Assembly (NCBI RefSeq): GCF_005938675.2
Contig: NZ_VCCH02000037.1
Span: forward strand, 1 to 64,000
Reading direction: 5' to 3'
DNA: 64,000 nt
From: Mycobacterium sp. KBS0706
GTDB lineage: Bacteria; Pseudomonadota; Alphaproteobacteria; DSM-16000; Inquilinaceae
A model generated the notes under the pieces. The model was not told the DNA's origin, searched no databases, and saw nothing but the letters and a program-made list of their open reading frames with translations. The position numbers were made by a program, and so were the translations under genes. Shown piece after piece: positions 1 to 64,000 of this stretch. Position 1 is the first letter of the stretch. Each line of letters opens with the position of its first letter.

Positions 1-264
1 GCCGGCCCCGCTCCCGGCCCAACCCACTGCGCCGGGGCCGGCATCCGAAGCCCTAAACAAATGCGGCCGTCGGGCTCCGCACTCTGAAGCGGACATCACC
101 GCACGCGACCCTTTGCGGTCATAAGGCGCGACTATGCTGCGTCCATCCACCGCTCGTTTCAGTCGATAACCTCAGATCACCGCGTGCAGCACCGCTCTAG
201 TCAGGGGCGCGAGGTATAGTCACATGTGGATATCTGGTCTGAAATCGATCGATGATCGGTGGTT

Positions 265-1374
265 TCAAAGATATGCCGTGTACGAGCTGATCCAGACCAG
301 GATCGACATGATCAAGCCGATAACGCCGGCGTTCTCTGCAAACACGGTGGCCTTTCCGGGCATCCCGAGCCTGAGTTGGCTGCGTTCGATATCCTTCGGG
401 ATGGAGATGGCCGCCGGATAGACCTCGACGCCGCCAATCGAGCCCACCCGCGCCAGCGTCCCCGAGGTCGCAATCTGGCCCTGTCCCACGCCCTGCGGGA
501 TCTCTGCAATCGCTGCCTCGTGAATACGGCCGGGGTCGTCGTCGAAGACGAGCTTGACCCGCGCGCCGGGCTTGATGGTCTTAAACCCATTGGGCGAGAA
601 CATGCCGACGATGACGATCTCGTCCGCGACGATGAACGACATCACCGAGCGCGTCCGCTCGACGCGGTCGCCGACGGTCAGGGCCATCACGGTAACGGTG
701 CCGTCGGCCGGCGCCCGGATGGTCGTCTGGTCGAGCTCCCACTTGGCATGGTCGAGCTCGGCCTGGATTTGAGCGACGGTCGTATTGACGCCGCCGATCT
801 CCGAGTCCATGGCGAGCTGCGCGTTCAGTTGTGCAGCCTTGGCCGCCTGCAGCTGGAACTCCACTGTCTCGTATTGGACCTGCGTGTCTTGCAGGCGAAA
901 CTCGGATTGCGCGTCTTCACCCGCGAGCTTGCGGTAGTCGTCAAGTCGCTGGCTGTGAAAGGCGAGTTGCTTGGCCAGCCCCGCGACGTTCGCAGTCGCC
1001 TGTTCATAGTTGGCCGCGAGTTGCTTGACCTGCTGCCGCGACTGAGCGAGCGACGCCTCAAGTTGATTGACCTTGTACTGGAAGGGCGCCGGATCGATGC
1101 GGAACAGAACGGTCTCGGATTTCACCGGCTCGTTCGGCTTGACCGGGATCTCGATCACTTGGCCGGAAACGTTGGGTGTGACCTCCATGACGCGCGAAAT
1201 GACGACGAAGCTTCCCGACGGAGTCAGGTAGTTGAACAGCGCCAGGAACACCGCAAGGATGAACGCGCCGACGAGAACCGTAACGGTGCCGGAAATCCAT
1301 CCCCACTTGACGAGCTTGAGCTTCGAGAAAACGAGCCACACCAGGATCACGTAGAGCGTCAATATGATGAACAT
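265..1374 (-). CDS. HlyD-family membrane fusion protein (YiaV/YibH-like)
   Basis: Predicted periplasmic adaptor of 369 aa that would link an inner-membrane pump to the outer envelope. The N-terminus (MFIILTLYVILVWLVF) is hydrophobic, a second membrane segment follows near residues 30-50, and the last 20 residues are hydrophobic again. In between lie a lipoyl/barrel half (VTPNVSGQVIEIPVKPNEPV), a long Gln/Ala-rich coiled coil at about 115-220 and the second barrel half (TTIRAPADGTV). This layout resembles E. coli YiaV/YibH more than soluble-anchored EmrA. The start at 1374 was chosen because GGAGG lies 6 nt upstream; an upstream in-frame start at 1401 lacks this. No pump gene lies beside it inside the window, and the 264 bases beyond its stop show no gene. 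The family call is firm; the substrate is unknown. Confidence 0.85.
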   Translation of the reverse strand: MFIILTLYVILVWLVFSKLKLVKWGWISGTVTVLVGAFILAVFLALFNYLTPSGSFVVISRVMEVTPNVSGQVIEIPVKPNEPVKSETVLFRIDPAPFQYKVNQLEASLAQSRQQVKQLAANYEQATANVAGLAKQLAFHSQRLDDYRKLAGEDAQSEFRLQDTQVQYETVEFQLQAAKAAQLNAQLAMDSEIGGVNTTVAQIQAELDHAKWELDQTTIRAPADGTVTVMALTVGDRVERTRSVMSFIVADEIVIVGMFSPNGFKTIKPGARVKLVFDDDPGRIHEAAIAEIPQGVGQGQIATSGTLARVGSIGGVEVYPAAISIPKDIERSQLRLGMPGKATVFAENAGVIGLIMSILVWISSYTAYL

Positions 1375-1472
1375 GACCGGCCTCCGGTATCTGCCATGCA
1401 TCGAGGCACGGACGCGTCATGCCCCACATGACTCGCGTGATGCGACCCAATCGGCCGTCCGCGGCCCCTTCT

Positions 1473-1705
1473 GTACACGTTCAGGGCCCGCGTGAAGTCC
1501 AACGTGTCGCGGACCGTCTCCGCGGTTTCCACGGTCGGTGCGCCGTCCTTGAAATGAAGCGTGCCGACGCGGGTCTCGACCCGGTCCGGCGTCGCGAGCG
1601 ACGGGGAATTACGGGCCCAGTCTGTGCGACGGTTTGCCCACTGGCGACAAGGGTTGCGGCGAGAATGAGCGTCAGGGCCGGACGATTGCTGTGAGCGAGT
1701 CTCAT
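1473..1705 (-). pseudogene. Decayed 5' end of a DUF1254 secreted protein gene
   Basis: An ATG at 1705 opens a convincing signal peptide (hydrophobic core ALTLILAATLVASG, then QTVAQTG). After about 30 codons the frame must shift by one base near 1612-1622. The shifted frame reads TPDRVETRVGTLHFKDGAPT and then ETVRDTLDFTRALNVY, which matches the start of DUF1254 proteins as I know the family (ETRIG-type start, TVEK..D.LDFQRAV). Homology stops at about 1473 and the remainder of the protein is absent. The remnant is therefore both frameshifted and 3'-truncated, and it lies upstream of the HlyD gene in the same direction. No function is expected. Confidence 0.65.
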
Positions 1706-1706
1706 G

Positions 1707-1745
1707 TTCGGATCCTTTGGGACGAGGATGACATCGCTCACGCCC
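1707..1745. repeat. 39-bp imperfect direct repeat, copy 1
   Basis: This 39-base stretch matches 6261-6299 at 35 of 39 positions in the same orientation. On the minus strand the other copy encodes GVSDVVLVLKDPK inside the secreted-protein gene at 6041-6691, while this one would read GVSDVILVPKDPN. Two of the four differences fall in one codon, one is synonymous and one is Val/Ile, so it looks like an aged piece of a paralogous gene rather than a fresh duplication. It supplies the stop codon of the HupE gene. Confidence 0.75.
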
Positions 1746-2757
1746 AGAACGCCGCCACCCGCTCCCAAAGCCAGAATGCGGCCAGGGCTCCGATCGCATA
1801 TGTGACGGACAGCCGGGCGATGCTTGCCATCCTTGGAGTTGCAGCCAGGCGCCTTGCGAGCGACATCGCTGCCAGCACTGCGGCGATGAAGATGAGCTGG
1901 CCGAGTTCCACTCCGACATTGAAGGCGAACAGAGCCTGCGGGACGTCGCCGCGCGGCAACCCGATCGCTGCCAGGGCGCTTGCGAAACCGAGGCCATGGA
2001 GGAGGCCGAAGGCGAAGGCCACGGCCCAGGGCCAGCGCGCGGTCAGGCTGGTTTCGCCGCGCCGCATCCGGATGATCTCGCAGGCCAGCAGCAGGATGCT
2101 CAATGCGATCGCCGCTTCGACCGGGGGGCCCGGCACACGCACAACCCCCAGCGTGGCGAGGGCCAGTGTGATGGAATGGGCGACGGTGAACGCAGTGACC
2201 GTGAGCAGTAGGCTCCGAACGCTGCGCACGATGAGGATCAAGGCCAGTACGAACAGCAGATGATCGTAGCCGAAGAGGATGTGCTCGACCCCGTGCATGA
2301 CGAACGCGCCCATGACGGCCAAGGGCCCTTGTGAGGCCGTGATCTCGATCCACGGGCGGGACGGGCGGACCAGTGTGGTCGAATAGGCGCCGTCATCCAA
2401 CTGCACCCGCACCAGCACATCCGTGATCGTGCCCGGCAGGCCCGTGAAATCGATGCGCTTTCCGGCAAGCCCGCCGTCGACCTCGATCACCTGACGCTCC
2501 AGCAGCGAGTCGGGGAGTACCCGCTGCGTCGGCTCGGTGAGGTTGCGAACGCCCTTCGGGAATACGAGCACCACTGGCAGACGCATCCCGGCGAGCAACG
2601 GTGTGCGCCAGAGCACATCGTATCGGCCGGGCGCTGTCTCCGTGAGTTCGAGATAGGCCGGACGCGCTTCATGCGCCCATGCGCTCGGGAGATGCGCCAG
2701 CACCGCCACCAGGATGCCCAGCAACAGCGACGATTGGCCTTGCCGTCGGCGGATCAC
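1738..2757 (-). CDS. HupE/UreJ_2-family membrane protein
   Basis: Predicted polytopic inner-membrane protein of 339 aa. It begins with a signal peptide (core SLLLGILVAVLAHLPSAWA) followed by an extracytoplasmic beta-rich domain to about residue 160. The family-typical membrane part starts with HGVEHILFGYDHLLFVLALI, with histidines and an aspartate that could bind a metal, and contains a second histidine motif, FGLLHGLGFASAL. The GTG start at 2757 overlaps the upstream PpiC stop (GTGA) and has AGGAG seven bases upstream, so the two are probably translationally coupled. HupE/UreJ relatives include nickel/cobalt permeases, but this long-ectodomain branch has no firm substrate. The last codons lie in a 39-bp repeat, so the C-terminus may have been trimmed by a rearrangement. 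Confidence 0.85.
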   Translation of the reverse strand: MIRRRQGQSSLLLGILVAVLAHLPSAWAHEARPAYLELTETAPGRYDVLWRTPLLAGMRLPVVLVFPKGVRNLTEPTQRVLPDSLLERQVIEVDGGLAGKRIDFTGLPGTITDVLVRVQLDDGAYSTTLVRPSRPWIEITASQGPLAVMGAFVMHGVEHILFGYDHLLFVLALILIVRSVRSLLLTVTAFTVAHSITLALATLGVVRVPGPPVEAAIALSILLLACEIIRMRRGETSLTARWPWAVAFAFGLLHGLGFASALAAIGLPRGDVPQALFAFNVGVELGQLIFIAAVLAAMSLARRLAATPRMASIARLSVTYAIGALAAFWLWERVAAFWA

Positions 2758-3743
2758 GGGGCTGCTCCTGCAAACGTTGAAGCGGCAGGCGCAATTACCT
2801 CTGAAGGCGCCGGCAGAACAATCTCGTAGCGCGCCCGCATCACGTCGAACGCCTTGCGTTTCGACTCGGCCCGCTGTTCGTCCGTCCAGGCGTCCTTGAT
2901 TGCCGGTTCCACCTCCTCGAAGGCAGGCACGCGGTCTGGCGTTATCGAGTCCACCCAGATGAGATGCCAGCCATACCCGGACTCGATCGGCCCTTGCCAA
3001 GCACCCGGCTGGAGTTTGAACAGGGCCTGGGCGAAACTCGTCCCGAAGGTGTTGGCCACCTGCAGCAGCGTCCTGTCGCCATAGTAATCCTGGAACATGA
3101 AGCGATCGGCGAGGCCCATCGTGGCAGAGGGGTCTGCGGACCGACCGGCAAGCTGCTCCCGTATCCGAGTGGCCGCGTCGCGCGCCCGTCCGCTGCGCCG
3201 GTCGGGCGAGAAGTAGAGGTGGCGGAACGACACCCGGCCCGGCAGCGTGAAGCGCTCGGCATTCGCCTCGAACCAGGCCTTGAGCTCCGCCGTCGTCGGA
3301 TCGCGGACGGTGGTCAAGTCGTCTGCGAGGAATCCCATCTTCTGCGCCATCCTGCGCTTGACGATGGTGTCTTCCTTGTCCAGGCCGAGCGCCAAGGCCT
3401 CGCGGTAGAGGATCTCTTCGCGGACCGAGTTCTCCACCAGTTGACGCATCTCGTCGGGCGTGGGCGGCCGCTTCATCTGCGCGCTCCACCCGATGATCAG
3501 CTGCAGCAGATCGTCTTTGGTCAGCTCGATCCGGTCCGGTGCGTCCGGCTGGCTCGATCCGGGCTTGAAAGCGCCATAAACGACGAACAGCACAAGCCCG
3601 GCGAGCAAGAAATGCAGCAGCGGCTCGCGCAGCCATCGCCGGCGGCTCGATGGCTGCGCGGGCGCCGGCGCGGACCCGCCCGGTTCTGTACCGACGCCAT
3701 GGGCCCGGCCGGTCCTCTCTGGATCTGCACCGCTGCCGATCAT
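2754..3743 (-). CDS. Membrane-anchored PpiC-type peptidyl-prolyl isomerase
   Basis: Predicted 329-aa periplasmic foldase tethered to the inner membrane. A Pro/Ser-rich cytoplasmic tail of about 35 residues precedes one transmembrane helix (LLHFLLAGLVLFVVYGAF). A SurA-N-like helical region follows, with ELTKDDLLQLIIGW and REEILYREALALGLDKED, and then a parvulin-type domain (FRHLYFSPDR, then GYGWHLIWVDS) that carries the histidine-bearing core motif. Its ATG overlaps the DUF3604 stop (ATGA, 3740-3743) and its stop overlaps the HupE start. The coupling suggests that it helps to fold or assemble the DUF3604 or HupE products; this is inferred only from gene order. Confidence 0.88.
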   Translation of the reverse strand: MIGSGADPERTGRAHGVGTEPGGSAPAPAQPSSRRRWLREPLLHFLLAGLVLFVVYGAFKPGSSQPDAPDRIELTKDDLLQLIIGWSAQMKRPPTPDEMRQLVENSVREEILYREALALGLDKEDTIVKRRMAQKMGFLADDLTTVRDPTTAELKAWFEANAERFTLPGRVSFRHLYFSPDRRSGRARDAATRIREQLAGRSADPSATMGLADRFMFQDYYGDRTLLQVANTFGTSFAQALFKLQPGAWQGPIESGYGWHLIWVDSITPDRVPAFEEVEPAIKDAWTDEQRAESKRKAFDVMRARYEIVLPAPSEVIAPAASTFAGAAP

Positions 3744-5965
3744 GGGCTGGCGCCCTCGATCTCGTAGTTGGCATAGCCGAATTCGTTGCTGCGAGCGGCG
3801 ACGTATTTGTCGCCGACCTTGTAGACGGTCACGTCGAACGGGGTGTTGCCGATCGTCGTGATGATGTGCCCGTCGCGGATCTCATAGAGGGCCGGCGAGC
3901 CCAACTCGCCGCTGTGCAGCACGTCGCCGATATCGCCCGGCACGGGCGCCTTCCCGTCCATGCTCACGATCAGCCGCCGGCCCGCCCTGCCATAGAAGAT
4001 CTCGAAGGGTTGGCCGGTCGCGAGATTGCGAACCTTGAGCGTCTTGCCGACGGCCAGCGCGTTCAGCTGTGCGTCGTCGAGCGCCACGGCGCCCTGTTGC
4101 AGCAGATCGGTCACCTTCGTCCCGCGCCGGGCACTCCTGCGCGCCTCGTCGGTGGGCGTGAACCAGATCGGCGAGCTCCAGGCGCGCTCCTGGACCGTCG
4201 CCGGCACGACGTCGGGCGGCACGACGCCGACCTCCTTCGCCTGGATCGTGGTCCAGCGCGGCGTCGGGATCTCCAGCACCCGGGCATAGTAGAAGGCATC
4301 CAGGCTGGGGTCGAAATCCGGATCCGTCCAGACGGTCTTCAGCTCCACCGCACCGATCGTGTTGGAGTAGCTGGCCTCCTGCAGGTTCACCGTGCTGCCG
4401 ACCGGCGGCAGGACACCCGTCTCCGGAACGATCGCCCGTTCCCCGGACCAGGCGACGTCGTAGATCTTCTCGAAACTCTGGCCGCTATGGGTCCAGCCCT
4501 TGACGATCTGGATGCGATCGAGATTGCCGCTCTCCGGATCCTTCACCGCCCAGACGACGAACGACGGCGCCTCGCCCTTTGCTGGCGGGAGGTCGCTGCC
4601 CATCGGCACACCCTTCGCATAGCCGGTCGAGATCCAGTCGTCGCCGCTCAGCGCGTCGGGGCCGAGCTCCCAGCCGCCGAAGAACCGCAGCTTGATGCGC
4701 ACGCCGCTGGTGCCGAAGGTCTCCTTGCGCTGCATGGCGGCAAAGAGCGACTCGCGCGTGTTCTCCTCGGCCCACACGCCAGTGAGCCCGGCCGGATTCT
4801 CCCGCCGCACGTCGAGCCCGGCGAAGACATGGCCGGCCATGCGCTGCTGTGCCGTGCCGTCATTGAGTCCGTGGCCGCCGAAGAAGTTCGCCTGCCGGTA
4901 GGGCACACCGGTGTCATGCGAATCGGAGCCGCCGACAAGGCCGAACTTGTAAGGGTTGTAGCCGCGCGCCTCCAGCATCGCGAGGCCATTCTTGTAGGCT
5001 TCGCGGATGTAGCTGCCGGGGATGTGCGGCACCCGCCCCGCCGGATCGCCCAGCAGGTAGTACAGCACCTCGAAATTGGCGAACTCATCGGTCGGCGACA
5101 GCACGGGCGTCGTCTCCGACTGCCCCTTGATCTGCTTGATCTCCGACAGAGGCTCGTTGTTGACCCGCTGCTGCGCCCAGGCCGCGTCGATGGGCCGACC
5201 CTTGCTGTCGACCTCGGTCGGAAACATCATGCCGTCGCTGAGATTGGCGTTGTGGGAGATCGCGAGCAGCTCGTTGCCGGCGCCGCGCTGGGCATCCATC
5301 CAGGTCCACAGATCTTCCGGATGCTGTGAATCGAGCGAACTGAACGGCATTTCCGGCACATGCGTGCAATCCTTGAAGAAGATGTTGCGGTGCAGGTTCC
5401 GGTTGTTTGGCGTTGAGGTCCACTCATAGGAACAGAAGGCCGTGAACTGGCCGGGTTCGTTGAACTTCTCGGCGGTCGAGACCGTCTCCTTCCAGACGGT
5501 GCCCGCCACCTCGGGGACGACCAGCTCCTTGACCGGGTCGTTGTCGACCATGGTCGTGCCGAGCCAGAGATAGATCCTCTGGATGTCGGCCGCGCTGTGG
5601 ACCTTGAGCTTCTCCGCGATCGGCAGCTTGCTGATCGGCGAATGGGGGTCGTTCGCCAGGCGAACCGTGCCGACATATTCCGAATGGTCGGTCACGCCCA
5701 TCCAGTCCAGCGGGGTCGTGATCTTGATGGTGTAGCCCAGCGGGTGAGCGATGGGTTCACCCCTCGCATATTTGTACGCCTCGGCCGGCCCGGTCACATG
5801 GTTGCCGAAGATGTAGGCGTCGAACGACCAGCTGGTATGGACATGCGTCTCGCCGAAATAGGCGTCCCGCTGCGGGTTCGCTTGAGCGAACGCCGGCAGA
5901 GCCGCCAAGCTGGAGAGCCCGATCCCAAGCAGCCCAGTTCGCACTCCGTATCGCAGAACATGCAT
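3740..5965 (-). CDS. Secreted DUF3604-domain protein
   Basis: A 741-aa exported protein with a signal peptide ending near AALPAFAQA. The mature start, AYFGETHVHTSWSFDAY, and the later GVTDHSEYVG resemble the metal-binding beginnings of PHP-type phosphoesterases. Further His/Asp clusters (AISHNANLSDG, GGSDSHDTGVPYRQ) would complete a metal site. DUF3604 has no assigned reaction that I can vouch for; a hydrolase is a reasonable guess, not a finding. The start at 5965 has GGGAGG upstream. It is the first gene of the overlapping DUF3604-ppiC-hupE set, and a secreted Tyr-rich protein precedes it. Length is normal for the family and no lesion is seen. Confidence 0.9.
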   Translation of the reverse strand: MHVLRYGVRTGLLGIGLSSLAALPAFAQANPQRDAYFGETHVHTSWSFDAYIFGNHVTGPAEAYKYARGEPIAHPLGYTIKITTPLDWMGVTDHSEYVGTVRLANDPHSPISKLPIAEKLKVHSAADIQRIYLWLGTTMVDNDPVKELVVPEVAGTVWKETVSTAEKFNEPGQFTAFCSYEWTSTPNNRNLHRNIFFKDCTHVPEMPFSSLDSQHPEDLWTWMDAQRGAGNELLAISHNANLSDGMMFPTEVDSKGRPIDAAWAQQRVNNEPLSEIKQIKGQSETTPVLSPTDEFANFEVLYYLLGDPAGRVPHIPGSYIREAYKNGLAMLEARGYNPYKFGLVGGSDSHDTGVPYRQANFFGGHGLNDGTAQQRMAGHVFAGLDVRRENPAGLTGVWAEENTRESLFAAMQRKETFGTSGVRIKLRFFGGWELGPDALSGDDWISTGYAKGVPMGSDLPPAKGEAPSFVVWAVKDPESGNLDRIQIVKGWTHSGQSFEKIYDVAWSGERAIVPETGVLPPVGSTVNLQEASYSNTIGAVELKTVWTDPDFDPSLDAFYYARVLEIPTPRWTTIQAKEVGVVPPDVVPATVQERAWSSPIWFTPTDEARRSARRGTKVTDLLQQGAVALDDAQLNALAVGKTLKVRNLATGQPFEIFYGRAGRRLIVSMDGKAPVPGDIGDVLHSGELGSPALYEIRDGHIITTIGNTPFDVTVYKVGDKYVAARSNEFGYANYEIEGASP

Positions 5966-6040
5966 GGCATTGCCTCCCTCATCTCGATCGCGCGGCTCGC
6001 CTCATAGCCCTGGCGCCGAAAGTTGTTTCATAGACTCCGC

Positions 6041-6691
6041 TTAGTAACAGGGTGGGTATGGGTAGTACCCGCAGGGTGGTCGGTAATACGGATGGTAATA
6101 TGGCGCGGCCGCCGCCGCCGCTGCGCCATACCAGGCGGCCCGATATGCGGCGCGGCGCCAGACGCCGAAGATGTCGATGAAGATCGAGGCCGGCCCTTCG
6201 GCTCCTGCCAGGTCGCCCTCCAGGATCTCGACATTGAATGTCAGCGTGTCGCCGTTGAGCTTCGGATCCTTCAGGACGAGGACGACATCACTCACGCCCG
6301 AAGCGTCACTGCTCAGCACCGACACCGTGGCGTTCGGCGGATCCCTGTCGAAGGTCCCGCTCCCCGGCGTCCACTCTCGCATCAGATGGGCAGTGAGCGC
6401 GTGCCCGGCCGCGCGGACCGGGCGGTCGGCGAACAGGATCGAGTTCGGCGACACGCCGGTCAGAGTCAGCGTCGCCCCTTCCAGTTTGGCGCCGCGCGAA
6501 TTCATCACGATCAGCGAGGGCACGATCTCCTTCTTGGTCGGTGCGCCGATCGTCTTCTCAGCGGGATCGGTGATGGCATCCTGCGCCAGCGCCGGGGCTG
6601 GCGCGCAGAGCAATCCGACCATGGCTGCGACGACGCAGGCGGCTTGAGCAATCCGGGCTCGCTTGCCGTCGACAGAACGCAGACTGTGCAT
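6041..6691 (-). CDS. Secreted protein of unknown function with Tyr/Pro-rich tail
   Basis: A 216-aa protein with a clear signal peptide (ACVVAAMVGLLCAPAPALAQ). The body looks beta-rich (SLIVMNSRGAKLEGATLTLT, NATVSVLSSDASGVSDVVLV) and could be an Ig- or cupredoxin-like fold, though I cannot assign a family. The C-terminus is an Ala run followed by a Tyr/Pro/His tail ending in PPCGYYPYPPCY with two cysteines, a composition seen in surface-exposed or metal-touching tails. The start at 6691 has AGGGAGA upstream. It lies 75 bases upstream of the DUF3604 gene on the same strand and probably shares its transcript. A fragment of a paralogous coding sequence survives at 1707-1745. Confidence 0.72.
   Translation of the reverse strand: MHSLRSVDGKRARIAQAACVVAAMVGLLCAPAPALAQDAITDPAEKTIGAPTKKEIVPSLIVMNSRGAKLEGATLTLTGVSPNSILFADRPVRAAGHALTAHLMREWTPGSGTFDRDPPNATVSVLSSDASGVSDVVLVLKDPKLNGDTLTFNVEILEGDLAGAEGPASIFIDIFGVWRRAAYRAAWYGAAAAAAAPYYHPYYRPPCGYYPYPPCY
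6261..6299. repeat. 39-bp imperfect direct repeat, copy 2
   Basis: The intact coding copy of the repeat at 1707-1745, located in the middle of the secreted-protein gene. Together the two copies bracket the hupE, ppiC and DUF3604 genes in direct orientation about 4.55 kb apart. Confidence 0.75.
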
Positions 6692-6762
6692 GACGTCGTC
6701 TCCCTGGTTTCTTCGCGCGGTCTGCCAGATGGCCATGGCCGCTGACGGTGCGGTGGTCGCAA

Positions 6763-7578
6763 TCAGAACCGAAAGGTGACGCCGAGGACCGGCCCGTAGA
6801 GCGCCAGGTCGTCGAGCGGCGCGTGGCCGCCGAAGTCGTAGCCGAGGTAGCGGTAGCCGATCGCGCCCGAGATCGAGTTGTTGAAGGAGTATTCGACGGC
6901 GCCGAGCACCTGCCAGGTGAGGTCGGAATTGCCGGCGCCGATGTCGGCATAGCCGATCAGCGAGAAGCCGTCGCCGAGCTCCACCCCGGCGCGGACGCCG
7001 ACCAGGCCGTCGATGATCGTGGCGCTGTCGCTGAAGCCGCGCGAACGCCCGAACGGGCCCTGGCCTTTGAAGTCGCTGTCGACCCACAGGCTCAGGATCC
7101 GGGTGCCGACCACGAGATCGACACCGAGCTTCGGCTCGTCGACTAGCCGGGCGGTGGCGCCGACGGTTGCCACGAGCGCCTCCAGGTTGGTGTGGTACCT
7201 GGTCCTGAAGGGGCCGGACAGGTTGCCGCTGGCGCTGAGGGACACGTAGTCGAGGTCGACCAGCAGGCCGATCCGCTCGTAGCGGACCGTGCCGACGATC
7301 ATGCCGGCGAAATCGAGATCGCTCAGGATGTCGGAGAAGTCCTTGTCGATCGACAGCGAGGGGACGCGACGGGTGCCGCGGGTGCTGCCGCTGACCGAGG
7401 GCAGCCAGGCATAGGGCGTGATCCGGACAAACCACGGCCCGGCGGCCGTGCTCGAGGGCGACGGCGCGGCTACATCCTGGGCCGCTGCTGGGGTTGCGGA
7501 CCCTGCGCAGCACAGGGCAAGGGCGGCGACGCCGATGGTGAGGACGTGTCGGACGGGCCCTGTGAAGATTGCCGCCAT
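6763..7578 (-). CDS. Outer-membrane beta-barrel protein
   Basis: A 271-aa predicted outer-membrane protein. A signal peptide (GVAALALCCAGSATPAAAQ) is followed by a Ser/Pro linker and then alternating hydrophobic strands typical of a small barrel: FVRITPYAWLPSVSG, GLLVDLDYVSLSASG, GVRAGVELGDGFSLIGYAD, SISGAIGYRYLGYDFG. It ends in VTFRF, the terminal-phenylalanine signature recognised by the BAM machinery. The ITPYAWLP opening is typical of a widespread uncharacterised alphaproteobacterial barrel family. It stands 71 bases upstream of the Tyr-tailed protein on the same strand, so co-transcription is possible. Transport specificity cannot be read from the sequence. Confidence 0.8.
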   Translation of the reverse strand: MAAIFTGPVRHVLTIGVAALALCCAGSATPAAAQDVAAPSPSSTAAGPWFVRITPYAWLPSVSGSTRGTRRVPSLSIDKDFSDILSDLDFAGMIVGTVRYERIGLLVDLDYVSLSASGNLSGPFRTRYHTNLEALVATVGATARLVDEPKLGVDLVVGTRILSLWVDSDFKGQGPFGRSRGFSDSATIIDGLVGVRAGVELGDGFSLIGYADIGAGNSDLTWQVLGAVEYSFNNSISGAIGYRYLGYDFGGHAPLDDLALYGPVLGVTFRF

Positions 7579-7666
7579 CGTGATTGTCCTCCCCGTGTCG
7601 GCCTGCCGTTGGATCGGCGGGTACCGTCTTCAGCGTTGCTTCTTGCCCGCCGCGCGTCCCGGGCCG

Positions 7667-8170
7667 TCACTGGCCCATGGTGATCTCGATCGCGTCGGCA
7701 CCGAGGCTCAGCATCAGCCCCTCCCGCTTGGCGACCAGGTGCATGACGACGCCGCTCTCGTTCTGCAGCCAGAGATCGCCGCCGCTGGCGGTGCCGATGG
7801 CGAAGCCGTAGCGGCCCTGGGCATAGGTCCCCGGGAACTGCTCGATGCTTTGAAGCTTGTAGACCTCACCGCGGGCTTCGATCGTCGACAGGCCGATGCC
7901 GCCGATGCCGACGCCGCCGACCTTGAACAGGTAGCTGCGGCCGCGGAAGTTCAGGGTCCCGCCACCGGCACTGCCGCTGCCGATATAGGCGGCCTGGACC
8001 TCGTGCATCTCCACGGTACCGTCCGGCGCCTGGCCCTGGACCGTCGCGGGGCCGCTCCCGGCTCCCTGGCCGGAACACGCTGCAAGCAACAGCGCCGCGG
8101 CATAGTATTTAATGCATCGACTGTGCACTTGGCCCGTTTTATGGCCCTCATTCGATTTTATATATCCCAT
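7667..8170 (-). CDS. Putative lipoprotein of unknown function
   Basis: A 167-aa predicted lipoprotein. The N-terminus MGYIKSNEG leads to a hydrophobic core and a lipobox LLLAAC at about residues 30-35, so the mature protein would start at Cys with SGQGAGSG. The mature part contains Gly-rich repeats (GSGSAGGGTLNFRGRSYLF, GVGIGGIGLS) and resembles small DUF992/EipA-like exported proteins, but I cannot assign it to either. The start at 8170 was chosen because AGGGGAGG lies just upstream; a start at 8236 would push the lipobox unusually far in. It faces a long AT-richer leader upstream and probably starts its own transcript. Confidence 0.7.
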   Translation of the reverse strand: MGYIKSNEGHKTGQVHSRCIKYYAAALLLAACSGQGAGSGPATVQGQAPDGTVEMHEVQAAYIGSGSAGGGTLNFRGRSYLFKVGGVGIGGIGLSTIEARGEVYKLQSIEQFPGTYAQGRYGFAIGTASGGDLWLQNESGVVMHLVAKREGLMLSLGADAIEITMGQ

Positions 8171-8939
8171 GATTGGCCTCCCCTTACCAATCCTCAATGC
8201 AGTCTTATTATGGCATGAGCGTCCTATTTTTTGCACTCTACCAAGTTCTGCCGGGATATTCTACTAGAACCTGAGGATCATTCCGTTAGGCGTCGCTTCT
8301 AACGCTGAAGGCCTTAGATAAGCCCTTGCGATCCTGAGCTATCGGTGAAATTCGGGCAAGCATTCGGCGTTTTTGAGTGCGGTCGAGGTCCGTCTATGCA
8401 GATCAAGGACGATGATCGCAAACCGTCTGAGGATCACTTCGAGCTGGCGATCGAAGGTCTGCTTCCAGCAGGCGGCGGAAGGTCCGGAACCGGTGCCGAT
8501 CCGGCCGCTGAGAGCAAAAGGGGAAATCGTCCCCTTTCCGCCATCCCGGTCGGCCAGACCGACTGAGCGGCGCCCGAAAGCCGCCACTGGGTTGCTCCCC
8601 TTGATGTTCATAACACCCACCACCCGGAGGGAGCACTGACGGTCCGCCCTCCGCGCGGTGCGTCAGCTTTGAGGCACAGATGGATCGCTGCAGACGTCCG
8701 CTTCAGGGGTGCCTGAAGGGCCCGCAATCGTCCGCTCAGGGTCGGGTGCGGAAATTCATCAACCGCCGCCGTATCGTCCGCAACGGCCTCCAGGAGCGGA
8801 CGTTCGTCGACGCTCACGGGAGCGTCCGCATCGAGCCGATTCCAGACCATAGGCCGCGCCTGGCGAGAACGCCGGGCCTCTGGTCCATTTCGGGTCGCAA
8901 CCGGTCGACTGCCCAGTCGGCCGGGCGGCGACGGGCGGC
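8171..8939. other. Region without a supportable gene
   Basis: About 770 bases without a convincing gene. The first 170 bases are AT-richer and probably contain the promoter of the lipoprotein gene at 7667-8170. Short open frames exist on both strands (for example 8345-8566 plus and 8339-8623 minus) but show no domain, no signal peptide and no clear ribosome binding site. Their composition looks like decayed or noncoding sequence. Confidence 0.4.
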
Positions 8940-9160
8940 CGGATGGTGGCCCTGCTGCGGGAGACCGGGCCGCACGCGGCGAGATCGAGGCTGCCGATCC
9001 GGAGGACGCCTTCTCGGTCTTCCTCGGCCTGCTGCTGCGCGACCTGCAGGTCCAGGTGCTGGTCGGGGCGGCCGTCCCGCCGGACGGCGAGGCGCTGCGG
9101 CGGCGCGCGGCGGCGGCGGCGGAGCTGTTCCTCAGGCTCTACGGGCCATGGCCAGGCTGA
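8940..9160 (+). pseudogene. Fossil C-terminus of a TetR-type regulator
   Basis: The frame ending at the TGA of 9158-9160 reads EAADPEDAFSVFLGLLLRDL, then QVQVLVG, and finishes AAAELFLRLYGPW. This closely resembles the C-terminal helices of TetR/AcrR repressors of the AefR type. Upstream the reading continues only if the frame is changed near 8975-8985 (MVALLRETG in another frame), and no N-terminal helix-turn-helix is found. It is therefore a truncated remnant with no start codon. It converges on the Lrp-type gene that ends at 9165. Confidence 0.5.
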
Positions 9161-9164
9161 GCCT

Positions 9165-9662
9165 CTATGCCCCGATCGGCACCTTGGTCTCGTACTTCAC
9201 CCGGGAGAGGTTGAAGCTGGTGCGGAAGCGCTTGATGTTGTGCTCGTTCGCCAGGACGCGGCGGCAGAACAGGTTGTAGGCCTCCATGTCGCGGCAGGTG
9301 ACGACCAGCAGGTAGTCGGTCTCGCCGGACACGAAATAGCATTGCTGCACCTCGGGCTCGGCCGCGATCTTGCGCTCGAAGGCGGCCAGCACGTCCTCGC
9401 GCTGACGGTCCAGCTCGACCCCGACGAAGGCGACGATGGTCTGGCCGACGCGCTCCGGATCGACCAGCGCCACGTCGCGCACCACCACCCGCTCCTGGCG
9501 CAGCCGCCGCACCCGCTTCAGGCAGGCCGGCGGCGACAGGCCGACCCGCTCGGCCAGGGCCAGGTTGGTGACCTGGTTGTCCTCCTGCAGGGCGTCGAGG
9601 ATGCGCCGGTCGATGGCGTCGAGCTCGATTGGGGCCGGACGATTGCGGTCTGGGCTTTTCAT
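9165..9662 (-). CDS. Lrp/AsnC-family transcriptional regulator
   Basis: A 165-aa regulator. The N-terminal winged helix covers about residues 12-60 (LDAIDRRILDALQEDNQVTN, then LALAERVGLSPPACLKRVRRL), and the C-terminal RAM/ligand domain covers about 75-155 (FVSGETDYLLVVTCRDMEAY). Such proteins sense amino acids and often control a divergent metabolic gene. Here the divergent neighbour is an SHMT-like PLP enzyme 114 bases away, the likely target. The start at 9662 has GGGAGAAA upstream; an earlier start at 9695 would add residues without homology. A palindrome, CGGAAATTCCG, in the shared promoter is a candidate operator. Confidence 0.92.
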   Translation of the reverse strand: MKSPDRNRPAPIELDAIDRRILDALQEDNQVTNLALAERVGLSPPACLKRVRRLRQERVVVRDVALVDPERVGQTIVAFVGVELDRQREDVLAAFERKIAAEPEVQQCYFVSGETDYLLVVTCRDMEAYNLFCRRVLANEHNIKRFRTSFNLSRVKYETKVPIGA

Positions 9663-9697
9663 GGATTTCTCCCAAGCGGTGCCATAGCATTCCATAA

Positions 9698-9708
9698 CGG
9701 AAATTCCG
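9698..9708. promoter_or_regulatory. Candidate operator between the Lrp gene and the PLP-enzyme gene
   Basis: Perfect 11-base palindrome CGGAAATTCCG in the 114-base divergent promoter, with a related half site (GAAATCCG) about 12 bases further on. Placement and symmetry fit an Lrp-type binding site, but the motif was found by eye only. Confidence 0.35.
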
Positions 9709-9776
9709 GTCGCGCAAATCGAAATCCGTTGCCGATGATTTCGTCGTAGCCTCGATGGAACGAACAGGAGGCGACC

Positions 9777-11135
9777 ATGGATTCACCGGATCTGTCGAAC
9801 CGCATCGAGGTGCATGACCGGGAGGCGCTGGCGACGGCCCGGGCCGTGCTCGACGCCTGCGCCGACGGGGCGGCGATGGGCGAGGCGGTGAAGGCCGCGG
9901 TCGGCCGCAACGCGCAATGGCGCGGCGAGGACTGCATCAACCTGCTGGCGCCCGAGGCCCCGACCAGCCCGGGCGTGCGGGCGCTGCTGGCGGCCGAGAT
10001 CGGGACGCGGGCGGCGGAGGGCCATATCGGCCGGGTCAACCGCTGGTTCGCCGGCACCCGCCATATCGACGAGGTCGAGGCGCTGTGCGTCGAGCTGCTG
10101 AAGCGCCATTTCCGCTGCAACTACGCCGACCACCGGCTGTGCGCCTCGATGATCGGCAACGCCGTGGTCTACACCGCGCTGACTGCGCCGGGCGATGTGG
10201 TGATGACCGCGGCGCAGCCGACCGGCGGCCATTCCTCGAACCGGCACGACGGCCCGGCCGGCGCCATGGGCCGCACCATCGTCGACATCCCGATGGACCA
10301 GGACGAGCTGGTGGTCGACCTCGACCTGTTCCGCCGGGCGGCGCCGCTGGCCCGGCCGAAGCTGGTCGCGCTCGGCCTGTCGATGACGCTGTTCCCGCAG
10401 CCGGTGGCGGCGATGCGCGAGGTGATCGCGGAGTGGGGCGGCCGCTTCTTCTTCGACGCGGCGCATCAGCTGGGGCTGATCGGCGGCGGCCAGTTCCAGG
10501 ATCCGCTGAAGGAAGGCGCGGACATTGTCACCGGCTCGGCCGGCAAGACCTTCGCCGGCCCGCAATCCGGCATCCTGCTGTGGGACGATCCCACGATCAC
10601 CGAGGCGGTGACGACGGCGGTGTTCCCGGTCTGGGCGGCGACGCACCAGGTCAACCGGGTGGCGGCGCTGGCCCTGGCGACGGCGGAGGCGATCGAATTC
10701 GGCGAAGCGCTGCAGGCGCAGATCGTCGCCAACGCCCGGGCCCTGGCGCGGGCGCTGCAGGAGCGCGGGATCCCGATGCTGGGCGCGCACAAAGGCTTCA
10801 CCACCACGCATCAGGCGATCGCCGACGCCCGCGGCTTCGGCCGCGGCCTGGCGGCGGCGCAGACGCTGGAGCGGGCCAACCTGATAGTGAACAAGAACCT
10901 GCTGCCATCGGACCGCAAGGAGGATTGGGATTTCCCCGGCGGCCTGCGCATCGGCACCATCGAGGTCACCCGCTTCGGCATGCGCGAGCGCGAGATGGAA
11001 GCGATCGCCGAGCTGATCGCCCGGGTGCTGGTGCGCGGCGAGTCGCCGGAAGCGGTGCGGCGCGACGCGGTGGCCCTGCGCCACAGCTTCCCGACGATCC
11101 ACTACTGCTTCGAGAACGGGCTGCCGCCGGTGTAA
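9777..11135 (+). CDS. SHMT-like PLP-dependent enzyme (fold type I)
   Basis: A 452-aa enzyme resembling serine hydroxymethyltransferase but distinct from canonical GlyA. The PLP region is recognisable: GGRFFFDAAHQLGLIGGG contains the cofactor aspartate and histidine, and TGSAGKTFAGPQSG contains the probable Schiff-base lysine, where GlyA has a TTTTHKTLRGPRGG-type motif. ERANLIVNKNLLP and RIGTIEVTRFGM correspond to the C-terminal domain. An SHMT-type alpha-methylserine or beta-hydroxy-amino-acid aldolase/hydroxymethyltransferase is the most likely role; substrate choice is inference. The start has AGGAGGCG upstream. The divergent Lrp regulator argues for amino-acid-responsive control. It stands alone, without folate genes beside it. 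Confidence 0.8.
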   Translation: MDSPDLSNRIEVHDREALATARAVLDACADGAAMGEAVKAAVGRNAQWRGEDCINLLAPEAPTSPGVRALLAAEIGTRAAEGHIGRVNRWFAGTRHIDEVEALCVELLKRHFRCNYADHRLCASMIGNAVVYTALTAPGDVVMTAAQPTGGHSSNRHDGPAGAMGRTIVDIPMDQDELVVDLDLFRRAAPLARPKLVALGLSMTLFPQPVAAMREVIAEWGGRFFFDAAHQLGLIGGGQFQDPLKEGADIVTGSAGKTFAGPQSGILLWDDPTITEAVTTAVFPVWAATHQVNRVAALALATAEAIEFGEALQAQIVANARALARALQERGIPMLGAHKGFTTTHQAIADARGFGRGLAAAQTLERANLIVNKNLLPSDRKEDWDFPGGLRIGTIEVTRFGMREREMEAIAELIARVLVRGESPEAVRRDAVALRHSFPTIHYCFENGLPPV

Positions 11136-11159
11136 GACCGCCGCGGCTACGATAAAGAT

Positions 11160-11316
11160 CGTCATTGCGAGTTTAGCACCGGCCGGCGGCCGACCCGCCC
11201 TTGATGTAACGAGCCGCCTGAGCGGTCAGTTACTTGTTAGCGCAGCGAAGCAATCCAGGGGCCGGTGCGCACCGGCCCCTGGATTGCTTCGTCGGCTTCG
11301 CCTCCTCGCAATGACG
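11160..11316. repeat. MITE-like palindromic element
   Basis: About 157 bases bounded by 12-base inverted ends CGTCATTGCGAG (11160-11171) and CTCGCAATGACG (11305-11316). Inside lies a perfect 44-base palindrome at 11247-11290 with arms starting GAAGCAATCCAGG. The CGTCATTGCGAG and GAAGCAATCC words recur in intergenic repeats of many proteobacteria. No open frame is contained. It sits between the PLP-enzyme stop and the xerC stop and may also terminate transcription in both directions. Confidence 0.7.
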
Positions 11317-11332
11317 GTGAGGGGCGGAAGCC

Positions 11333-12295
11333 TCAGCCGCCGCTGCGCCGGGCGCGCGGATGGGCGTCGGCGTAGACGGTCATCAGCCGCTCGGTGTCGA
11401 CCTCGGTGTAGCGCTGGGTGGTCGAGAGAGCGGCGTGGCCCAGCAGCTCCTGGATCGTGCGCAGGTCGCCGCCGCCGGCCAGGAGATGGGTGGCGAAGCT
11501 GTGCCGCAGCGCATGCGGTGTCGCCGAATCGGGCAGGCCCAGCACGGCGCGCAGCTGGCGCATCTGACGCTCGGCCACGGCGGGGTTCAGCGGGCCGCCG
11601 CGGGCGCCGAGGAACAGCGGCCCGGTGGCGGCGAGCGGGAAGGGGCAGGCGGCGACATAGGCGTCGACCGCCTCGCGCACCGCCGGCAGCACCGGCACCA
11701 TGCGCTGCTTGCGGCCCTTGCCGGTGACCACCAGCGTGTCGCCCTTCGGCGCCTCGCGCCGGGTCAGCCCGAGCGCCTCGCCCAGGCGCAGGCCGCAGCC
11801 ATAGAGCAGGAGCAGCAGCGCCCGGTCGCGCAGCCCGATCCATTCCTCGGTGGCCAGGGTCTCGATCGTGTCGACCGCGGCCAGGGCATCGGTCACGGCC
11901 AGCGGCCGGGGCAGGCGCTTCGGCAGCTTGGGGTTGCGCAACGATCCGATCGCCGCGTTGTGCAGCACCCCGGTGCGGTCGAGATGGGCCAGGAAGTTGC
12001 GGACGCCGGACAGGCCGCGAGCCCGGGTCGCGGCGCCAGCCCCGCCCGCCGCCCGGCGCGACTGGAAGGCGCGCAGGTCGGGCAGCGCGGCGGCGGAGAG
12101 GTCGTTCAGGCTCGGCGGCCGGCCGAGATGCTCGGCCAGGAAGCCGACGAAGCGGCCGACATCGCCGAGATAGGCGCGCAGCGTGTGCGGCGACACCCGC
12201 TTCTCATCCTCCAGCCAGACCCGCCAGCGGCCGGCGACGTCGCGCAGATCCGCCGCCGCCGGCCAGCCGGCCATGGAGTCGGGATCAGGGGGCAT
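11333..12295 (-). CDS. xerC: Tyrosine recombinase XerC
   Basis: A 320-aa site-specific recombinase that, with XerD, resolves chromosome dimers at dif. The N-terminal SAM-like DNA-binding domain spans about residues 10-110 (SPHTLRAYLGDVGRFVGFL). The catalytic domain shows the full set: Arg in GCGLRLGEALGL, Lys in VTGKGRKQRMVP, HxxR in PHALRHSFATHLL, His in ELLGHAALSTTQ, and the nucleophile Tyr in QRYTEV. The DUF484 gene lies upstream on the same strand, a pairing common in proteobacteria, separated here by a palindromic repeat. The start at 12295 is uncertain; no strong ribosome site is seen and an ATG at 12274 is an alternative. Confidence 0.93.
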   Translation of the reverse strand: MPPDPDSMAGWPAAADLRDVAGRWRVWLEDEKRVSPHTLRAYLGDVGRFVGFLAEHLGRPPSLNDLSAAALPDLRAFQSRRAAGGAGAATRARGLSGVRNFLAHLDRTGVLHNAAIGSLRNPKLPKRLPRPLAVTDALAAVDTIETLATEEWIGLRDRALLLLLYGCGLRLGEALGLTRREAPKGDTLVVTGKGRKQRMVPVLPAVREAVDAYVAACPFPLAATGPLFLGARGGPLNPAVAERQMRQLRAVLGLPDSATPHALRHSFATHLLAGGGDLRTIQELLGHAALSTTQRYTEVDTERLMTVYADAHPRARRSGG

Positions 12296-12330
12296 GAAGC
12301 GATGCACACAGATGAGTCCTACCTCCCCCT

Positions 12331-12475
12331 GCGGGAGGGGGGGTAGGGGGAGGGGGTTCGTGCCGTCGAGCTGACGGATGCCTGGCAAGAGGCGATTGAA
12401 CGGCTACTGGTTGGCGGATTGGAGGGCAGAGCCGAGCCTGTCCTCGACAACCCCCTCCCCCTAACCCCCTCCCGC
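12331..12475. repeat. Long inverted repeat of the GGGAGGGGG type
   Basis: Arms of about 27 bases, 12331-12357 (starting GCGGGAGGGGG) and 12449-12475 (ending CCCCCTCCCGC), pair almost perfectly around a spacer of about 90 bases. Each arm also forms its own short hairpin with flanking sequence (CCTCCCCCTGCGGGAGG). It lies in the 275-base gap between the DUF484 gene and xerC. It belongs to the same general class as the elements at 42678-42811 and 61540-61667. Confidence 0.6.
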
Positions 12476-12570
12476 GAGGGGAGGGGGGACAAGGGAAAGA
12501 AACCAGCTTCTGTGGAAGGCCGATCGAGCAGAGAAGCTTGCTGTCGGAGAAGCCCCGGCCCGCCCACCGG

Positions 12571-13281
12571 CTAGTCCTGCCCGGGAGTCAGCCAGGAGCG
12601 GATGCAGCGCTCCAGCACCCGGCCGAGAAAGCCGACCAGCTCGGTCCGCATGCCGGGATGGAACATCTCCGGGTCGCGGCTGCCGAGCGCCAGGACGCAG
12701 GGCGGGACCTCCGGCGACACGTTCAGGCGGATCAGCGCCTGGCTGCGCACCAGCCCGGCGCCCGCGCCGAACAGCGCCTCCTCGCCGGCCATGTCCGATT
12801 CGAGCAGCAGCTCCTGCGCGCCGAGGCGGCGTCCGATCTCGCCGGGCCCGACGATGCGGACCTCGGCGCTGTGCGGCGGCGATTCCTCGCCCTCCGCCGC
12901 CTCGACCAGCAGCGTCACCACGTCGAGATCCAGCAGCACGGCGAGGTCGGTCGACACCGTGTGGATCAGCTGCTCGAAGCTTTCGGCGTCGAGCAGGAAC
13001 AGGATCGCGGCATGCACCCGGTTCTGGGTGTTGTGGTTGGCGCGGCTGGCGCCGATGAAGGCGCGCTGCTGGTCCTTCAGCCGGTCGACCTGGCCGCGCA
13101 GCCTCTCGGCCTGGTAGCCCTGCAGGTCGATCACCCCGTCGCCGCGGTCCCGCGGCGGCAGGGCCAGCCGGCCCAGCAGATCCGGATGCTGGGCCAGGAA
13201 GTCCGGATGGGCCAGCAGCCAGGCCGAGACGTCCGCCGCGGTGAGCGCGGGGACGTCCGGCTGCTTCACTTCCTGCGCCAA
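12571..13281 (-). CDS. DUF484-family protein
   Basis: A 236-aa cytoplasmic protein of the DUF484 family, which is GAF-related and often found beside xerC; its function is unknown. Family-typical elements are VSAWLLAHPDFLAQHPDLL near residue 20, a coiled stretch (LRGQVDRLKDQQRAFIGASR), a GAF-like core at about 100-190, and the C-terminal FLGRVLERCIRSWL. The 5' end begins with a TTG at 13281, 10 bases after the fsa stop; a GTG at codon 5 is an alternative. It follows fsa on the same strand and is followed by xerC, an order I associate with alphaproteobacterial chromosomes. Confidence 0.85.
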   Translation of the reverse strand: MAQEVKQPDVPALTAADVSAWLLAHPDFLAQHPDLLGRLALPPRDRGDGVIDLQGYQAERLRGQVDRLKDQQRAFIGASRANHNTQNRVHAAILFLLDAESFEQLIHTVSTDLAVLLDLDVVTLLVEAAEGEESPPHSAEVRIVGPGEIGRRLGAQELLLESDMAGEEALFGAGAGLVRSQALIRLNVSPEVPPCVLALGSRDPEMFHPGMRTELVGFLGRVLERCIRSWLTPGQD

Positions 13282-13291
13282 CGGACCGCCC

Positions 13292-13984
13292 TCACGCCGT
13301 CTTCCTGACGGCGGCGAGCTCTTGCTCGTCGAGGATGCTCTGGCCGGTCTTCTGCCAGTCGGCCACGAAGGCGGACAGGCCCTTGTCGGTCAGCGGGTGG
13401 CTGAACAGGGCGCGCAGGGCGGCCGGCGGCAGGGTGCCGACATGGGCGCCGAGCTTGGCGGCCTCGATCACGTGCCGCGGCCCGCGGATCGACGCCACCA
13501 GCACCTGGGTCTTGATATCCGGGTACTGACGATAGATCTGGACGATGTCGGCGATCAGCGCCATCCCGTCCTCGCCGACATCGTCGAGCCGGCCGACGAA
13601 GGGCGAGATGAAGGTCGCGCCGGCCTTCGCCGCCAGGATCGCCTGGCCGGCCGAGAAGCACAGCGTGACGTTGACCATGGTGCCGGCGTCGGACAAGGTG
13701 CGGCAGACCTTGAGCCCGGCGGGCGTCAGCGGCACCTTGACCGCGATGTTCTTCGCGATCTTGGACAGCTTGCGGCCCTCGGCCATCATGGTGTCGAAGT
13801 CGGTCGCGGCGACCTCGGCCGAGACCGGCCCCTTCACCACCTCGCAGATCTGCGGGATCAGGTCCAGGAACTTGGCCCCGGACTTGGCGATCAGGGAGGG
13901 GTTGGTGGTCACCCCATCGACCAGGCCGGTGGAGGCCAGGTCACGGATTTCGTTGAAGTCGGCGGTATCGATGAAGAACTTCAT
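13292..13984 (-). CDS. fsa: Fructose-6-phosphate aldolase / small transaldolase
   Basis: A 230-aa TalC/FSA-type transaldolase. It opens with [18 protein letters not shown] and carries [15 protein letters not shown], the Schiff-base lysine in NIAVKVPLT, and the strand-6 region [13 protein letters not shown]. Members transfer dihydroxyacetone units in the pentose phosphate pathway or act as fructose-6-phosphate aldolases; the sequence alone does not separate these. The start at 13984 has GAGG close upstream and matches the family N-terminus; an upstream extension to 14032 has no homology. It is divergent from priA, with 79 bases for both promoters. Confidence 0.92.
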
Positions 13985-14063
13985 GGGCCTCGTTCCAATG
14001 GCCAGCGGTCGCTTCGGGCCGATGCGCGGCACCGGTGTCGGTCCGCGGGAGCAAGTCTAGCCC

Positions 14064-16283
14064 ATGGCGGACTCCGAGGCCACAGCAGCGACGCCGGTCG
14101 ATGAGGAGAGTGGCGCGATCGCCACGGTGCGGGTGCTGCTGCCGCTGCCCTTGGCAGAAGCTTACGATTACGCGGTGCCGGAGGGAATGGATCTTGCGCC
14201 CGGCAGCGTGGTCGAGGTGCCGCTCGGCCGGCTGCGGCGGATCGGCGTGGTCTGGGGGCCGGGCACCGGCCAGGTCGCCCGGGCGCGGCTGAAGCAGGTC
14301 GCGCACCGCTTCGACCTGCCGCCGCTGCCGGAGGTGGCGCGGAATTTCATCGACCGGGTCGCGCGCTACACCCTGTCGCCGCCCGGCGCGGTGCTGCGCA
14401 TGACCCTGTCCTCGACCGGGGCGCTGGAGCCGCCGAAGCCGATCACGGCCTATCGCCGGGCGGATCTCCCGCCCGAGGGGGCCAAGCTCAGCGCTGCCCG
14501 GCGGCGGGTGCTGGCGGTGCTCGAGGACGGGCCGCCGCGGCTGCCGGCCGAGCTGGCGCGCGAGGCCGGCTGCGGCAGCGCCGTGATCAAGGGCATGGCC
14601 GAGGCCGGGCTGCTGGAGACCGTGCTGCTGCCGGGCTTCGATCCGGTGCCGCAGCCGGACCTGGCCCGGCCGCGGGCGGTGCTGGGCGAGACCCAGCGCG
14701 AGGCGGCGGACCGGCTGATCGATGCCGTCGCCGATGGCGGCTATTCGACCACGCTGCTCGACGGCGTCACCGGCTCGGGCAAGACCGAGGTCTATTTCGA
14801 GGCGGTGGCGGCGGCGCTGGCGGCCGGCCGGCAGGTGCTGGTGCTGCTGCCGGAGATCGCGCTGTCGGCGCATTGGCTCGACCGCTTCGCCGCCCGCTTC
14901 GGCGTGCGCCCGACCGAATGGCATTCCGAGCTGGGCCCGACCCAGCGCCGGCGCAACTGGCGGGCGGTGGCCTTCGGCGAGGCCCGGGTCGTGGTCGGCG
15001 CCCGCTCGGCCCTGTTCCTGCCCTATCCCGAGCTCGGCCTGATCGTGGTCGACGAGGAGCATGAGAGCGCCTTCAAGCAGGAGGACGGCGTCGTCTACCA
15101 GGCCCGCGACATGGCGGTGCTGCGCGGCCATCTCGGCAACTTCCCGGTGGTGCTGGCCTCGGCCACCCCGTCGCTGGAGACGCTGGCCAATGTCGAGGCC
15201 GGGCGCTACGGCGCGCTGGAGCTGCCGTCCCGGCACGGCGCGGCGCGGCTGCCGGCGGTGAGCGCGATCGACATGCGCCGCGAATCGCCGCCGCGCGGCC
15301 GCTTCCTGTCGCCGACCCTGCGCGAGGCGGTGGTCGAGACGCTGGCGGCGGGGGAACAGGCGATGCTGTTCCTGAACCGCCGCGGCTACGCGCCCCTGAC
15401 CCTGTGCCGGCATTGCGGCCATCGCCTGGAATGCCCGCACTGCACCGCCTGGCTGGTCGAGCATCGCTTGGCCGGGCGCCTCGAATGCCATCATTGCGGC
15501 CACCGCGCGCCGCTGCCCAAGGCCTGCCCGTCCTGCCACGCCGAGGGCAGCTTCGCCGCCTGCGGCCCGGGGGTGGAGCGGATCGCCGAGGAGGTCGACG
15601 CGACCCTGCCGGAGGCGCGCTGGCAGATCGTCGCCTCCGACACCTTCTCGGGGCCCCAGGCGATCGCCGACCTCACGGCGGATCTCGACAGCGGCGCCGT
15701 CAACCTCCTGATCGGCACCCAGATCCTGGCCAAGGGCCACAACTTCCCCGGCCTGACCCTGGTCGGGGTGGTCGACGCCGATCTCGGCCTCGCCGGCGGC
15801 GACCTGCGGGCGGCGGAGCGGACCTGGCAGCTGCTGCACCAGGTCGGCGGCCGGGCCGGGCGCGGCGAGAAGCCGGGCCGGGTGCTGCTGCAGAGCTTCA
15901 TGCCGGATCACCCGGTGATGCAGACCCTGGTGGCCGACGACCGCGACGGCTTCCTGGCGTCGGAGGCGGAGGCGCGGCGGTCGCGCGGCCTGCCGCCCTA
16001 CGGCAAGCTGGTGGCGCTGATCGTCTCCGGCCCCGACCGCGGCGCGGTCGACCGGGTGTCGCAGGATCTGGGCCGGGCGGCGCCGCAGGGCGAGGGGCTG
16101 CTGGTGCTGGGGCCGGCCGATGCCCCGCTGGCGATGCTGCGCGGCCGCCACCGCCGCCGCCTGCTGCTGAAAGCCGACCGCCGCATCGGCGTGCAGCCGC
16201 TGGTGGCGGACTGGGTGTCACGGGTGCAGGTGCCCGGCACCGTCCGGGTGCAGGTCGACATCGACCCGTACAGCTTCCTCTGA
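14064..16283 (+). CDS. priA: Primosomal replication restart helicase PriA
   Basis: A 739-aa superfamily 2 helicase that reloads the replisome at stalled forks. It has an N-terminal 3'-DNA-binding domain ([20 protein letters not shown]), Walker [12 protein letters not shown], a DEAH-type box in [15 protein letters not shown], and helicase motifs ATPSLET and [16 protein letters not shown] zinc-binding insertion has paired cysteines ([14 protein letters not shown], then CHHCG and CPSCH). The QVGGRAGRG motif marks the ATPase C-terminus. Length is normal and it appears intact. Its left neighbours fsa-DUF484-xerC are typical for the class; on its right, where ATP synthase genes are common in relatives, there is a toxin-antitoxin pair instead. 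Confidence 0.96.
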
Positions 16284-16360
16284 GCGGTGTCGCCAGCCCC
16301 GATGATTCAGATCTAATCGAATCCAATCGGCATGATTATATTTGATTAGAGGAGGTGCCG

Positions 16361-16621
16361 ATGGAAACCAAGGTGCTGACCGCGCATGTGCCGCTGCCTC
16401 TGGCCGAGAAAGTGGACGAGCTTGCCGTCCGGCTGGAGCGTTCGCGCGGATGGATCGTCCGGCAGGCCCTGGCGGCCTGGGTCGACCAGGAGGAAGAACG
16501 CCGTCGCCTGACGCTCGAGGCTCTGGCCGATGTGGATGCGGGCCATGTCATCGATCATCAGTCCGTGCAGGCCTGGGCCGACAGCCTCGACAGCGACACG
16601 CCGCTGCCGATCCCGCGTTGA
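16361..16621 (+). CDS. Ribbon-helix-helix (CopG/ParD-like) antitoxin
   Basis: An 86-aa protein whose first 50 residues fit a ribbon-helix-helix repressor: the strand KVLTAHVPLPLAEKVDELA, then RLERSRGWIVRQALAAWV. The C-terminal part (TLEALADVDAGHVIDHQSV, then WADSL) is the usual toxin-wrapping tail. The start at 16361 follows AGAGGAGG. Its stop overlaps the toxin start (TTGA), a classic antitoxin-toxin arrangement. The AT-rich stretch GATTATATTTGATTAG just upstream probably holds the promoter and an autoregulatory operator. Confidence 0.87.
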   Translation: METKVLTAHVPLPLAEKVDELAVRLERSRGWIVRQALAAWVDQEEERRRLTLEALADVDAGHVIDHQSVQAWADSLDSDTPLPIPR

Positions 16622-16896
16622 CCGAACTGAAATGGACCAGCCGGGCGCTGTCGGATCTCATGCGCCTTTATGAATTCCTCGCGCCGGTCGACCGCCAGGC
16701 CGCTATCCGGACCGTGAGGTCGCTGACGGCCGCTCCGGCACGACTGCGCGAGCATCCCCGCATCGGTGAGAAGCTGGAGGAGTTCGAGCCGCGGGAGGTC
16801 CGGCGCATCCTCATCGGCCGCTACGAGATGCGCTACGAGATCCAGGGCTCGACCATCTATATCCTGCGCCTTTGGCACACCCGCGAGGATCGTTAG
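16618..16896 (+). CDS. ParE/RelE-type toxin
   Basis: A 92-aa toxin of the ParE/RelE fold. It reads LKWTSRALSDLMRLYEFLAP, then LREHPRIGEKLEEFEPREVR, and ends LIGRYEMRYEIQGSTIYILRLWHTRE, where the Tyr/Arg-containing strand pair and the LRLWHTRE end match the family. The likely start is TTG at 16618, inside the antitoxin stop (TTGA), so translation is coupled. ParE-type members poison DNA gyrase and RelE-type members cleave mRNA; the class is not decidable here, though the ParD-like partner favours ParE. It appears intact, unlike the second toxin at 53839-54147. Confidence 0.87.
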   Translation: MTELKWTSRALSDLMRLYEFLAPVDRQAAIRTVRSLTAAPARLREHPRIGEKLEEFEPREVRRILIGRYEMRYEIQGSTIYILRLWHTREDR

Positions 16897-16906
16897 GCCA
16901 AGGAGG

Positions 16907-17281
16907 TCAGCACGGCGGTTCGCTCAGCTCCAGCCGGTTGCCCGCCGGATCGCGGGTGAACAGGCGGCGGTAGCCGACCGGGGGTCGCGGGTCGTGCTCG
17001 ATCGGCGTCCCGGCGGCGTGCAGCCGGGCCTCGGTTGTGTCCAGGTCAGCGACGACCAGGCACAGATGGCGGTCCGCCGCCAGTTGCTCGGCCCGGCCCG
17101 GCGCGTCCGGCGACAGGTGGATCTCGGCGGCGCCGACCCGCAGCCAGGCGCCCTGGCTGCGCCGGCCCTGCGGCTTCGGCAGCGCCTCCAGCTCCAGCGT
17201 CTCGACATAGAAGCGCACCGTCTCGGCCTCCAGCTCGGCCGGGAAGGTCAGGTTGACGTGGTGCAGGGCAAGGATCGTCAC
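16907..17281 (-). CDS. Glyoxalase/VOC-superfamily protein
   Basis: A 124-aa vicinal-oxygen-chelate fold protein with paired beta-alpha-beta-beta-beta units. The [10 protein letters not shown] start supplies a metal-ligand histidine, [21 protein letters not shown] opens the second half, and [18 protein letters not shown] supplies the terminal glutamate. Members are dioxygenases, isomerases or resistance proteins; no specific role can be given. It starts with GTG at 17281, overlapping the rppH stop (GTGA), so it is probably the last gene of the ctpA-rppH transcript. Confidence 0.85.
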
Positions 17282-17766
17282 GAACGCCCCAGCAACCGGG
17301 CGAAGGCGGCCAGCACGGTGGCGTAGACGTCGCGCTTGAACGGCACGATCTCGGCCAGCACCCGGTCCGGCGCCGACCAGCGCCAGGCGTCGAACTCCGG
17401 GTGCTCGGTCTCCAGGTCGATGTCGCCGTCCTCGCCCAGGAAGCGCAGCGCCACCCAGCGCTGCTCCTGGCCGCGGTAGCGGCCGCCCCAGACCTTGCCG
17501 ACCAGATGGTCCGGCAGGTCGTAGCGCACCGCCTCCGGTGCCTCGGCCAGGAACTCGGCCCGGTCGGTGCCGATCTCCTCCTTCAGCTCGCGGAAGGCGG
17601 CCTCGCGCACCGTCTCGCCCTTGTCGATGCCGCCTTGCGGCATCTGCCAGCCGTCGGGCGTATCGCGGCGGCGCGCCACGAAGACGCGGCCGTCGCGGTC
17701 GAGCAGCATGATGCCGACGCAGGGCCGGTAGGGCAGGGTGTCCTTTGGCTTCTCCGGCGTTGCCAT
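17278..17766 (-). CDS. rppH: RNA pyrophosphohydrolase RppH
   Basis: A 162-aa Nudix hydrolase that removes pyrophosphate from mRNA 5' ends and so starts RNase E-dependent decay. It has the RppH opening ([20 protein letters not shown]) and the Nudix box within [20 protein letters not shown] followed by RELKEEIG. The [18 protein letters not shown] segment is also typical of RppH/IalA. Length is normal. It is 12 bases downstream of ctpA on the same strand, an alphaproteobacterial pairing, and overlaps the VOC gene. Confidence 0.95.
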
Positions 17767-17778
17767 GGTGCGGCGGGA

Positions 17779-19206
17779 CTAGCCCGCCTGCCCCTTCTGG
17801 AACAGCGCCAGGCCGCGCAGCAGGTCGAGCGCGCGGGACAGCTGGTAGTCGACATCCGCCGGCTTGTTCGCGTCGGCGGCGCCGTCGGAGGGCGGCGACG
17901 CCGCCTTGTCCTGGCCCGGCGTGGCGGGCTTGTCGGTCTGGGCACCACCGCCGGTCGGCGGCGTCGGGGCCTTCTCGTCGGCGCCGCCCTGGCCCGGGAC
18001 GTTCTGCTTGTTGTCGTTGTTCAGCGCGCCCTTCAGGTCGGCCTCGCGATAGCCGCGCATCTGCGCGATCTCCTCGATCCGGGCCTGCTGCACCTCGATG
18101 TCCGGGGTGATGCCGAGCTGCTGGATCGACCGGCCGGACGGCGTGTAGTAGCGCGCCGTGGTCAGCCGCATCGCGCCATGGCCCGGCAGCGGGATGATGG
18201 TCTGGACCGATCCCTTGCCGAAGCTCTGCGTCCCCATCAGCACGGCGCGGTGGTGGTCCTGCAGCGCGCCGGCCACGATCTCGGATGCCGAGGCCGAGCC
18301 GCCATTGATCAGCACCACCAGCGGCAGGCCGTCGGCCAGGTCACCCGGGGTGGCGTTGTAGCGCTGCGCCTGGTCAGCCTTGCGCGACCGGGTCGAGACG
18401 ATCTCGCCCTTGTCGAGGAAGGCGTCGGAGACGGCGATCGCCTGGTCCAAGAGGCCGCCCGGATCGTTGCGCAGGTCGAGGACATAGCCCTGCAGCTTGT
18501 CGCCGAGCTTCTTCTTGATGTCGGCGATGCCGCGCTTCAGCCCGTCCTCGGTGCGCTCGGTGAAGCTGGTGATGCGGATGTAGCCGACGTCGCCCTCGGT
18601 CCGCCAGCGCACCGATTCCACCGGGATGGTGGCGCGCGCCAGGGTCAGGTCGAAGGGCTCCTGGTCACCGCGGCGGACGGTGATGACGATGTTGCTGCCC
18701 ACCGGGCCGCGCATCTTATCGACCGCCTCGTTGAGGCTCATATTGACGATCGGCTTGCCGTCGATGGCGATGATCAGGTCGCCGGCCTGGACCCCGGCCT
18801 TGGCGGCGGGGGTGTCGTCGATCGGCGACACCACCTTCACCACCCCGTTCTCCATCGTCACCTCGATCCCGAGGCCGCCGAAGCTGCCCCGGGTCTGGGA
18901 CTGCATGTCCTGGAACTCGTCGGAGTTCAGGAAGTTGGAGTGCGGGTCCAGCGAGGTCAGCATGCCGTTGATCGCGGCCTCGATCAGCTGCTTGTCGCTG
19001 ACCTGCTCGACATATTCCGCGCGCACCCGCTCGAACACCTCGCCGAACAGATCGAGCTGCTTGTAGGTGTCGGTGGAGTCATTGCTCGTCGCGGCCTTGT
19101 CGGGCGCCTTGTCCTGCGCCCAGCCTTCGAAGGTCAAGGTATGCCCGCCGACGAAGGCCAGGCCCAGCAGGGCCCCGATGGCGACGGCGTTCAGGTGCTT
19201 CTTCAT
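17779..19206 (-). CDS. ctpA: S41 C-terminal processing protease CtpA
   Basis: A 475-aa periplasmic serine protease. The N-terminal signal or anchor is AVAIGALLGLAFVGGHTLTF. A PDZ domain lies at about residues 95-175 (GSFGGLGIEVTMENGVVKVV, then AGVQAGDLIIAIDG). The S41 core shows the catalytic Ser in INGGSASASEIVAGALQDH and Lys in GTQSFGKGSVQT. A low-complexity Pro/Gly/Asp tail at about 400-455 separates the catalytic core from a conserved last helix (QLSRALDLLRGLALFQ). It probably processes envelope or peptidoglycan-related proteins. gpmI lies upstream and rppH downstream on the same strand. Confidence 0.95.
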   Translation of the reverse strand: MKKHLNAVAIGALLGLAFVGGHTLTFEGWAQDKAPDKAATSNDSTDTYKQLDLFGEVFERVRAEYVEQVSDKQLIEAAINGMLTSLDPHSNFLNSDEFQDMQSQTRGSFGGLGIEVTMENGVVKVVSPIDDTPAAKAGVQAGDLIIAIDGKPIVNMSLNEAVDKMRGPVGSNIVITVRRGDQEPFDLTLARATIPVESVRWRTEGDVGYIRITSFTERTEDGLKRGIADIKKKLGDKLQGYVLDLRNDPGGLLDQAIAVSDAFLDKGEIVSTRSRKADQAQRYNATPGDLADGLPLVVLINGGSASASEIVAGALQDHHRAVLMGTQSFGKGSVQTIIPLPGHGAMRLTTARYYTPSGRSIQQLGITPDIEVQQARIEEIAQMRGYREADLKGALNNDNKQNVPGQGGADEKAPTPPTGGGAQTDKPATPGQDKAASPPSDGAADANKPADVDYQLSRALDLLRGLALFQKGQAG

Positions 19207-19396
19207 GCTTGCCCTCGCTGGCGGCAGGGCCGCCAGGCGCTCGAGTCAATCGGCCGACCGGCCGTCTCCGGAACCGGAGGGGTGGCTGGCCAGGGTGGAC
19301 GCCCATCGATGATATCTGCCGGGTTTCGGCGGGATCAAGTTACCTGACGTCCATCTTTGCGGTTTCGCGTCACAAGGTCGACCCCGAATATGGCCG

Positions 19397-20944
19397 TCAG
19401 GCGGCGTCGATGAGGCTGCGCCCGGTCATCTCTTCCGGCTGCGCCAGCCCGATCAGCTCCAGCAGCGTCGGCGCCACATCGGCCAGCTTGCCGTCATGCA
19501 GGCTGCGGCGCGGGCCCGGCTCATTGACCAGGATCACCGGCACCTTGTTCAGCGTGTGCGCGGTGTGCGGGCCGCCGGTGACGGGATCGCGCATCAGCTC
19601 GGCATTGCCATGGTCGGCGGTGACGATCATGGCGCCGCCCTGGCGCCGGACGGCGGCCTCGACCTTGCCGAGGCAGGTGTCGACGGTCTCGCAGGCCTTG
19701 ATCGCCGCCGCCAGGATGCCGGTGTGGCCGACCATGTCCGGATTGGCGAAGTTGACCACCACCAGGTCGTATTTGGCGCTGTCGATCGCCGCGACCAGCT
19801 TCGCGCACACCTCCGGCGCCGACATCTCCGGCTGCAGGTCGTAGGTCGCGACCTTGGGCGAGGGGACCAGGATGCGGTCCTCGCCGGGGAATTGCGTCTC
19901 CTCGCCGCCGTTGAAGAAAAAGGTGACGTGAGGGTATTTCTCGGTCTCGGCGGTGCGCAGCTGGGTCTTGCCGGCCGCCGACACCACTTCGCCCAGCCCC
20001 TTGGCGATCGATTTCGGCGGGAAGATCGCCGACATGAACCCGTTCAACTGATCGGAATACTCGACCAGGCCGCAGGCATCGGCGAAGCGGACCGGGGTGC
20101 GGGCGAAGCCGTCGAAGGCCGGGTCCAGCAGCGCCTGCAGGATCTCGCGCACCCGGTCGGCCCGGAAATTGGCGCACAGCACGCCGTCGCCATCCGTCAT
20201 GCCGGCATAGTCGCCGATCACGCTCGGCAGGATGAACTCGTCACCAGTGTCGGCCTTGTAGGCCGCCTCGACCGCGGCGACCGGGTCCGGCGCCGCCTCG
20301 CCTTTGGCCTCGGCGACGGCGCGATAGGCCTTCTCCACCCGCTCCCAGCGCTTGTCGCGGTCCATGGCGTAGTAGCGGCCGTCGACCGTGGCGACGCGGG
20401 CGTTCGGCAGCCCGTCGATGTCCTTCAGGAACTGGCGGAGATAGTCGGCACCGGCGCGCGGCGGGGTGTCGCGCCCGTCGGTATAGGCATGGACCGCGAC
20501 CGGCACGCCGGCGTCGGCGACGATCCTGGCCAGCGCCGCGATCTGGTCCTGATGGGCGTGCACGCCGCCGGGCGACAGCAGCCCCATCAGATGGCAGGTG
20601 CCGCCGGAGGCCTTGAGCGCCGCGATGTGCTTCTGCAGCGCCTTGGCCTTGGCCAGCGAGCCGTCGGCGATGGCGTTGAAGATCATCTGCAGGTCCTGGA
20701 ACACCACCCGGCCGGCGCCGAGATTCATGTGCCCGACCTCGGAATTGCCGATCTGGCCGTGCGGCAGGCCGACGGCCTCCTCGCTGGCCTGCAGGAAGGC
20801 GTGCGGCTCCTCCGCCCACAGCCGGTCGAAATTCGGCGTATCGGCCAGGCGCACGGCGTTGTCCGCCTCCTCCTCGCGCCAGCCCCAGCCGTCGAGGACG
20901 CACAGGACGACGGGACGGGGTGGGGTCGCGGCAGCTGCGCTCAT
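19397..20944 (-). CDS. gpmI: Cofactor-independent phosphoglycerate mutase
   Basis: A 515-aa enzyme that interconverts 3- and 2-phosphoglycerate in glycolysis. It is an alkaline-phosphatase-superfamily protein with the catalytic serine in QIGNSEVGHMNLGAGR, metal residues in LCVLDGWGWRE, the insert-domain motif HAYTDGRDTPPR, and the C-terminal metal motifs NFANPDMVGHTG and VTADHGNAELM. The start at 20944 follows AAGGA. Length is normal and it is intact. It heads the gpmI-ctpA-rppH series; the lipoprotein gene at 21037 runs divergently. Confidence 0.96.
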   Translation of the reverse strand: MSAAAATPPRPVVLCVLDGWGWREEEADNAVRLADTPNFDRLWAEEPHAFLQASEEAVGLPHGQIGNSEVGHMNLGAGRVVFQDLQMIFNAIADGSLAKAKALQKHIAALKASGGTCHLMGLLSPGGVHAHQDQIAALARIVADAGVPVAVHAYTDGRDTPPRAGADYLRQFLKDIDGLPNARVATVDGRYYAMDRDKRWERVEKAYRAVAEAKGEAAPDPVAAVEAAYKADTGDEFILPSVIGDYAGMTDGDGVLCANFRADRVREILQALLDPAFDGFARTPVRFADACGLVEYSDQLNGFMSAIFPPKSIAKGLGEVVSAAGKTQLRTAETEKYPHVTFFFNGGEETQFPGEDRILVPSPKVATYDLQPEMSAPEVCAKLVAAIDSAKYDLVVVNFANPDMVGHTGILAAAIKACETVDTCLGKVEAAVRRQGGAMIVTADHGNAELMRDPVTGGPHTAHTLNKVPVILVNEPGPRRSLHDGKLADVAPTLLELIGLAQPEEMTGRSLIDAA

Positions 20945-21036
20945 CGCATGTCCTTTCTCGGAATCCGCCCTTCATGTATCGATTGGCGCCGCCGGCACAA
21001 GGGCGTTTCGCCCGGCCGGCCTGGAACGGAGGCGGC

Positions 21037-21438
21037 ATGGCAAGGTTCGACGTCCGGTGGCTCTTCCCGGCCCTGCTTCTCGCCGGCTGCGCCGGCCCGG
21101 TGGTCGGCGCCGCCTATGACACCAAGGATCCGGTCGACCGCTGGCAGGCGGTGCTGCGGGCCAATGCCGCGCGCTATGTCTGCGGCGCGCCGCTGGAGGA
21201 GGGGCGGGAGAGCCGGCTCGCCGACACCCTGGTCGAGGCCCAGCACCAGGCGGAAGCGGCGCTGGCGAAGCGCGAGGATACGATGCCGAACGACCCCGAG
21301 GTGCTGGGCGACATCGCCGCCCACCGCACGCAGCAGGAGCGGGTGGTGCGCGATGCGGTCGCAGCGCGCGGCTGCTCCGATCCGCAGATCATGGATCTGA
21401 TCGGCCTCGCCGAGCGTTTGTCCGCCGGGCAGGCGTGA
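21037..21438 (+). CDS. Lipoprotein with paired cysteines, paralogue A
   Basis: A 133-aa lipoprotein of unknown function. The signal ends in the lipobox LLLAGC. The mature part is helical and aligns with the next protein: RWQAVLRANAARYVC here against RYDAMIRAESAARSC there, and AVAARGCSDPQIMDLIG against SLARERGCRSGTVEELIG. Both keep one cysteine early and one about 90 residues later, which could form a disulfide. The start at 21037 follows GGAGG; longer in-frame starts (20920) would overlap gpmI and bury the signal. It is divergent from gpmI. Confidence 0.78.
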   Translation: MARFDVRWLFPALLLAGCAGPVVGAAYDTKDPVDRWQAVLRANAARYVCGAPLEEGRESRLADTLVEAQHQAEAALAKREDTMPNDPEVLGDIAAHRTQQERVVRDAVAARGCSDPQIMDLIGLAERLSAGQA

Positions 21439-21465
21439 CCTGACGGTGATTTGACGGAGACAGCG

Positions 21466-21942
21466 ATGCGCATCACGCGCCTCGGATCGGCCGCGGTGGT
21501 CGCGGTTCTCGCCCTCGGGGGCTGCAACGAACAGGGCTATATCGACCCCGGATACCCCGGCAATTCCGGCTATCCCGGCTATTCCCACTATTCCGGGGCG
21601 GGAGCGGTGCCGCGGCCGGCGGGCCACGCCGGCGATGCGCTGCAGCGCTACGACGCCATGATCCGGGCCGAATCCGCCGCCCGGTCCTGCCGGGTGCGGC
21701 TCGACCCGCAGCAGGAGCAGCGCTTCGGACAGGTGTTGTCGCAGGCGGAATCCGAAGCGGCGGGCCAGCTCGCCGGCGCCTCGGGCGCACCGGGCAATGA
21801 ATCCGCGGTCTGGCAGGAGCTCGGCAGCCGGCGGGCCGCGAATGAGCGCGACGCCGCCAGCCTGGCCCGCGAGCGCGGCTGCCGCTCCGGCACCGTGGAG
21901 GAGCTGATCGGCAGCTACCGCAACTTCGCGGCGCTGGGGTGA
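21466..21942 (+). CDS. Lipoprotein with paired cysteines, paralogue B
   Basis: A 158-aa lipoprotein, a diverged tandem duplicate of the gene just upstream (gap 27 bases, same strand). The lipobox is LALGGC. A Tyr/Gly/Pro-rich spacer (GYIDPGYPGNSGYPGYSHYS), absent from paralogue A, precedes the shared helical domain with cysteines in AARSC and ERGC. The start at 21466 follows ACGGAGAC; a GTG/ATG-type start at 21451 is less likely. The two genes are probably one transcript. I do not recognise a named family. Confidence 0.75.
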   Translation: MRITRLGSAAVVAVLALGGCNEQGYIDPGYPGNSGYPGYSHYSGAGAVPRPAGHAGDALQRYDAMIRAESAARSCRVRLDPQQEQRFGQVLSQAESEAAGQLAGASGAPGNESAVWQELGSRRAANERDAASLARERGCRSGTVEELIGSYRNFAALG

Positions 21943-21947
21943 GGGTC

Positions 21948-22358
21948 TCAGGGTCCGAACAGGACCTGGAACATGATGCGCCCAGGAACGGCGAAGGCGA
22001 CGATCAGCGGGATGCCGAGGGCGAAATAGGCGATCCTGCGCATGATCCGGCGGTGGCGTTCGACATCGTGCCGCCGGGCGGCGGCGACCGCCTGCCACAC
22101 GCTGACGAGGGTCAGAACGGCGAGCAGGTGGAGCCAGCTCACCGGCCCGACATGCGGCGAGATGGGACGGTCCAGGATGAGCAGCGCGCTGACGCAGGCG
22201 CCGGTCAGCGCCGCGACCCAGACCCGGCCCATGGCGCGGTGGCGGGGCGTCCCCTTCGGCAGGATCAGCTGCAGCGGCGCCAGGATGACCGCGATGCAGA
22301 CCGCGGCGACGTGGAGCTGGATGACGAGCGGCGCGTCCAGCAGCGGCGCAAGCGACAT
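21948..22358 (-). CDS. DUF2306-family membrane protein
   Basis: A 136-aa inner-membrane protein with four predicted helices: LVIQLHVAAVCIAVILAPLQL, VWVAALTGACVSALLILD, SWLHLLAVLTLVSVWQAVAA and RIAYFALGIPLIVAFAVPG. Conserved histidines (LHVAA, PRHRAMGRVW, RHDVERHRRIMRR) match the DUF2306 pattern and could bind heme or metal, but no function is established that I can cite. It converges on the lipoprotein pair (6-base gap) and lies just upstream of rlmH on the minus strand. Confidence 0.8.
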   Translation of the reverse strand: MSLAPLLDAPLVIQLHVAAVCIAVILAPLQLILPKGTPRHRAMGRVWVAALTGACVSALLILDRPISPHVGPVSWLHLLAVLTLVSVWQAVAAARRHDVERHRRIMRRIAYFALGIPLIVAFAVPGRIMFQVLFGP

Positions 22359-22384
22359 GGTCTTCCCGCCCCCTCGTCATGCCC

Positions 22385-22843
22385 TCACGCCCGGTGATAG
22401 GGGTGCCCGCTCAGGATGGTCTGGGCGCGGTAGATCTGCTCGGCCAGCATCGCCCGGGCCAGCATGTGCGGCCAGGTCAGTCGGCCGAAGGACAGCAGCA
22501 GCTCGGCGCGGTCGCGCACCGCGTCGTCATGGCCGTCGGCGCCGCCGATCAGGAAGGCCGCCTCGGCCCGGCCCTCGTCGCGCCAGCGGCCGAGCAGGCG
22601 GGCAAAGCCGGCGCTGTCGAGGTCGCGGCCGCGCTCGTCCAACGCCACCACGGCGGCCCCGGCCGGCACCGCGGCTAGCAGCAGCGCCGCTTCCTCGCGC
22701 TTCAGGGCGAGGCCGGACAGACCCCTGCGGGCCTCGACCTCGCGCAGGGTCAGCGGCCAGGCGGAGCGGCCGGCATAGTCGTCGAACAGCTCGCGCAACG
22801 GGCCCGGGCGGCCGCGGCCGACCGCGGCAATTGTCAGCCGCAT
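22385..22843 (-). CDS. rlmH: 23S rRNA (pseudouridine1915-N3)-methyltransferase RlmH
   Basis: A 152-aa SPOUT-class methyltransferase that modifies pseudouridine 1915 in helix 69 of 23S rRNA. The knot region is typical: AAFLIGGADGHDDAV, then LLLSFGRLTWPHMLARAML and the C-terminal YRAQTILSGHPYHR. The length is normal (E. coli 155). It follows rsfS by 21 bases on the same strand, a widely conserved order. Confidence 0.95.
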   Translation of the reverse strand: MRLTIAAVGRGRPGPLRELFDDYAGRSAWPLTLREVEARRGLSGLALKREEAALLLAAVPAGAAVVALDERGRDLDSAGFARLLGRWRDEGRAEAAFLIGGADGHDDAVRDRAELLLSFGRLTWPHMLARAMLAEQIYRAQTILSGHPYHRA

Positions 22844-22864
22844 CGCGGAACCGTCGGGACCGGC

Positions 22865-23314
22865 CTAAGCCGTGCCGGCGATGCGGGTCACCCGCTCGGC
22901 GTCATCGTCCCACATCTTCTCGAGGGCGTAGAAATCGCGCACCTCGGGGCGGAACAGATGGACGACCACGTCGCCGGCATCGATCAGCACCCAGTCGCCC
23001 CGCGCCTGGCCCTCGACCTGGACCGGGCCGGGCGCCAGCGGCTTCAGCTTCTCCAGCAGATGGTCGGCCATAGCGGCGACCTGGCGCGAGGAGCGGCCGG
23101 TGGCGATGATCAGGCTGTCGGCGATGGAGGACCGGCCGGTCAGGTCGATCACGACCAGATCTTCGGCCTTGTCGTCGTCGAGCGACGTCAGAGCAGTCTC
23201 AAGCAGAGGCCGGGCAAGGCTGGCTGCGAGGCCCGGCGGCAGACGCCCGGCTTCGGCCCGGGGCGTCTCGGTGTTCGGTCGTATGGCGTTCACCTCATGG
23301 TTGTGCGGCGGCAC
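22865..23314 (-). CDS. rsfS: Ribosomal silencing factor RsfS
   Basis: A 149-aa protein of the RsfS/Iojap family, which binds uL14 and blocks subunit joining when nutrients are low. The core is recognisable: LDDDKAEDLVVIDLTGRSSI, ADSLIIATGRSSRQVAAMAD, GDWVLIDAGDVVVHLF and RDFYALEKMWDDD. The start at 23314 would overlap nadD by 20 bases; a GTG at 23293 just after the nadD stop is a reasonable alternative, since the first 30 residues are not conserved. It sits between nadD and rlmH as in most alphaproteobacteria. Confidence 0.94.
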   Translation of the reverse strand: MPPHNHEVNAIRPNTETPRAEAGRLPPGLAASLARPLLETALTSLDDDKAEDLVVIDLTGRSSIADSLIIATGRSSRQVAAMADHLLEKLKPLAPGPVQVEGQARGDWVLIDAGDVVVHLFRPEVRDFYALEKMWDDDAERVTRIAGTA

Positions 23315-23960
23315 GGCGCTTGGGCGCCGCGGCGTCGACGGGGCTGGGGCGAAGCTGCCGCGCGGCCCTCAGCGCCGTGGCCGAGGCCGGATGACGCTTC
23401 GCCAGGAAGAACACCCAGGCCGGTGCGGCCGTTCCGGCCAGAGCCCGGGTGTGATCCTGGTCGATCCGCGCCCGCGCGAACCGCCGCGCCGCCAATCCCG
23501 ACAACGCTCTTAGAGAATAGGTAGGACGGTCGTAGACGGCAACCGGCACGGTCTCGAAGATTTTCGTCCAGCGCTGCCAGTGGCGGATCTGCGCCAGGTT
23601 GTCGGCCCCCATCAGCCAGACGAACTCGGTCCGCGGGAAGCGGGCGGTCAGCGCCTTCAGCGTGTCGGCGGTATAGCGGGTGCCGAGCGCGGCCTCGATG
23701 CCGGTGACGACGATGCGCGGGTGGCGGGCGGCGCGGCGGGCGGAGTCGATCCGCTCGGCGAAGGGCGCCATGCCGTCGGCCGGCTTCAGCGGGTTCTGCG
23801 GCGACACCAGCCACCACACCGCGTCCAGGCCCAGCCGCTTCATCGCCTCGACGCTGATGTGCCGGTGCCCGTCATGGGCCGGGTTGAACGAACCGCCGAG
23901 CAGCCCGACGCGGCAGCCGTCCCAGATCCGGCCATGCCGGGGATTGGGCGGGGTCAGCAT
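23295..23960 (-). CDS. nadD: Nicotinate-nucleotide adenylyltransferase NadD
   Basis: A 221-aa enzyme that adenylates nicotinate mononucleotide in NAD synthesis. The nucleotidyltransferase signature is GLLGGSFNPAHDGHRHIS; VWWLVSPQNPLKP, the FVWLMGADNLAQI motif and the C-terminal SLRALSGLAAR region also fit. The last 40 residues form a long Ala/Arg-rich tail that overlaps the rsfS start. It is the second gene of the proA-nadD-rsfS-rlmH series. Confidence 0.95.
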   Translation of the reverse strand: MLTPPNPRHGRIWDGCRVGLLGGSFNPAHDGHRHISVEAMKRLGLDAVWWLVSPQNPLKPADGMAPFAERIDSARRAARHPRIVVTGIEAALGTRYTADTLKALTARFPRTEFVWLMGADNLAQIRHWQRWTKIFETVPVAVYDRPTYSLRALSGLAARRFARARIDQDHTRALAGTAAPAWVFFLAKRHPASATALRAARQLRPSPVDAAAPKRRAAAQP

Positions 23961-23998
23961 GGCGACGTCCGGGCACCGCTACGAACAGGAGCCTTCAT

Positions 23999-25282
23999 TC
24001 AAGGGCGCGTCTGGCCGGTGCCGCGGACGAGGTACTTCGTGCTCGTCAGCTGCTCGGTGCCGACCGGGCCGCGGGCGTGCAGCCGGCCGGTGGCGATGCC
24101 GATCTCTGCCCCCATGCCGAACTCGCCGCCATCGGCGAACTGGGTCGAGGCGTTGACCAGCACGATGGCGCTGTCGACCCGGGCCAGGAACGCCTCGGTC
24201 GCCGCCTCGTCGGCGGTGACGATGCTGTCGGTGTGGTGGCTGCCGTGCAGGTTGACGTGCTCGATCGCGGCGTCCAGCCCGTCCACCGTTTTCACCGACA
24301 GGATGGCGTCGAGATATTCGGTGTCCCAGTCGTCGTCGGAGGCGGCGAGGACGCGCGGGTCGATCGCCTGCACCACGGTGTCGCCGCGGATCTCGCAGCC
24401 GGCCTCGATCAGGTCGTCGAGGATCGGCCGCAGCATCGACCCGGCGACGCTGCGGTCGATCAGCAGCGTCTCGGTGGCGCCGCACACGCCGGTGCGCCGC
24501 ATCTTGGCATTGTAGACGACCCGCCGCGCCATCTCCGGATCGGCCGCCTCGTGCACATAGGTGTGGTTGATGCCGTCCAGGTGCCACAGCACCGGGATCC
24601 GGCTGTCCGCCGCCACCCGGGCGGTCAGCGACTTGCCGCCGCGCGGGATCACCACGTCGACGAACTCGGTCAGGCCCAGCAGCTCGCCGACCGCGGCGCG
24701 GTCGCGGGTCGGCACCAGCTGCACCGCGCTGCGCGGCAGCCCGGCCTTCTTCAGCCCGTGGCCGACCGCGGCGGCGATGGCGCTGGAGCTGCGGAAGCTT
24801 TCCGACCCGCAGCGCAGGATGCAGGCATTGCCCGCCTTCAGGCACAGCGCCGCGGCGTCGGCGGTGACGTTCGGCCGGCTCTCGAAGATCACGCCGACGA
24901 CGCCGAGCGGCACCCGCACGCGCTGGATGCGCAGCCCGTTCGGCCGGGTCCAGTCGGCCAGCACATCGCCGATCGGGTCGGGCAGGTCGGCCACCGCCTC
25001 CAGCCCCTGGGCGATCGCCTCGATCCGCTTGTCGTCCAGCGCCAGCCGGTCGAGGAAGGATCCGGCGACGCCGTTCCGCCGCGCCTCCGCCATGTCCTCG
25101 GCATTGGCCGCCAGGATCAGCGCGCGGTCGTCGCGGATCGCCGCCGCCGCCGCCGCCAGCGCCGCGTCCTTCTGCGGTCGCGGCGCCAGGGCCAGCGCGG
25201 CAGCGGCGCTGCGCGCGGCGGCGCCCAGGCGGCGCATCAGCTCGGCGGTGGTCTCGGTCTCGGCGTCGAACAGGGCGGTCAT
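23999..25282 (-). CDS. proA: Gamma-glutamyl phosphate reductase
   Basis: A 427-aa NADPH-dependent enzyme for the second step of proline synthesis (gamma-glutamyl phosphate to glutamate semialdehyde). It contains the [16 protein letters not shown] motif, [14 protein letters not shown], the catalytic cysteine in [13 protein letters not shown], and the C-terminal [17 protein letters not shown]. The start at 25282 has GAGAG upstream; a TTG at 25297 is an alternative. No proB is adjacent within the window. nadD follows 38 bases later. Confidence 0.96.
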
Positions 25283-25334
25283 CACGAAGTCTCTCAAGCG
25301 CGATGCCGCAGCCTAGCGCAGAGTTCCGCCGGTT

Positions 25335-27293
25335 TCACTTCGCTTCGGCCGCAGGGGCGCCATGCTCGCCGGCGCCATGCCCGTTATGGCTGCGATCCTC
25401 GGACGGGCCGCGGAACTCGGCCAGGTTCAGCGCCGTGTTGATCACCCCGATATGGCTGAAGGCCTGCGGGAAGTTGCCGAGCTGGCGCTTGACGATCGGG
25501 TCGTACTCCTCCGCCAGCAGCCCGACGTCGTTGGCCAGGCCGATCAGCCGCTCATACAGGGCGGTGGCCCGGTCGACGGCGCCGATCATGGCCAGCGCAT
25601 CGGCCAGCCAGAAGCTGCAGACCAGGAAGGTGCCCTCCTCGCCGACCAGGCCGTCGACGCCCGAATCCGTCTCGTAGCGCCGGACCAGCCCGTCGACGGT
25701 CAGCTCGCGCTCGATCGCCTCGACGGTGCCGATCACCCGCGGGTCGTCCGGCGGCAGGAACCCGACCATCGGGATCTGCAGCAGCGCCGCGTCCAGCATC
25801 TCCGAGCCGTAGGACTGGACGAAGCTGTTGCGGTGCTCGGAGAAGCCCTGGGCGCAGACCTCGGCATGGATGCGGTCGCGCAGCGCCCGCCAGGCGCGGA
25901 CCGGCCCCTCCAGCCCGAACTGCTCGACCGCCTTGATCGACCGGTCGAAGGCGACCCAGGCCATCACCTTGCTGTGCACGAAGTGGCGCCGGGGGCCGCG
26001 GATCTCCCACAGCCCCTCATCCGGCTTGTGCCAGATCTTCTCGAGGTAGCCGAGCAGCACCCGCTGCACCCGCCAGGCATCGTGCGGATGGGTCAGGCGC
26101 TTCTTGCGGGCGACATGGATCGCGTCCAGCAGCTCGCCATAGACGTCCAGCTGCAGCTGGGCATGGGCGCCGTTGCCGACCCGGACCGGCTTGCTGCCCT
26201 CGTAGCCGGCGAGCCAGGGGATCTCCAGCTCGGTCAGCCGGCGCTCCCCGGCCAGCCCGTACATGATCTGCAGCTGCTCGGGCCGCCCGGCCGCGGCCCG
26301 GCGCAGCCAGTCGCGCCAGGACGCCGCCTCCTCGGTGAAGCCGGCGCCGAGCAGGGCGTAGAGGGTCAGGGTCGCGTCCCGGATCCAGCAGTAGCGGTAG
26401 TCCCAGTTGCGCTCGCCGCCGAGCTCCTCGGGCAGCGAGGTGGTGGCAGCGGCGACGATGCCGCCGGTCGGGGCATAGGTCAGCGCCTTGAGGGTGAGGG
26501 CGGAGCGCAGCACGGCCTCGCGATAGGGGCCGTCATAGGTGCAGCTGTGGGCCCAGCCCTGCCACCAGGTCTCGGTGTCGATCAGCGACCGGAACGGGTC
26601 GATCACCCCCGGCTCCGGCAGATGCGACGGGTACCAGGTCAGGATGAAGGGCAGGCGGTCGCCGGCCTCGACCGTGAAGTCGCCGACCGTCTTCATCGAT
26701 TCGCCATACAGCGCGATCGGCGACCGGAAGCGCAGCGCGTCGGGCCCGGCGATGGCGACGATGCCGTCCGGCCGGTGCCGCACCCAGGGCACGATGCGGC
26801 CGTAGTCGAAGCGGAACGCCGCCTCCAGCCGCATCGACACCGTGCCGCTGCGGCCCTCGACCAGCCGGATGATCGAGAGCTCGTCCTCGCGGTGCGGCAG
26901 GGGCATGAAGTCGATCACCGCGACCGTGCCGGTGTCGGTCTCGAACTCGGTCTCCAGCACCAGCGTGTTGCCGCGGTAGCGGCGGCGGGTGCGGGCGGTG
27001 AACTGGTCGTCCGGCGCGATCTGCCAGTGGCCGTTGTCGCAATCGCCGAGCAGCCGGGCGAAGCAGGCTTCGGAATCGAAGCGCGGCAGGCACAGCCAGT
27101 CGATCGACCCGTCGCGCCCGACCAGGGCCGCGGTGCGGCAGTTGCCGATGATGGCATAGTCCTCGATCCGACCCGCCGGGCCCGTGAAGCGCCCCTCGGT
27201 GCGCACCTTCGGCTGCTTGCCGGTGGCGCGTCCTTCGGTGCCGTCGGCGGCGGGGGTGGGCACTGCGTCCGGATGCCCTGTCAGTGACGCCAT
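25335..27293 (-). CDS. Glycoside hydrolase family 15 protein (trehalase/glucoamylase-like)
   Basis: A 652-aa cytoplasmic enzyme. The N-terminal trehalase-like beta domain (IEDYAIIGNCRTAALVGRDG, then SIDWLCLPRFDS) precedes an (alpha/alpha)6 GH15 barrel. Candidate catalytic elements are NWDYRYCWIRDATLTLYALL with an acid residue, and the late GLVGEEGTFLVCSFWLADAL with a glutamate. Bacterial members of this type are often alpha,alpha-trehalases, others cleave maltooligosaccharides; both remain open. The start at 27293 was preferred because GGAG lies 7 bases upstream; a start at 27317 lacks this. No trehalose synthesis genes are seen nearby. Confidence 0.88.
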   Translation of the reverse strand: MASLTGHPDAVPTPAADGTEGRATGKQPKVRTEGRFTGPAGRIEDYAIIGNCRTAALVGRDGSIDWLCLPRFDSEACFARLLGDCDNGHWQIAPDDQFTARTRRRYRGNTLVLETEFETDTGTVAVIDFMPLPHREDELSIIRLVEGRSGTVSMRLEAAFRFDYGRIVPWVRHRPDGIVAIAGPDALRFRSPIALYGESMKTVGDFTVEAGDRLPFILTWYPSHLPEPGVIDPFRSLIDTETWWQGWAHSCTYDGPYREAVLRSALTLKALTYAPTGGIVAAATTSLPEELGGERNWDYRYCWIRDATLTLYALLGAGFTEEAASWRDWLRRAAAGRPEQLQIMYGLAGERRLTELEIPWLAGYEGSKPVRVGNGAHAQLQLDVYGELLDAIHVARKKRLTHPHDAWRVQRVLLGYLEKIWHKPDEGLWEIRGPRRHFVHSKVMAWVAFDRSIKAVEQFGLEGPVRAWRALRDRIHAEVCAQGFSEHRNSFVQSYGSEMLDAALLQIPMVGFLPPDDPRVIGTVEAIERELTVDGLVRRYETDSGVDGLVGEEGTFLVCSFWLADALAMIGAVDRATALYERLIGLANDVGLLAEEYDPIVKRQLGNFPQAFSHIGVINTALNLAEFRGPSEDRSHNGHGAGEHGAPAAEAK

Positions 27294-27543
27294 GTCGATC
27301 TCCGCTGGTGTCGTCATGCCGGGGAAGGGTGGAGACGGCCGGTTTGTTCCGCTGCGCTGTTACCATACACCGCGACGGAACGCCGCGCGCCCGGCCGACT
27401 ACGACGAGCCGATCACCATAGCGGTCCCGATCGCGATGTCGAATAATGCACCGCCCGACTCCTTGCATCGGACGCGCAGCCGCCTCCCGGTTATTGCAAT
27501 CTTTGATGTTGTCTTCTCAGGAACGGGTCCCAATCTTCTGATT

Positions 27544-28107
27544 ATGAAGGCGTTGCGCATCCTGGCCGTGGTCATGGCCGTTCTCGCGGCGCCGTGCGGG
27601 ACCCTCTCGGCGGCGGACGCGCCGATTCGTCTCGACACTCTCCTGGACCAGCTCCGGACCACCGAGGACGCGGCGGAGGCGCAGCGGCTGGAGCGGCAGA
27701 TCTGGACCCGGTGGCTGAACTACGAGGGGGCCGACCCGCTGGTGCCGGACCTGCTGCAACGCGGCAACGCCGCCCTGCTGCAGCGCGACTACGCCGTGGC
27801 GGAAGCCGCCTTCACCGCGGTCGTGGAGCGTGCGCCGGATTTCGCCGAGGGCTGGGACCGCCGGGCGGTGGTGCGTTTCCTGCGCGGCGATTGCGACGGC
27901 GCGGTCCAGGACATCGACCGCACTTTGGCGCTGGAGCCGCGACATTTCGGGGCGTTGTTCGGCCTCGGCCTGTGCCGGACCGTGCAGGGCGACCATCAGG
28001 CCGCGTTGAATGCCTTCGAGCGGGTGCTGGCGCTGGACCCGCATTACGCCCCGGCCCAAAGCCAGGCGGCGCTGATGCGCAAGTATCTCGCCGGCTACCC
28101 CCTCTGA
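27544..28107 (+). CDS. Secreted TPR protein, paralogue 1
   Basis: A 187-aa exported protein. The signal peptide is ILAVVMAVLAAPCGTLSAA. Three tetratricopeptide-like units follow: DLLQRGNAALLQRDYAVAEA, EGWDRRAVVRFLRGDCDGAV and HFGALFGLGLCRTVQGDHQA. It is closely similar to the next gene and probably arose with it by tandem duplication. No clear ribosome site precedes the ATG. The 250 bases upstream are AT-richer than the surroundings and divergent from the GH15 gene, a likely promoter region. A periplasmic scaffolding role is only inferred. Confidence 0.82.
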   Translation: MKALRILAVVMAVLAAPCGTLSAADAPIRLDTLLDQLRTTEDAAEAQRLERQIWTRWLNYEGADPLVPDLLQRGNAALLQRDYAVAEAAFTAVVERAPDFAEGWDRRAVVRFLRGDCDGAVQDIDRTLALEPRHFGALFGLGLCRTVQGDHQAALNAFERVLALDPHYAPAQSQAALMRKYLAGYPL

Positions 28108-28147
28108 GCCACTTGCCGAGCGGCCGGGCCGGACCGATCTTCATCTC

Positions 28148-28705
28148 ATGCGCCGCATCCTCGCCCTGCTGCTGATGATGCTGCTGTTCGTCCTGGCCGG
28201 CCCGGCCGTGGCCCAGGACCGGGCGGCGCAGCTGGATGCGCTGTTCGCCCAGCTGAAGATCGCGGCGCCGGAGGAGGAGCCGGGGCTGCAGATCCAGATC
28301 TGGCAGCTCTGGTTCGCCTATGACGGCAAGAACGCGGACGTTCCGGGGTTGATGGAGCGCGGCAACACCGCGATGGCGACCGACGACTACGCCGTGGCCG
28401 AGGCCGCGTTCACCGCGGTGATCGAGAACGACCCGGCCTATGCCGAGGGCTGGAACCGCCGGGCCACGGTGCGCTACCTGCGCGGCAACATCCAGGGCTC
28501 GATCGCCGATATCGACCAGGTGCTGGCGCGCGAGCCCCGCCATTTCGGCGCGCTGTCGGGCCTCGGACTGTGCCGGATCAAGCTCGGCGACACCAAGGGC
28601 GCGATCGAGGCCTATCAGCGGGTGCTGGCGATCGACCCGCAGATGGCCACCGCCCACGCCCAGATAGAGCAGTTGAAGAAGCTCCAGGCCGGGGATCCGA
28701 TCTGA
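28148..28705 (+). CDS. Secreted TPR protein, paralogue 2
   Basis: A 185-aa exported TPR protein with signal peptide ILALLLMMLLFVLAGPAVAQ. It shares with the preceding protein the blocks DYAVAEAAFTAV, AEGWNRRATVRYLRGN and PRHFGALSGLGLCR, and differs mainly in the signal peptide and C-terminus. It lies 40 bases downstream on the same strand, so the pair is probably one transcript. TPR lengths of about 34 residues and the conserved W/G/Y/A positions fit the family. The partner is unknown. Confidence 0.83.
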   Translation: MRRILALLLMMLLFVLAGPAVAQDRAAQLDALFAQLKIAAPEEEPGLQIQIWQLWFAYDGKNADVPGLMERGNTAMATDDYAVAEAAFTAVIENDPAYAEGWNRRATVRYLRGNIQGSIADIDQVLAREPRHFGALSGLGLCRIKLGDTKGAIEAYQRVLAIDPQMATAHAQIEQLKKLQAGDPI

Positions 28706-28800
28706 GCCGCCCGGCGCGGCGATCCGACGCGACCGGTGCAACCTGTGGCCGCGGCCCCCACATCGGGAAGATCCGCGCCGCCATGGGAGATCCAGCCGCG

Positions 28801-29535
28801 ATGTCGATCCGCCCCATCTTCGGCGACGGGCAGCTCCGGGCCTGCGGGGACGCGACGGTCCTGCTGCACCGGGCCTCGTGGTTCGACTCCCAGGTGCTGT
28901 TCGACCACCGGCGGTGGGTGTGCCGCGAGGTCGAGATGCGATGGGCCGCGCCGCGGCACCTCCTGGTCCTGACCGATGCCGGCCGGACCGCCGGCACCCG
29001 CGTCCAGGCCAACGGCAGGCTGCTGTTCGACGGTCCCGACCGCCCGGGCGTCTTCACCTTCGTCCCGGCCGGCGCCGAGCGCACCGGCGTCTACCGCGAT
29101 GCCGACCTCTCCTATTCCGCCCTGTGGATCGACCCTGCCTGGGATCGCGCCGACCGCCTGGCCGATCTGCCGATCCTGGTGAACCGCAGCGACGCCGTGA
29201 TCGGCGCGCTGATCGGCGCGCTGCAGGCCGAGATCGCGCTCGGCTGCCGCCCCGACGCCGCCTATGTCGAGCATCTGGTGGCCCTGCTGGGATTCCGGCT
29301 GGCGGCGCTGGATCACGCCCTGCCGCCGTCGTCGTCGCACGGGCGGCTCGGCCGCTGCACCCTGGCCCGAATCCGGGATTATGTCGACGCCCATATCGCC
29401 GACGCCACCCTGCCGATCGGGACCATCGCCATCCGCCTCGGCTTCTCGAGCCAGAGCCACTTCACCGCGACCTTCCGGCGCCTCCGCGGCACCAGCCCCC
29501 GGGCCTACCGGATGCGGATACTTCCCGAATCCTGA
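28801..29535 (+). CDS. AraC-family transcriptional regulator
   Basis: A 244-aa regulator with an N-terminal cupin-like sensing domain (about residues 10-120, containing PGVFTFVPAGAERTGVY) and a C-terminal double helix-turn-helix (about 145-240). Its recognition parts are LPIGTIAIRLGFSSQSHFTA followed by TFRRLRGTSPRAYR, the standard AraC signature. The start at 28801 follows GGGAGA at 10 bases; an ATG at 28783 would add six residues. It lies 105 bases upstream of the aldehyde oxidoreductase genes on the same strand and may regulate them. Confidence 0.9.
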   Translation: MSIRPIFGDGQLRACGDATVLLHRASWFDSQVLFDHRRWVCREVEMRWAAPRHLLVLTDAGRTAGTRVQANGRLLFDGPDRPGVFTFVPAGAERTGVYRDADLSYSALWIDPAWDRADRLADLPILVNRSDAVIGALIGALQAEIALGCRPDAAYVEHLVALLGFRLAALDHALPPSSSHGRLGRCTLARIRDYVDAHIADATLPIGTIAIRLGFSSQSHFTATFRRLRGTSPRAYRMRILPES

Positions 29536-29640
29536 CAGTCCGGCCGGCTTCCTGACAGCGGCCGGACGCCAGCGCCCCCAACTCTCCGTCATCGATGGGG
29601 ACCGGCTTCGGCCGCCTCGTCCCGCAGACGGAGATGTCCC

Positions 29641-30264
29641 ATGGCCGCAGCTGACGGCAACACCGGGCCGACGCGCCGTTCCGTGCTGGAGGCTGGCGCC
29701 GCGGCCGGCCTGGTCTTCACCGCCGCCGCGCCCGCCGCAGCGCAACCTGCGCCGATCCCAACGGCGGCGCTGCGCCTGTCGATCAACGGGCAGGAGCGGG
29801 CGGTCGAGCTGGACACGCGGACGACGCTGCTCGACGCGCTGCGCAACACGCTCGGCCTCACCGGGTCGAAGAAGGGCTGCGACCATGGCCAGTGCGGTGC
29901 CTGCACCGTGCTGGTGAACGGCCGGCGCATCAATGCCTGCCTGACCCTCGCGGTGATGCATGAGGGCGACGAGATCACCACCGTCGAGGGCTTGGCGCAG
30001 GGTGACGCGCTGCACCCGATGCAGGCCGCGTTCGTCGCCCGCGACGCCTTCCAGTGCGGCTACTGCACGCCGGGGCAGATCTGCTCCGCCGTCGGCATGC
30101 TGGGCGAGGCCGCGGCCGGCTGGCCGAGCCACGCCGGCGCCGACGTCGCCAGCTTCGCCGAGCTCAGCGACGCTGAGATCCGCGAGCGCATGAGCGGCAA
30201 CATCTGCCGCTGCGCCGCCTATCCCAACATCGTCGCAGCGATCCGCGACGTGGCGGAGGCCTGA
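29641..30264 (+). CDS. paoA: Periplasmic aldehyde oxidoreductase, [2Fe-2S] subunit (PaoA-like)
   Basis: A 207-aa iron-sulfur subunit of a xanthine-oxidase-family enzyme. A twin-arginine signal (PTRRSVLEAGAAAGLVFT) predicts folded export. The plant-type ferredoxin cluster has cysteines in GCDHGQCGACTVLVNG and NACLTL. The second cluster domain has CGYCTPGQICS and GNICRCAAYPNI, completing the eight cysteines. Close relatives are E. coli PaoA/YagT, which detoxify aromatic aldehydes. The gene is intact, whereas both downstream partners are frameshifted. Confidence 0.93.
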   Translation: MAAADGNTGPTRRSVLEAGAAAGLVFTAAAPAAAQPAPIPTAALRLSINGQERAVELDTRTTLLDALRNTLGLTGSKKGCDHGQCGACTVLVNGRRINACLTLAVMHEGDEITTVEGLAQGDALHPMQAAFVARDAFQCGYCTPGQICSAVGMLGEAAAGWPSHAGADVASFAELSDAEIRERMSGNICRCAAYPNIVAAIRDVAEA

Positions 30265-30267
30265 CCG

Positions 30268-31250
30268 ATGCAGCCCTTCACCTATGAGCGCGCGGCGGAT
30301 GTGCGGGGGGCGGCCGCGGCGGTGGCGGCCCGGCCCGGGGCGCGCTTCATCGCCGGCGGCACCAACCTGCTCGACCTGATGAAGCTGGGGGTCGAGCGGC
30401 CGACCCATCTGGTCGACATCAGCTGGCTGCCGCTCGGCCGGGTCGAGCCGACGCCCGAGGGCGGCCTGCGCATCGGGGCGCAGGTGCGGAACAGCGATCT
30501 CGCGGCCGACCCGACGGTGCGGCAGCGCTACCCGCTGCTGGCGCAGGCGCTGCTGGCGGGGGCGTCGGGCCAGATCCGCAACAAGGCGTCGACCGGCGGC
30601 AACCTGCTGCAGCGCACCCGCTGCCCATACTTTCAGGACCTTGCGCTGCCCTGCAACAAGCGCAGCCCGGGTTCCGGCTGCTCCGCGCTGGACGGCTTCA
30701 ACCGCATGCACGCCGTGCTTGGAGCGGGCGACGACTGCATCGCCGTCCATCCCTCCGACATGGCTGTGGCCCTGGCCGCGCTCGATGCCCGGGTCGAGAC
30801 CATCCAGCCTGACGGCGGGACGCGCGCGATCCCGGTCGGTGGGCTGCACCGGCCGGCACGACCCCGGATGTCGAGACCGCGCTCGATGCCGGTGAGATGA
30901 TCACGGCGGTGGTCCTGCCCCCGCCGCCGCCGGGCCGGCAGCTCTACCGGAAGGTGCGGGACCGGGCCTCCTATGCCTTCGCCCTGGTCTCGGTCGCCGC
31001 CATCGTCGAGGTAGAGGGCGGCCGCATTCGGGACGCCCGCATCGCCCTCGGCGGGGTGGCGCCGAAGCCCTGGCGAGCGGAGGCCGCGGAGCGGGACCTG
31101 GCCGGCGCGGCTGCAGGCGACGACAGCTATCGCGATGCCGCCGCGGCTGCCCTGGCCGATGCGCGGGGGCGGCCCGGGAACGCGTTCAAGATCCAGCTGG
31201 CCCAACGGACGCTGCGGCACACCCTGGCCGCGGCCGTCGAGCGCGCATGA
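30268..31250 (+). pseudogene. paoB: Aldehyde oxidoreductase FAD subunit (PaoB-like), frameshifted
   Basis: The FAD-binding subunit starts well ([19 protein letters not shown]) with the FAD motif [17 protein letters not shown], and has [20 protein letters not shown], whose cysteine-bearing loop is typical of PaoB. Near 30850-30862 one base appears to be missing: the first frame degenerates to [13 protein letters not shown] and stops at 30900, while the +1 frame resumes the expected [20 protein letters not shown] and runs to 31250 through the C-terminal domain. Without the lesion the protein would be about 327 aa. There is no obvious slippery heptamer. It is either a real inactivation or a sequencing error. 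Confidence 0.85.
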
Positions 31251-31257
31251 GGAAACG

Positions 31258-33455
<2,198 letters not shown>

Positions 33456-33477
33456 CCGGCCGTGGGCCGGCCGCCCG

Positions 33478-33867
33478 TCAGTGGATGGTGCCGGTCGGCT
33501 TGGCAGGGGCGGGGGCGGTCTCGCGGGTCGGGCCGGCCTGGTGGTGCACCAGGCGCCAGCCCTCGGGCTCGCGGCTGAACACGTTGGTGGCCGCGAGCCG
33601 GTTGTCGCCGATCTTCTCGATGCACAGCACGATGGCGGTGTCGCCGTAATCCAGCACCCGGGCCGCCTCGGCCGCGATCCGCGGCGGGTCGCGCAGGATC
33701 GCCGCCCAGCTCTTCATCACCGCCTCGCGCCCGGCCAGCATCGGCCAACCGGGATGGATACAGGCGACCGGCTGGCGGCGCGACCACAGCGCGTCCATGG
33801 CGGCCGCGTCGCCCTGCGCCAGGGCGGCGTAGAAGGCCTGGTTGGCGGCGATCGGGGAATTGGTCAT
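33478..33867 (-). CDS. SnoaL/DUF4440-like NTF2-fold protein
   Basis: A 129-aa protein of the NTF2-like superfamily. Typical parts are AANQAFYAALAQGDAAAMDA followed by LWS, the GWPMLAGREAVMKSWAAIL segment, and the final beta strands with NVFSREPEGWRLVHHQAGPT. Such proteins range from polyketide cyclases to small stress-related enzymes; no role is evident. It lies 10 bases after the pyruvate kinase stop on the same strand, so it is probably co-transcribed. It converges with paoC, 22 bases away. Confidence 0.82.
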   Translation of the reverse strand: MTNSPIAANQAFYAALAQGDAAAMDALWSRRQPVACIHPGWPMLAGREAVMKSWAAILRDPPRIAAEAARVLDYGDTAIVLCIEKIGDNRLAATNVFSREPEGWRLVHHQAGPTRETAPAPAKPTGTIH

Positions 33868-33877
33868 CGGCGGCGGG

Positions 33878-35317
33878 TCAATCCTCGATCCAGGCGATGC
33901 GCAGCACATTGGTGTTGCCGGGGGTGCCGAAGGGCACGCCGGCCGTGACCACGATGCGCTGCCCGGAGCCGCCGAAGCCGTCATGCTTGGCCAGGCGGCA
34001 GGCCTTGCCGACCATCTCGGTGAAGTTGTTGACGTCCTCGGTGTGGACCGCGTGCACGCCCCAGCACAGCCCCATGCGGCGCGCGGTCTGCAGGTTCGAG
34101 GTCAGGCACAGGATCGGCACTTCCGGGCGCTCGCGCGCGGCGCGCAGCGTGGTCGAGCCCGAGGTGGTGTAGGTCGCGATCGCCACCGCGCCGATGGTGT
34201 GCGCCACCTGCCGCGCCGCCGCGGTGATGGCGTCGGCCGCAGTGTTCTCCGGATCGTAATGCACGGCGTCGAGGATGGTGCGGTAGATCGGGTCCTGCTC
34301 CACCCGGCGGGCGATGCGGTCCATCATCGTCACCGCCTCGACCGGGTATTCGCCCGAGGCGGTCTCGGCCGACAGCATCACCGCGTCGGCGCCGTCGAAC
34401 ACCGCGGTGGCGACGTCGGAGGCCTCGGCCCGGGTCGGGGTCGGGGCCATGATCATGCTTTCCAGCATCTGGGTCGCCACGATCACCGGCTTGCCGGCCT
34501 GGCGCGAGGCCCGGATGATCCGCTTCTGCAGCGACGGCACGTCCTCGGCCGGCATCTCGACGCCGAGGTCGCCGCGGGCGACCATCACCGCATCGGTCAG
34601 CTCGACCAGCTCGTCCAGATGCTGGATCGCCGCCGGCTTCTCCAGCTTCACGATCACCTGGGCGCGGCCGGCGATCAGCCTGCGCGCCTCGGCGATGTCC
34701 TCCGGCCGCTGCACGAAGGACAGCGCCACCCAGTCGACGTCGATGTCGAGGGCGAAGCGCAGGTCGTCGCGGTCCTTGTCGGTCAGGGGTGACAGCGGCA
34801 GCACCGCGTTCGGCACGTTGACGCCCTTGCGGTCGGACAGGCGCGACCCGGCCTCGACCACGGTGTCGGCGAAGTCCGGGCCGCAATCGACGACCTTGAG
34901 CCGCACCTTGCCGTCATCCAGCAGCAGGGCCTGCCCGGGCTCGATCGCGGCGAAGATCTCGGGATGCGGCAGGGTGACGCCGGTGGCGTCGCCCGGGCGC
35001 TGCTGCAGCGACAGGCGGAAGCTCTGGCCCTCGGTCAGCTTCACCGGGCCGTCGCCGAAGGTGCCGAGGCGCAGCTTCGGCCCCTGCAGGTCGGCCATCA
35101 CCGCGATCGGATGGTCGAAGTCGCGCTCGACCTCACGGATCAGGGCCAGCCGGGCGGCATGGTCCTCCTGCTTGCCGTGGCTGAAGTTCAGGCGGAAGAC
35201 GTCGACGCCCGCCTCGAACAGCTTGCGGATCGCCTCGGCCGAGCTGGTGGCGGGGCCCAGCGTGGCGACGATCTTGGTCTGGCGCGTGCGGCGGAACGAC
35301 GGGCGCTTCTTGGGCAT
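33878..35317 (-). CDS. pyk: Pyruvate kinase
   Basis: A 479-aa glycolytic enzyme converting phosphoenolpyruvate and ADP to pyruvate and ATP. It reads TKIVATLGPATSS at the N-terminus, FRLNFSHGKQEDH for nucleotide binding, and the active-site signature VIVKLEKPAAIQHLDELVE with Lys/Glu. VMVARGDLGVEMPAEDVP, MLESMIMAPTPTRAEASDVA and AVMLSAETASGEYPVEAV follow. Length is normal. The first gene of a two-gene unit with the NTF2-fold protein; 197 bases without a gene separate it from the ACT-domain gene upstream. Confidence 0.97.
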   Translation of the reverse strand: MPKKRPSFRRTRQTKIVATLGPATSSAEAIRKLFEAGVDVFRLNFSHGKQEDHAARLALIREVERDFDHPIAVMADLQGPKLRLGTFGDGPVKLTEGQSFRLSLQQRPGDATGVTLPHPEIFAAIEPGQALLLDDGKVRLKVVDCGPDFADTVVEAGSRLSDRKGVNVPNAVLPLSPLTDKDRDDLRFALDIDVDWVALSFVQRPEDIAEARRLIAGRAQVIVKLEKPAAIQHLDELVELTDAVMVARGDLGVEMPAEDVPSLQKRIIRASRQAGKPVIVATQMLESMIMAPTPTRAEASDVATAVFDGADAVMLSAETASGEYPVEAVTMMDRIARRVEQDPIYRTILDAVHYDPENTAADAITAAARQVAHTIGAVAIATYTTSGSTTLRAARERPEVPILCLTSNLQTARRMGLCWGVHAVHTEDVNNFTEMVGKACRLAKHDGFGGSGQRIVVTAGVPFGTPGNTNVLRIAWIED

Positions 35318-35514
35318 GGCTGGACTCCCGTATCACGTGCCGGCATCGCTGAGCCCAGGCAGACCCGACTACGCCGACGGGCGGGAAGAAATCACATCCG
35401 CGGCGCTTCGCCAACGTCGAATGTGCGCGGAGATTCGGATATTACGCGGACTTAATATTCCGTTTTGGCCCGGATTGCCGCGGAAATGCCGGCCTTCGGG
35501 ACCGGTGTGGCGGG

Positions 35515-35904
35515 TCAGACACGCACCGTGTTTTCCCGCCGCAGCACCGTGGTCGCGGCGTCCAGCTCGGCCGCGCGGACCAGCAGGTAGTCGGTGTCGT
35601 AGGTCGAAATCGCGAAGATGCTGATGCCGGCCTCGGCCAGCGGCGCCGCGAGTCGGGCCAGGATGCCGGTCACGGCGAAGTCGAGCGGACCATCGACCTT
35701 GAAGCCACGCCAGCCGCGCTCGGCCTGCGCGTCCGCGGGCAGCCGCGCCTCGGGGCAGACGACCGACAGCTCGTCGCGGGTGCGGCTGACGGTAACGAAG
35801 GGATCGGACCAGTCGACCCAGCCGGGCAGCGCCGTTGCCGCCGGCAGCCGGGCAACGGCCAGCGTCTCCGGCAGCAGGCTGAGGGTGAGGCGGGCCTCGG
35901 TCAT
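35515..35904 (-). CDS. ACT-domain protein
   Basis: A 129-aa protein with two ACT-like modules, as in the bacterial ACT_7/CASTOR-like family that binds amino acids. Features are LTLSLLPETLAVARLPAATA at the N-terminus, GWRGFKVDGPLDFAVTGILA, and PLAEAGISIFAISTYDTDYL near the end. Start ATG and the exporter's stop overlap (TGATG at 35902-35906), which suggests coupling. A sensor or regulator of amino-acid metabolism or export is plausible but unproven. Confidence 0.85.
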   Translation of the reverse strand: MTEARLTLSLLPETLAVARLPAATALPGWVDWSDPFVTVSRTRDELSVVCPEARLPADAQAERGWRGFKVDGPLDFAVTGILARLAAPLAEAGISIFAISTYDTDYLLVRAAELDAATTVLRRENTVRV

Positions 35905-36788
35905 CAGGCCCTCCGGGCCAAGAGGATGCCGGCCAGCACCAGGGCGCCGCCCAGGCCCTGGGCCGGGCCCAGCGGCTCGGCCAGGACGATCCAGGCCAGG
36001 GCCGCGGCCGCGACCGGCTGGATCAGCAGGGTGAGGGAGGAGAAGGCCGGCGGCAGCCAGGCCAGCGCATAGGTGATCAGGCTCTGCCCGGCGACCTGCG
36101 AGACCCAGGACAGGCCGATCAGGATGGCCCAGCCATAGAGGGTCGGCGGCAGCAGGGAGGGTTCCATCAGCAGCGCCAGCGGCAGCGTCGCCGCGGCGGC
36201 GACGGCGCTGGTCCACAGCATCACCGTGGCGACGGAGAAGCGGTCGCGCAGCCGGCCGACCGCCAGGATGTAGCCGCCATAGAACACGGCCGCGAGGGCG
36301 GCCAAGGCGTCGCCGGCCAACGCGCCGTCGCCGAAGTCGCCGCCCTTCAGCACCACGACGCCGGCGATGGCCACCGCAAGCCCCGCCGCGAAGACCGGGC
36401 GGATCGGGGTGCGGAACAGGACGAAGGCGCCGAGGGTGACGAAGATCGGCGCCAGATTGGCCAAGAGCGTGGCATTGGCGACCGAGGTGATGGCCAGCGC
36501 CCAGTGCCAGGCCATCAGGTCGGCGGCGATGAACAGGCCGGGCAGGGCCAGGGCGGCGCAATCGGCCAAGCTCCGTGGCCGTGCCGCCGCGCCCTTCGCC
36601 TGCTCGGCCCGGTACCAGAGGAACAGGATCGGTAGCGCCAGCGCCACGCGCCAGACCGCCGTCGCGATCGGCCCCACCTCCGACAGCCGCACGAAGATCG
36701 GCGAGCTGCCGATCGCCAGCCCGCCCAGGATCAGGGCGGGCAGCGCCAGGCGCTGGGCGGGAGAGGGGGACAGGACGGCCTCGCTCAT
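35904..36788 (-). CDS. EamA-type drug/metabolite transporter
   Basis: A 294-aa inner-membrane protein with ten predicted helices in two five-helix EamA repeats. Examples are LALPALILGGLAIGSSPIFV, VWRVALALPILFLWYRA, the GLFIAADLMAWHWALAITS motif, and FAAGLAVAIAGVVVLKGG; the second half begins AALAAVFYGGYILAVGRL and ends LGGALVLAGILLA. It probably exports small metabolites or amino acids. It is coupled to the ACT-domain protein through the overlapping stop and start, hinting at amino-acid-linked export. Confidence 0.9.
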   Translation of the reverse strand: MSEAVLSPSPAQRLALPALILGGLAIGSSPIFVRLSEVGPIATAVWRVALALPILFLWYRAEQAKGAAARPRSLADCAALALPGLFIAADLMAWHWALAITSVANATLLANLAPIFVTLGAFVLFRTPIRPVFAAGLAVAIAGVVVLKGGDFGDGALAGDALAALAAVFYGGYILAVGRLRDRFSVATVMLWTSAVAAAATLPLALLMEPSLLPPTLYGWAILIGLSWVSQVAGQSLITYALAWLPPAFSSLTLLIQPVAAAALAWIVLAEPLGPAQGLGGALVLAGILLARRA

Positions 36789-36870
36789 AATGGGCCGGAG
36801 CTTAATCTGGCCGGCCCTTCGCGGGCCATGGCGGGCGGCGCAGGGGAGACCGGCGCGCCGCGCGGGACCG

Positions 36871-37359
36871 TCAGTAGGGCGTGCCGTCCTTGTGCAGATA
36901 GATGTAGCGCTGGTCGCCGTCGACATTGCGCCAGACCATATCGACATCCGGGAACTCGCCCTCGTCGGCAGGGGCGCGGTCGCCGATCTCCAGGATCACG
37001 GCGTCGCTGTCGCTCAGATTGACGATGTGGTGGCCGTCCGGCTTGCCGGCGGGGAAGCCCGCGGCCATGCCGGCGGTCAGAAGCTGCGGCCCGGCGTCGG
37101 AGATCACGGTCACCTCGCCCGACAGGACGAAGACGAACTCATCCTGCTTCGTGTGCCAATGGCGCAGCGCGGTCTGCAGGCCGGGCGGCATCCGCACCAG
37201 GTTGACGCCGAAATTGGTCAGGCCCAGCGCGTCGCCCAGGCGCCGGCGGTCGCCCCCGATCACCGCCGACCAGAACTGCTTCGGATAGTCGGGGTCGCCC
37301 CGCGACGGCGCGACGGTGGCGGGATCGAGGGCAGGAAGCTCGAGCGGCGGCGTGGCCAT
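36871..37359 (-). CDS. Cupin-domain protein
   Basis: A 162-aa cytoplasmic cupin. The first motif is TALRHWHTKQDEFVFVLSGE, carrying two histidines and a glutamate as metal ligands, and the second is GFPAGKPDGHHIVNLSD with another histidine. The C-terminus WRNVDGDQRYIYLHKDGTPY is typical of a cupin group common in proteobacteria. The bound metal and substrate are unknown. It stands alone; the exporter gene lies 82 bases further on the same strand. Confidence 0.87.
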   Translation of the reverse strand: MATPPLELPALDPATVAPSRGDPDYPKQFWSAVIGGDRRRLGDALGLTNFGVNLVRMPPGLQTALRHWHTKQDEFVFVLSGEVTVISDAGPQLLTAGMAAGFPAGKPDGHHIVNLSDSDAVILEIGDRAPADEGEFPDVDMVWRNVDGDQRYIYLHKDGTPY

Positions 37360-37490
37360 GGCGGGTCGCGTGGATTGGTTTACCGTATGATTTACTATTG
37401 GGTGCCTGGCCGGCTCCGGTCAATGGGCGCCATCATCAAACCGTCACGGCGCGGCGGCAGGATGCGCGCGCCGCAACCGGGAGATTCGCC

Positions 37491-38423
37491 ATGCATCGCT
37501 TCGCCGCTCCGGTCGCCGGGATCCTCCTGGCCGCCACCGTCTCCAGCGCCGCCGTCGCGGCCGGCCCGGACGATCTGGGCCAGCGGATCGAGGGGCTGTC
37601 GCGCTCGACCCCGTGGCGGCTGGTCGAGACCATCCCGGTGCCGTTCGACACCTATCACCCGCAGGGCTTCGCCCGGGCCGGCGACGCGATCTTCGCCTCC
37701 TCGGTCGAGATCACCGCGCCGACCAAGCGCTATGCCCAGCCGCAGGACGGCATGGACCGCGACGCCGGCCAGGGCACCGGCCATCTGTTCAAGCTCGACG
37801 CCCGGGGCCGGCAGATCGGCCACGTCACCCTGGGCGAGGACTCGATCTATCATCCCGGCGGCATCGACTTCGACGGGCGCTGGCTGTGGGTGCCGGTCGC
37901 CGAGTACCGGCCGAACAGCCATTCGATCCTGTACCGGGTCGATCCGCAGACGCTGGAGGCGGTCGCGGTCGGCCGCGTCGACGACCATATCGGCGGCCTG
38001 GTGCACGACACCGACCACAACACGCTGCACGGCGTCAGCTGGGGCTCGCGCCGCTTCTACACCTGGCGCCTGGACGCCGACGGCAAGGTCGACGCCTCCG
38101 TCCCGCCGGTGGTGACGCCGAACCCGGAGCATTATCTCGACTACCAGGACTGCGCCTATCTGCCGGTCGGCCGTGCCATCTGCACCGGCATCACCGAGTT
38201 CCGCCGCACGCCGGATGCGCCGGTGTTCGGCCTGGGCGGGATCGAGATCGTCGACCTCGTCAGCGGCCGGCCGACCTTCCAGGTGCCGGTGCTGCTGTGG
38301 ACCGAGGACGGCACCGCCATGACCCGCAACCCGGTGCTGGTCGAGGCGACGCAGGGCGGCCTGCGTCTGACCGCGATGCCGGAGGATGGCCAGTCGCGGA
38401 TCTTCGTCTACGAGACTCCCTGA
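37491..38423 (+). CDS. Secreted beta-propeller-like protein (DUF6454-like)
   Basis: A 310-aa exported protein. The signal peptide is APVAGILLAATVSSAAVAA. The mature part has repeated Gly/Asp-rich blades: IYHPGGIDFDGRWLWVPVAE, LYRVDPQTLEAVAVGRVDDH, HNTLHGVSWGSRRFYTWRLD and GIEIVDLVSGRPTFQVPVLL. This periodicity suggests a six-bladed propeller. I associate it with a family named DUF6454 but cannot confirm the number. The start at 37491 follows GGGAGA. It precedes the secreted hydrolase gene by 102 bases. Confidence 0.78.
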   Translation: MHRFAAPVAGILLAATVSSAAVAAGPDDLGQRIEGLSRSTPWRLVETIPVPFDTYHPQGFARAGDAIFASSVEITAPTKRYAQPQDGMDRDAGQGTGHLFKLDARGRQIGHVTLGEDSIYHPGGIDFDGRWLWVPVAEYRPNSHSILYRVDPQTLEAVAVGRVDDHIGGLVHDTDHNTLHGVSWGSRRFYTWRLDADGKVDASVPPVVTPNPEHYLDYQDCAYLPVGRAICTGITEFRRTPDAPVFGLGGIEIVDLVSGRPTFQVPVLLWTEDGTAMTRNPVLVEATQGGLRLTAMPEDGQSRIFVYETP

Positions 38424-38525
38424 ATCTTTTTCGGGGCAGGATGTCGGGGCCGTCCGGGCGGCGGCGTCCTTGGGCCATCGCATCATGGCGGACAGCGAGC
38501 CGCCAGCCAGGGGATGGAGCCCGAC

Positions 38526-39425
38526 ATGCTGAAGACGATCCTGACCGGTGTTCTCACGGCCGCCACGCTGGCCGCCGTGCCCGCCGCCGCCCAGACCCAG
38601 ACCCCGGCCTCGGCCGTCCGCAGCGGCCATGCCGAGGCCGGCGGCATCAGCTATTATTACGAGGTCCGCGGCCAGGGCGAACCGCTGCTGCTGCTGCATG
38701 GCGGCCTCGGCTCGATCGACATGTTCGCGCCGCTGCTGCCGACGCTGGCGGCGAAGCGCCAGGTCATCGCCGTCGACCTGCAGGGCCATGGCCGCACGCC
38801 GCTGGGCGACCGGCCGATCGACCTGGTGGCGATGGGCGCCGACATGGCGACGATCCTGCAGCAGCTCGGCGTCCAGAAGGCGGATGTGCTGGGCTATTCG
38901 CTGGGCGGCGGCGTCGCCTTCCAGCTGGCGGTGCAGCATCCGGAGATGGTGCGGCGCCTGGCCCTGGTCTCGGCCGGCTACGCGTCGGACGGCTTCTATC
39001 CGGAGATGCTGCCGCAGCAGGCCGCGGTCGGCGCCGGCATGGCCGAGATGATGAAGGGCACGCCGATGTACACGTCGTATGTCGCGGTGGCGCCGAAGCC
39101 GGAGGACTTCCCGCGGCTGCTCGACGCCATGGGCGCGCTGATGCGCAAGCCCTACGACTTCTCGGGGGATGTGCCGAAGCTGACCATGCCGGTGATGCTG
39201 GTCTTCGGCGACAGCGACATGTACCGGCCGGAGCATGTGGTGAAGTTCTACCAGCTGCTCGGCGGCGGGCTGCGCGACGCCGGCTGGCAGCGCGAGCACA
39301 TGTCGCAGAACCGCCTGGCCATCCTGCCCGGCGCGACCCATTACGACATCTTCCTGTCGCCGCAGCTGCCGGCAACGGTGATGCCTTTCCTGAACGGCGA
39401 GAGCAGCAGCACCGACTGGAAGTGA
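38526..39425 (+). CDS. Exported alpha/beta hydrolase
   Basis: A 299-aa periplasmic or secreted hydrolase. The signal peptide is LKTILTGVLTAATLAAVPAA. The alpha/beta-hydrolase fold shows the oxyanion motif LLLHGGLGS, nucleophile elbow GYSLGGG (Ser), acid in VFGDSDMYRP (Asp) and base in PGATHYDIF (His), a complete triad. The cap region between the nucleophile and the acid is of medium length. The start at 38526 has GGAG 7 bases upstream; an ATG at 38514 is possible. Substrate unknown; an ester or lactone hydrolase is likely. Confidence 0.88.
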   Translation: MLKTILTGVLTAATLAAVPAAAQTQTPASAVRSGHAEAGGISYYYEVRGQGEPLLLLHGGLGSIDMFAPLLPTLAAKRQVIAVDLQGHGRTPLGDRPIDLVAMGADMATILQQLGVQKADVLGYSLGGGVAFQLAVQHPEMVRRLALVSAGYASDGFYPEMLPQQAAVGAGMAEMMKGTPMYTSYVAVAPKPEDFPRLLDAMGALMRKPYDFSGDVPKLTMPVMLVFGDSDMYRPEHVVKFYQLLGGGLRDAGWQREHMSQNRLAILPGATHYDIFLSPQLPATVMPFLNGESSSTDWK

Positions 39426-39432
39426 CGGGGGC

Positions 39433-39459
39433 GGGAGGCCATCCGGCGGATGGCCTCCC
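39433..39459. terminator. Bidirectional terminator hairpin
   Basis: Perfect 12-bp stem GGGAGGCCATCC / GGATGGCCTCCC with a three-base loop, exactly between the convergent hydrolase and SDR genes. No long T-tract follows on either strand, but position and strength favour termination for both genes. Confidence 0.75.
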
Positions 39460-39466
39460 TGGTGCC

Positions 39467-40252
39467 TTACGGCATCGACTGGCCGCCGTTGATCTCGACC
39501 ATCTGGCCGGTCACGTAGCCGCTGGCGGCCTCGGAGGCGAGATAGAGGAAGGCGGCGGCGCAGTCCTCGGACGCGCCCAGCCGGTTCATCGGGATCGTCG
39601 CCTGCATCGCCGCCAGCTGCTCCGGGGTCGAGAAGCGCTCGTGGAACGGGGTGGTGATGACGCCGGGCGAGACGGCGTTGACCCGGATCCCATCCTTCAC
39701 CAGCTCCTTGGCCCAGCCGCGGGTGGCGACGGCGACGAAGCCCTTGGCCGCGGCGTAGATCACCGAGCCGGGGCCGCCGCCGCTGCGCGCGGCGATCGAG
39801 CTGAGATTGATGATCGCCCCGCCGCCGCCCTGCCGACGCATCTGGGCCGAGCCCTCGCGCATGAAGCGGATGACGTGGCGGACATTGACGTCCAGCACCG
39901 CGTCGACGAAGTCGTCGCTGTACTCGGCGATCGGGGTGCGCTTGACCAGCGCGCCGGCATTGTTGATCAGCACATCCAGCCGGCCGAAGGCGGCCACGGT
40001 CTGCTCGATCAGGGCCTGCGCCGTCTCCGGCTTGGTGACGTCGCCGGCCGCGAGGATCGCCTCGCCGCCGGCGGCCTTGATGTCGGCGACCACCGCCTCG
40101 GCGGCCTCGCGGCTGGAGTTGTAGTTCACCGCCACCCTGGCCTTGTTCTGGCCGAAGGCGCGAGCGGCGGCGGCGCCGATGCCGGTGCTGGCGCCGGTGA
40201 TCAGGACGGCCTTGCCGGCGAGATCCGGGAAGACGGGCAGGGGGCTGGTCAT
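39467..40252 (-). CDS. Short-chain dehydrogenase/reductase
   Basis: A 261-aa classical SDR. The NAD(P) motif is VLITGASTGIGAAAARAFG (TGxxxGIG), with the stabilising NNAG in LINNAGALVKR. The catalytic set is Ser in INLSSIAARSG, Tyr/Lys in SVIYAAAKGFVAVA, and the substrate loop is AVSPGVITTPFHERF. AVNYNSSREAA after strand 2 argues for NADP preference. The substrate is unknown. The start at 40252 follows GAGGTGAG. It converges on the exported hydrolase across a strong hairpin. Confidence 0.93.
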   Translation of the reverse strand: MTSPLPVFPDLAGKAVLITGASTGIGAAAARAFGQNKARVAVNYNSSREAAEAVVADIKAAGGEAILAAGDVTKPETAQALIEQTVAAFGRLDVLINNAGALVKRTPIAEYSDDFVDAVLDVNVRHVIRFMREGSAQMRRQGGGGAIINLSSIAARSGGGPGSVIYAAAKGFVAVATRGWAKELVKDGIRVNAVSPGVITTPFHERFSTPEQLAAMQATIPMNRLGASEDCAAAFLYLASEAASGYVTGQMVEINGGQSMP

Positions 40253-40379
40253 GGTCTCACCTCGAATGGCGTGATCGGTCGATCGTCTCGGTCCTATCAT
40301 GTCCGACAAGTTCGCCGCACGCACCTGGCGTTGCGTCGCGCCCTCCACAGCGCCGCGGCGCCCTGCTAGGGTCTCGGCG

Positions 40380-41168
40380 ATGACGCTTCTCGGACCCGAC
40401 GACCCGCCGCCCTTCGAGCTGGTGAACCCCGACGGCAAGGCCTGCGCCCTGCTGGTCGCGGACCATGCCGGCCGCGCCTTCCCGAAATCCCTCGGCACGC
40501 TCAGTGTCGACATGGGGGCGCTCGACCGCCATGTCGCCTACGACATCGGCATCGCGGCCTTCTCGCGCCGCCTGGCCGAGCGGCTGGACGCGACGCTGGT
40601 GCTGCACCGCTATTCGCGGCTGATCCTGGATCCGAACCGGCAGCTCGACGACCCGACCTCGATCTGCGCCATCAGCGACGGCGTGATCGTGCCCGGCAAT
40701 GCCAAGCTGACGCGGGAGGACGAGGCGGCGCGGGCCGCCGCCTTCTTCCACCCCTATCACGACGCGGTCGCGGCACAGATGGACCGGATCGCGGCGCGCT
40801 GCCCGGCCCCGGCGCTGCTGTCGCTGCACAGCTTCACGCCAGTGATGCGCGGCTTCGCCCGGCCCTGGCAGGTCGGGGTGCTGTGGCGCGACGACGGCCG
40901 CATCCCGCTGCCGCTGATGGAGGCGCTGCGCCGCGACCCGGAGATCACGGTCGGCGACAACCAGCCCTATTCCGGCCGCAACGAGCATGGCTACACCATC
41001 CACCACCACGCCGAGCCGCGCGGCCTGCCGCATGTGCTGATCGAGATGCGGCAGGACCTGATCGCGGTCGACGCCGCGGCCGAGGCCTGGGCCGACCGGA
41101 TGGCCGAGCTGTTCGCCCCGATCCTGGCCGACCCGGCCCTGTACCAGCCCCTGCAGGCCGTCGCATGA
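40380..41168 (+). CDS. N-formylglutamate amidohydrolase-family protein
   Basis: A 262-aa zinc-dependent amidohydrolase-like protein. Motifs are ALLVADHAGRAFPKSLGTL, the DRHVAYDIGIAAFSRRLAER segment, RYSRLILDPNRQLDDPTS and LLSLHSFTPVMRG with a histidine, and HVLIEMRQDLIA near the end. The classical enzyme HutG2 acts on N-formylglutamate, but this short single-domain branch is often found beside carboxylate-amine ligases. Its stop overlaps the start of the ligase gene (ATGA), which supports a joint pathway involving glutamate-like amides. Specific substrate is inference. Confidence 0.88.
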   Translation: MTLLGPDDPPPFELVNPDGKACALLVADHAGRAFPKSLGTLSVDMGALDRHVAYDIGIAAFSRRLAERLDATLVLHRYSRLILDPNRQLDDPTSICAISDGVIVPGNAKLTREDEAARAAAFFHPYHDAVAAQMDRIAARCPAPALLSLHSFTPVMRGFARPWQVGVLWRDDGRIPLPLMEALRRDPEITVGDNQPYSGRNEHGYTIHHHAEPRGLPHVLIEMRQDLIAVDAAAEAWADRMAELFAPILADPALYQPLQAVA

Positions 41169-42307
41169 CCGAACCCGCGCTGACCCTCGGCATCGAGGAA
41201 GAGTACCTGCTGGTCGACCCGGTCAGCCGCGACCTGGTGCCCGACCCGCCGGCCGAGCTGGTCGAGGCGCTGGAGCACCGGCACGAGGGCGCCGTCGCCC
41301 GCGAGTTCTTCCGCTGCCAGGTCGAGGTCGGCACCCCGGTCTGCCGCAGCATCGCCGAGGCGCGGGCCGAGCTGACCCGGCTGCGCCGGTCGGTGGTGGA
41401 GGAGGCGGAGCGGCACGGCCTGGCGCTGATCGCCGCCTCGACCCATCCCTTCGGCACCTGGCGGCCGCAGAAGCACACCGACCGCAGCCGCTACGACCAG
41501 CTGGCGCGCGACCTCGGCGTGCCGGTGCGGCGCCTGCTGATCTGCGGCACCCATGTCCATGCCGGGATCGAGGATCCGAATCTGCGCATCGACCTGATGC
41601 GGCAGGTACGTTACTTCCTGCCGCATCTCTTGTCCCTGACCACCTCCTCGCCGTTCTGGCAGGGCACCGACACCAAGCTGAAATCCTACCGCCTGGCCGT
41701 GTTCTCCGAGCTGCCGCGCACCGGCATGCCGGAGGAGTTCCAGAGCTATGGCGAATACGAGGCGGCGCTGGCGGCGCTGGTCCAGGCCGGGGTGATCGAG
41801 GACGGCAGCAAGATCTGGTGGGACATCCGCCCCTCCGCCCGCTTCCCGACGCTGGAGATGCGGGTCATCGACGTCTGCACCCGGGTCGAGGACGGGCTGG
41901 CCGTCGCCGCGCTGTACCAGTGCCTGCTGCGGATGCTGTGGCGCCTGCGCGCCCAGAACATCGCCTGGCGCCGCTACCGCAGCGTGCTGATCGAGGAGAA
42001 CCGCTGGCGCGCCATGCGCTACGGCTTCGAGGAAGGGCTGATCGACTGGGGCAAGGGCAAGCTGGTGCCCTATGCCGAGCTGCTGGAGGAGGTGCTGGCC
42101 ATGGTGGCGGAGGACGCGGCGGCGCTGGGCTGCGAGGCGGAGATCGCCCATACGCGCAATATCCTGGCGCAAGGCACCTCGGCCCACCGCCAGCTCGCCG
42201 CCTATTACCAGGCCCTGGCCGGGGGCGCCGACGAGGCCGAGGCGCTGCGCCGCGTGGTCGACCGGCTGATCCTGGAGACCAAGGAGGGGCTGCAGCCCTC
42301 GTCCTGA
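41165..42307 (+). CDS. Carboxylate-amine ligase (GCS2/YbdK family)
   Basis: A 380-aa enzyme of the glutamate-cysteine ligase type 2 family. It reads LTLGIEEEYLLVDPVSRDLV at the N-terminus, with the metal/ATP glutamates, then GTPVCRSIAEARAEL, LICGTHVHAGIEDPNLRI and WWDIRPSARFPTLEMRVIDV, all standard. YbdK proteins ligate glutamate with an amine weakly in vitro; the natural substrate is unsettled. The ATG at 41165 overlaps the amidohydrolase stop by four bases. DUF1244 follows 39 bases later. Confidence 0.9.
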   Translation: MTEPALTLGIEEEYLLVDPVSRDLVPDPPAELVEALEHRHEGAVAREFFRCQVEVGTPVCRSIAEARAELTRLRRSVVEEAERHGLALIAASTHPFGTWRPQKHTDRSRYDQLARDLGVPVRRLLICGTHVHAGIEDPNLRIDLMRQVRYFLPHLLSLTTSSPFWQGTDTKLKSYRLAVFSELPRTGMPEEFQSYGEYEAALAALVQAGVIEDGSKIWWDIRPSARFPTLEMRVIDVCTRVEDGLAVAALYQCLLRMLWRLRAQNIAWRRYRSVLIEENRWRAMRYGFEEGLIDWGKGKLVPYAELLEEVLAMVAEDAAALGCEAEIAHTRNILAQGTSAHRQLAAYYQALAGGADEAEALRRVVDRLILETKEGLQPSS

Positions 42308-42346
42308 GACACCACATCCCGAGTTCCGGAACCCGTGGACACCGTC

Positions 42347-42664
42347 ATGACCGAGCCCCCCAAGACTGAAATCGACGCCAAGACCCGCACGGAGCTGGAG
42401 GCCGCCGCCTTCCGCACCCTGGTCGAGCATCTGCGCCAGCGCACCGACGTGCAGAACATCGACCTGATGAATCTCGCCGGCTTCTGCCGCAACTGCCTGT
42501 CGCGCTGGTACCGTGAGGCGGCGGAGCAGCGCGGCATCCCGCTGCCGGATGCCGAGGCGCGCGAGGTCGTCTATGGCGAGCCCTATGACAGCTGGAAGGC
42601 CAAGCACCAGAAGGAGGCCTCGGCCGGCCAGAAGAAGGCGTTCGACGCCGCCAACAAGCACTGA
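42347..42664 (+). CDS. DUF1244-family protein
   Basis: A 105-aa protein of the DUF1244 family, common in alphaproteobacteria. The core is AAAFRTLVEHLRQRTDVQNI, then DLMNLAGFCRNCLSRWYREA, with two conserved cysteines in FCRNCLSRW that could bind metal, and GEPYDSWKAKHQKEAS. The C-terminus is Lys/Ala-rich. A start at GTG 42335 is possible; ATG 42347 fits homologues better. Function unknown. It may be the last gene of the amidohydrolase-ligase operon. Confidence 0.88.
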   Translation: MTEPPKTEIDAKTRTELEAAAFRTLVEHLRQRTDVQNIDLMNLAGFCRNCLSRWYREAAEQRGIPLPDAEAREVVYGEPYDSWKAKHQKEASAGQKKAFDAANKH

Positions 42665-42677
42665 GGATCGTTTCCTT

Positions 42678-42811
42678 TTGCCTCTCCCGTTTACGGGAGA
42701 GGTCGGAGGCGCGAAGCGGCTCCGGGTGAGGGGAGGACGTCGAGGCCGGGACCAGCCCTCACCCGCCAGCGCTGCGCGCTGTCGACCTCTCCCGCCAGGC
42801 GGGAGAGGCAA
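42678..42811. repeat. REP-like element with 12-bp inverted ends
   Basis: An element of 134 bases between DUF1244 and gapR. The ends TTGCCTCTCCCG (42678-42689) and CGGGAGAGGCAA (42800-42811) are perfect inverted repeats. Each end also forms its own hairpin with neighbouring sequence (CTCTCCCGTTTACGGGAGAG on the left). Inner inverted words GGGTGAGGG and CCCTCACCC recur in the element at 61540-61667. No open frame. It occupies most of the 303-base gap between genes. Confidence 0.7.
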
Positions 42812-42967
42812 CGCGAGACAAGTCGCCCATGGCCGAATCGGGCCGGCCGAACGCACTCGCCGCCGGCCGGACTCCCGCGCCGGTGCTGGGCCGGGACAGC
42901 CTGCTTGCCGGGCCGGCCCGGCCGCTTTATGGTCCCGCGCCCTGAAAGACCCTGTTGAGGACCAGCC

Positions 42968-43216
42968 ATGTCGGATGTCGGTGGTATCGCCGCGGATCGC
43001 CTGAAGTCGTTCATCGAGCGCATCGAGCGGCTCGAGGAGGAGAAGGCGGGGATCGCGGGCGACATCAAGGATGTCTACGCCGAAGCCAAGGGCACCGGCT
43101 TCGACGCCAAGATCATCCGCCAGATCATCCGTCTGCGGAAGATGGAGCAGGACGACCGCCGCGAGCAGGAAGAGCTGCTCGATCTCTACAAGCAGGCTCT
43201 CGGCATGCTCGAGTAA
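42968..43216 (+). CDS. gapR: Nucleoid-associated protein GapR (DUF2312)
   Basis: An 82-aa DNA-binding protein. It matches the alphaproteobacterial DUF2312/GapR family: [40 protein letters not shown], then [20 protein letters not shown]. GapR clamps overtwisted DNA, for example ahead of transcription, and helps topoisomerases. The coiled-coil length and the AKGTGFD turn are standard. It is a monocistronic gene after a REP-like element. Confidence 0.95.
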
Positions 43217-43239
43217 GAGGCCGCCCTGGTCTCCGGCCG

Positions 43240-43420
43240 GGCGGAGCGACGGATCATCCGGCTCGACCCCCCGGCTGCTGCTGCGTCCCTGGGAGGGCCG
43301 CGATCGGGCGGGTTTTCGGCGATCAACGCCGATCCAGAGGTCCACCGCTACTATTACCCGAGCGTGCTGGCGCCGGCCGGGCTGGCGGAAGACGGCTTTG
43401 GCTCCAGACCCTCGCGTTCC
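43240..43420 (+). pseudogene. Fossil N-terminus of a GNAT acetyltransferase
   Basis: Read across two frame changes, the sequence gives PRLLLRPWEGRDRAGF, then FSAINADPEVHRYYYPSVL, close to the start of RimJ/RimL-type acetyltransferases (TPRLLLRPW...D...F..IN.DPEVMRY). The shifts lie near 43267 and 43314. The central and C-terminal acetyl-CoA-binding parts are missing. It runs between gapR and the convergent ureohydrolase gene and is not expected to be functional. Confidence 0.6.
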
Positions 43421-43497
43421 AGATCGGCTGAAGCGCGAGGGCAACTGCCCATTGGCACGGCCAGCAGCGGGCGGAAGACCGCTAAAACCAAATTCCG

Positions 43498-44553
43498 TCA
43501 CCGGGTTCCTGCGGCCGCGTCCGACCTCGACTTGACCGCCAGGCACAGCAACTCGAACAGCACCTGGGCTCCGCACTGGGCGGTGTTGGTGGTTGCGTCG
43601 TATTGCGGCGCCACTTCGACCACGTCGCCGCCGACGAAATCGATGCCGGCCAGGCCCCGCAGCAGGTCCAGCACCTCGCGCGGTTGGAGGCCGCCGACCT
43701 CGGGCGTGCCGGTGCCGGGGGCGAAGCCGGGGTCCAGGCCATCGACGTCGAAGGAAACATAGGTGGGGCCGTCGCCGACCACCTCCCGCGCCCGGGCGAT
43801 CACCGCGGGCAGGCCGAGCTTCGGCACCTCCTCGGCATGGATCACGGTCATGCCGGAGGCGTAGGAGAACTCCCAGAGATATTCGGCGCCGCCGCGGATG
43901 CCGATCTGGATCGTCCGGTCCGGGTCCAGCGTGCCCTCCAGGACCGCATGCCGGAACGGGCCGCCATGGTGGAACTTGGCGCCTTCGAAGCTGCCGCCGG
44001 TATCGCAATGCGCATCGATGTGGATCATGCCGACCGGCCGATCGCGGCCGACCGCCGCCAGGATCGCGCGGCTGATCGAATGGTCGCCGCCCACGGCGAG
44101 CGGGATGACGCCCGCCGCCACGACCCTGGTGAAGAAGGCTTCGATGTCGGCATGGCACTCCTCCAGGCTGAAGCGGCTGCGGAACGGCACGTCGCCGATG
44201 TCGGCGACACGGCAATCGGCCATCGGCGTCATGCGCAGCACATGCTCGTAGGGCCCGATGCGTTCGATCCCGCGCACCGCCCGCGGGCCGAGGCGCGCAC
44301 CGGCCCGGTTGGTGACGCCGAGATCCATCGGCACGCCGATCAGGGCGACATCGATCCCATCGAAGCCGGCTTTCGCGGCATCCGGCCGGAAGGGCGCGTC
44401 GAGCAGGGTCGACGGGTCGGCGAAGGGCAGCCTGCGCCGGTCGCCATCGCCGAATTGCAGCGACGCCGCCTTGCGGAAATCCGGGTCGTCCAGGTCCGCG
44501 CCACCGGCGGAGCCGTAACGGGTGCGCAGGGCCTCGAGCTTCCGTGTGCCCAT
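43498..44553 (-). CDS. speB: Agmatinase-family ureohydrolase
   Basis: A 351-aa manganese enzyme of the arginase/agmatinase superfamily. Metal motifs are complete: PLAVGGDHSISRAIL, MIHIDAHCDTGG and YVSFDVDGLDPGFAPGTGTP. It is longer than E. coli SpeB (306) by an N-terminal extension of about 40 residues, which is common in guanidinobutyrase and guanidinopropionase relatives. Agmatine, guanidinobutyrate or a similar guanidine is the likely substrate. The start at 44553 has a GAGG-type site in the preceding bases. No polyamine gene is adjacent. Confidence 0.88.
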   Translation of the reverse strand: MGTRKLEALRTRYGSAGGADLDDPDFRKAASLQFGDGDRRRLPFADPSTLLDAPFRPDAAKAGFDGIDVALIGVPMDLGVTNRAGARLGPRAVRGIERIGPYEHVLRMTPMADCRVADIGDVPFRSRFSLEECHADIEAFFTRVVAAGVIPLAVGGDHSISRAILAAVGRDRPVGMIHIDAHCDTGGSFEGAKFHHGGPFRHAVLEGTLDPDRTIQIGIRGGAEYLWEFSYASGMTVIHAEEVPKLGLPAVIARAREVVGDGPTYVSFDVDGLDPGFAPGTGTPEVGGLQPREVLDLLRGLAGIDFVGGDVVEVAPQYDATTNTAQCGAQVLFELLCLAVKSRSDAAAGTR

Positions 44554-44703
44554 CCTGTCCTCCTGTCGGCGCTTCGGGTCGAGGATCGCACGTCCGGCGC
44601 CGACAGCTTCATGGAACGCGATCGAGATACGGTCGGGTCGATGGTTTTCTGACTTCCCCGGCGACCGCCGGTCCGCGTCATCCGACGGCAGCGTCCGGGC
44701 CAG

Positions 44704-44729
44704 CGCGGCCAGCAGATCCGCTGGCCGCG
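44704..44729 (-). terminator. Possible terminator hairpin
   Basis: Perfect 10-bp stem CGCGGCCAGC / GCTGGCCGCG with a six-base loop in the 231-base gap below the RibD-like gene (stop at 44785). There is no T-tract, so a factor-independent role is doubtful. Confidence 0.35.
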
Positions 44730-44784
44730 TGCGACCCTCCGCGGACCCGGCGTGTCGGCGCAGCCCGTCGGGCGAGCGGCGCGA

Positions 44785-45315
44785 TCAGGCAGGAACGTAG
44801 GTCAGCCTGATGACGTCCTCGCCAAGCAGATCGCTGGCCACAAGGCGGAGCGACGACCGCGAGCCGGCGAAGAATGGCGTGCCGCGACCCAGCACGACGG
44901 GGTGTAGATAGAGTCGATACTCATCGATGAGGCCAAGGTCGGTCAGGCTTTGCGCCAGGTCCGGTCCGGAGACTGCAATCTCCCCAGCGAGCCGAGCCTT
45001 CAGCCCACGGACCACCGTCTCGAGGTCATCCTCGACAAGCGTGGCGTTGGGGCCGACGGACTTCAACGAGCGCGACACGACCCATTTCGGCTGGCTCCGC
45101 CACGCCGCCGCGAAGTCGCGTCGCTCCGCGTCCCATTTGGGGTCGTCTTCATCCCAATAGCGCATGATCTCGTACATGCGGCGACCGTACACACTGCCGG
45201 TCAGGTCGCGCACGTGCTCGATCCAGTGATGAAACAGCGCGGGGCCGGTCTGAAATTCCTGGTGGTCGACGTAGCCGTCCAGGGACTGGTTCATTCCGAA
45301 GACGAGCTTCGCCAT
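44785..45315 (-). CDS. RibD C-terminal-domain (dihydrofolate reductase-like) protein
   Basis: A 176-aa stand-alone RibD_C/DHFR-fold protein of the YyaP/YwjB type. Features are LVFGMNQSLDGYVDHQ, the SVYGRRMYEIMRYW segment, WVVSRSLKSVGPNATLVEDD, then EIAVSGPDLAQSLTDLGLID and LHPVVLGRGTPFF. These proteins bind NADPH; their substrates are unknown. The start at 45315 is preferred over ATG 45330 for its GGAG spacing. It is the first of several accessory genes in this stretch. Confidence 0.88.
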   Translation of the reverse strand: MAKLVFGMNQSLDGYVDHQEFQTGPALFHHWIEHVRDLTGSVYGRRMYEIMRYWDEDDPKWDAERRDFAAAWRSQPKWVVSRSLKSVGPNATLVEDDLETVVRGLKARLAGEIAVSGPDLAQSLTDLGLIDEYRLYLHPVVLGRGTPFFAGSRSSLRLVASDLLGEDVIRLTYVPA

Positions 45316-45411
45316 GCTGCAAATCTCCATTCCAGCTTCTGCAGAATAGCTTGAACCGCCGTCGCGCAGAAGTGCGGTTGGGCACGATCTGCGCGCCGCA
45401 TTGTCGGCGAC

Positions 45412-45900
45412 CTACGCGCATTGTCTTAGAATCTCGTCGACGATACGGGCGATCGGCGCTGTGGCATCGATCACGACACCAATCTTGGGGAGATCTTCCT
45501 TCGTTGCGTATAGCCGGGCAATGAAGTCCCGTTCGCTTGGCCGTCCACCCCACTCGTTCGCAGGCCGGGCTGCAAGGCGCCGGTTCAACGTGTCCGGATC
45601 CACCTCGAGTATGAAAACGCCATCGAACAGATCGATGAAGCGGTCGAAATTCCGGGAGCCGCCGCAAAAGAATGATGCCGGATGACTGCGGTTGGCCACC
45701 AAGGCCCTGACCCTCCCGACATCCCAGATATGATGCTCGTGGGCGAAGCCATCCAGGGCCGCACCGGTTTCCGGATCGCCCTGATAGGCGAACTCCCTGT
45801 CGCCATTGATGGAATGGTAGCCGCGTCGTCGCAGTTCGTTGCAGACCGAGGTCTTGCCGGTGCCGGAGACACCTTCGATCAGATAATTCCTGACGCCCAT
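45412..45900 (-). CDS. Small P-loop ATPase / kinase-like protein
   Basis: A 162-aa AAA_18-type nucleoside- or small-molecule-kinase-like protein. Walker A is LIEGVSGTGKTSVCNELRRR. SFFCGGSRNFDRFIDLFDGV and FILEVDPDTLNRRLAARPAN form the Walker B/lid region, with candidate phosphate-binding arginines in NRRLAARP and RPSERDF. The C-terminus is PIARIVDEILRQC. Similar proteins are annotated as adenylate-kinase-like or shikimate-kinase-like. The start at 45900 follows GGAG. It is 96 bases upstream of the RibD-like gene on the same strand. Confidence 0.85.
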   Translation of the reverse strand: MGVRNYLIEGVSGTGKTSVCNELRRRGYHSINGDREFAYQGDPETGAALDGFAHEHHIWDVGRVRALVANRSHPASFFCGGSRNFDRFIDLFDGVFILEVDPDTLNRRLAARPANEWGGRPSERDFIARLYATKEDLPKIGVVIDATAPIARIVDEILRQCA

Positions 45901-46287
45901 CAAAGTCTCCGTACTGGCTGGCGCGATGCGCCAGGCCGGGCGGGCAGGACAGTAAAGCCGCTCGTCCGGTGTCAGGCAATCGAGAGCGGGCGGCGGGCGC
46001 TGATCATGGCAGGCCGCTTCGATTACATTGCCGATCTGGCTCCGGATGTGAGCCAGATCGCGACAGGCTTCTCCACCTCCCTGGTTCGGTTGAGCGAGAA
46101 CAGTCAAAGTGGGTGAGCCGTAGCCGAAGGCAGGATGCTTTGCTTCTTTAATAGGTGTATGTTCTTTCAGTCGGACTGATCTTGGTCAATCTTCGGCGTC
46201 CTGGATCCAGGCTCCGTAAAATTCATGCCGTGTTTTTTATTGTATTCGTGCTATTCTCGTTCATCACTCTCCGAGGCTTGTCGGAAT
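45901..46287. other. Gap with a possible gene fragment
   Basis: A 387-base stretch without a supportable gene. A short plus-strand frame at 46006-46116 encodes 36 residues (GRFDYIADLAPDVSQIATGF and onward) that look protein-like but match nothing I recognise and may be a fossil. Past 46140 the sequence is AT-rich (TTTTTTATTGTATTCG around 46230) and probably contains the promoter of the response regulator. Confidence 0.35.
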
Positions 46288-46722
46288 ATGGCCGCGCAGG
46301 CAAGGCATCTCGCACTCGAGTCTGGTGGGCCCCTGTTGCCTGGCCGGGCGATCCTTGTGCCGACGGCAGCCTTGCGGGCTCGCATCCTGCTGGTGGAGGA
46401 CGAACTGGTGCAGGCGGACCAGATGAGGGATGCCATCCGCGCCAGAGGACTGGAGGTGGTCGGCCCGGTCGGCAATCTGGAGGCTGCGATCGAGCTTGCA
46501 ACGTCGGAGACTCTGCACGGAGCCCTGCTCGATATTCGCTTGCAGCGCGGCCTCCGGATCTTTCCGGTGGTCGAGATTCTATGGCGTAGGCGAATACCGT
46601 TCTGCTTCTTGACCGCCTTTGGTGAGGACCGGATCAGTGCAATGCCGGCGGCTGCTGTCTTCCACAAGCCGGTTTCATTGGGCGCTCTTCACTCTGCCAT
46701 CAGCATACTTCTCGAGGCCTAG
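46288..46722 (+). CDS. Single-domain response regulator
   Basis: A 144-aa receiver-only protein (CheY-like), with about 30 residues before the domain. The receiver has the acidic pair in RILLVEDELVQADQMRD, the phospho-acceptor Asp in GALLDIRLQRG, the Thr/Ser position in PFCFLTAFGED, and the conserved lysine in VFHKPVSLG. There is no output domain, so it must signal through a partner. A longer start at 46225 is possible. No histidine kinase is adjacent. The flanking DNA on both sides is AT-richer than the window average. Confidence 0.9.
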   Translation: MAAQARHLALESGGPLLPGRAILVPTAALRARILLVEDELVQADQMRDAIRARGLEVVGPVGNLEAAIELATSETLHGALLDIRLQRGLRIFPVVEILWRRRIPFCFLTAFGEDRISAMPAAAVFHKPVSLGALHSAISILLEA

Positions 46723-46798
46723 GCTCCGGCTGCTGGCCGCGGTCGATGCGGGCTGCCAGGCCCGGTCGACCGCGCCTGTCGCGCATACGATGCCCCAG

Positions 46799-47119
46799 CT
46801 ACTTTTCGAGCACGGCAAGGCGCTGCAGCAGGACGTTCTGAGTCTCGATGAAGTTCTTCAGCATCCTGTCGGCGTAAACCAGATTGCCGTTTTCTCTGAT
46901 AAGATTGTCAACAATGTTTCTTTGTTTTTCGATCAATATTTTGCTTTTCTCAATCTTGTTTTTTACGAGATCGATCTGTTCCCGTTTGCTGCCAAATTTG
47001 TTTTCCTCCTCTATGAGCAGGCGGAGCAGGACGCTGCGAATATCGGTGTGTTCTTCCATCAGGAGGCGAGAATGGAAGTTGTCGATATTCCGTTGGTAAG
47101 CATATCTCTCCGAGCTCAT
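46799..47119 (-). CDS. AT-rich coiled-coil protein of unknown function
   Basis: A 106-aa protein predicted to be almost entirely helical. It is Lys/Glu/Asn-rich: LLIEEENKFGSKREQIDLVK, then NKIEKSKILIEKQRNIVDNL, ending MLKNFIETQNVLLQRLAVLE. Heptad spacing of I/L/V fits a coiled coil. The start at 47119 has GAGGAG at the right distance; an upstream start at 47191 is less likely. The core DNA is strikingly AT-rich (poly-T runs on the plus strand), unlike every neighbour, which suggests transfer. It converges on the response regulator with a 76-base gap. No family is recognised. Confidence 0.65.
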   Translation of the reverse strand: MSSERYAYQRNIDNFHSRLLMEEHTDIRSVLLRLLIEEENKFGSKREQIDLVKNKIEKSKILIEKQRNIVDNLIRENGNLVYADRMLKNFIETQNVLLQRLAVLEK

Positions 47120-47267
47120 CACGCTCCTCCGCAACGCCGCCTGGCAGATGTCTTGCGACCGAAATTGGTCCAACAGCAGCGACCGGCGCATACTCTACAT
47201 CAGGGTGCCGAAGCCGGTTCCCTCATTTCATGGACTCCTCGCGGGGGTGGCGGGAGCCGCGGCTTCC

Positions 47268-48236
47268 CTACAGCTGCGAGAACACCAGCAGGCACGCCGC
47301 ATAGATCCCGATCATCAAGCCTGCGCCCGCAACGTCCCGGCGCCAGTCCCTTCGCCCGCCTGGCGTCAGCCACCAGCCCAGCAGCTTGCCGAACCAGGGC
47401 ACCAGCCGGGCCAGCAGCAGCACGCTGACGACATTGGCGATGAACAGCGCCAGCCAGAAGGGCAGGCCCTCGTATTGCATCAGGAACGGGGTCTGCACCG
47501 CGGCGCCGAACAGGAACACGACCGGGTACAGGAGCGCGATCACCACCATGTTCTGCTTCCACGCCGGCGGCACCGCGGGGCCGGCGCCGCCGGCGCTCGC
47601 GAACCAGGGCTCGAAGCCGGTGCGGACGATGCGGGCGTGGAACGCCTCGGTGAAGGCGGCGGATTCGGCCAGCAGCGCCTGACGCTCCGGGCTCTCCATC
47701 CAGCCCTGCAGCGTGCGGTCGCTGTCGAAGCGCAGGATCGCCAGCCAATCCTCCTGCACCCCCGGCACCGGCGGCTGGAACCGGTAGCCCTGGAAGCCGG
47801 GGGCGCGGGCCTGGGCGGCGGCGATGCGCTGCTCCCAGCGCCGGAACGCGGCCTCCTGCCCCGGCTTGACCTTGGTGGCGATCACCGCCGAGGCCGGGGC
47901 GGGCAGGGCGCCGCCGGCGCCGTCGGGCACCAGATGCACGTCGTCCAGCCCGGCCAACAGGCCCTGTGCCTCGGCCACCAGGGCCTGGCGCCGGTCCGAC
48001 CGCAGCCAGGCCACCGCGCCCGACTGGCTGCTGAAGCGCTGCAGGATCACCCAGTCCGGCTGGGCTGGCGGGTTGGGCGGCATCACCGACTGCTCCAGGA
48101 AGCCCGGCTGCCCGGCCGCCGCGGCGCTGATCCGCGCCTGCCAGCGGCCGAACGCATCCTCCTGCCCGTCGCGGATGCGGGTCTGCACCATCAGGGTGAC
48201 CGGGGCGTCGGCCTCGGCCGCGGCGGCGGCGGTCAT
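47268..48236 (-). CDS. Membrane protein with two ABM-like domains
   Basis: A 322-aa protein. Two tandem ABM (antibiotic biosynthesis monooxygenase)-like domains occupy about residues 12-95 and 108-200: VTLMVQTRIRDGQEDAFGRW with FLEQSVMPP, and VIATKVKPGQEAAFRRWEQR with QGYRFQPP. Three membrane helices follow: MVVIALLYPVVFLFGAAVQ, FWLALFIANVVSVLLLARLV and AGLMIGIYAACLLVFSQL. The ATG overlaps the stop of the fused molybdenum enzyme gene (48233-48236), so it is the third gene of that operon. It could couple the enzyme to the membrane or to electron flow; that is inference only. Confidence 0.8.
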   Translation of the reverse strand: MTAAAAAEADAPVTLMVQTRIRDGQEDAFGRWQARISAAAAGQPGFLEQSVMPPNPPAQPDWVILQRFSSQSGAVAWLRSDRRQALVAEAQGLLAGLDDVHLVPDGAGGALPAPASAVIATKVKPGQEAAFRRWEQRIAAAQARAPGFQGYRFQPPVPGVQEDWLAILRFDSDRTLQGWMESPERQALLAESAAFTEAFHARIVRTGFEPWFASAGGAGPAVPPAWKQNMVVIALLYPVVFLFGAAVQTPFLMQYEGLPFWLALFIANVVSVLLLARLVPWFGKLLGWWLTPGGRRDWRRDVAGAGLMIGIYAACLLVFSQL

Positions 48237-50935
48237 CGGGCGGCGCCCCCCAGCCGGTCGTAGATCCGGTCCGGCGTCAGCGGCAGATGGGCGAAGCGCA
48301 CGCCGGTGGCGTCGGCCAGGGCGTTGGCGATGGCCGGCGCCACCGGGTTGATCGCGCATTCGCCCTGCGACTTGGCGCCCAGCGGGCCGATCCGGTCATA
48401 GGTGTCGGCGAACATCACCTCGCTGGCCGGGATGTCGGCGAAGGACGGGATGCGGTAGTTGCGCAGGCTGGGGTTGACCACCCGGCCGGCGCCGTCATGG
48501 ACCATGTTCTCGCAGAGCGCCCAGCCGATCGCCATGCCGATGGCACCGTCGATCTGGCCGCGGCACTGCATCGGGTTGATCGGCCGGCCGATATCCGCGG
48601 CGTGGACGCTGTGCAGGATGCGGACCTCGCCGGTGGCGCGATGGACGGCGAGGCGGATGCCCTGGACGTTGAAGGCGACGCTGCGCGGCGACAGATAGGC
48701 CTTGCGCCGGGCGACGAAGCGGTGGCCGTCGGCGGTGCCGGCGGCGTGGAGATCGGCCAGCGCGATCCGGTGGTTGCCGCAGACCACGGCATCGGCCTCC
48801 AGCCGGCAGTCGGCGCGATCCATCTGCAGGTGCCGGCCGGCATAGTCGAGGATCGAGTCGCGCAGCGTCGCGGCGGTCAGGGCCACGGCCTGGCCGGCGA
48901 CCACGGTGCCGGTGCTGGCGAAGGTGCCGGTGTCGTAGGGCGTGCGGTCGGTGTCGGCGATGGCGATGCCGATCTGGCCGGCCCGGCACTGCAGCAGCCC
49001 GGCGGCGATCTGGCGGTGGGCGGTGGCCGAGCCGTTGCCCATCTCGGTGGAGCCGACGGCGAGGTGGTAGCCGCCGGCCGCCGTCAGGCTCATCTCCGCG
49101 CCCGACCGGTGCTCGGTCGGCGGGCCGCATTCCAGCATCGCCATGGCGACGCCGGTGCCCTCGGCCCAGTCCGGACTGTCGGGGCGGGGCGCCCCGCGGC
49201 CGCTGGAAAGGGCCTGCTCGACCAGGTCGAGGCACTGGTCGAGGCCGTAGCTGCCGAAATCCACGTCGGACGTCTCCGACCAGATCGATTCGATCCAGTC
49301 GGTCGGGCGGATCATGTTGCGGCGGCGCATCGCGAACGGGTCGAGGCGCAGGCTGCGGGCGAGGTCGTCGATCGCCGATTCCACCGCGAAGGTGGTCTGC
49401 GAGGCGCCATAGCCGCGGAAGCCGCCGGCCGGGACGATGTTGGTGTAGACCACGGCGCCGTCGGCCTTCTTATGGGCCGGGCGATAGGCCGAGATCGGGG
49501 TGCCCAGCGCCGCCGCCAGCGTCTCGCCGGCATGGCCGCCATAGGCGCCGGTGTTGGAGACGACGCGCAGCTCGATCGCGGTCAGCGTGCCGTCGCGCCG
49601 GGCGCCCAGCTTCACCCGGGTGGTCATCTGGTGGCGCGTGGTGGCGGCGGTGAACTGCTCCTCGCGCGTGTACTCCCACTTCACCGGCCGGCCGGTGCGC
49701 AGCGCGGCGAGGACGCACAGGTCCTCGGTGATCATCTCCTGCTTGCCGCCGAAGCCACCGCCGACGCGGCCGGTGAAGACATGCAGGTCCTGTACCGGCA
49801 GGGCAAAGACATGGCTCAGCTTCTGCCGCACGATGAACGGCGCCTGCGAGCTGGTGCGGACATGCACCCGGCCATCCGCATCCTGCCAGGCGATCGAGCC
49901 ATGGGTCTCGAGATGGGCATGCTGGACGCGCGAGGTGGAATAGGTCGCCTCCTGCACCACATCCGCCTCGGCGAAGCCCTCGGCGACGCTGCCGACCTCG
50001 CCCTTGATGCGGGCATAGACATTGCTGCCGCCGGTGACGCCGCGGTCGTGCAGCACCGGCGCGTCGGGCCGCATCGCCGCCTCGGGGTCGAACACGGCGG
50101 GCAGGGGCTCGTAGTCGACCACCAAAGCGCGGCAGGCGGCGGCGGCGATCGCCTCGCTCTCCGCCACCACCGCGGCGACGCGCTGGCCGACGAAGCGGAC
50201 GACGTCGTCGAGCATATAGGTGTCGTCGGGGTCGACCAGATGGTCCTCATGCGTCGCCGTGCTGAACAGCCGGCGCGGCACGTCCTCCCAGGTGAAGATC
50301 GCGACCACGCCAGGCATGGCGGCGGCGGCACTGCGGTCGATGCCGCGGATCCGGGCATGGGCGTGGGGCGAACGCAGCACCTTCAGATGCAGCAGCCCGT
50401 CCATCGCCACATCCATGGTGTAGGCGGCGTGGCCGGTGACGATGTCGCGGCCGAACGGGTTGCGCAGGCTGGCGCCGCAGGCTTCGCCGGCGACGTCCTC
50501 CTCCGCCGCCGGGACGCCGTGGATGGCGTCGGCGATGGCGCGGTAGCCGGTGCAGCGGCACAGGTTGTTCTTCAGGGAGTGGGGCAGGTCGGCGCGCTGG
50601 TGCTCGTCCAGCGCGGCGACGGTCATGATCATCCCGGCGGTGCAGAAGCCGCACTGGAAGCCGGCGGAGTCGAGGAAGGCCTGCTGCACCGGGTGCAGCG
50701 CCTCGCCCTCGGCCAGGCCCTGGATGGTGGTGACCGTGCGGCCCTCGGCGCGGAAGGCGGGCAGCAGGCAGGAATGCACCGGCTCCCCGTCCAGCCACAC
50801 CGTGCAAGCGCCGCAATCGCCGGCGTCGCAGCCCTTCTTGACGCCGAAGGCGCCCTGGTCGCGCAGGAAGGTGCGCAGGCATTGGCCCGGAAGCGACGCA
50901 GCGTCGACCGGATGTCCGTCGATGATGCAGCTCAT
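48233..50935 (-). CDS. Xanthine-dehydrogenase-family protein, fused [2Fe-2S] and Mo subunits
   Basis: A 900-aa fusion of the small iron-sulfur subunit (about residues 1-150) and the molybdenum-binding subunit (about 155-900). The cysteines are in FGVKKGCDAGDCGACTVW, then HSCLL, CGFCTAGM and NNLCRCTGYR. The Mo part has GGGFGGKQEMITEDLCVLA, the PAGGFRGYGASQTTF loop, GSTEMGNGSATAHRQIAA, and the catalytic glutamate in GAKSQGECAINP. These subunits are normally separate genes or fused with FAD too, so this two-way fusion is a distinct arrangement. The substrate is probably an N-heterocycle or aldehyde, unproven. It overlaps both neighbours by four bases. Confidence 0.92.
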   Translation of the reverse strand: MSCIIDGHPVDAASLPGQCLRTFLRDQGAFGVKKGCDAGDCGACTVWLDGEPVHSCLLPAFRAEGRTVTTIQGLAEGEALHPVQQAFLDSAGFQCGFCTAGMIMTVAALDEHQRADLPHSLKNNLCRCTGYRAIADAIHGVPAAEEDVAGEACGASLRNPFGRDIVTGHAAYTMDVAMDGLLHLKVLRSPHAHARIRGIDRSAAAAMPGVVAIFTWEDVPRRLFSTATHEDHLVDPDDTYMLDDVVRFVGQRVAAVVAESEAIAAAACRALVVDYEPLPAVFDPEAAMRPDAPVLHDRGVTGGSNVYARIKGEVGSVAEGFAEADVVQEATYSTSRVQHAHLETHGSIAWQDADGRVHVRTSSQAPFIVRQKLSHVFALPVQDLHVFTGRVGGGFGGKQEMITEDLCVLAALRTGRPVKWEYTREEQFTAATTRHQMTTRVKLGARRDGTLTAIELRVVSNTGAYGGHAGETLAAALGTPISAYRPAHKKADGAVVYTNIVPAGGFRGYGASQTTFAVESAIDDLARSLRLDPFAMRRRNMIRPTDWIESIWSETSDVDFGSYGLDQCLDLVEQALSSGRGAPRPDSPDWAEGTGVAMAMLECGPPTEHRSGAEMSLTAAGGYHLAVGSTEMGNGSATAHRQIAAGLLQCRAGQIGIAIADTDRTPYDTGTFASTGTVVAGQAVALTAATLRDSILDYAGRHLQMDRADCRLEADAVVCGNHRIALADLHAAGTADGHRFVARRKAYLSPRSVAFNVQGIRLAVHRATGEVRILHSVHAADIGRPINPMQCRGQIDGAIGMAIGWALCENMVHDGAGRVVNPSLRNYRIPSFADIPASEVMFADTYDRIGPLGAKSQGECAINPVAPAIANALADATGVRFAHLPLTPDRIYDRLGGAAR

Positions 50936-51759
50936 GCCCGGCCTCCTTCGGCGAGCTCGCGGCGCACCTCCTCGGCGAGGTGCCGGGCGACGTGGCGCTT
51001 GTAGGGGGCGGAGCCGTGGACGTCGCCGAACCAGCGGGCCTCGGGGATCTGCTTATCGAGCGCTGCCTGCAGCGCGGCGGCGTCGGGCATCGCGGCGAAG
51101 CGGAGATGGACCGGGCGGTCGGTGGCGGCGGTGAGGCAGAGATGCAGGTCGCCGCCATCGCCGCTGGTGCCGATCACCAGGGCGGCGGAGCGGCCGAGCT
51201 TGGTCAGCGACATCACCCGCATCGCCGCCCGCCGCGCCAGCGCCGCCGCCGGCAGGTGGATGCTGCGCAGCAGCTCGCCGGGCCGCAGCACATTGGCGTG
51301 GTTGCCGGTGACGAAGTCGCTGACCGCCACCTGCCGCGGGGCGCCGTCGCGCGGCCACAGCGTGCAGATGCCGTCGAGCGCCGCGGTCAGCGAGATCATC
51401 GGCCCGGCCGGCAGCGACATGCAGAGATTGCCGCCGACGGTAGAGACGTTCCAGATCTTGAACCCGGCCAGGAAGGCCTCGCAGCAGGACCGGAACAGCG
51501 GCGCCGCGGCCCAGCCCGCGGGCGCCGCGAAGCGGTACAGTGTGGCGATGCGGCAGGTGGCGCCGATGGTCAGCCCGTCGGGCCCGGCCTCCAGCTCCGG
51601 CCAGCCGAGGCCATGCAGGTCGATCAGCGTGTCGGTGTCCGGCTGCGGTTCGGAGAACAGCCAGGTGCCGCCGGCGAGCCAGGCCCAGGAGGGCCGCCAC
51701 CCGGCGATCTCCCCGGCCGTCTGTGGCCGGCGGATGGTGGTGATGGTGCCGATATCCAT
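50932..51759 (-). CDS. Xanthine-dehydrogenase-family FAD-binding subunit
   Basis: A 275-aa CoxM/CutM-type FAD subunit, shorter than usual. The N-terminal FAD loop reads WLAGGTWLFSEPQPDTDTLI, differing from the canonical AGGT(N/D)L only slightly. KIWNVSTVGGNLCMSLPAGP is the second FAD motif, and the C-terminal domain is RVMSLTKLGRSAALVIGTSG onward. Its start at 51759 faces a 354-base gap that should carry the operon promoter; its stop overlaps the fused Mo/Fe-S gene (ATGA). Confidence 0.9.
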   Translation of the reverse strand: MDIGTITTIRRPQTAGEIAGWRPSWAWLAGGTWLFSEPQPDTDTLIDLHGLGWPELEAGPDGLTIGATCRIATLYRFAAPAGWAAAPLFRSCCEAFLAGFKIWNVSTVGGNLCMSLPAGPMISLTAALDGICTLWPRDGAPRQVAVSDFVTGNHANVLRPGELLRSIHLPAAALARRAAMRVMSLTKLGRSAALVIGTSGDGGDLHLCLTAATDRPVHLRFAAMPDAAALQAALDKQIPEARWFGDVHGSAPYKRHVARHLAEEVRRELAEGGRA

Positions 51760-52113
51760 GGCGCGCCTCAGACCAGCGCGGCGCCCGGGCGCCGGTTTCT
51801 TGCCGCAAACACTGAACTCTCCCTGAATACTATTTTATGAAACGCGGTCGGTGTCTTGGAAACGCGGTGCCGGTCTGTGGTTTCCCTTCGGCTGTTCGAG
51901 ACGAATAGTGTCGTCGGTCAATAACGGGATCCTGCACGGATCGGGCCCGCATGGCTAGTTATGCTTGTATCCTGACCCGTTTGCGTCGGCCCTTGCCCGA
52001 TGCCGGGTCGCGGCTTGAGGATGCGGGAGCAGAAGCGGGCGTCGATTTTCAAAGCCGTTGCTTTTTTAATGGCACCGATATAGCAAGAGATAACTTGTAA
52101 AAAAGGATGGGTC
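51760..52113. other. Divergent promoter region
   Basis: A 354-base gap between the minus-strand molybdenum-enzyme operon and the plus-strand MFS gene. It is AT-richer near 51815-51850 and 52040-52110, where promoters of both units probably lie. No regulator gene and no coding frame with support was seen. Confidence 0.5.
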
Positions 52114-53505
52114 ATGGAGGAAACGATCGACGGAAGGTGGGGCGAGCTGCTGGGCCGGCGCTATGCTGCGACCGTCGCCACGCTGTGCCTGGGCGTGGCG
52201 CTGTACGCGCTCAACGCCTTCCTGGTCTCGACCTCGCTGCCCACCGCGGTGGTCGAGCTCGGCGGCGTCGGGCTGATCAGCTGGGCCTTCACCGTCTTCC
52301 TCGTCGCCGCCATCGTCGGCGGCGCCGCCGCGGCGACGCTGAAGCAGCGGTTCGGCACCCGCCCGGCGCTGCTGCTGGCGGCGCTGGCCTTCCTGGCCGG
52401 CACGCTGGTCTGCGGCTTCGCCACATCGATGCCGATGGTGCTGGTCGGCCGCCTGGCCCAGGGTGCGGGGGAAGGGGTGATCGCCGCGGTCTGCTACGCG
52501 CTGATCCCGGAGATGTTCCCGTCGCGGCTGATCCCCAAGGTGTTCGGGGCCGAGGCGATCGTCTGGGCCGCCGCCGCCTTCGGCGGGCCGCTCCTGTCCG
52601 GCGTGCTGACCGAGACCGTGTCCTGGCGTGCCGCCTTCCTGATCAATGTGCCGCTGATCGCGATCTTCGCCCTGCTGGTCGGGGTCGTGGTACCGGCCGA
52701 GGGCAGCCGCGGCGGCGGCGGCACGGTGCCGGTGCTGCGCCTGCTCGGCTGCGCCGCCGGCATCATGCTGGTCTCGGTCGCCGGCATCGTGCCGGAGAGC
52801 TGGCAGGCGGGGCTGTGCGTCGCGATTGCGATGCTGGTCCTGGCGGCGGTGGTGCTGGCCGACCGGCGCAGCCGCGACCGGCTGTTCCCGTCCGACGCCT
52901 TCACCTTCGGCTCGACGGTGGGGGCGGGGCTCTGGGTGGTGCTGCTGATGCCGGTGGCCCAGGCCGCGACCACGGTCTATCTCAACATCACCGTCCAGCA
53001 TCTCTGGGGCTACGGCCCGACCATGGCCGGCTATGTCAGCGCGCTGATGGCGCTGTCCTGGAGCGGCTCGGCCGTGCTGGTCGCCGGCACCGTCCGGCCG
53101 GAGATGCAGCGCCGGCTGATCCGGATCGGGCCCTTCCTGCTGGCGCTCGGCCTGCTCGGGGTGATGGCGGCGCTGGCGACGGGCCAGCCCTGGCTCCTGA
53201 TGCTGTGCCAGGTGCTGATCGGCGCCGGCTTCGGCATCTCCTGGGCCTTCCTGAGTCAGGCGGTGATGGAGGCGGCGCGGCCGGGCGAGCGCGATTCCGC
53301 CTCGGCCCTGCTGCCGACGCTGCAGTCCGGCGGCTATGCCGTCGGCGCCGCGGTGGCCGGTCTGATCGCCAACGAGGCCGGCATGGCCGCGGCGCTGGCG
53401 CCGGACGCGATCGTCCACGCCGCCACCTGGGTGTTCGGCATCGCAGCACTGCTGGGAACGCTCGGGTTCCTGGCCAGCTTCGGGGTGCGGCCGGGGGGGC
53501 GGTGA
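52114..53505 (+). CDS. MFS transporter (drug:H+ antiporter type)
   Basis: A 463-aa inner-membrane exporter of the major facilitator superfamily with 12-14 helices. Motif-like regions are FLVSTSLPTAVVELGGVGLI, the LVGRLAQGAGEGVIAAVCYA segment, which resembles the DHA2 motif, and LGRG-free loops after helix 2 (LKQRFGTRP). The second half includes LWVVLLMPVAQAATTVYLNI and YVSALMALSWSGSAVLVAGT. The start at 52114 follows AGGA. It is divergent from the molybdenum-enzyme operon and could export a related compound. The family is clear; the substrate is not. Confidence 0.92.
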   Translation: MEETIDGRWGELLGRRYAATVATLCLGVALYALNAFLVSTSLPTAVVELGGVGLISWAFTVFLVAAIVGGAAAATLKQRFGTRPALLLAALAFLAGTLVCGFATSMPMVLVGRLAQGAGEGVIAAVCYALIPEMFPSRLIPKVFGAEAIVWAAAAFGGPLLSGVLTETVSWRAAFLINVPLIAIFALLVGVVVPAEGSRGGGGTVPVLRLLGCAAGIMLVSVAGIVPESWQAGLCVAIAMLVLAAVVLADRRSRDRLFPSDAFTFGSTVGAGLWVVLLMPVAQAATTVYLNITVQHLWGYGPTMAGYVSALMALSWSGSAVLVAGTVRPEMQRRLIRIGPFLLALGLLGVMAALATGQPWLLMLCQVLIGAGFGISWAFLSQAVMEAARPGERDSASALLPTLQSGGYAVGAAVAGLIANEAGMAAALAPDAIVHAATWVFGIAALLGTLGFLASFGVRPGGR

Positions 53506-53569
53506 GGCGGGCTTCGATGCGATGCGGCTTCTCTGCTAGGATGTACACAATCGCACACAGGAGCGAATG

Positions 53570-53842
53570 ATGGCCGAGAGCACCACCATGACCATTCGGC
53601 TCGATCCCGAGGTCAAGGAAAAGCTGGGCCGGATCGCCCGGGACACCCGCCGCAGCCGGTCGTTCCTGGCGGCGGAGGCCGTCGCCGCCTTCGTCGACCG
53701 TGAGCTGAAGATCATCGAGGGTATTCGGCGCGGCCTCGCTGATATGGAGGCCGGCCGGGTCGTGCCGCATGAGCAGGTCATGGCGGAGGGCCGTGCCATC
53801 ATCGATGCCGCAAAGGCGGCGAGGAAGGCCGGGCGCGGGTGA
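53570..53842 (+). CDS. Ribbon-helix-helix antitoxin (CopG/ParD-like)
   Basis: A 90-aa antitoxin. The DNA-binding part is TMTIRLDPEVKEKLGRIARD followed by RRSRSFLAAEAVAAFVDREL. The tail GIRRGLADMEAGRVVPHEQV resembles ParD toxin-binding helices and matches the tail of the antitoxin at 16361-16621 in style. Two ATGs stand in series (53567, 53570); AGGAG upstream suits the second. The downstream toxin gene starts at 53839 within the antitoxin stop and carries a nonsense codon, so this antitoxin now has no intact partner here. Confidence 0.87.
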   Translation: MAESTTMTIRLDPEVKEKLGRIARDTRRSRSFLAAEAVAAFVDRELKIIEGIRRGLADMEAGRVVPHEQVMAEGRAIIDAAKAARKAGRG

Positions 53843-54147
53843 GGACTGTCGTCTGGTCGGACGCCGCCCGTCGCGACTATCTCGACATCATGCGATACAT
53901 CTCCTAGGACGACCCTTTCGCCGCGGACTCAGTCGCGGAGCGGCTGGATGCGGCTGCGCTGCGGCTCGGTCGACTGCCGACCGGCCGCCGAGGACGCATC
54001 GTCGGGACCTATGAGAAGGTCGTGACCGGATTGCCCTACATCATCGCCTACGCCATCGGCCCGTACCCGGCGGGCGGTGAGGTGGTGACCATCCTGCATG
54101 TGATCCACGGGGCCCGCGATTGGCCGCCGGGACGCTGGCCGAAGTAG
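53839..54147 (+). pseudogene. ParE-type toxin gene with an in-frame amber codon
   Basis: The frame from GTG 53839 reads RTVVWSDAARRDYLDIMRYIS, reaches TAG at 53905-53907 (codon 23), and then continues in the same frame with DDPFAADSVAERLDAAALRL, the GRRGRIVGTYEKVVTGLPYI segment and VVTILHVIHGARDWPPGRWP to 54147. Relatives have Gln at this place (YISxDDP), so a CAG to TAG transition is likely. Reading frame and family motifs are otherwise preserved, so the loss looks recent. Confidence 0.85.
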
Positions 54148-54219
54148 CGGCTGACTCGACTCCCAAGGAGCTTGGCCGCTACCGTTGCCAGAGTGAAGAG
54201 CAGGAACGGGAGAGCGGCG

Positions 54220-54858
54220 ATGGAGGCAAGTTCGGTCGTGGCGTTTCTCGGGGTGTCGGCGCTGGTCATCGTCACGCCCGGGCCCGACACCGCGGTCACC
54301 GTGCGCAACGCCCTGCTCGGCGGCCGCGCCGGTGGCATCTGCACCGCGCTTGGTGTCTCGGTCGGCCAAGCGATCTGGGCCTTCGCCACCAGCCTCGGTA
54401 TCGTCGCCCTGCTGGTGGCATCCGAGCCGCTGTTCCTGGCGGTGAAATATGCCGGCGCCACCTATCTGGTCTGGCTCGGCCTGCACGCGCTGCGCGCCGC
54501 CTGGCGGCCGGGTGGGGGCGGCGACGCGACCACCTCGGCCCGGCCGGCCAAACGGCTGGGCCGCGGCGCGGCGTTCCGCCAGGGGCTGGTCAGCGATCTC
54601 GGCAACCCGAAGATGGCGGTGTTCTTCGCCAGCCTGCTGCCGCAATTCGTGCCGGCGGGCCAGCCGGCCTTCACCGCCTTCCTGGTCCTCGGGCTGGCGT
54701 TCAGCCTGATGACATTCCTCTGGCTCGCCGCTTATGCCGTCGCCGTGGCCAGGGCCGGCGACGTGCTGCGCCGGCCGCGCATCCGCCGCGCCATCGAAGG
54801 CGTCACCGGCGCCCTGCTGATCGGGCTCGGGCTGCGCATCGCGGCGGAGCAACGATAG
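54220..54858 (+). CDS. LysE/RhtB-family exporter
   Basis: A 212-aa inner-membrane amino-acid exporter with six helices. It begins VAFLGVSALVIVTPGPDTAV, which has the TPGPD signature, continues with ALLGGRAGGICTALGVSVG and KYAGATYLVWLGLHALR, and contains FRQGLVSDLGNPKMAVFFAS, the second signature. Export of homoserine, threonine or related compounds is typical. The start at 54220 follows GGGAGAG; an upstream GTG/ATG at 54172 is unlikely. It lies after the toxin-antitoxin remnant and converges on the TctC gene. Confidence 0.93.
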   Translation: MEASSVVAFLGVSALVIVTPGPDTAVTVRNALLGGRAGGICTALGVSVGQAIWAFATSLGIVALLVASEPLFLAVKYAGATYLVWLGLHALRAAWRPGGGGDATTSARPAKRLGRGAAFRQGLVSDLGNPKMAVFFASLLPQFVPAGQPAFTAFLVLGLAFSLMTFLWLAAYAVAVARAGDVLRRPRIRRAIEGVTGALLIGLGLRIAAEQR

Positions 54859-54861
54859 CCG

Positions 54862-55844
54862 CTACTGCGCGGTGGCGCCGGAGGCCTCGACGATCGGCTT
54901 GTACTTCGCCTTCTCGGTCGTGATGTAGGCCGCGAACTCCGCGGCGGTGCTGCCGATCGGCTTGGCCCCCAGCGGCTCGATCCGCGCCCGGACCTCGGGC
55001 AGGCGCATGATCCGCTGCACCTCGGTGCTGAGCTTCTCGACGATGGCGGGCGGCGTGCCGGCCGGCGCCAGCAGGCCTTGCCAGGAGGTGATGTCGAAGC
55101 CGGGGAAGAACTCGGCCATCGCCGGCACGTCCGGCAGGGTCGGCGTCCGCTCCAGCCCGGTCACCGCCAGCGGGCGCACGGTGCCGGCGCGGGCCTGCTC
55201 CATCGCCGTCGGGATGTTGTCGAAGATCATGTCGACATGCCGGCGACGACGTCGCCCAGCGCCTGGGCGCTGCCCTTGTAGGGCACATGGGTCATATGGG
55301 AGCCGACATGGATCTCGAACGCCGCGGCGGCGAGGTGGATCGAGGTGCCGAAGCCGGAGGAGGCGTAGCTGTGGCCGTCCGGCTCGGCCTTCAGGAGCGC
55401 GATCAGCTCCGGCACCGACTTCGCCGGGAAGGACGGGTTGACCACCAGCAGGTTCGGCAGGGTGGCGGCCAGCGAGATCGGCGCGAAATCGGTCTCGGCG
55501 TCGTAGCCCAGATCCTTGAACACCCAGGGGTTGATCGCATGGGTGCCGACCGTGCCCATGCCCAGCGTGTAGCCGTCCGGCTCGGCCCGGGCCAGCTGCT
55601 CGGTGCCGATGCCGCCGCCGGCACCGGGCTTGTTCTCGACCACGAAGGGCTGGCCGAAGGTCTTGCTCATCTCGTCGGCCAGCAGGCGGCCGAACAGGTC
55701 GGTGTTCCCGCCCGGGGCGAAGGGCACGATGATGACGACCGGCTTGGCCGGCCAGGCCGCCTCCTGCGCGGAGGCCCGGTTGACCGGCAGCAGGGCGGCG
55801 GCCAGCAGGACGGCCAGGCAGGCGTACAGCGCTGTCTTGGACAT
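54862..55844 (-). pseudogene. TctC/Bug-type solute-binding protein, frameshifted
   Basis: A periplasmic binding protein of the tripartite tricarboxylate transporter type, about 327 aa if repaired. The signal peptide is YACLAVLLAAALLPVNRASA; the mature start is WPAKPVVIIVPFAPGGNTDL, and GQPFVVENKPGAGGGIGTE and THVPYKGSAQALGDVVAG follow. Near 55240 one base seems to be lost (GGCCATGTC expected, GGCATGTC found): the first frame ends at 55227 after AGMST, and the other frame continues MIFDNIPTAMEQARAGTVRP to 54862. No TctA/TctB genes are nearby, so it is also an orphan. Confidence 0.87.
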
Positions 55845-56079
55845 GGATCCCCCTTCGATGGTGGCGGTCTCGTGCGCGGGTCCGCTTCCAGTCCTACTAT
55901 GCCAAAGGATCGCCACCCTGGCACCCGGACGGATGACCGCTGCACCAGGGTGTCGCAATCGCGCTGCGGTGTCGCCTTCCGGACAGTTCCGGTCGTCGGC
56001 GACGCAGCGCGAACGCCCCGGCATCACCATTTTGTCACTCAAGCGCCGGTGATGGCGCCGTGCTCACGGAGGACGGTGG

Positions 56080-57021
56080 ATGCTGGGGTTCAATCGGTCG
56101 ACCAAGGTTGTTTCGCTGCCGACGCCGAAGACGGCGGTGGTCGACCTGTTCCGCGACCTCTCGATCGAGACCGCGCCCGGTATCGCCGCCAAGACCGCCA
56201 GCTTCAGCGCGCATCTGCCGGCCGGCACCCCGGTCTACATCACCATGCTGCCGGGGGCCGATCTCGGCGAGATCGTGCAGACCGCGGCGCGGCTGCGCGG
56301 CGAAGGCCTGGTGCCGGTGCCGCATATTGCGGCCCGCAGCCTGGAGAGCCGGGCCCAGCTTGACGACTATCTGCGCCGCCTTGCCGGCGAGGCCGGGGTC
56401 GACCGGGTGCTGGTGATCGGCGGCGGCGTGTCGACTCCTGTCGGCCCGTTCGACCGCAGCATGCAGGTGCTGGAGACCGGCCTGCTGCAGCAGCACGGCA
56501 TCAAGTCGATTGGCGTCGCCGGCCATCCCGAGGGCAGCAAGGACATCCCGGCCGAGGAGATCGCGCGCTCCGTCGCCGAGAAGAACGCCTATGCCAAGGC
56601 GACCGGCACCGAGCTTTACATCGCCACCCAGTTCTGCTTCGACGCCGAGGCGATCATCGCCTGGGACCGCGACCTGCGCCGCGCCGGCAACACGCTGCCG
56701 ATCCATCTCGGCCTGGCTGGCCCGGCCAAGCTGAAGAGCCTGATCCACTATGCCGCGATGTGCGGCGTCGGCCCGTCGATGCGGTTCCTGACCCGGCAGG
56801 CGATGAACATCGCCAAGCTGGCCTCCGTGTCGATGCCCGACAAGCTGCTGACCGAGCTGGCGGATTACCGCGCCAAGGATCCCGGCTGCGGCATCGCCCA
56901 GCTGCACCTGTTCGCCTTCGGCGGGCTGGAGCGCTCGGCCCGTTGGGTTAAGGCGATGCAGGACGGCCGCTTCACCCTCGACGGCCGCGGCGGCTTCGCC
57001 ATGGACGAGTCGCTGGACTGA
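56080..57021 (+). CDS. metF: Methylenetetrahydrofolate reductase family protein
   Basis: A 313-aa TIM-barrel flavoprotein of the MetF family. Relevant segments are DLFRDLSIETAPGIAAKTAS, LVPVPHIAARSLESRAQLDD, the RVLVIGGGVSTPVGPFDRSM motif (folate/FAD pocket), VAGHPEGSKDIP and ATQFCFDAEAIIAW. It differs from the MetF of methionine synthesis and belongs to a branch often found with sarcosine/dimethylglycine genes, where it could oxidise or reduce C1-folates. The start at 56080 follows GGAGGACG. A hairpin terminator follows, so it is monocistronic, though Fhs and SoxB lie within 7 kb. Confidence 0.88.
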   Translation: MLGFNRSTKVVSLPTPKTAVVDLFRDLSIETAPGIAAKTASFSAHLPAGTPVYITMLPGADLGEIVQTAARLRGEGLVPVPHIAARSLESRAQLDDYLRRLAGEAGVDRVLVIGGGVSTPVGPFDRSMQVLETGLLQQHGIKSIGVAGHPEGSKDIPAEEIARSVAEKNAYAKATGTELYIATQFCFDAEAIIAWDRDLRRAGNTLPIHLGLAGPAKLKSLIHYAAMCGVGPSMRFLTRQAMNIAKLASVSMPDKLLTELADYRAKDPGCGIAQLHLFAFGGLERSARWVKAMQDGRFTLDGRGGFAMDESLD

Positions 57022-57046
57022 GCCGGACCTGATCCGTGAGACAATG

Positions 57047-57075
57047 ACGGGCGCCTCAGGGCGCCCGTTCCGTTT
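57047..57075 (+). terminator. Intrinsic terminator after the MetF-like gene
   Basis: Perfect 9-bp GC stem ACGGGCGCC / GGCGCCCGT with a four-base loop, followed by TCCGTTT, 26 bases after the stop codon. Confidence 0.75.
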
Positions 57076-57152
57076 GCAGGTTGCCTCGCCGGGGCATTGA
57101 ATTGGGCATCAAGGACGCCTAATTTCATGCTTCACGGTCTTGGGAAACAACC

Positions 57153-57350
57153 ATGCGGACGACACTCGCCCTCGACGATGATTTGCTCGCCAAGGCGCAG
57201 GCCCTCACCGGGTTGCAGGAGAAATCCGCCCTGGTGCGGGAAGCGCTGAAAGCCCTCATCGCCCGGGAGAGCGCGCGGCGGCTGGCGGCTTTGGGCGGAA
57301 GCGAGCCCGATCTGGAGCCCCTGCCACGACGGCGAACGGAGCCCGTGTGA
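57153..57350 (+). CDS. VapB-type antitoxin
   Basis: A 65-aa antitoxin of the VapB/type II AbrB-free (RHH-like) kind: MRTTLALDDDLLAKAQALTG, then EKSALVREALKALIARESAR. Its C-terminus is Arg/Pro-rich (LEPLPRRRTEPV) for contact with the toxin. The stop overlaps the toxin start (GTGA, 57347-57350). It follows the MetF-like gene and its terminator and should have its own promoter. Confidence 0.85.
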   Translation: MRTTLALDDDLLAKAQALTGLQEKSALVREALKALIARESARRLAALGGSEPDLEPLPRRRTEPV

Positions 57351-57718
57351 TCCTGGTCGATACATCGGTCTGGATCGACCACCTCCGATCGACTGACGAC
57401 GTCCTGGCCCATCTGCTCGATATCGGCCAGGTCGTGGTGCACCCATTCATCGTCGGCGAGTTGGCTCTCGGGAGCCTGCACAAACGCGACCTGATCCTGC
57501 AAACCTTGCAGGATCTGCAGCAAGCCGAGGTCGCCACCGAGCAGGAAGTGCTGCACTTCATCGCCCGGCACGCCCTGTTCGGTCGCGGCATCGGCTATGT
57601 CGACGCGCATCTCCTGGCCGGCGTCAGGTTGACGGCAGGGATTTCTCTCTGGACGCGCGACAAGCGCCTGCTGGCAGTGGCCGAGCAGTTGGGCATGGCG
57701 GCAAGACCCGTCCAGTAG
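57347..57718 (+). CDS. vapC: VapC-type PIN-domain toxin
   Basis: A 123-aa PIN nuclease. The acidic residues are in MILVDTSVWIDHLRS (Asp), FIVGELALGS (Glu), GYVDAHLLAGVRL (Asp) and LWTRDKRLLAVAE (Asp), the standard metal-binding quartet. Such toxins cut tRNA or rRNA; the target is unknown. It starts with GTG inside the antitoxin stop. It appears intact. It converges on bioD with a 20-base gap. Confidence 0.9.
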   Translation: MILVDTSVWIDHLRSTDDVLAHLLDIGQVVVHPFIVGELALGSLHKRDLILQTLQDLQQAEVATEQEVLHFIARHALFGRGIGYVDAHLLAGVRLTAGISLWTRDKRLLAVAEQLGMAARPVQ

Positions 57719-57738
57719 AGGCGGGTATCGCGACGGCG

Positions 57739-58386
57739 TCAGGCCGCCACGGCCTCCGACACGATCTCGCCGAGGGGCGGGACGGCGTGGGCCAGTTCCT
57801 CGACCACCGCGCGGGTGACCTTCGGCAGTTCCGGGATCTCCAGGATCACCGGCACGCCGCCATGCTTCTCGATCGCGGCGCGGTTGCCGGCGTTGAGCGG
57901 GCCGTTCATCACCACCCCGGCGATCGGGATCTTGCGGTGGCGCAGCGCCTCGATGGTGAGCAGCGTGTGGTTGATCGTGCCGCGGCCGCTGCGGGCCACC
58001 ACGATGGTCGGGTAGCGCCACACTGCCAAGAGGTCGATCGCCAGCGTCGAGCAGTCCAGCGGCACCATCAGCCCGCCGCCCGGGCCTTCGATCAGCAGCG
58101 GCCGGGGCGAGAAGGCCGGCGTCAGCGCGGCCGGGTCGATCTCGCTCTCCTCCAGCGCCGCGGCGGCAACCGGGGCCAGCGGCGCCTGGAAGGCGTAGCT
58201 GGGCTTCTGCAGCCGGTCGGGCGGCAGGCCGGTCAGGGCGGCGATGGTGGCGGTGTCCGCCGGCTTCTCGGCCAGGCCGGTCTGCACCGGCTTCCAATAA
58301 TCGGCGTCCCAGGCGGCTGCCAGGCAAGCGCAGGCGAGGGTCTTTCCGACACCGGTGTCGGTGCCGGTCACATAGAATCGGGTCAT
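57739..58386 (-). CDS. bioD: Dethiobiotin synthetase
   Basis: A 215-aa ATP-dependent carboxylase that closes the ureido ring of dethiobiotin. The P-loop is FYVTGTDTGVGKTLACACLA. WKPVQTGL has the substrate lysine, LLIEGPGGGLMVPL the Mg/switch region, and VVARSGRGTINHTLLTIEAL a conserved late motif. Length is normal (E. coli 225). Other biotin genes (bioA, B, F) are not in the window, so this copy is isolated or the rest lies elsewhere. Confidence 0.93.
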   Translation of the reverse strand: MTRFYVTGTDTGVGKTLACACLAAAWDADYWKPVQTGLAEKPADTATIAALTGLPPDRLQKPSYAFQAPLAPVAAAALEESEIDPAALTPAFSPRPLLIEGPGGGLMVPLDCSTLAIDLLAVWRYPTIVVARSGRGTINHTLLTIEALRHRKIPIAGVVMNGPLNAGNRAAIEKHGGVPVILEIPELPKVTRAVVEELAHAVPPLGEIVSEAVAA

Positions 58387-58572
58387 GGGGTGCTATGGGT
58401 CTCAGCGGCGAGGCGGTCGGCGGCCGAAGAGGGCTGCCAGGTCCGGTCTACGGGCATTCGGGTCCGGGATGCCGTTACGCGAAGTCGCGGACTATGCACA
58501 GATCGTCCCTCCGAAGCGAGTCCCCAGATACCGCAGCGCAGCAAAGCTGGAATGCGTCGTCAAGCGGAGACC

Positions 58573-59610
58573 TCAGGCAGAGACCTTCTGGCGGACCGGC
58601 CGCTCGGGCATCGGCACGCCACGCAGGATGGCGTTCGCCCGTTCCTCGCGGGGTGAGCGGCTGTAGAGCTGGCGGTAGCATTTCGAGAAATGCGAGGCCG
58701 AGACGAAGCCGCAGGCCAGGGCCAGGTCGACGATCGGCAGGTCGCTCTGGTTGATCAGATGCTGCGCCCGCTCCAGGCGCAGCTCGAGATAGTAATGCGC
58801 CGGGCTGTGGCCGAGCTGCTTGCGGAACAGCCGCTCCAGCTGCCGGCGCGACAGGCCGACATGGGCCGCCAGTTCCTCCTGCGGCAGCGGCTCGGCGATG
58901 TTCGCCTCCATCAGCTCGATCGCCGAGACCAGCTTCGGATTGTGCACGCCCAACCGCGCCCGCAGCGGCAGGCGCTGGCGGTCGTGCGGGCTGCGGATGC
59001 GGTCGACCAGGCACTGCTCGGACACCTTGGTCGCCAGGTCGCGGCCCTGCCGCAGCGCGATCAGGTGCATCATCATGTCGATCGCCGCGGTGCCGCCGGA
59101 GCAGGTGTAGCGCTTGCGGTCGACCTCGAACAAATCGCTCGACACCGGGATCTCGGGGAAGGTCTCGGCGAAGCCCGGCAGGTTCTCCCAATGGATGGCG
59201 CAGCGATAGCCGCCGAGCAGCCCGGCCCGGGCCAGCAAGTGCGAGCCGGTGCACAGCGCGCCGATGCCCACCCCCTGCCGTTCGGCCCGGCGCAGCCAGG
59301 CGAAGACCTCGTCGTCGCGATAGCGCTCGATGCCGAGGCCGGAGCAGGCGAAGATCATGTCGAGCGGCCTGGACACGCCGGACTGGCGGCTGAGTTCGGC
59401 CAGCGAGCTGTCGACGCCGACGCTGATGCCGTTGCTGGCCTTGACCGCCTGGCCGTCCTTGGACAGCACCGTCCAGCGGTACAGCGGCTTGCCGGCCATG
59501 CGGTTGGCGATGCGCAGCGGCTCGACAGCCGAGGTGAAGGCGATCATCGAGAACTGCGGGATCAGCAGAAAGCCGATCGTCTCGGTGTCGAAGGCTGGAT
59601 CCTGGCCCAT
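58573..59610 (-). CDS. GlxA-family transcriptional regulator (GbdR-like)
   Basis: A 345-aa regulator with an N-terminal DJ-1/PfpI-like sensing domain (about residues 10-190; [37 protein letters not shown] with a Cys at the elbow) and a C-terminal AraC helix-turn-helix (about 230-320; [20 protein letters not shown], then [15 protein letters not shown]). GbdR of Pseudomonas, in this family, activates glycine betaine and dimethylglycine catabolism. Location between a MetF-like gene and fhs-soxB supports the same role. It is divergent from fhs across 239 bases. Confidence 0.9.
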
Positions 59611-59849
59611 GCTCTCAATGCCTCCCGGCGATATGCACGCCTTGTTGTGACGAATCGGTAGCACGGGTCGCAAATTCGACAAAGAGGCTACTTGCGACGG
59701 TGAGCATATGGTGCGATCCGCTGGACGCATGGCTGGAGCCGCCGCAGCCGGGCACGTCGCAGCCAGACCGGAGCACGTCGCCGAAGACGCGGCGGTGCCG
59801 CGGATGCTATGGGACGATTCCTGCAAAAACAGCCTTGGGGGGCTCGGAC

Positions 59850-61520
59850 ATGGCGGCACCGTCGGATATCGAGATCGCGCGGGCCGCGACGCTGCGGCCG
59901 ATCGCGGAGGTCGGCGCGACGCTCGGCATCCCCGCGGACGCCCTCTACCCCTACGGTCCGCACATCGCCAAGCTGACGCCCGGCTTCATCGACGGGCTCG
60001 ACGGCCGGCCCGACGGCAAGCTGATCCTGGTCACCGCCATCACCCCGACCCCGGCAGGGGAGGGCAAGACCACCACCACGGTCGGGCTCGGCGACGGGCT
60101 GAACCGGATCGGCAAGAAGGCGGCGATCTGCCTGCGCGAGCCGTCGCTGGGCCCCTGCTTCGGCATCAAGGGCGGCGCCGCCGGCGGCGGCCACGCCCAG
60201 GTGGTGCCGATGGAGCAGATCAACCTGCATTTCACCGGCGACTTCCACGCCATCAGCAGCGCCCACAACCTGCTGTCGGCGCTGCTGGACAACCACATAT
60301 ACTGGGGCAACGCGCTCAACATCGACACCCGCCGGGTGACCTGGCGCCGGGTGATGGACATGAACGACCGGGCGCTGCGGTCGATCGTCACCAGCCTGGG
60401 CGGCGCCGCCAACGGCTTCCCGCGCGAGGACGGCTTCGACATCACCGTGGCCTCGGAGGTGATGGCGATCTTCTGCCTGTCGAAGAGCCTGGGCGACCTG
60501 GAGGCGCGGCTGGGCCGGATCGTCGTGGCCCAGTCGCACGACCGCAAGCCGGTCACGGCGAAGGACCTGAAGGCGGACGGGCCGATGACCGTGCTGCTGA
60601 AGGACGCCTTCATGCCGAACCTGGTGCAGACGCTGGAGAACAACCCGGCCTTCGTCCATGGCGGCCCCTTCGCCAACATCGCCCATGGCTGCAACTCGGT
60701 GATGGCGACCAAGACGGCACTGAAGCTGGCCGACTACGTCGTCACCGAGGCCGGCTTCGGCGCCGATCTCGGGGCGGAAAAATTCTTCGACATCAAGTGC
60801 CGCAAGGCCGGGCTGAAGCCGGCGGCGGTGGTGATCGTCGCCACCGTGCGGGCGCTGAAGATGCATGGCGGCGTGGCCAAGGACGATCTCGGGAACGAGA
60901 ATGTGGCGGCGCTGAAGAAGGGCCTGGCCAATCTCGGCCGCCATATCCGCAATGTCGGCCAGTTCGGAGTGCCGGCGGTGGTCGCGGTCAACCGCTTCGT
61001 CGCCGACACCGAGGCCGAGCTGCAGGCGGTGCGCGACTATTGCGCCGAGCACGGGGTGGAGGCGCAGGTCTGCAGCCATTGGTCGGACGGCAGCGCCGGC
61101 ACGGTCGAGCTGGCGCACAAGGTCGCCGCCCTGGCCGACGATCATTCCCAGTTCCGCACCCTGTACGACGACGACCTGCCGCTGTGGGAGAAGATGCGGA
61201 CGATCGCGACCTCGATCTACGGCGCCGACGACATCATCGCCGACAAGCGGGTGCGCGACCAGTTCGCCCAGTACCAGAAGAGCTACGGCCATTTCCCGGT
61301 CTGCGTCGCCAAGACCCAGTACAGCTTCTCCACTGACCCGGCGCTGAAGGGCGCGCCGTCGCACCATGTGGTGCCGGTGCGCGAGCTGCGCCTGTCGGCG
61401 GGGGCGGAGTTCCTGGTGGCAATCTGCGGCGAGATCATGACCATGCCGGGCCTGCCCCGGACACCGGCCGCCAACGCCATCCGGCTGAACGAGAGCGGCC
61501 AGATCGAGGGGTTGTTTTAG
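59850..61520 (+). CDS. fhs: Formate-tetrahydrofolate ligase
   Basis: A 556-aa enzyme joining formate to tetrahydrofolate at the cost of ATP, or running in reverse to make ATP during C1 disposal. Motifs are [20 protein letters not shown] (P-loop), [40 protein letters not shown] and [20 protein letters not shown]. Length is normal (about 555). The start at 59850 follows GGGGGG; a farther upstream frame lacks homology. A GlxA-type regulator is divergent and soxB lies downstream, consistent with sarcosine C1 metabolism. Confidence 0.96.
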
Positions 61521-61539
61521 CCCGGTCGAGGCCGGCTCT

Positions 61540-61667
61540 CCCCCTCACCCTCCCACGCGCTTCGCGCGCGGGTCCCTCCCTCTCCCCGAGGAGAGGGGAA
61601 TGGGCCGGCTTGCTTCACCTCTCCTTGGGGAGAGGTCGAAATCGCGGAGCGATTTCGGGTGAGGGGG
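61540..61667. repeat. REP-like element with GGGTGAGGG ends
   Basis: About 128 bases between fhs and the phosphatase-like gene. The ends CCCCCTCACCC (61540-61550) and GGGTGAGGGGG (61657-61667) are perfect inverted repeats. Inside are CTCTCCCCGAGGAGAG and CTCTCCTTGGGGAGAG hairpins. The end word is shared with the inner part of the element at 42678-42811. Confidence 0.7.
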
Positions 61668-61785
61668 CGGCTCCGGCCCTGCCGTTGGCCCACATGACCC
61701 GCCCGCACGGCTGAGGCCCGGCATCGGCGTTTGACCCGGCGGCGACTGGACGGGACAGTGCAACCCCGATTCCGAGGACGATCCG

Positions 61786-62352
61786 ATGCTGCTGCACCCC
61801 GACCGACATCTCACCGTCTGCGGCCTGGAGGAGATTGCCGGCTTCCGTGCCGCCGGCGTCACCCATGTGCTGTCGATCGCCGATCCGGGCACCCCGGCCG
61901 AGACCTATTTCGACGGCTTCACACCGCATCGCCGCCTCGACCTGCGCTTCCACGACATCATCGACGAGATGCCGGGCCACATCTTCCCGACCCCCGGCCA
62001 TGTCGCCGAGATCCTGGAGTTCGGCGAGGCGATGGCGCTGGAGGGCGAAAGCCTGCGCCACCTGCTGGTGCATTGCCATATGGGTGTGTCGCGCTCGACC
62101 GCCTCGATGCTGATGCTGATCGCCCAGCGCCATCCGGGCGAGGAGGAGGCCTCGGTGGCGCGGCTGGCGGCGATCCGGCCGCAGGCCTGGCCGAACACGG
62201 TGATGATCGACTACGCCGAGGCGGCGCTGGGCACCAAGGGCCGGCTGCGCGACGCGCTGCGCCCGCAATACCGCCGGGTCCGCGACGAGCAGCCCGAGCT
62301 GATCGAGATGCTGCGCCGCGTCGGCCGCGGGCGAGAGATTCCGGCCGATTAA
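61786..62352 (+). CDS. Tyrosine/dual-specificity phosphatase-like protein
   Basis: A 188-aa protein with the phosphatase P-loop HCHMGVSRSTASML (catalytic Cys and Arg of HCxxGxxR) at about residues 104-117. The general acid is a candidate Asp in HDIIDEMP. The fold resembles dual-specificity phosphatases or the bacterial family sometimes annotated as protein tyrosine phosphatase (HIFPTPGHVAEILEFGEAM and onward). Substrate could be a phosphoprotein or a small phosphate ester. The start at 61786 follows GAGGAC. It lies alone between REP-like elements, in the sarcosine region. Confidence 0.88.
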   Translation: MLLHPDRHLTVCGLEEIAGFRAAGVTHVLSIADPGTPAETYFDGFTPHRRLDLRFHDIIDEMPGHIFPTPGHVAEILEFGEAMALEGESLRHLLVHCHMGVSRSTASMLMLIAQRHPGEEEASVARLAAIRPQAWPNTVMIDYAEAALGTKGRLRDALRPQYRRVRDEQPELIEMLRRVGRGREIPAD

Positions 62353-62379
62353 GAGAGCCAGCCTCTACAAATCCCTGCC

Positions 62380-62444
62380 ATCCCCGCGAAAACGGGGATC
62401 TCGTCGAGACTCAAGCGGAAAGAGATTCCCGCTTTCGCGGGAAT
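62380..62444. repeat. Paired hairpin intergenic repeat
   Basis: Two hairpins in series: ATCCCCG...CGGGGAT (62380-62399) and ATTCCCG...CGGGAAT (62425-62444), joined by a spacer that includes TCGTCGAGAC. The words ATTCCCGC, CGCGGGAATGACG are frequent in proteobacterial repeats. It lies upstream of soxB. Confidence 0.6.
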
Positions 62445-62586
62445 GACGACGAGGGGAAGGCGGGAGGCAACTCTCGCCACCCCTTGCGCTCTTGGCGCTG
62501 GGCGACGCCTGCGTGTCGCGCCTAAGCTCGCGCCGCCTCGGCCGGCTCTGCACCATGCCACGCTCATTCAGGACCCGCCCGGATCG

Positions 62587-63837
62587 ATGTCGCGCTACTC
62601 CATCTTCTCCCTCGCGCGCCAAGCACTGTCGCACCATGAAGGCTGGCAGAAGGCGTGGCGCTCGCCCGATCCCAAGCCCGCCTATGATGTCGTCATCGTC
62701 GGCGGTGGCGGCCATGGCCTGGCCACCGCCTACTACCTGGCGAAAGAGCACGGCATCACCAATGTCGCGGTGCTGGAGAAGGGCTGGATCGGCGGCGGCA
62801 ACACCGGCCGCAACACCACCATCGTCCGCTCCAACTACCTCTACGACGCCTCGGCCTTCATCTATGAGCACGCGCTGAAGCTGTGGGAGGGCCTGTCGGC
62901 CGACCTCAACTACAACGTCATGTTCAGCCAGCGCGGCGTGATGAACATATGCCACGACCCGCATGAGGCGCGCGAGCTGATGCGCCGGCTGCACGCCAAC
63001 CGGCTGAACGGCATCGACAGCGACTGGCTGACCCGCGAGCAGGTGCTGGAGTTCTGCCCCGCCCTGAACCCGGACCCGACCATCCGCTTCCCGGTCTATG
63101 GCGGCACGGTGCAGCGCCGGGCCGGCACGGCGCGGCACGACGCGGTCGCCTGGGGCTATGCCCGCGGTGCCGACAGCCGGGGCGTCGACATCATCCAGAA
63201 CTGCGAGGTCACCGGCTTCCGAACCGAGCACGGGCGCGTCGTCGGGGTCGAGACCACGCGCGGCTATATCGGCGCCGGCAAGGTTGGGGTGGTGGCGGCC
63301 GGCCACAGCTCGGTCCTGGCCAACCTCGCCGGCTTCCGCCTGCCGCTGGAGAGCCACCCGCTGCAGGCGCTGGTGTCCGAGCCGATCAAGCCGGTGCTCG
63401 ACTGCGTCGTCATGTCGAACGCGGTGCACGCCTATGTCAGCCAGTCCGACAAGGGCGAGCTGGTGATCGGTGCCGGCATCGACGGCTATGTCTCCTATTC
63501 CCAGCGCGGCGGCTTCGCCATCATCGAGGAGACGCTGGCGGCGATCGTCGAGATGTTCCCGATCTTCAGCCGCATGCGCATGCTGCGGCAATGGGGCGGC
63601 ATCGTCGACGTGGCGCCGGACGCCAGCCCGATCATCGGCAGGACCCCGGTCGAGAACCTGTTCATCAACTGCGGCTGGGGCACCGGCGGGTTCAAGGCGA
63701 CGCCCGGTTCGGGCCATGTCTTCGCCCACACCGTTGCCCGCGGCGAGCCGAACGCCATCGCCGCGCCCTTCGCGCTGGACCGCTTCAGCTCCGGCGCGCT
63801 GGTGGCCGAGCACGGCGCCGCCGCCGTGGCGCATTGA
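62587..63837 (+). CDS. soxB: Sarcosine oxidase, beta subunit
   Basis: A 416-aa subunit of heterotetrameric sarcosine oxidase, which demethylates sarcosine to glycine and yields hydrogen peroxide and 5,10-methylenetetrahydrofolate. The FAD motif is [60 protein letters not shown] and the C-terminal [20 protein letters not shown] are typical of SoxB. Length is normal. The start at 62587 lacks a strong ribosome site. soxD follows 7 bases downstream; soxA and soxG are presumably beyond the window end. Confidence 0.95.
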
Positions 63838-63844
63838 GGTAGCC

Positions 63845-64000
63845 ATGTTCCTGATCGACTGCCCCTGGTGCGGCCCGCGGGACCAGCGCGAGTTCCGCTG
63901 CGGCGGCGAGGCCCATATCCGCCGTCCGGCCAACCCGGCCGAGCTGACCGACGCCGAATGGGCCGACTACGTCTTCATGCGCTCCAGCCCTAAGGGGCTG
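63845..64000 (+). CDS. soxD: Sarcosine oxidase, delta subunit (partial)
   Basis: The first 52 codons of SoxD, cut by the window end. It reads MFLIDCPWCGPRDQREFRCG, with the zinc-binding cysteines (CPWCG and a later Cys), then ADYVFMRSSPKGL. SoxD holds the zinc in the soxBDAG complex. It lies 7 bases after soxB. Confidence 0.93.
   Translation, partial: MFLIDCPWCGPRDQREFRCGGEAHIRRPANPAELTDAEWADYVFMRSSPKGL

Follow-up and report, generated by a model that had tools for sequence, protein, structure and literature searches.

A putative secreted metallohydrolase of the PHP superfamily (DUF3604), a probably client-specific foldase (a PpiC-type parvulin) and a candidate metal-capture permease (HupE) appear to form one functional unit, a reading which we consider probable on balance. 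Their genes adjoin on the minus strand of the window, the 64,000 nucleotides of DNA that were analysed, where they are joined by 4-base overlaps. Such overlaps are ordinary in bacterial operons and by themselves no surprise, and what goes beyond chance in this gene set is its conserved linkage rather than the overlaps. All three families are already known, while no description of the set as a unit was found in the literature searched, which left most subscription journals outside.

Conservation of the gene set

The order on the minus strand is DUF3604 (5965-3740), PpiC (3743-2754) and HupE (2757-1738). The first gene, at 3740..5965, encodes a predicted secreted PHP-fold protein of 741 aa (PF12228; Pfam profile and AlphaFold2 model), the second, at 2754..3743, a PpiC-type parvulin (Rotamase_2) of 329 aa (Pfam profile and residue conservation), and the third, at 1738..2757, a HupE_UreJ_2 protein of 339 aa with a GTG start (Pfam profile and predicted model). 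The HupE frame was extended to 3774 by a mechanical ORF finder, and the GTG at 2757 was chosen because it agrees with the homologues. As read from the sequence, DUF3604 and PpiC share an ATGA at 3740..3743 and PpiC and HupE share a GTGA at 2754..2757, so that the location and overlaps given by the sequence-only reading were confirmed.

Directly downstream of HupE, on the minus strand at 1410-1706, lies the remnant of a DUF1254 gene, the frame of which appears broken (66 aa that are 47% identical to a protein of Rhizobium, where its gene adjoins DUF3604); intact DUF1254 genes are present elsewhere in the window's genome. At 6041-6691, upstream of DUF3604, there is a gene for a small secreted protein whose tail is rich in Tyr and Pro; its homologues are found near DUF3604 in about 10 rhizobial-type loci. 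An imperfect 43-base direct repeat (1707-1749 and 6260-6302) brackets the gene set, covers the HupE stop codon and points to a possible earlier rearrangement. A search of phage records for an origin of the set returned no match.

Among 137 wide loci with a strong DUF3604, all three genes were found inside the stretch in 94, and several of the remaining 43 end at contig ends. The order DUF3604-PpiC-HupE is kept in 62 of the 94 loci, and in the rest a single PpiC-HupE pair is preceded by two to four DUF3604 genes, the pair comes first, or DUF3604 is encoded on the other strand. The tightest junction is that between PpiC and HupE, with a 4-nt overlap in 67 of the 94 loci in comparison to 17 of the 79 loci where PpiC has DUF3604 upstream of it on its own strand. 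A 398-aa gene without a Pfam match is located between DUF3604 and PpiC in R. leguminosarum (L217, 10256-11452), and other loci likewise carry an inserted gene there. In some loci a single PpiC-HupE pair serves two to five tandem DUF3604 copies. The pair is the constant core and the DUF3604 genes multiply around it, and this sharing argues against a fixed stoichiometry and for a pair that serves several clients. The sequence-only reading had concluded from the coupling that stoichiometry is fixed, which is not supported in view of the copy numbers, the orphan DUF3604 genes, the inserted genes and the changed orders; the genome survey that it had set as its test returned a conserved linkage, with the three genes usually adjacent.

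Co-occurrence was counted in a class sample of 385 genomes from the window's class (counts on 384, the window's own genome left out) and in a phylum sample of 398 genomes (397 besides the window's own). In the class sample, 29 genomes have both a full-length DUF3604 and the PpiC subfamily, 3 carry DUF3604 alone, a single one carries PpiC alone and 351 have neither (Fisher p ~4e-39, in a test that ignores shared ancestry). For the phylum sample the numbers are 25 with both, including the window's genome (24 without it), 1 with DUF3604 only and 1 with PpiC only; with the window's genome and those shared with the class sample removed they are 19, 1 and 1 (Fisher p ~4e-30, which again ignores shared ancestry). 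HupE_UreJ_2 was found in 31 of 32 DUF3604 genomes in comparison to 67 of 352 others. In 22 of 25 class-sample loci that have DUF3604 but no nearby pair, PpiC is located elsewhere in the genome. Since the PpiC subfamily is nearly confined to genomes with DUF3604, it likely has a dedicated client, in agreement with the earlier suggestion that the enzyme has its own foldase. The near one-to-one co-occurrence in two samples also disfavours the explanation that PpiC and HupE are a general envelope-folding pair which stands near DUF3604 by chance only; parvulins are often general chaperones, and one genome (G709; L226, G709:C22:94000-108500) carries an intact pair with no DUF3604 found, yet we regard this explanation as highly improbable. 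In that locus the pair is preceded by a 171-codon ORF.

DUF3604 is present without the PpiC subfamily in four genomes (G067, G216, G361 and G500). Another genome, G201, is without a full DUF3604 and has a PpiC split over several reading frames beside HupE, with no DUF3604 nearby; it looks like a decayed set because of this broken frame and the absence of DUF3604, as would be expected if PpiC and HupE were useless alone. Protein distances among the three families are correlated at r 0.84-0.88, in comparison to at most 0.21 in 999 permutations and uncorrected for species relationships, which is expected for genes inherited together.

Records with the gene set come from Alpha-, Beta- and Gammaproteobacteria, Acidobacteriota, Bacteroidota and Myxococcota, and also from rhizobial plasmids, one of which is conjugative and carries the set next to type IV secretion genes. 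The set is accessory within the window's family, since among 16 genomes only one other gave even a weak DUF3604 match. The weak DUF3604 matches of the class sample are PHP proteins of about 750 aa with conserved cysteines, and in L197-L203, L207 and L208 such a protein is followed by a divergent PpiC and then a divergent HupE; in L204-L206 the divergent pair has no adjoining PHP gene. Two of these Cys-rich proteins, when scanned against Pfam, gave 86 and 90 bits to DUF3604, and the CehA/McbA model gave the Cys-rich proteins at most 20-29 bits against a cut-off of 80. That the three parts stay together in sequences as divergent as these is the strongest reason to regard the set as a functional unit.

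Properties of the three proteins

The window DUF3604 matched PF12228 over the whole profile with 700.9 bits (positions 1-591; cut-off 20.4), and its AlphaFold2 model, built with 66 sequences, has a mean pLDDT of 92.3. All domain coordinates given here are on the minus strand. A signal peptide was placed by eye at residues ~1-27 (AFA/Q). Alignment of the predicted model by VIA-align delimited a PHP catalytic domain at residues 30-422 (4700..5878), with Z 15.7, rmsd 3.4 and 232 aligned residues against 3e38, Z 14.4 and 211 aligned residues against 2anu, and Z 12.1 and 10.2 against two other PHP structures, PsfC (7rty) and 3o0f, respectively. As modelled, DUF3604 is thus a PHP-fold protein. Fold comparison further indicated an Ig-like beta-sandwich at residues 423-608 (4142..4699). 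The C-terminal extension of 126 residues (616-741; 3743..4120) belongs to the close subfamily only, in that close relatives match to residue 736 and distant ones end near 604; its weak calycin/MoaF-like match (4q51, Z 6.2) is below the trustworthy level. Searches of PDB sequences with the single sequence and with a profile gave no match at E 1. No NCBIfam family was matched at E 0.1, and membership in the CehA/McbA family was dropped, as NF038032 was among those unmatched.

The candidate metal-ligand set of the PHP superfamily (HxH, DH, E, H, H, DxH) is present in the window DUF3604, as assigned by PHP motif. All 66 sequences compared have H41, H43, H94, E181, H192, H238, D348 and H350, and at position 93 there is D in 63 of them and E in the other 3. 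Further invariant residues are N239, E275, Q278, K280, D293, R321, N402, R404 and R562; because invariant Arg and Lys lie outside the ligand set, an anionic ester, phospho- or similar, is hinted at, and this would be our guess for the substrate. DUF3604 is a candidate exported metal-dependent hydrolase, and the predicted fold and invariant candidate ligands support the envelope metalloenzyme proposed earlier.

PpiC matched PF13145 with 71.6 bits (cut-off 27) and has a single N-terminal membrane helix at about residues 40-60, with the catalytic domain expected in the periplasm. The sequence relatives of its parvulin domain are SurA, Campylobacter cell-binding factor 2 and PrsA. The second catalytic histidine, H260, is invariant (42/42), at the first, H175, 30 of the 42 sequences have His and 12 have Gln, and the window protein carries both histidines. 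An assignment as NifM was rejected (TIGR02933, 43.3 bits against a cut-off of 168.2).

HupE matched PF13795 with 169.5 bits (cut-off 24.5), and its predicted model (mean pLDDT 91.4) comprises a signal peptide, an ectodomain of about 115 aa and 6-7 membrane helices. The permease motif HX5DH (H159-ILFGY-D165-H166; 2260..2283) is present in 50 of 50 sequences, in which H194, E227, H254 and E284 are invariant too. With the cleavage site AWA/H placed by eye according to the AXA rule, the predicted mature N-terminal residue is His29 (AWA/HEARP; codon 2671..2673). Of 50 alignment rows, 45 have His at this position and 5 have Asp, and a histidine brace is therefore not essential. Structure comparison of the model assigned residues 29-142 (2332..2673) to a putative ZrgA/anglerase-fold ectodomain, with Z 10.2 against 8ezw (ZrgA) and 10.1 against PA4063. 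The comparison with 9gce (Ang-1) gave Z 8.1, rmsd 2.8 and 101 aligned residues, a level at which ligand-gated channel ectodomains also score (7-8), and this alignment begins at HupE residue 29 and at chain residue 1. By sequence, the ectodomain had no match to 9gce at E 1 with either protein or profile, whereas a sister HupE without adjoining PpiC or DUF3604 (L190) matches it at 1.2e-9; the window HupE is thus best called a related, separate class from Ang-1. The HX5DH motif and the metal-binding-type ectodomain support a permease of the metal type, where the sequence-only reading had suggested a metal or export channel.

Proposed maturation of the enzyme and competing explanations

In the proposed mechanism, DUF3604 would cross the inner membrane by Sec and would be folded at the membrane by PpiC, the HupE ectodomain would catch a metal ion in the periplasm, and DUF3604 would receive transition metals from or through HupE. 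Acting in trans, PpiC and HupE may serve every DUF3604 paralogue that a cell has. A more ambitious version, which we offer as tentative and rather doubtful, is that of a mobile, widespread periplasmic metallation cassette in at least two divergent versions, in which a third-class His1 ectodomain-permease would metallate a parvulin-folded PHP hydrolase.

To look for substrate clues, the neighbouring genes were clustered and scanned against Pfam. Recurrent neighbours, found in at most about 12% of loci, were a sulfatase, DUF1254/DUF1214, an SDR, an enoyl-CoA hydratase and a TonB receptor. None of them recurs as an essential partner, and the gene context therefore gave no substrate; no other gene was enriched beside the set, including any metal regulator or metal-uptake gene. 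The catabolic character of neighbours in some lineages (sulfatase, enoyl-CoA hydratase, SDR, flavin monooxygenase) would fit a catabolic set, in which HupE moves the hydrolysis product, by uptake or efflux, or a small anion, and metal binding is incidental. This is quite improbable in our estimation, as the neighbours vary from lineage to lineage and HupE retains an invariant metal-transport motif together with its metal-binding-type ectodomain.

The other alternative is metal scavenging, in which DUF3604 would hydrolyse an organic metal chelate outside the cell or in the periplasm, the HupE ectodomain would catch the freed ion for import, and PpiC would assist the folding of both exported proteins. 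It draws on the relatedness of HupE to metal importers, on the match of the ectodomain fold to ZrgA and PA4063, which are zinc proteins of uptake systems, and on the sister Ang-1 domain, whose Kd values for Cu and Ni are nanomolar (PMC12537917). We judge it unlikely, in that metal regulators and metal-uptake genes are not enriched beside the set, and many DUF3604 paralogues per pair, along with orphans, fit diversified enzymes and not one scavenging step. We prefer maturation on two grounds: the enzyme genes are multiplied but the pair is not, and metal-regulation genes show no enrichment around the set.

The weakest step of the maturation reading is the direction of HupE transport. Known HupE proteins import, and R. 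leguminosarum HupE imports metal to the cytoplasm. Import to the cytoplasm would not obviously be a supply for a periplasmic enzyme and would count against maturation and in favour of scavenging, while maturation would be favoured if the permease worked outward or if a capture domain passed metal on to a client in the periplasm. Also against maturation are the four genomes that have DUF3604 without the PpiC subfamily, the pair alone in G709, and the Gln at position 175 in 12 of 42 PpiC sequences.

The supply of the right metal to exported metalloenzymes is poorly understood, and a conserved set makes the question testable. The set also provides a first functional handle on DUF3604, a family of hundreds of genomes for which we found no assigned function, and it points to a possible role of one branch of HupE.

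Comparison with known systems

In the literature searched, from which most subscription journals were absent, the sole mention of DUF3604 was in a Chlamydia transposon list; PF12228 and PF13795 were not mentioned, and among the matches listed for HupE together with PpiC no paper was on the topic. The sequence-only reading took neither DUF3604 nor this HupE branch to have a known assigned function, which agrees with our search for DUF3604 and less so for the HupE branch. That branch is not wholly unassigned, since the Ang-1 domain found in its sister family has been crystallised and binds Cu and Ni (PMC12537917).

The HupE/UreJ-2 'anglerase' Ang-1 (9GCE) has an N-terminal His after the signal peptide and a PF13795 permease behind a beta-sandwich ectodomain, features for which the window HupE has predicted counterparts in His29 and in an ectodomain of putatively similar fold. 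Ang-1 binds Cu and Ni through the N-terminal His, and metal capture for the attached permease was proposed in 2025 (PMC12537917). The genes described beside it encode DUF4198, indigoidine synthase A-like proteins and PfkB; DUF3604 and prolyl isomerases are absent from the main text (PMC12537917). The window ectodomain differs in having no sequence match to 9gce, and the window set in having DUF3604 and PpiC.

The PHP phosphoesterases (3E38 BVU_3505, 2ANU TM0559 and PsfC 7RTY) share the fold and metal-ligand pattern predicted for DUF3604, which differs from them in being secreted and in having a beta-sandwich, a C-terminal domain (in this branch) and PpiC-HupE companions. The carbaryl hydrolases of the CehA/McbA family are likewise large PHP-type hydrolases, and divergent members of the gene set match this family weakly, whereas the window DUF3604 is unmatched by the NCBIfam model. 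NifM, the parvulin needed for the nitrogenase iron protein, resembles the role proposed for the window PpiC in that its PpiC domain is dedicated to one metalloprotein client, and it was the best NCBIfam match of the window PpiC, although below cut-off; the window PpiC differs in being membrane-anchored and placed beside DUF3604 and HupE. In SlyD with hydrogenase nickel delivery and in NosL with NosDFY, a prolyl isomerase or a membrane metallochaperone works along with metal transport in maturing a metalloenzyme; the proteins and clients of these systems are unrelated to those of the window.
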